Source: Candidatus Zixiibacteriota bacterium (GTDB taxonomy: Bacteria > Zixibacteria > MSB-5A5 > GN15 > PGXB01). Taken from it: a DNA stretch of 19,058 nt. Each line of letters starts with the position of its first letter. Position 1 is the first letter of the stretch. The DNA lies in NCBI GenBank assembly GCA_900498245.1, contig LS998015.1, positions 3,396,978-3,416,035 of the forward strand. The letters run 5' to 3'. Shown here piece after piece: positions 1 through 19,058 of this stretch. The translations under genes were made by a program, and so were the position numbers. The notes beneath the pieces are model-generated. The model worked only from the letters and a program-made list of their open reading frames with translations. It was not told the origin of the DNA and searched no databases.

Positions 1-128
1 TATTCGTCATTCCTGCTCTGTATACATACATGACGGCCGGAAGAAAGCCGACAGATAACGGGCTCTCCGAAAACATGCCGGAATAATCGCCTCCGGGCCG
101 CTTCAATTACTATTAAAGGGAAAGTGCA

Positions 129-590
129 ATGAACGGAATTTTCAGCCTAACGGCTATCGGATATGTGCGCTCCAACATGGAAGAAATGAAGGACCAAAAT
201 TGGGGTTCTGTCATTTCCAAAATTGACCTGTTACCGCAATATGCCGGCGGGACGGATGGACTCGAGCAGTTTTCTCACGTATTGGTTGTTACTTATCTTC
301 ATCGGGCAAGATTCGATTTGAATCGCCACCTGAGTAGACATCCCCGTGATCGCGAGGATATGCCGCTCCTCGGCATTTTTTCTCAGCGGGCCAAGGATCG
401 CCCCAACCCGATCGGCATTACGGCCGTCAAATTGCTCAAAACTGGTGATGATTTTATAGAAGTGCAGGGCCTGGATGCTGTCAATGGGACGCCGGTTCTC
501 GATATTAAGCCTTATGTCCCTCAATACGATCGCGTGGGGACGGCCGTAACCCCGCCGTGGATAGCAGAGTTGATGAAGGGATATTTCTGA
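129..590 (+). CDS. trmO: TrmO/TsaA-family tRNA m6t6A37 methyltransferase
   Basis: A 153-residue protein of the UPF0066/TsaA (YaeB) family. Known members methylate N6 of t6A37 in tRNAs reading ACN codons, using S-adenosylmethionine, in the cytoplasm. The family signature is clear: an N-terminal 'IGYVRS' strand (10-15), the core FSQRAKDRPNPIG (84-96) and the 'TPVLDIKPYVP' stretch (121-131). It is shorter than E. coli TrmO (about 235 residues), so it consists essentially of the beta-barrel catalytic domain without the C-terminal extension. The start is supported by an AAAGGGAAAG purine run just upstream of the ATG. It is convergent with the minus-strand gene ending at 612. A 6-bp hairpin (TTTCTG/CAGAAA, 584-600) overlaps the stop but has no T-tract. 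Family assignment is firm; the exact tRNA target is inferred. Confidence 0.88.
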   Translation: MNGIFSLTAIGYVRSNMEEMKDQNWGSVISKIDLLPQYAGGTDGLEQFSHVLVVTYLHRARFDLNRHLSRHPRDREDMPLLGIFSQRAKDRPNPIGITAVKLLKTGDDFIEVQGLDAVNGTPVLDIKPYVPQYDRVGTAVTPPWIAELMKGYF

Positions 591-611
591 ACCGCAGAAA
601 TGGTTGCCGGA

Positions 612-1088
612 TCAGGAGGTCTTGATGGCGCGAAGGATTTGCCGAATTGCACCCAGATGATAGGCGGTATGCGCCACGACGGCCAGGGCCCCGCCGAGCC
701 GGTGTTCCTCGTTCCAATTATCGAAACCTTTGATAACGGAGACAACGTCCCGGTGCGCGTCGCGCAATTGCCGCAATAATTCGCGCCATTGCGGTTCGGT
801 TACGATCTGAATTTTCCAGCTGTCGCGCCAGTCGATCTTTTCATACGATTTCGCCCGCATAAAATCCGCAATAACCCGTAAATAAAATCGAATATGTTCG
901 GTGTGGGCGGCAATCGTAGTTCCACCGGGGGCAATCGGCAACGACACCTGCTGGGCGCTAAGATTCTGAAGGGTTTCGAAAAGTGATGTGCCCCGATCAA
1001 GATAGATACCTTCGACCCGATCGAAAGTCTCTTCAAGAAACGCCATCAAATTCTTTAGAAAGAAATCGGAATCGATTATTTTCGCCAT
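612..1088 (-). CDS. DinB-fold protein (first of three)
   Basis: A 158-residue all-helical protein with DinB/YfiT superfamily features. These are a His-rich helix 'AAHTEH' (about residues 61-65) and the C-terminal 'AHTAYHLGAIRQIL' helix (about 139-152), whose HxxxH pair would complete a three-histidine metal site. The superfamily includes metal-dependent thiol S-transferases and hydrolases, and damage-inducible proteins of unknown substrate. No substrate can be assigned here. I chose ATG at 1088; an in-frame TTG at 1100 is possible, and neither has a clear Shine-Dalgarno site. It lies 30 bp downstream of the cytochrome gene on the same strand, so co-transcription and coupled translation are likely. 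Two other DinB-fold genes sit at 2026 and 4013 but are quite divergent in sequence. Confidence 0.8.
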   Translation of the reverse strand: MAKIIDSDFFLKNLMAFLEETFDRVEGIYLDRGTSLFETLQNLSAQQVSLPIAPGGTTIAAHTEHIRFYLRVIADFMRAKSYEKIDWRDSWKIQIVTEPQWRELLRQLRDAHRDVVSVIKGFDNWNEEHRLGGALAVVAHTAYHLGAIRQILRAIKTS

Positions 1089-1118
1089 GGTTGAAATCAA
1101 ATATGGGAAAAATGAATA

Positions 1119-1901
1119 TTATTTGGTTTCGGTCGCACTGAGCACTTGCAGGTCGTGCATGGCTCGTCGATAATTGGGATCTATTTCAAGAGCTTTTTTA
1201 TATTCCGTAACGGCACCGGCGGTGTCGCCCGCTTGAAGAAAGATTCGTCCGGCAACCCATTCAGTGGTCGCCGATTGGGGATTAAATTCTCTGTTAAGTT
1301 TCAAAATGGCTATAGCATCGGTGTCGCTCACTTGGGAAATATCAAGAGCCAGAGAAGCCAGAACATGGTCGCTGAAATCATAGGAACCGCTTCCGTAATA
1401 TTCTTTGCGAAGGGTTCTATAGGCGGAGTCAAGAGCCTGCATTCCGTGAGCCGCAAGGGCCTGCTTCAAAATATCCTCCAATTGAAACGGTCGGGGCTGT
1501 CCCCGATGACAGGTGATGCACTCCACGACAACACGGGGAGAATCAACGGTCGGCAAATGGCTTATGTACATGCCGTTGATGCTTGCCACCATTTTCATCA
1601 TCTCGCGGGCCGCTAATTTGGTTTTTTTGGCATCCGACGGGAAATCTAAATCCCGTTTGTTGGGATCGCTGCTACGGGCGTGGCAGTAGTCACAGCGGAC
1701 GCCCAGGGCGCCGGAAAAATTACTCATTATTGAAATCAATTGATCGTGCGATATGGTGCTATCAAGAACTTTCAGATTGGTCGGTTTGGCCGCTTCCTGG
1801 GCCCGTAGATCAGAGTGATAAATAATCAAAGTACAAAACAAAGCCATCAATAAAAAATAAATTGACATGTGTTCGCGCGAGCGCGAATTTCTATAGATCA
1901 T
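1119..1901 (-). CDS. Exported diheme c-type cytochrome with C-terminal TPR
   Basis: A 260-residue protein beginning with a basic stretch and a hydrophobic signal segment (about 12-29) ending near LRA|QE, so it is probably periplasmic or membrane-anchored. Two c-type heme motifs are present, CDYCH (70-74) and CITCH (128-132). The surrounding text (GVRCDYCHA; VECITCHRGQ; an intervening REMMKM helix with candidate Met ligands) matches the photosynthetic-reaction-centre cytochrome c family (CytoC_RC), which also occurs widely in non-phototrophs. Residues about 213-245 (EWVAGRIFLQAGDTAGAVTE... ALEIDPNYRRA) form a TPR. The start is fixed by a strong AGGGAGG Shine-Dalgarno site (1906-1912). The frame stays open upstream to 1994, but that extension passes through a terminator hairpin and is unlikely to be translated. 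It probably transfers electrons; partners are unknown. The DinB-fold gene at 612-1088 follows it directly. Confidence 0.87.
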   Translation of the reverse strand: MIYRNSRSREHMSIYFLLMALFCTLIIYHSDLRAQEAAKPTNLKVLDSTISHDQLISIMSNFSGALGVRCDYCHARSSDPNKRDLDFPSDAKKTKLAAREMMKMVASINGMYISHLPTVDSPRVVVECITCHRGQPRPFQLEDILKQALAAHGMQALDSAYRTLRKEYYGSGSYDFSDHVLASLALDISQVSDTDAIAILKLNREFNPQSATTEWVAGRIFLQAGDTAGAVTEYKKALEIDPNYRRAMHDLQVLSATETK

Positions 1902-1975
1902 AATTCCTCCCTGGAATCGGCATTGGCATATCGACCCGAAACAAGGATAGATAATTTGAATATCATGCAATTCGT

Positions 1976-2011
1976 GATGTCCCATGGCAACCATGGGACA
2001 TCCGTTTTTTT
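1976..2011 (+). terminator. Rho-independent terminator pointing rightwards
   Basis: A perfect 12-bp stem (gatgtcccatgg / ccatgggacatc) with a CAA triloop spans 1976-2002 and is followed by CG and seven T residues (2005-2011). This is a textbook intrinsic terminator on the plus strand. On the minus strand the T-run becomes an A-run before the hairpin, and no T-tract follows, so termination of the minus-strand DinB gene (2026-2514) would be weak. All neighbouring genes are on the minus strand, so the transcript this terminator serves is not obvious. Confidence 0.8.
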
Positions 2012-2025
2012 ATAAAATCCAACCA

Positions 2026-2514
2026 TCAGGCCCAGGGCTCGTCGGCCGTGGGACCATATATTGACGGTACTTTACCGCCGGTCATCCGCAAATAGACCGA
2101 CATCTGTCCGCGATGGTGTATCATATCGTAGAGGGCGCCCCAGAGCAAATCACCCTTGCGAACCTTATCTATTTTGCCCGGCCCGACAAAGAAATCCATC
2201 TTGGAATCCCAGTCCGTGTCCGGCATCGCCTTCAGTTTATCGACTAACAGGGGATAATCGCCTTCGAATTTGGCGACTGTTTCCTGGAATGTCGACGGTA
2301 TTTTCGGCGCATTCTCAAAATCAACATGTCCCTTAATAACCCCGTCGACCATGGTGGCCTGTTCCATGACGAAGGTCCATGCCAATTCCTTGGCCGAACG
2401 GCTCTTATCCGCAGGCTTAAAATCCGTCTTAGCGGAGGGAAAAGCCTTCAGAATTTTAAGCGTCGTCTTGTGCTCGCGGTCAAGAACCTTGAGATAAGTT
2501 TCTTTCTCTCTCAT
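2026..2514 (-). CDS. DinB-fold protein (second of three)
   Basis: A 162-residue cytoplasmic protein of the DinB superfamily, in the subgroup ending in 'HHRGQxSVYLRMTGGKVPSIYGPTADEPW'. The pattern is nearly complete here: HHRGQMSVYLRM at 133-144 followed by GGKVPSIYG (146-154). The C-terminal histidines (133/134) are present. The helix that often supplies another metal ligand reads AWTFVMEQ (45-52), so Glu51 or nothing may replace a His. Function is unknown; relatives are proposed to be metal-dependent thiol transferases or damage-inducible proteins. The start is supported by AAGGAG 7 bases upstream of the ATG. The 179-bp gap upstream separates it from the metallophosphoesterase gene, so it may have its own promoter. 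Confidence 0.84.
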   Translation of the reverse strand: MREKETYLKVLDREHKTTLKILKAFPSAKTDFKPADKSRSAKELAWTFVMEQATMVDGVIKGHVDFENAPKIPSTFQETVAKFEGDYPLLVDKLKAMPDTDWDSKMDFFVGPGKIDKVRKGDLLWGALYDMIHHRGQMSVYLRMTGGKVPSIYGPTADEPWA

Positions 2515-2693
2515 TTTGGTGCTCCTTTCGGATCTTTCCGGTATAGAAAAAATCGCCGGTCTTTGCTGTTATTGTTTTCCCAATTTCGCGAAAATGTTTG
2601 CCCCCACGGTCCCTGCAGGCAAGAACGAATTATTTAACATTTATACGCACCAGGGAGCCGGCCGGCAGTAATTATTTAAAATAAAATGGACTA

Positions 2694-3851
2694 TTATTGC
2701 CCATTAATACCGGGCTCACCCTGAATGAGGGAATTATGCTTGTCAGGAGAGCGGAGGGTGATGCGAAGAATCTCTCCGGGATGCCAGAGACGCATTCTGG
2801 GGCCCCAGGTCCCGGTGCCGCGCGAGACGATTACCGGCATGCCGTCAATTACATATTTTCCGGCCAGAAGCGGATTGGCCAGCGCCGAAATATACGTAAA
2901 GGGCCATAATTGGCCGCCATGTGTATGCCCGCTGAGCATCAATCCGGCTCCCGCGGCGGCGGCTTCTTCGGCGCCAACCGGACGATGCGATAAATAAATA
3001 GTGGCGCAATTCAGGGGTCTGCCATTAATAAACCAGGCCAGCCGATCAGAACTGCCCGGGATATTTGAATTATAATGATGTTCATCGGCACCGGCCAGAA
3101 CCAGTCCCGGCTCGATTTCTTTCCATTGATCCCGCAGCATTTGAATTCCTGATTCTTCCAGAAATTGAGTGGTAGACCCCAATCCTCCATGAGACTCATG
3201 ATTGCCGACAATACCCCAGACCCCGAGAGGGGCGGAGATGCCTTTAAGTATCTCAATCATGCTCTTTCTTCTCTCGCTTGGGCTATCCCCCTCAAACAGG
3301 TCACCCAACATCACGACAATATCTGGCTTTAGAGCGTTGATCTGCTTCACTCGGGCCGAGAGCCAGTTTTCATCGAGGAAAGTTCCCACATGCAGGTCGG
3401 ATATGGCCACCAGAACCTGCCCGTCATCCTGCGCCGGCAGATTCGGGAGGGTAATTTCATAATTGCGGATGATGGGACTGCGATACCCCAGATATAGGGC
3501 GATAAGCGATAAAAGTATTCCGGCCACAAATCCTGCCGGGCGAAGGTATTTTAGATAGGACCGCAATATAAGACCATACAGGGTCAGCAAATCGACTATA
3601 AGCAAGCAGACAAAAATCAAAAAGGTGGTGCCCAACCAGTTCATGCCAAACAAACTAATTATACGGGACAGAGAATTTAGACCAAGATCATTTAAAATCC
3701 CCGGCAGAAAATAGGCGGACCAGAGTGCCGCTATTATAACAAAAAGGAAAAGACGTGAAAAATAGCGTCGTACTGCCGGAAGAGATATCAACCGCCAAAA
3801 AATGTATATATGGAATATTGTCCAGGCGGACAATAGCAGGGTATGAAACAT
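2694..3851 (-). CDS. Membrane-anchored metallophosphoesterase (YkuE/YaeI type)
   Basis: A 385-residue protein with about four hydrophobic segments in the first 125 residues and a calcineurin-like phosphoesterase domain in the rest. Numbered from ATG 3851, the metal-binding motifs appear in order: ISDLHVG (Asp152, His154), LGDLFEGD (Asp184), GNHE (Asn217, His218), YLSHRP (His289) and SGHTHGGQ (His309, His311). The full set supports an active dimetal phosphoesterase of the COG1408 family. Members such as B. subtilis YkuE and E. coli YaeI are membrane-associated phosphodiesterases, but the substrate here cannot be read from sequence. I prefer ATG 3851, with GGAG nine bases upstream, over the in-frame TTG at 3866. 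Neighbours on both sides are DinB-fold genes with gaps over 150 bp. Confidence 0.88.
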   Translation of the reverse strand: MFHTLLLSAWTIFHIYIFWRLISLPAVRRYFSRLFLFVIIAALWSAYFLPGILNDLGLNSLSRIISLFGMNWLGTTFLIFVCLLIVDLLTLYGLILRSYLKYLRPAGFVAGILLSLIALYLGYRSPIIRNYEITLPNLPAQDDGQVLVAISDLHVGTFLDENWLSARVKQINALKPDIVVMLGDLFEGDSPSERRKSMIEILKGISAPLGVWGIVGNHESHGGLGSTTQFLEESGIQMLRDQWKEIEPGLVLAGADEHHYNSNIPGSSDRLAWFINGRPLNCATIYLSHRPVGAEEAAAAGAGLMLSGHTHGGQLWPFTYISALANPLLAGKYVIDGMPVIVSRGTGTWGPRMRLWHPGEILRITLRSPDKHNSLIQGEPGINGQ

Positions 3852-4012
3852 AATCCGCGGCTCCAATCGTGGTTCTTAAATATTACAGACCGCAATATAA
3901 TGACGAAGCCCTTTTGCTCAAGTTGGAATTTGAATAATATGAGATTTATCATGAAAAAGACATCCGCCGATTAAGGCCGTGCCAAATACAGAGTTCGCGC
4001 CGCCGAGCACAT

Positions 4013-4516
4013 CTATTCGTTCAAGATATGAGTGGTTTTAGCCACCCAGCGAGGCGCCGCATCGATAGTTTGCCGCAAGATAAGATTCAATTGCGCGGCG
4101 TGATGTTGGACATGGCGCATGGTATATAAAAGTAAGTCCGCATTGGTGAGTCCGGGTCTCTTGGAACCGCAGGGAAGATGAGCGAAATCATCATTCAGGG
4201 CCAAAATCGCCGATTGGCATTTCCTGCGACCATACTTGAGATATGTGAAAAGTTCCTCTTTCGAGTATACCCGCTCGGGAAGGACCCCGGCCGGATCCAT
4301 CTCTTCCAGACCAAAAGGGGCCGGTGGAGCGAATCCGTCAACGGAATCCGACATATAATAGTCGAGCCAAAACAGAGTGTGAAAAACCATATACCAATAT
4401 TCATGCTTGCGTGACCGATCACCCCAGAGACTTTCAGGGCAGGCGGACATGGCATTTTCGAGTGTATCAATGGCGGCCCCGAATTGCCCCCATATGGTCG
4501 TTTGCCAGAGAGTCAT
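4013..4516 (-). CDS. DinB-fold protein (third of three)
   Basis: A 167-residue helical protein with DinB superfamily landmarks. The first helical ligand is in 'MVFHTLFWLDYYMS' (His46), and the C-terminal 'MRHVQHHAAQLNLILRQ' (133-149) provides His135 and His138/139. The family's usual HxxHH-AQ arrangement is preserved, so a metal site is likely. It has no signal peptide or membrane segment and is probably cytoplasmic. The substrate is unknown. A TGGAG Shine-Dalgarno site lies upstream of ATG 4516. It is flanked by the pirin gene (154-bp gap) and the metallophosphoesterase gene (161-bp gap), both on the same strand, so it is probably transcribed on its own or as part of a loose cluster. Confidence 0.82.
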   Translation of the reverse strand: MTLWQTTIWGQFGAAIDTLENAMSACPESLWGDRSRKHEYWYMVFHTLFWLDYYMSDSVDGFAPPAPFGLEEMDPAGVLPERVYSKEELFTYLKYGRRKCQSAILALNDDFAHLPCGSKRPGLTNADLLLYTMRHVQHHAAQLNLILRQTIDAAPRWVAKTTHILNE

Positions 4517-4670
4517 AATAATTCTCCATTAACTTCAATTACCGGCAAAATACTTCTCCCCTATTTGCCCCACAATCACTTTGTCATAAAAAAAAGGATC
4601 GAGATTAATTTGACATTGACTGCGCGGAGAGAATAGAACTTGTCCGTTGCCGTTAATAGATCTCAATATC

Positions 4671-5570
4671 TCATTTGAGAAATGTGCCTTGCCTGAGTTC
4701 ATCGAAAGCCTTCCGCAATTGCTCCTGGGTGTTCATTACAATCGGGCCATACCAGGCCACCGGCTCCCTGAGGGGTCTTCCCGAAACAAGCAGGAATCGC
4801 ACCCCGTTCTCACCGGCCTGGATTGAAACTTCATCGCCGCTGTCAAAAAGAACCAGGGAGCGATTATCGGCTTCGGTGGGCGGATTGGTATCCAGCCAGC
4901 CGACACTTTCTGTCGGTACCGCCAGAGGCTCCGAAGCATTGCAGAATTTCCCTGAACCGTCAAATATATAAGCAAAGGCCTGGCTTTTGGTTTCCACGGC
5001 CAGGGTTTTGCGCTTGCCGGCTGGTACAGTAATATCAACATAAATCGGGTCAGCGGCAATGCCTTCAACCGGCCCTTGTTTACCCCAGAATTTTCCGCAG
5101 ACAATACGGGCTTTGGTTCCGTCATCTTCGGTGACTTCCGGGATATCGGCGGATTTTACCTCCTGATAGCGGGGCGCTGTCATTTTCATGGCGGCCGGTA
5201 GATTGGCCCAAAGTTGAAAGCCGTGCATTCGGCCGGTCGGATCCCCTTTCGGCATCTCCTGATGTATAATGCCGCTTCCGGCGGTCATCCATTGAATATC
5301 TCCGGCCGATATGGTGCCGTGATTGCCGATCGAATCGCCATGTTCCACCGTCCCTGCCAGCACATAGGTAATCGTCTCGATGCCGCGGTGGGGATGCCAG
5401 GGAAAACCCGGAAGATAATCTTCGGGGTGCTCGTTGCGGAAATCGTCAAGGAGGAGGAATGGGTCGAAATCGGAGGTGTCGCCGAATCCGAAGGCGCGGC
5501 GCAGATGGACTCCGGCGCCTTCAAGAGTCGGCCGCGCTTTGGTGAGCCGCTTGACAGGGCGAAGAGACAT
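4671..5570 (-). CDS. Pirin family protein
   Basis: A 299-residue bicupin of the pirin family. The N-terminal cupin carries the metal ligands expected from human pirin: HPHRG (His59, His61) and HQEMP (His103, Glu105). The MHGFQLWANLP motif (115-125) and a degenerate C-terminal cupin containing LLVSGRPLREPVAWYGPIVM complete the family pattern. Known activities include quercetin 2,3-dioxygenase and redox-sensitive regulation; bacterial roles are poorly defined, so only the family is claimed. Full-length. The start is supported by AAAGGAG upstream of ATG 5570. It lies 169 bp downstream of the winged-helix gene, in a gap containing nested palindromes (5711-5738). Confidence 0.92.
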   Translation of the reverse strand: MSLRPVKRLTKARPTLEGAGVHLRRAFGFGDTSDFDPFLLLDDFRNEHPEDYLPGFPWHPHRGIETITYVLAGTVEHGDSIGNHGTISAGDIQWMTAGSGIIHQEMPKGDPTGRMHGFQLWANLPAAMKMTAPRYQEVKSADIPEVTEDDGTKARIVCGKFWGKQGPVEGIAADPIYVDITVPAGKRKTLAVETKSQAFAYIFDGSGKFCNASEPLAVPTESVGWLDTNPPTEADNRSLVLFDSGDEVSIQAGENGVRFLLVSGRPLREPVAWYGPIVMNTQEQLRKAFDELRQGTFLK

Positions 5571-5710
5571 ATAAAACTCCTTTCACAATACTGATATTAC
5601 GCCGCCCCCGGCTGAAATTGTAATTATTAGCGAAATCGGTATCCTGAAATTTTATAAATTATTGCAGACTCATATAATACCAAAAACTTTTGGACTGACG
5701 GTCATGGAGT

Positions 5711-5738
5711 CGCGATATCGCTATCATATCATGATATC
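5711..5738. repeat. Nested palindromes downstream of the winged-helix gene
   Basis: Two copies of the palindrome GATATC (5714-5719 and 5733-5738) flank a stretch containing a 12-bp perfect palindrome, atatcatgatat (5726-5737). A third self-complementary site, cgatatcg, overlaps the first copy. It sits two bases beyond the stop of the winged-helix gene and about 140 bp upstream of pirin. It could be a protein-binding site for pirin expression or a weak hairpin. No T-tract follows on either strand, so a terminator is unlikely. Confidence 0.4.
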
Positions 5739-5739
5739 C

Positions 5740-6327
5740 CTATTCGACGGCATTATATTGACGAAGAAATTTCATTAAATCCTGGATCTCAGAAAGGTAC
5801 TCCCCTCCTATATTGGCTCTTTTCATTATCTCCTCAATGCCCTGCGGCTCACCGTCAGGAAAAGGCAGGTGGAAAAGAAATGATCCCTGGGCCGTCGTAA
5901 GATTAATACGCCGTTCTTCCCGACTGCGTCCCCGCCCGGTCCAGACAATAACACTGCCAATAGAACTTTTATTTCGGGAGACAACAAATCTGGCATCAGC
6001 CCCCTTGGCTTCACGAAATTTCTCAGACGGCTGAGGTGACGGCTCCGGCGTTTTGAGAGAATGAAGGTCTATATCAATGGTGATCCGCGCGGTCTTCATA
6101 GAATATCGAAAATAGGGCCTTTTTCCCTCATAAACTTCATTCTTTTCGACTAAATTCAATGAAACCAATGCTTCTAAAAACTCCTGCGAAGTATTAATGT
6201 GGATATTCAGTCGTGAAGCCGCCTCCGATGCTGAAATATCCTTATAATCTAAAAGCAATTTGAAAAATGATTCGGCGTAATCTCTGGAAAGATAGCCGCC
6301 CAATTTTGCTCCCGTTCTAAAATCCAT
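5740..6327 (-). CDS. Winged-helix DNA-binding protein, probable autoregulator
   Basis: A 195-residue protein of no named family that I recognise. The N-terminal 80 residues look like a winged helix: an amphipathic helix (ESFFKLLLDYKD), a helix-turn-helix (ISASEAASRLNIHINTSQEFLEALVSLNLVEK) and a wing (EVYEGKRPYFRYSM), similar in layout to ArsR/MarR-type repressors. The remaining about 110 residues are beta-rich, then helical (GIEEIMKRANIGGEYLSEIQDLMKFLRQYN), and may sense or dimerise. The upstream gene's stop codon (6337-6339) abuts an in-frame GTG (6336). I prefer ATG 6327, because the AGGTG Shine-Dalgarno site lies six bases upstream of it. Translation is therefore coupled to the membrane-protein gene. 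The operator cluster at 7251-7292 in front of the operon is its likely target. DNA binding is inferred from predicted fold only. Confidence 0.7.
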   Translation of the reverse strand: MDFRTGAKLGGYLSRDYAESFFKLLLDYKDISASEAASRLNIHINTSQEFLEALVSLNLVEKNEVYEGKRPYFRYSMKTARITIDIDLHSLKTPEPSPQPSEKFREAKGADARFVVSRNKSSIGSVIVWTGRGRSREERRINLTTAQGSFLFHLPFPDGEPQGIEEIMKRANIGGEYLSEIQDLMKFLRQYNAVE

Positions 6328-6336
6328 ATCATGCAC

Positions 6337-7149
6337 CTAACTCGCCGGATGTTCCCGAACGTCATTCATCATGTCGATTATGCGTATGCCTTCCCCTTTT
6401 CTGTATAAATCGAGAAATCCCCCAAATAGCTCCCCCAGCGAGTGGCACAATTGGTCAAAGGAAAAACTATCTTTGAATTTCAAATATTCATGCTGGCCGA
6501 TATTTACGGTGACATTTCCGTCATAGCTGAATGAAATCCAGGTGGCATCACTATAGTCGTGACGCAATTTATAGAGACGCAGAAATCCCTGTAGCCAATC
6601 AGCCGCTACAAAGACGATGCGATCGGTTTCATAATACGGTACAGCAATATGATATTTGAGCGCAAAAGCTGCAAATTCCGTTAACTCAAATTTGGTGCAA
6701 TTTGCCCTGCCGCCGGGGCGGGGACGGGGGGTGAATCCGTCGGTTGTATCTTTGACGGGTCTCGCCGCTAATTCAAGAATTTCCCGGACGCGCCATTTCA
6801 AACGCTTTGTGAACCAGAGATACATCGTAGCGGCCAGAGAGAAAACAAGAACCGCCGTGGCAAGTTGTGTGAACCTGTGGCTGATAAAAAACATTTCGGA
6901 ATACCTTCCGGCGAAAGCAAATGCCGCGGACCCTTGAAAAAGCGCCACGACAATGTAACCGGCGTTTAATGTCAGGGCAAAATTCACTAAAGAGAGACCG
7001 CTAAATAGCAGGAATACAATCCCAATGTAGCTGTAAGCCGCTTCAACACCCCAGTAAATGAAGACGAAAGCAAAAGCTGCCAGTACGATAATTGCGGGCC
7101 CCAATGCCGGGACAATCGAGGCCGGCTTCAATTTGTACAGCCAATACAT
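6337..7149 (-). CDS. Four-helix membrane protein with cytosolic C-terminal domain
   Basis: A 270-residue protein I do not recognise. Four strongly hydrophobic segments lie at about 12-32, 40-57, 60-82 and 94-113. A basic juxtamembrane stretch (KRLKWRVREI) and a proline-rich linker (TPRPRPGG, about 140-147) follow, then a soluble domain of about 120 residues (about 150-270) with mixed strands and helices, likely cytoplasmic by the positive-inside rule. There are no Walker, kinase, DxxD or metal motifs. The start at ATG 7149 is backed by GGAGGT nine bases upstream. It is the first gene of a two-gene operon with the winged-helix protein, driven by the promoter at 7272-7300. The arrangement suggests a membrane component whose level, or whose signal, is controlled by the partner regulator. 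That is inference. Confidence 0.75.
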   Translation of the reverse strand: MYWLYKLKPASIVPALGPAIIVLAAFAFVFIYWGVEAAYSYIGIVFLLFSGLSLVNFALTLNAGYIVVALFQGSAAFAFAGRYSEMFFISHRFTQLATAVLVFSLAATMYLWFTKRLKWRVREILELAARPVKDTTDGFTPRPRPGGRANCTKFELTEFAAFALKYHIAVPYYETDRIVFVAADWLQGFLRLYKLRHDYSDATWISFSYDGNVTVNIGQHEYLKFKDSFSFDQLCHSLGELFGGFLDLYRKGEGIRIIDMMNDVREHPAS

Positions 7150-7250
7150 TTAATTATACCTCCGGGTACGGCGCCGCCCGCCATACACCACAAAAAAATG
7201 TAAAACGGATTCAAAATTGAACGACCATACTACATTATTATATAATTACA

Positions 7251-7292
7251 TATATACTATAATCTATTTATAGTATATAGTATTTATACTAT
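7251..7292. promoter_or_regulatory. Four-half-site operator cluster
   Basis: Four copies of a 7-mer, ATACTAT or its complement ATAGTAT, occur at 7254-7260, 7270-7276, 7277-7283 and 7286-7292. They form two inverted repeats. The first has perfect 12-bp arms (tatatactataa at 7251-7262, ttatagtatata at 7268-7279) with a 5-bp spacer. The second has 7-bp arms (7277-7283 and 7286-7292) separated by TT. The second fills the -35/-10 spacer of the minus-strand promoter; the first covers the -10 and the expected transcription start. This is the classical position for a repressor. The winged-helix protein encoded in the operon is the obvious candidate ligand. Confidence 0.75.
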
Positions 7293-7300
7293 CTTGTCAA
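7272..7300 (-). promoter_or_regulatory. Near-consensus sigma-70 promoter of the membrane/winged-helix operon
   Basis: On the minus strand there is a perfect -35 hexamer TTGACA (7300-7295), a 17-bp spacer and a -10 hexamer TATACT (7277-7272; 5 of 6 matches to TATAAT). Transcription would begin near 7265, giving an untranslated leader of about 115 bases before ATG 7149. A promoter this strong, overlaid with operator half-sites, suggests tight repression relieved under a specific condition. Confidence 0.75.
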
Positions 7301-7495
7301 GGAAAAAGTTGCAGGAATGTTCAACCAAAACCAAATTTGTTTCGAGTCTTATTGTCGATGTAACATGATGGAATACAGGAGATTATGGCGCCATGGCGTC
7401 AATTTCGCCAAAATCGATTATTTTACAGCGACCATTAGAAATGGCCCAAAATTGTCACTTTTCTAAATCACACTGTCAAAGGCGGATACATTGTC

Positions 7496-8239
7496 TTATT
7501 TCTTTCCCCCTGTCAGCGATTTGCCCAAATCCTTCAGTTTATCGGTCGCTTCGGTTTTGATCTCCTCAATACCTTGATCTTTCAAACTGGAGAGATCCTT
7601 TCCGAATCCATCGGGAAGCAAACCGCTCCCGGATGCCAGCGCTTTGGAGACGAGGGTCTTCACAACGGTAGCCGTTATTTCACTTATTTTGGCGCCATTG
7701 TCGCTTCCGATATCGCGCAAAGTGAAGTTGTCGAGTTTAAACGACTTCTCCGCCTTTTTTCCCAGAAGGCTTAGCGAGCCATTTACACTGATATCCCTGA
7801 GGGCCACAAGCCCGATGCGGAATTTTTGAGACTCTCCCGAAGAGGAGATATCCATCTTTTTAATATTGTCCAGAAGCACCTGATAGTTGCCTTTTTTGTC
7901 GATTTGCTCGAGATTGAGCGCAACTCCCTCTATTACGAAAGAATCGATTTTGACCTCTTTGTCCAGAATGGAACCGGTCTCTACCGCCAATATTCCCTTC
8001 TTCAGGGACATGAAATCACTGGTCCCAAAACCTTCGGGATTCTTGATTTCGAGATTATTAAGTTTCAAACTGCCGCCGCCTATATTGAGGAACGCCGAGC
8101 CGAGATCAGTTTCGACACCGAGAGCATAAGTGCCCCCGGCCTCAACCGCCTTCTTAACCAGGGTGTTGCGGACAAAGTAGGCGATTATCGGTACCGCAAT
8201 TAAGACGACAATGATTGCCAAAATGATTTTCTTTAACAT
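7496..8239 (-). CDS. AsmA-like membrane-anchored envelope protein
   Basis: A 247-residue protein starting with a single hydrophobic helix (about 4-24, ILAIIVVLIAVPIIAYFV). The rest is rich in alternating beta strands of the AsmA/TamB kind: 'GSLKLNNLEIKNPEGF', 'VKIDSFVIEGVALNLEQ', 'KFRIGLVALRDISVNG' and 'SFKLDNFTLRDIG'. AsmA-like proteins are inner-membrane-anchored, act in the periplasm and are linked to outer-membrane biogenesis or lipid transport. This one is much shorter than E. coli AsmA (about 617 residues), so it resembles only the N-terminal repeat region. The tail (LKDQGIEEIKTEATDKLKDLGKSL) is an amphipathic helix. An ideal AGGAGGTG Shine-Dalgarno site precedes ATG 8239. Divergent from the DUF488 gene. 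Family assignment is by pattern, without alignment. Confidence 0.7.
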   Translation of the reverse strand: MLKKIILAIIVVLIAVPIIAYFVRNTLVKKAVEAGGTYALGVETDLGSAFLNIGGGSLKLNNLEIKNPEGFGTSDFMSLKKGILAVETGSILDKEVKIDSFVIEGVALNLEQIDKKGNYQVLLDNIKKMDISSSGESQKFRIGLVALRDISVNGSLSLLGKKAEKSFKLDNFTLRDIGSDNGAKISEITATVVKTLVSKALASGSGLLPDGFGKDLSSLKDQGIEEIKTEATDKLKDLGKSLTGGKK

Positions 8240-8462
8240 AAGGACACCTCCTGCCTTCGAATTTCGTAACGAATTGATCCACGATTCCGCCCCTTTACCG
8301 AGGACTCCGGGAATCGACTTTTATCCGGATTAATTTCAATCTTTTATTAAATCAAAGCATTATGACTATCTACATCAAATTAAAAATGTTTAATACGACA
8401 ATTTTCAATCTAGAAAAATTCTTTTATGGGAACTTGGCCCAATATTCAATATTATTATACAC

Positions 8463-8810
8463 ATGAACATAAAGATCAAGAGAATCTACGAAGCACCTCA
8501 TCCGGATGACGGCTATCGGGTTCTGGTAGACCGCCTGTGGCCGCGGGGTCTTTCCAAGGAAAAGGCTCAAATCGATGAATGGGCCAAAGAGATATCGCCA
8601 TCGAATGAACTTCGCAAGTGGTTCCACGCCAATCGGACCAAATGGGCCGAATTTAGAAGAAGATATTTTGCCGAACTTGAGGAAAAGAGGGTAATACTTG
8701 ATGCCCTGGCCAAACGAGCCAGGCGAAATCAAGTTACTCTCTTATATTCATCTACGGAGGTTGCGAACAATAACGCAACGGCGTTGGCGGACTATTTAAA
8801 GCAATTATAA
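8463..8810 (+). CDS. DUF488 family protein (YeaO-like)
   Basis: A 115-residue cytoplasmic protein matching the DUF488/YeaO family along its full length. The signature is at the start, IKRIYEAPHPDDGYRVLVDRLWPRG (5-29), then SKEKAQIDEWAKEISPSNELRKWFH, and 'VTLLYSSTEVANNNA' near the C-terminus. The biochemical role of the family is not established. The start is fixed by homology, because the family motif begins immediately. No Shine-Dalgarno site is visible upstream; the bases before ATG are AT-rich (attattatacac). It is divergent from the AsmA-like gene across 223 bp and convergent with the GH15 gene across 63 bp. Confidence 0.9.
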   Translation: MNIKIKRIYEAPHPDDGYRVLVDRLWPRGLSKEKAQIDEWAKEISPSNELRKWFHANRTKWAEFRRRYFAELEEKRVILDALAKRARRNQVTLLYSSTEVANNNATALADYLKQL

Positions 8811-8873
8811 TCCCGGTTTTGTCCGGCTCAAAGTAATTTGAATCGCAATTCCCGGTCGAAATAGCGCTACCGG

Positions 8874-11291
8874 CTAAATGTCATCCGAAACCACGTTGAC
8901 TTCATAATCAACACCTTCCCATCGCCGGGCCGCGGGCCAATATATGGTGAAAATAATTTTCCTGTCCGCCTCAAGATGTTCTGTTTCCAAATCTACCAGA
9001 TGAACCCCGATTCCCGTATCGGTGGACAGTGAATCATGTACTGTTTTCCAGTTATCGTCGCTCCAGTGAACTCTCGCCGGACTCAAGGTCTCGATTCGCA
9101 AATTTTCACCGCGCCGGATCACTCGACATTTGTGATTGAATCTCCAAATAGCCAGGCGCGATTCGATCTTATCTACCAGATATCGCTTAACTGTCTGCCC
9201 TGGCATATCAAAAACGCGCCCATTATCGATTGATCTTTTCAATTTTAGATACTCGGTATGCGCCCATACTAACGGCATGGCCGATCCCGACGGGCGGCCG
9301 AACTCCAATTCCCGCGATATGATATCGGGTGATTCCCAAATTTGCTCGGGAATCAGTCCGGTTTCACCGGCGAAACTTTCCATGGCCCGCTTCATCCTTT
9401 TGGCCCCTTCAATGTCACCGGCGGCCAGGTAATAATGTCCGCGCTCCCCGCTCAAAAGCGGCCAGGCCCGCCCGATACCGGAGCCGTCGAACGGTCGACC
9501 ATCTTCATGCTCGCCATAACCATCATCGTTGTATCTTCGCCAGGCGGGCCCGGTCGGAGTTTCGACTTTTAAGAGCGAATCTATTGCCTTAAGTGTCCCA
9601 ATTATCTTCGGATCATCCGGGGCCCGCAATCCGAAGCGGACCAGCGCCAGAGCATCCGGACTGATTATATGTGCGGCCTCCTGAAGATCGGAACCGAGCG
9701 GACGATTCTTAATGGGGACAAACCCAAGTACCGGAGATGAACCGTCGGCCGACTCCGGCGGGGCGATTCTAACATAGTAACCATCTATCCCCAGCCGTCT
9801 GGCCAAATCGGTGTCCCTCACGTAGGTCCAGCGCTCAATTTGCGAGTTCCAAGCATCGGCGGTTTCCCGCAAATACGACGCCACTTTATTCTCCCGGTTC
9901 GTGTCAGCGAAATCAGCGGCGGCCAGAAGAGCCGAAATTTCCACCGCCAGTGTGAACGGTGAAAATCCGGGGTCTTCCTCCCACCGATCCTGCTGAGTAA
10001 CGGGGCCGTTGCAGATAATATATCGAGCGGCCCGCCGTATCATCGGCCAAAATTGTTTTATATCTTCGGGCTCCAGGGCCTTCTCCCGCAGCGCCAGATC
10101 CACCAGGAGTATAGGAAAGGCGGTCTCGTCCATTTGCGAGCCCGACCAGTACGGTGTCCCATCCAGCCACATGTTTTGGGGCCAATGCCCGTCGGCTTCC
10201 TGCGTCGCCATCAGATATTTCAAAGAGCGCCGGGCATCTTCTCGCGCTCCAATCGCCAAAAGACCGCCCGCCGTCTCCACCATATCCCGGGGCCATACCA
10301 GATGATAGCCTCCAAGATCATCATCCCCTTTGTTAAATCCCCAGGGTATGGAAAGGCTGGCGATAATACCGCCCGGGAATCGCTTCGCTTCATGCATTTT
10401 TAGAACCGCTGCACTTATAGCCTCCATGTCTTTGTCATTATTCAAACGGTCTCTCTTTCGCCCCAGGGTGGCGTAAAATCTCCGCCATCCTTCAAGATAA
10501 ATATCTCTCATTGCATCATAACCGTCAAGCAAACTGGCCGCCGCCCGGTGACCGGCTTCCGCCGCATTGGTTCCAAATCCGATCACAAGTACAAAAGTAT
10601 TACCCGCTGCCGGCATCCAATCGATTTCTGCCGTCAGGGCAACATTACCGTCTTCGGCTCTCTCGAATTGCCATTGCATCGATTTATGATTGGCCAGATC
10701 TTGCCAGCCATCGGAAAATCCGACAAACCCGACCGAACGGGCCTTCCATCCCACGGAAGCGGCCAGGGCCAGAGCAATCCCGTCGCGCTGAGCAAAAAGC
10801 ATCGGCCGACCCTTGAAATCGCCCAGCCAGGCGCTGTTCCCGGCGCCGCGGTTGCCAAGATGGGGGGCCAGAAGGACATGCAAACGATAGAGCTTGGCCC
10901 TCTCCGTCAGCGGTACGAACCTCGTCCGCTGCAAAACCGCATCACGTTTCGGATCGGAGATTATTTCTTTTTCAATGCGATAGTTTCCCTGATGACAATT
11001 ATTGATTATGCGAAAAGCCGGTATGGCCCCTTCGAGATACTCGATTGAACTAACAGTATGGCGCTTTTCCTCAGAAAAGAAATCGCGACCGTCGGTAACA
11101 ATCATTCCCATATCTCGGATGCAGGCTTGATCGATTCGAGGATAATAGATTTCATTAAAAATACCATGGCTCAATGTGAACCAGACCCGGCTGGCTGATC
11201 CGATAGCGGTGCCGATTCCATTCTTGGCGCTCGAGGTCCACCGCGGTGGAATTCCCGGAGCACCAAAAGCATAATTTGCGGAAATCTTCAT
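8874..11291 (-). CDS. GH15 glucoamylase / glucodextranase-like glycoside hydrolase
   Basis: An 805-residue protein. Residues about 1-270 form a beta-sandwich N-terminal domain typical of prokaryotic GH15 enzymes. About 280-690 is the (alpha/alpha)6 barrel. Barrel landmarks are HLVWPRDM (330-337), WPQNMWLDGTPYW (370-382), RWEEDPGFSP (436-445; Glu438 is the expected general acid) and GLIPEQIWE (645-653; Glu649 the expected base). The last about 100 residues form an extra beta domain. It has no signal peptide, so it should act in the cytoplasm on glycogen, maltodextrin or another alpha-glucoside, releasing beta-D-glucose. GH15 also contains trehalases and dextran-active enzymes, so the substrate is open. 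It is the last gene of an apparent operon with glucose dehydrogenase (45-bp gap) and an aquaporin. The Shine-Dalgarno site is weak (GAGA). Confidence 0.92.
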   Translation of the reverse strand: MKISANYAFGAPGIPPRWTSSAKNGIGTAIGSASRVWFTLSHGIFNEIYYPRIDQACIRDMGMIVTDGRDFFSEEKRHTVSSIEYLEGAIPAFRIINNCHQGNYRIEKEIISDPKRDAVLQRTRFVPLTERAKLYRLHVLLAPHLGNRGAGNSAWLGDFKGRPMLFAQRDGIALALAASVGWKARSVGFVGFSDGWQDLANHKSMQWQFERAEDGNVALTAEIDWMPAAGNTFVLVIGFGTNAAEAGHRAAASLLDGYDAMRDIYLEGWRRFYATLGRKRDRLNNDKDMEAISAAVLKMHEAKRFPGGIIASLSIPWGFNKGDDDLGGYHLVWPRDMVETAGGLLAIGAREDARRSLKYLMATQEADGHWPQNMWLDGTPYWSGSQMDETAFPILLVDLALREKALEPEDIKQFWPMIRRAARYIICNGPVTQQDRWEEDPGFSPFTLAVEISALLAAADFADTNRENKVASYLRETADAWNSQIERWTYVRDTDLARRLGIDGYYVRIAPPESADGSSPVLGFVPIKNRPLGSDLQEAAHIISPDALALVRFGLRAPDDPKIIGTLKAIDSLLKVETPTGPAWRRYNDDGYGEHEDGRPFDGSGIGRAWPLLSGERGHYYLAAGDIEGAKRMKRAMESFAGETGLIPEQIWESPDIISRELEFGRPSGSAMPLVWAHTEYLKLKRSIDNGRVFDMPGQTVKRYLVDKIESRLAIWRFNHKCRVIRRGENLRIETLSPARVHWSDDNWKTVHDSLSTDTGIGVHLVDLETEHLEADRKIIFTIYWPAARRWEGVDYEVNVVSDDI

Positions 11292-11336
11292 AAAAATTTC
11301 TCAACATTAATTATTCGAAAAAACTTCCGAAGTCAT

Positions 11337-12443
11337 TTATTTCGCCCATTCGATAACCACTTTGATTTCATCCTCTGCCTGGTGCATCAGGGCGGACGCA
11401 AAATCGGTATATCGATATCGGTGCGTTATTAATTTCTCCATGTGCTTTCCCCACCGTCTATACGCCGCATAAATATCGTCAACCGCCATGGCGTAATGCT
11501 CACGGGACGCATTAACACTTCCGACCATTATCTGATTGTCCAGAACCAGTCTGCGTAGAAGGTCAGCCCCGGAGATACTCAAGGGACGGCTGCCGGAGGG
11601 AATTCCGGTGAGAACATAAATGCCGTTTAGCGCCAAACCATCAAGAAGATTGAACGCCAGACCGGGGACACCGGTGGCTTCGAAAATGAAATCCCACGGC
11701 TTCCTGCCTTTCGCCAGTTGCTCCGGTGACACCGTCCGGCCATCGATATAAGATCCGCCGATTTCCTTCAACCATTGCGGGCGGATACTCGCCTCATCGA
11801 CAATATCGACACCATCGACCTCGGCACCGCGAAGGCGCAAGGCGACGGCGGCAAGAAGTCCGATGGGCCCCAGCCCGGCAACAAGGCAGCGCCGACCCTT
11901 GAACCAATCCGAGGATTCGGGGATATCAGGCAGACGAGCGCCTTGTAGCCGAACGGCCTCATCGATTGCTTTCTCCGCCACCGAGAGCGGCTCTGTTAAA
12001 ACGCCCAGCGTGGCAATTTCGCCGGGAATCCTGACTAGATTCTGTTCATGATCAACGACATATTCCGTTTGATATCCATCCAATTTCCATATCCCTCTCT
12101 CGCGGTAGTCGCCGGAATAACACATATCAAATCTATTCAAACGACAGGCGGCACAAATCCCGCAGGATCGGCGCACGGTGAAAACTGCATAGTCACCCAC
12201 CTTCACAGTTTTGACCGCGGGCCCGGCTTCAACAACCCGTCCTACCATCTCATGCCCCATGACCAGTTCATCGTTTCCCGGGGGTGGCGCGCATCGCCCG
12301 GCGGACGCTTCTTCCCTATCAGTTCCACAGATGCCGACTTCTAGAATCTGAAGTTTTATTTCGTCCGGTGCATCTATATTTGGCTCCGGACGATCCGCGA
12401 GAGAAACCTTAGTGGTCCCCGGTATGATTGATATTGCTTTCAT
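11337..12443 (-). CDS. gdh: Zinc-dependent glucose 1-dehydrogenase (MDR family)
   Basis: A 368-residue medium-chain dehydrogenase resembling Sulfolobus/Thermoplasma glucose dehydrogenase (residues counted from ATG 12449). The catalytic-zinc region is GICGTDRE (Cys41) and GHEMVG (His66, Glu67). A structural-zinc cluster has cysteines at 96, 99, 102 and 110. The Rossmann motif AGLGPIG is at 191-197. The acidic residues after the second strand (GVDIVDE) suggest NAD+ preference, whereas archaeal homologues that use NADP+ have arginines there. It would oxidise glucose to gluconolactone, feeding a gluconate or Entner-Doudoroff route. I chose ATG 12443, because AGGGG lies nine bases upstream, over ATG 12449, where spacing would be only three. 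Between the aquaporin and GH15 genes, 44 and 45 bp away, which supports a shared transcript. Galactose or another aldose remains possible. Confidence 0.87.
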   Translation of the reverse strand: MKAISIIPGTTKVSLADRPEPNIDAPDEIKLQILEVGICGTDREEASAGRCAPPPGNDELVMGHEMVGRVVEAGPAVKTVKVGDYAVFTVRRSCGICAACRLNRFDMCYSGDYRERGIWKLDGYQTEYVVDHEQNLVRIPGEIATLGVLTEPLSVAEKAIDEAVRLQGARLPDIPESSDWFKGRRCLVAGLGPIGLLAAVALRLRGAEVDGVDIVDEASIRPQWLKEIGGSYIDGRTVSPEQLAKGRKPWDFIFEATGVPGLAFNLLDGLALNGIYVLTGIPSGSRPLSISGADLLRRLVLDNQIMVGSVNASREHYAMAVDDIYAAYRRWGKHMEKLITHRYRYTDFASALMHQAEDEIKVVIEWAK

Positions 12444-12487
12444 ATTCATTAACCCCTGTCTTAATCAACGCCCCAATATTGATGTCA

Positions 12488-13327
12488 TCATGTTTTACCC
12501 GCGGGGATCTCCTCCCGCTTAATAAAAATTTGATGCGGATCGTGATTGAAATGGTAGATTTTGGCTATTCTAATTTCAAGACGTTTCAGAAATCCGATTT
12601 CTTTGATCATGATGGCCAGTCCGGCCCCTAACAGCGGTCCCGCAAAATAAATCCACCATCCCGTCCATGCTCCTGAAATCACCGCCGGACCGAAAGTTCG
12701 CGCCGGATTGGTACTTGTCCCGGAGATAGGCGCCTCCCAATAAACCATTACGGCGTATAGAAACGGAAAAAGCAGAGGGGTCCATTTTGCCAGACGGCGG
12801 TAGCCTATAAATAGGAATAATCCCATGATAAGAGCGAAGGTCGTAATTATCTCACCAAATAAGGCCATCTTCGGTCCAAATTCCGCTCCCGGTATGGTGG
12901 CCCCAAAATTTACGCTTCGACCGATCCCGTCCCAAAATAAAAGAGGCAAAGCACCCAGAAGTGCTCCGGAAAACTGAGCCAAAATATATCCTAAGGCCAG
13001 CGGCCCGGTCATTTTTTTCAATGTCCAGAAACTGAATGTCACCGCCGGATTAATATGAGCCCCGCTTGTCTTTCCGCACCAGGAGACAGCGATCAAAGCG
13101 CCGGTAGTTCCAAAAAGAAAACCGGTCATAAGTCTTCTTATGCCCGGATCCGGAAGTAATGCCGGCAGGGGGCTGCCGTCACCAAAGAACGCTATCACTA
13201 TTGAAAGGCCGACCGAAATTAAAATTGCCGTGCCGGCGAATTCCGCGATAACGGCCTTGCGAATCCCCACCTTTCTTGTTCGAGCATGATCCCGGTTTTT
13301 CATATAAATCACGCACCGCCGATTCAT
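12488..13327 (-). CDS. Aquaporin / MIP family channel
   Basis: A 279-residue integral membrane protein of the major intrinsic protein family. Both half-helix motifs are present: SGAHINPAVT (NPA at 93-95) and SGTSTNPAR (NPA at 207-209, filter Arg210), with six hydrophobic helices. In the aromatic/arginine filter, the position equivalent to the AqpZ histidine (15 residues before the Arg) is valine (Val195). The pore may therefore be wider or more hydrophobic than a strict water channel; this rests on a hand alignment. The start is uncertain: ATG 13327 and ATG 13303 are both in frame and neither has a strong ribosome-binding site. It has a longer, basic, His-containing C-terminal tail (about 245-279). 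It is the first gene of the putative aquaporin / glucose dehydrogenase / GH15 operon. Confidence 0.92.
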   Translation of the reverse strand: MNRRCVIYMKNRDHARTRKVGIRKAVIAEFAGTAILISVGLSIVIAFFGDGSPLPALLPDPGIRRLMTGFLFGTTGALIAVSWCGKTSGAHINPAVTFSFWTLKKMTGPLALGYILAQFSGALLGALPLLFWDGIGRSVNFGATIPGAEFGPKMALFGEIITTFALIMGLFLFIGYRRLAKWTPLLFPFLYAVMVYWEAPISGTSTNPARTFGPAVISGAWTGWWIYFAGPLLGAGLAIMIKEIGFLKRLEIRIAKIYHFNHDPHQIFIKREEIPAGKT

Positions 13328-13596
13328 TTATGGCCATAGATGCCGGCCTGATAAATTTGGGCGGCATTCAATCTGTCTTCAACAATTTTAAAACGAAGTG
13401 GTTCCGTAAATGGACATCAGTTGCGATTTTTATTGATACGAACCATAATGATTTGACCCGCCTCCCGTGCAGAAAGGGTCGTGTCATCTTCGGAATGTTA
13501 ATCCCTGGAAGCCCAGACACTCCAAATTTTGAATAATAGGTCCAAATAAATGCGTCTCTTGGGAGTTGCCGCGATTTTCAACCCGGCCACGGATAT
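13328..13596. other. Intergenic region upstream of the aquaporin operon
   Basis: This 269-bp gap presumably carries the promoter for the aquaporin operon on the minus strand, but no pair of good hexamers with correct spacing could be picked out. Frames open on the plus strand here lack ribosome-binding sites and family resemblance. No terminator is evident after the YdeI-like gene. Confidence 0.4.
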
Positions 13597-14175
13597 TTAA
13601 TCATTTAATCCCTTACCCTTGAGAATATGCGTCATATATTTTTCAATGCGTGATTTTCTTGTTTTCGCTTGTTTGGGTGCGGCAAAATATAGAATGTATG
13701 CCCTTTGCCGCCCCGGCGTCAAGGCTTCAAAGGCTGTATTCAAGCGGCGGTCTTCGTCCAGTTTATTCTGCAATTCCTCAGGAATTTTGAAGTCCGCAGT
13801 TTTTTTCAATGGCACTTTCAGACCGGCCTCTTCCACGTCAATGGCTCTATCAATATAGGTTTTCAGAATCGAATCCATCTTGACTATTTCCCGAACATGG
13901 GTGAACCGAATCTGCCGCGCCGCCTGCATATTCTTTGTTTGCCGGATCAAAATGTGATCGGTATCCTTTATTAGGGCCCCTTTGAAAAATAAGAGCGCAC
14001 AGTATTCTTTAAATCCATGCATCAGAACTACATTTTTGTTCTGATATGTGTAACACGGAACACCCCACTTCAACTCCTCGGTCAGCTGGCAGCCAAGAAT
14101 AACCTTTCTCAACTTTTCAAATTCTTTCTGCCACTTTTGGGTCTTACTTAGGAATGCATCGACTTTGGGATTCAT
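13597..14175 (-). CDS. YdeI/OmpD-associated family protein with DUF1801 domain
   Basis: A 192-residue cytoplasmic protein in two parts. Residues about 15-115 resemble DUF1801 (LRKVILGCQLTEELKWGVPCYTYQNKNVVLM..., ending in IRFTHVREI). The C-terminal segment (about 130-192) carries the YdeI/OmpD-associated signature ALTPGRQRAYILYFAAPKQ followed by KTRKSRIEKYMTHILKGKG. Family members are implicated in bacteriocin or cationic-peptide resistance in enterics, but the molecular role is unknown and may differ here. Length is typical, and a GAGG Shine-Dalgarno site precedes ATG 14175. It stands alone between two non-coding stretches. Confidence 0.9.
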   Translation of the reverse strand: MNPKVDAFLSKTQKWQKEFEKLRKVILGCQLTEELKWGVPCYTYQNKNVVLMHGFKEYCALLFFKGALIKDTDHILIRQTKNMQAARQIRFTHVREIVKMDSILKTYIDRAIDVEEAGLKVPLKKTADFKIPEELQNKLDEDRRLNTAFEALTPGRQRAYILYFAAPKQAKTRKSRIEKYMTHILKGKGLND

Positions 14176-14630
14176 TTTATGCCTCTTTTATTGATTATGA
14201 TGATTTTCTGTCTTAAGGCGAGAAAATCAAAATACCATAATCAGGATTATTATATTCGATGTTGGCAATGTTTCGTCCATAAATTCATCCGTTGTGATAC
14301 GCTGAAGAGTTACTCTTCTTTACGCAAAAAGACCGGTATAACGCTATTATTTTTAACTTAAAGGAAGTAAGACAACAGAAGATATTTGGTCCCGCAAAAT
14401 TTTCAGGCGCCGGGGATGCCCTGAAAATTTCCGGGAGTCACCTGATGGCAATTCATCCCCGCGCGGGCTTCATAAATATCTGAAGCTGACTTATGAATTG
14501 CAGGCGTGCTGAATCGTAACCCCGATTAGCTTTGCGGCACCATGACTGACCGGGCATCGTGACCTGCATGCGGCGTCTCTTTGACACCAGTTATTCGCCG
14601 CATCGATTTATTTTAGAAGCCGCGCCTTCC
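14176..14630. other. 455-bp gene-free region dense in stem-loops
   Basis: No credible coding frame is present. Six stem-loops follow one another. 14304-14318: gaagag/ctcttc, 3-nt loop. 14397-14430: perfect 11-bp stem aaattttcagg/cctgaaaattt, 12-nt loop. 14448-14501: outer stem gcaattcat/atgaattgc enclosing two smaller inverted repeats. 14508-14530: aatcg/cgatt extended by gct/agc with one bulge. 14568-14603: atgcggcg/cgccgcat, 20-nt loop. 14619-14640: gccgcg/cgcggc, overlapping the stop of the next gene. None has a clear T-tract. It could be a structured RNA, a decayed mobile element or a long 3' region. Confidence 0.5.
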
Positions 14631-15191
14631 TCATCGCGGCCAGAGCCAACCGAATGTGCCGGCGGTCACCAGTCCGTAGATCAGTCCGTCAAATACTGAT
14701 ATGAGTACACTTGACCAGCTGCGGCCGTACCAAATTGATTGCTGAAGCAGGGCCAGTGAATAACCCATGAAGGCGGAACAACCGACAAAGCGAAAAACGC
14801 CCAGGTATGAAGTGCCCGGTTGTACGGCATGCCAGGCGATATAGGCCGCCAGAATGCCAATGACGATACAATAAAGGAACCAAAGGACCATGCTCTTTCC
14901 CATGCTTATCGGGCCGTTCTTCAATACTGTCATCACGATGACCGGTCCCTTGGCAAGCTTCTCGTCAAATTCCGGCGTCTTCATTTCCTTCATGGATTCG
15001 CCCCGCGGAAGAAAGTAGTCGCCGGGGGCAAGATTGAACGGCCGAAGAGCCGCCTGGATGGCGTCCTGGTCCGGCAGTTTCCTGAGGTCGTTGGCATGAT
15101 ATTTGAGGAATATATGAATGAGAGAACTGATCACGAATACAAACACGGCCGATAGCAGGATTGGTGCCCATAACATTGATAGGAATTCCAT
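14631..15191 (-). CDS. Small membrane protein of unknown function
   Basis: A 186-residue protein with one N-terminal hydrophobic helix (about 8-28), a central soluble stretch of about 70 residues (HANDLRKLPDQDAIQAALRPF... DYFLPRGESMKEMKTPEFDEKLAKGPVIVMTV), then three hydrophobic segments (about 101-122, 129-151, 160-181). I do not recognise a named family. The central 'PGDYFLPRG... EFDEKLAKGP' stretch looks like a conserved motif of an uncharacterised membrane family, but that is an impression. Translation is well supported by a GAGGAGATAACG Shine-Dalgarno region before ATG 15191. Divergent from the methyltransferase gene across a 365-bp gap. Confidence 0.75.
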   Translation of the reverse strand: MEFLSMLWAPILLSAVFVFVISSLIHIFLKYHANDLRKLPDQDAIQAALRPFNLAPGDYFLPRGESMKEMKTPEFDEKLAKGPVIVMTVLKNGPISMGKSMVLWFLYCIVIGILAAYIAWHAVQPGTSYLGVFRFVGCSAFMGYSLALLQQSIWYGRSWSSVLISVFDGLIYGLVTAGTFGWLWPR

Positions 15192-15556
15192 AATCGTTAT
15201 CTCCTCTGTCTATTTTCCATTGTTCGGCAATCAAGTTGATGACGCAAACTCGCCTGTGAACACGGCAGTTATACGATTTGCACCCCTGTCACGCAAGCAT
15301 AAAATGTTATGTGCTTGGCAGTAAGTCCATGATATTAATGAAGGGAGGAAAATCAAATCCCATATTCGCATTGCGGTCCAAGAACTTACGCCGCATTGGC
15401 GCTTGACTGTGATCCCTTTTACAGGTTAAGGGACAAATATGGCAGGGACCGAAATCGACCCCATCAAATTCCCCGATATATGGCGCGTATCTTTTGCCGG
15501 AAGGTTTCGAAGTGACCCGAGTCATGCCCTCTTGGAATGATAAACAAAATACGAGT
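15192..15556. other. 365-bp divergent intergenic region
   Basis: This region lies between the membrane protein (leftward) and the methyltransferase (rightward). It contains a bulged inverted repeat around 15295-15316 (aagcataa ... ttatgtgctt) and the first copy of a degenerate direct repeat (15351-15396). No clear promoter was identified. A 72-codon minus-strand frame at 15307-15525 contains CxxC-type cysteines but lacks a properly spaced ribosome-binding site. Confidence 0.45.
15351..15396 (+). repeat. Degenerate direct repeat, copy 1
   Basis: About 40 bases here match copy 2 at 16447-16492 with roughly seven substitutions and no gaps. The best core is catattcg-N-attgcggt-N-caagaacttacgc. 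Within it TGCGG and CCGCA can pair around a 14-base loop. In copy 2 the second arm is CTGCA, which still pairs through one G-U wobble. The copies sit on either side of the methyltransferase gene in the same orientation. Confidence 0.6.
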
Positions 15557-16345
15557 ATGCGAGATTCTTGGAAGTCAGCTGAGGCCTACGAATATTTCAT
15601 GGGAAGATGGAGCCGCCTTGCGGCCCGATCGTTCCTCAACTGGCTGGCTCCCGCTCACGGGATGAGATGGCTGGATGTCGGGTGCGGCTCAGGGGCATTG
15701 AGCGAGGCAATTCTCAATCAATGTGCCGCGGCACAACTCACCGCAGTGGATCGGTCCGATGAATTCGTGGCGAGAGTTCAAGAACGGTTGGGAAAGCTGG
15801 TTCATTGCCTGGTTGGCGATGCAGCCGCTCTACCGATGGAAAGGACCTCCGTCGACTACGCGGTTTCCGGACTTGTTCTGAATTTCATTTCCGAGCCGGT
15901 CGAAGCCCTTGCTGAGATGAAACGAGTCATCGCTCCCGCCGGGATAGCCGCTGTGTACGTCTGGGATTATGCCGGAATTATGGAATTTCTTAATGCCTTC
16001 TGGGACACCGCGGTCGCACTCGACCCCCACGCGTCCGGGCGGCATGAAAGGTACCGATTTCCCGATGCCAACCCCGATTCTTTGCGGGGCATGTTTGACG
16101 AGGCCGGATACCGGGACATCGAATCTGCACCTATAGAAATTGAAACGCATTTCGGCAACTTTGAGGATTATTGGAATCCGTTTCTCGGGGGCCAGGGACC
16201 GGCTCCTTCGTATCTGGCGTCGCTGGACGAATCCCATAGGCAAAAAATTAGAGAAAGTCTTAAGGATTCTCTGCCGATTCAGCCGGACGGCTCGATTTCA
16301 TTACGCGCTCGCGCCTGGGCAGTGAAAGGCAGGCCGAACCGGTGA
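15557..16345 (+). CDS. Class I SAM-dependent methyltransferase
   Basis: A 262-residue cytoplasmic enzyme with a Rossmann-type methyltransferase fold. Motif I is WLDVGCGSGALS (38-49) and the acidic residue ending strand 2 is in TAVDRSD. Motif III-like 'GDAAALPM' and a 'FISEPVEALAEMKRVIAPAGIAAVYVWDY' segment follow. The N-terminus 'SWKSAEAYEYFMGRWSRL' is typical of small-molecule methyltransferases of the Methyltransf_11/25 group. The substrate cannot be inferred. I prefer ATG 15557 because homologues begin just before 'SW..AEAYE'; ATG 15524 is an alternative, and neither has a Shine-Dalgarno site. The gene looks more GC-rich than most of its neighbours and lies between two copies of a degenerate repeat, which may point to acquisition. 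Confidence 0.87.
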   Translation: MRDSWKSAEAYEYFMGRWSRLAARSFLNWLAPAHGMRWLDVGCGSGALSEAILNQCAAAQLTAVDRSDEFVARVQERLGKLVHCLVGDAAALPMERTSVDYAVSGLVLNFISEPVEALAEMKRVIAPAGIAAVYVWDYAGIMEFLNAFWDTAVALDPHASGRHERYRFPDANPDSLRGMFDEAGYRDIESAPIEIETHFGNFEDYWNPFLGGQGPAPSYLASLDESHRQKIRESLKDSLPIQPDGSISLRARAWAVKGRPNR

Positions 16346-16446
16346 CCATATTGTGACTCTCACATAGTGCGAAACCTGATATCACCGGGCGATACATATG
16401 CCTGCACTGTTACAAGAGGACCCTTCGCCGGATTGGAGGCGGGGAC

Positions 16447-16492
16447 AATCGAACCTCATATTCGTATTGCGGTACAAGAACTTACGCTGCAA
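16447..16492 (+). repeat. Degenerate direct repeat, copy 2
   Basis: This is the second copy of the repeat described at 15351-15396, about 1.1 kb away in direct orientation. Differences fall at scattered positions. In one plus-strand frame both copies read HIRIAVQELT, with two of the substitutions synonymous, so the repeat may derive from a coding sequence. The region 16346-16544 otherwise contains no recognisable gene. Confidence 0.6.
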
Positions 16493-16544
16493 CGGAGCAA
16501 GATCGTGGCCTTATCCCCGTCGGCCCGCATTTCCCCAAAAGCCC

Positions 16545-16573
16545 TTGACATTATCTAAAACAATACTTATTCT
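16545..16573 (+). promoter_or_regulatory. Promoter of the PerR-like gene
   Basis: A perfect -35 TTGACA (16545-16550), a 17-bp spacer and TATTCT (16568-16573) form a good sigma-70-type promoter. The -10 ends only six bases before ATG 16580, so transcription should start at or next to the start codon. This would give a leaderless or near-leaderless mRNA, consistent with the absence of a Shine-Dalgarno site. AT-rich elements (ttatctaa, ttctaa) overlapping it could serve autoregulation. Confidence 0.6.
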
Positions 16574-16579
16574 AAGTCG

Positions 16580-16978
16580 ATGAAGGACGCTATTTCGATC
16601 TTGCGACAATGCGGTATTCAACCTACCCCTCAAAGGATTGCAGTTGTTGAATACGTATTGAAATGCAAGTTACACCCGTCGGCTGATGATGTTTTGAGCT
16701 ATGCAAGAAAGAAGTGCCCAACTGTATCGCGAGCAACGGTCTACAATACATTAAACCTGCTTGTCGATAAAGGGCTTCTGGCAATGCAAATTATTAAGGA
16801 AGGGGCCGTTGTCTTTGATCCCAATGTGAAGAAGCACCATCACTTCGTTGATATTGATACCGGCAAAATATTTGATATTCCCTGGGATCAGCTGCAGGTC
16901 ACAGGAGAGGAAAAGCTCAAAGATTTTGAGATTACAGGCTTTCAAGTGGTAGTGCGAGGCAGAAAGAAGAAGAGATGA
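16580..16978 (+). CDS. perR: PerR-like Fur-family peroxide regulator lacking the structural zinc cysteines
   Basis: A 132-residue Fur-superfamily repressor. The winged-helix DNA-binding domain occupies about 1-78, with recognition region 'PTVSRATVYNTLNLLVDKGLL' (47-67), and the dimerisation domain follows. The five regulatory-metal ligands of B. subtilis PerR (His37, Asp85, His91, His93, Asp104) are all present with identical spacing, as His32, Asp80, His86, His88 and Asp99. Asp99 is the PerR-type ligand; Fur usually has Glu. The two CxxC structural-zinc motifs are absent: the first site reads Asp91...Thr94 and the C-terminus ends in RGRKKKR. Some PerR proteins, such as that of Leptospira, also lack this zinc site. 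Directly upstream of katG (150-bp gap, same strand), its probable target. A purine/pyrimidine hairpin overlaps the stop (16965-16988). Confidence 0.88.
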   Translation: MKDAISILRQCGIQPTPQRIAVVEYVLKCKLHPSADDVLSYARKKCPTVSRATVYNTLNLLVDKGLLAMQIIKEGAVVFDPNVKKHHHFVDIDTGKIFDIPWDQLQVTGEEKLKDFEITGFQVVVRGRKKKR

Positions 16979-16986
16979 CTCTTTTT

Positions 16987-17054
16987 TTGCCCGTGATCAA
17001 TACAACATCTAATATTAGACTCTTTCTGCTAAAATTAAATTGGAATATCACGGG
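16987..17054 (+). promoter_or_regulatory. Candidate katG promoter and PerR-type operator
   Basis: A weak -35 (TTGCCC, 16987-16992), a 17-bp spacer and TAATAT (17010-17015) form a possible promoter. A 12-bp perfect palindrome, TCTAATATTAGA (17008-17019), overlaps the -10, as expected for a Fur/PerR-type operator. An outer 8-bp inverted repeat, cccgtgat (16990-16997) and atcacggg (17047-17054), encloses the palindrome. The leader to ATG 17129 would be about 110 bases. The assignment rests on position and symmetry, not on a match to the B. subtilis Per box. Confidence 0.5.
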
Positions 17055-17113
17055 AGGTCTGGGGACCCATCCGGCTGGTAGAATGTAACAATAAAGACAT
17101 GAACAATCATTGA

Positions 17114-19058
<1,945 letters not shown>

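Follow-up and report, generated by a model that had tools for sequence, protein, structure and literature searches.

A gene pair for a membrane protein and an ArsR-like winged-helix protein, with a conserved putative operator dyad in at least five phyla, as a possible membrane-to-gene signalling unit

The SdpR protein of Bacillus subtilis is thought to be ArsR-like, and its partner, SdpI, has six membrane helices. They are encoded by the two-gene operon sdpRI, in which an autorepressor is paired with a polytopic membrane protein that sequesters SdpR at the membrane on meeting the signal SdpC (PMC1626106). This study focused on a gene pair of comparable design in a Candidatus Zixiibacteriota bacterium, found in a 19-kb stretch of DNA (19,058 nucleotides, hereafter the window) that is a piece of a 3.5-Mb single-contig genome. 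SdpR/SdpI is the closest working analogue, as both systems join an autorepressor with an ArsR-like winged helix to a membrane protein in a two-gene operon, with repression here read from a conserved dyad. The two also differ. The gene order is reversed, the membrane protein has about four helices rather than six and, in addition, a soluble domain of large size, nothing resembling sdpC was identified, and about half of the operons carry an extra, transglutaminase-like gene. None of the 31 members of the membrane-protein family matched the SdpI family (Pfam SdpI or DUF1648) at E 0.1. By analogy, the system may consist of an ArsR-fold autorepressor that is relieved by its membrane partner. The fold of the DNA-binding domain and the short dyad at its own promoter are also shared with ArsR-/Phr-type repressors (CadC, CzrA, and Phr of Pyrococcus furiosus), but here all Pfam models of the ArsR type stay below their cut-offs, and the protein has a further domain, of some 110 residues, and a membrane-protein partner.

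The first gene of the pair (6337-7149, minus strand) encodes a membrane protein of 270 aa, with about four membrane helices (residues 13-114) followed by a soluble alpha/beta domain (about residues 121-262), and is preceded on the same strand by a ribosome binding site, GGAGG, recognised from the sequence at 7159-7163. No Pfam or NCBIfam family scored above its cut-off. A structure model based on an alignment of 31 homologues (pLDDT 85) shows an N-terminal helical membrane part and an alpha/beta domain, matching the initial annotation of this gene as a four-helix membrane protein with a soluble C-terminal domain. Foldseek gave no significant match to the fold, and VIA-align returned only common helix bundles for the protein (Z up to 8.4) and values within noise for the soluble domain (Z up to 5.6, to TBP). 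Both ends are predicted to be inside, given the basic residues found at the N end and following the last membrane helix. Among 20 close homologues, mean pairwise identity was 0.50 in the soluble domain versus 0.30 in the membrane part, and a better-conserved soluble domain that is predicted to be cytoplasmic fits an output domain rather than a transporter.

The second gene (5740-6336, minus strand) specifies a winged-helix protein of 198 aa when read from its GTG, with an ArsR-like winged helix (about residues 4-85) and a second conserved domain. Since the homologues begin at MDF..., the true start is probably not the GTG at 6336 but the ATG at 6327, which sits 9 nt past the stop of the membrane-protein gene. 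This protein, too, had no Pfam or NCBIfam family above cut-off; HTH_20, with a cut-off of 27, scored 12.0 bits, and the best families for other members likewise fell below theirs in the tables examined. The structure model, based on an alignment of 27 homologues (pLDDT 90), comprises a winged helix and a second domain, and VIA-align placed the winged helix close to CadC (1u2w; Z 10.9, rmsd 2.2 over 79 residues) and to Phr (2p4w; Z 10.8). The earlier identification of the second gene as a winged-helix protein is upheld by this model and by the fold match to CadC. No homology was found between the two proteins.

The operon lies behind a TTGACA-17-TATACT promoter on the minus strand (-35 element, 7295-7300; -10 element, 7272-7277), which, with a 17-bp spacer and 11/12 matches, is the top-scoring match between 5500 and 8500. 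Four copies of ATAGTAT/ATACTAT begin at 7254, 7270, 7277 and 7286, with no further copy in the whole window. There are two inverted repeats: a larger one, 12 bp and perfect with 5 nt between (7251-7262/7268-7279), and a smaller one of 7 bp inside the -35/-10 spacer (7277-7283/7286-7292; no strand assigned to either). The promoter, the four copies and both repeats are where the initial annotation had placed them. The larger repeat corresponds to the candidate binding site, a dyad of two 11-base arms set 7 apart (7251-7279; TATATACTATA-N7-TATAGTATATA), which overlies the -10 element, contained in its upstream arm, and the expected transcription start. Repressors act at sites over the -10 element and the transcription start. 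A role of the dyad as an RNA hairpin was ruled out by its position, as the expected start is inside the dyad and the upstream arm would be left untranscribed.

Repeats of this kind could be a chance product of AT-rich promoter DNA, and some 7-mer or its complement did occur at least four times in 37% of dinucleotide shuffles of 7220-7300. The fourfold ATAGTAT count alone is, because of this, weak evidence, and copy number was dropped as an argument. What makes the evidence for the dyad strong is the comparison across loci. In 28 of 31 loci, from five phyla, the operon promoter carries an 11-7-11 dyad with a consensus near TGTATACTTCA-N7-TGAAGTATATA; of the three loci lacking it, L022 and L034 are truncated by contig ends, while L023 is not clearly cut by one. 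As a guard against circularity, the dyad of the window itself served as an unbiased query; for 22 of 26 loci its best match in the whole locus was the one at the operon start (one or two expected), with a spacing of 7 scoring best among those from 3 to 12. The proposed operator does, then, recur upstream of homologous operons. Its spacing and position are conserved over the five phyla, with a combined p of about 5e-21 relative to Markov-shuffled upstream regions, and this comparison contradicts a chance origin of 7251-7279; that the repeats as such arose by chance is extremely unlikely. The smaller repeat (7277-7292) is not conserved in the other loci and is probably a chance product; for this stretch the chance reading remains likely, and its suggested part in the operator is unsupported, in contrast to that of the larger dyad.

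The placement of the dyad relative to the promoter was also conserved. Outside Bacteroidota, the TTG of the -35 element precedes the dyad by 21 nt in 13/13 loci and the -10 element is formed by dyad bases 3-8, whereas the Bacteroidota loci have a -7 box, TAnnTTTG (one locus reads TAACTTCG), which ends at dyad base 2 in 15/15. The dyad is found at a constant distance to the local promoter under two different promoter types. A search allowing three mismatches showed it to be unique in its own genome, with no second site that would indicate a regulon elsewhere, and a looser form of the pattern is present in 17 of 20 other genomes, at this operon in most of them. The winged-helix protein is very probably the protein that binds the dyad, because the dyad follows its gene even where there is no membrane protein. 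The link between the two is one of association, which would also fit binding by some other cell protein, but the dyad stays with the winged-helix gene over five phyla and through changes of partner, and is unique in its own genome, making a different binder very improbable. There is good reason for confidence that the winged-helix protein represses its own operon, and, given the single site in the genome, it is likely to be a dedicated autorepressor. The autoregulation proposed by the initial annotation is well supported, with all of the support being comparative (gene neighbourhood and conserved dyad).

Among the source genome and its relatives (60 searched), only two besides the source carry either gene, and both carry the two genes side by side. 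A single-sequence search of the genome contigs with the membrane protein gave no match. A winged-helix profile search recovered 27 loci, in Bacteroidales, Anaerolineae, Zixibacteria, Aminicenantes and Krumholzibacteriota. A membrane-protein homologue lies directly upstream of the winged-helix gene in 24 of these (one partial), which bears out the expectation that the two genes would be neighbours elsewhere; that position is taken by a transglutaminase-like gene in L030 and L033, and by an S15 peptidase gene in L019. Across 295 Bacteroidales genomes the winged-helix gene occurred in 12 and the membrane-protein gene in 14, including all of the 12; of the two genomes with the membrane-protein gene alone, one has a short, marginal match and in the other the gene starts 186 bases from a contig end. 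Fisher's test on this co-occurrence gave 1e-19, a value that is overstated as the genomes are related, and the distances of the two proteins correlate over 19 loci (Mantel r 0.84), as shared ancestry alone could also bring about. The pair is near-obligate. It appears to be a portable unit, recurring in at least five phyla with the same DNA site over its promoter. The family libraries and literature searched are in line with its being undescribed, no account of the combination being found in those papers, and no known defence system was recognised; a single match to Csa3 (E 0.007) reflects winged-helix similarity only.

The change of gene content at this position is recent. In the sister species G001, the flanking DUF748 and pirin genes are 81% and 96% identical (the pirin over 81 residues) and enclose an unrelated gene of 334 aa instead of the pair (L118:2418-5111, compared with window 4671-8239). 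The same neighbours surround different genes in the two species, which dates the gain of the pair, or its loss and replacement, to within the genus. The 334-aa gene has a TPR-like start, and genes may be exchanged often at the DUF748-pirin spot. Regulator identity across phyla is about 50%, and the regulator is rare within each phylum; together with the patchy distribution and the exchanged locus, this suggests transfer between phyla, which the winged-helix tree alone does not prove.

The window represents the minimal, two-gene form of the operon. Many related operons have a third gene, missed by the initial annotation, for a secreted protein of the transglutaminase-like superfamily (PF01841, with DUF3471), which is present in 13 of 27 related loci, about half, and is preceded by a second membrane-protein paralogue in seven of those 13. 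The source genome has no homologue of the transglutaminase-like protein of genome G055 at E 1e-10. In G055 the operon is flanked on both sides by secreted hydrolase-like proteins with TPR-like ends (L007:5557-6933, minus strand, and 11158-12405, plus strand), which read like proteins of the metallo-beta-lactamase fold, and a similar TPR-like end precedes the operon in L023 (50-376). In two Anaerolineae loci, a thioesterase-family (4HBT) gene directly follows the winged-helix gene (L024:5600-6070 and L032:5607-6104).

The membrane protein may also be missing from the operon. In genome G111, the winged-helix gene has no membrane-protein gene nearby, with the dyad 57 bp before it, and no homologue of the membrane protein was detected elsewhere in that genome by profile search. 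Genome G137 (Aminicenantes) has two copies, the first consisting of dyad, membrane-protein gene and winged-helix gene, and the second of dyad, S15 peptidase gene and winged-helix gene. These two dyad-regulator units (L062 and L064) point to a possible two-operon regulon or cross-talk. A lone winged-helix gene with its own dyad was seen at L063:6842-8080, and a gene with HTH_17 and DUF2087 domains comes after it at a distance of 108 bp. The control of transglutaminase-like and S15 peptidase genes by the same switch could, speculatively, reflect a response to extracellular peptides or proteins. Two adjacent genes with an autoregulatory dyad, a patchy occurrence and, in the sister species, a locus whose content was exchanged are all features that a toxin-antitoxin module would display, with a harmful membrane protein and an autoregulated winged-helix antitoxin. 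Such a module is improbable, however, as the regulator, though nearly always paired, occurs alone (G111) and with a peptidase gene, the same operon may hold tandem membrane-protein genes together with a transglutaminase-like gene, and no match to the pair was present in the plasmids, phages and viral contigs searched.

The preferred model is that of a horizontally acquired, self-repressing two-gene cassette. A dimer of the winged-helix protein would bind the 29-bp dyad (7251-7279) over the -10 element and transcription start, turning its own operon off. The membrane protein would be the sensing side, with a signal at the membrane acting through the conserved, presumably cytoplasmic, soluble domain, which would then remove the repressor from the DNA and turn the operon on. 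In the fuller versions, the same switch would control the secreted transglutaminase-like protein and, in one genome, the S15-type peptidase. Taken as a whole (acquired cassette, dimer repression at the dyad, relief by the membrane protein), the model falls slightly short of an even chance, and the relief of repression by the membrane protein can be offered only tentatively. The dyad-less locus L023 counts against the model, and the membrane protein is not the sole route of control, because the regulator of G111 occurs without a linked or other membrane-protein homologue.

A possible, though rather doubtful, alternative is that the winged-helix autorepressor senses a small ligand by way of its own C-terminal domain, and that the membrane protein is only an effector, produced in the presence of the ligand and acting in transport or in a change of lipids or envelope. 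Most ArsR-type repressors sense their ligand directly, and the regulator here carries another conserved domain and can occur where the membrane protein does not. Yet the pairing is near-obligate, and conservation within the membrane protein is lowest in its membrane part, which would be unusual for a transporter. The recurrence of the pair with the same site over its promoter suggests a membrane-to-gene signalling unit that controls itself. The membrane-stress or antimicrobial sensing proposed at the outset is unsupported by the data here. That the pair represents an undescribed membrane-receptor/repressor system, which has moved between phyla with its operator, fits two promoter types and controls secreted enzymes (transglutaminase-like or peptidase) besides itself, is conceivable, with the balance somewhat against it.

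The comparison ties two nameless protein families to a defined DNA site, in bacteria that are known almost only from metagenomes. The fixed place of the dyad under two quite different promoter codes amounts to a natural experiment on the way in which repressor and operator may move jointly from phylum to phylum. Other genes of the window include a row on the minus strand (8874-13327) for a glucodextranase/GH15 enzyme, a glucose-dehydrogenase-like protein and a MIP-family (aquaporin) protein, ordinary carbohydrate and channel genes, and a gene at 1119-1994 for a 291-aa protein with a reaction-centre cytochrome c family match and TPR repeats.
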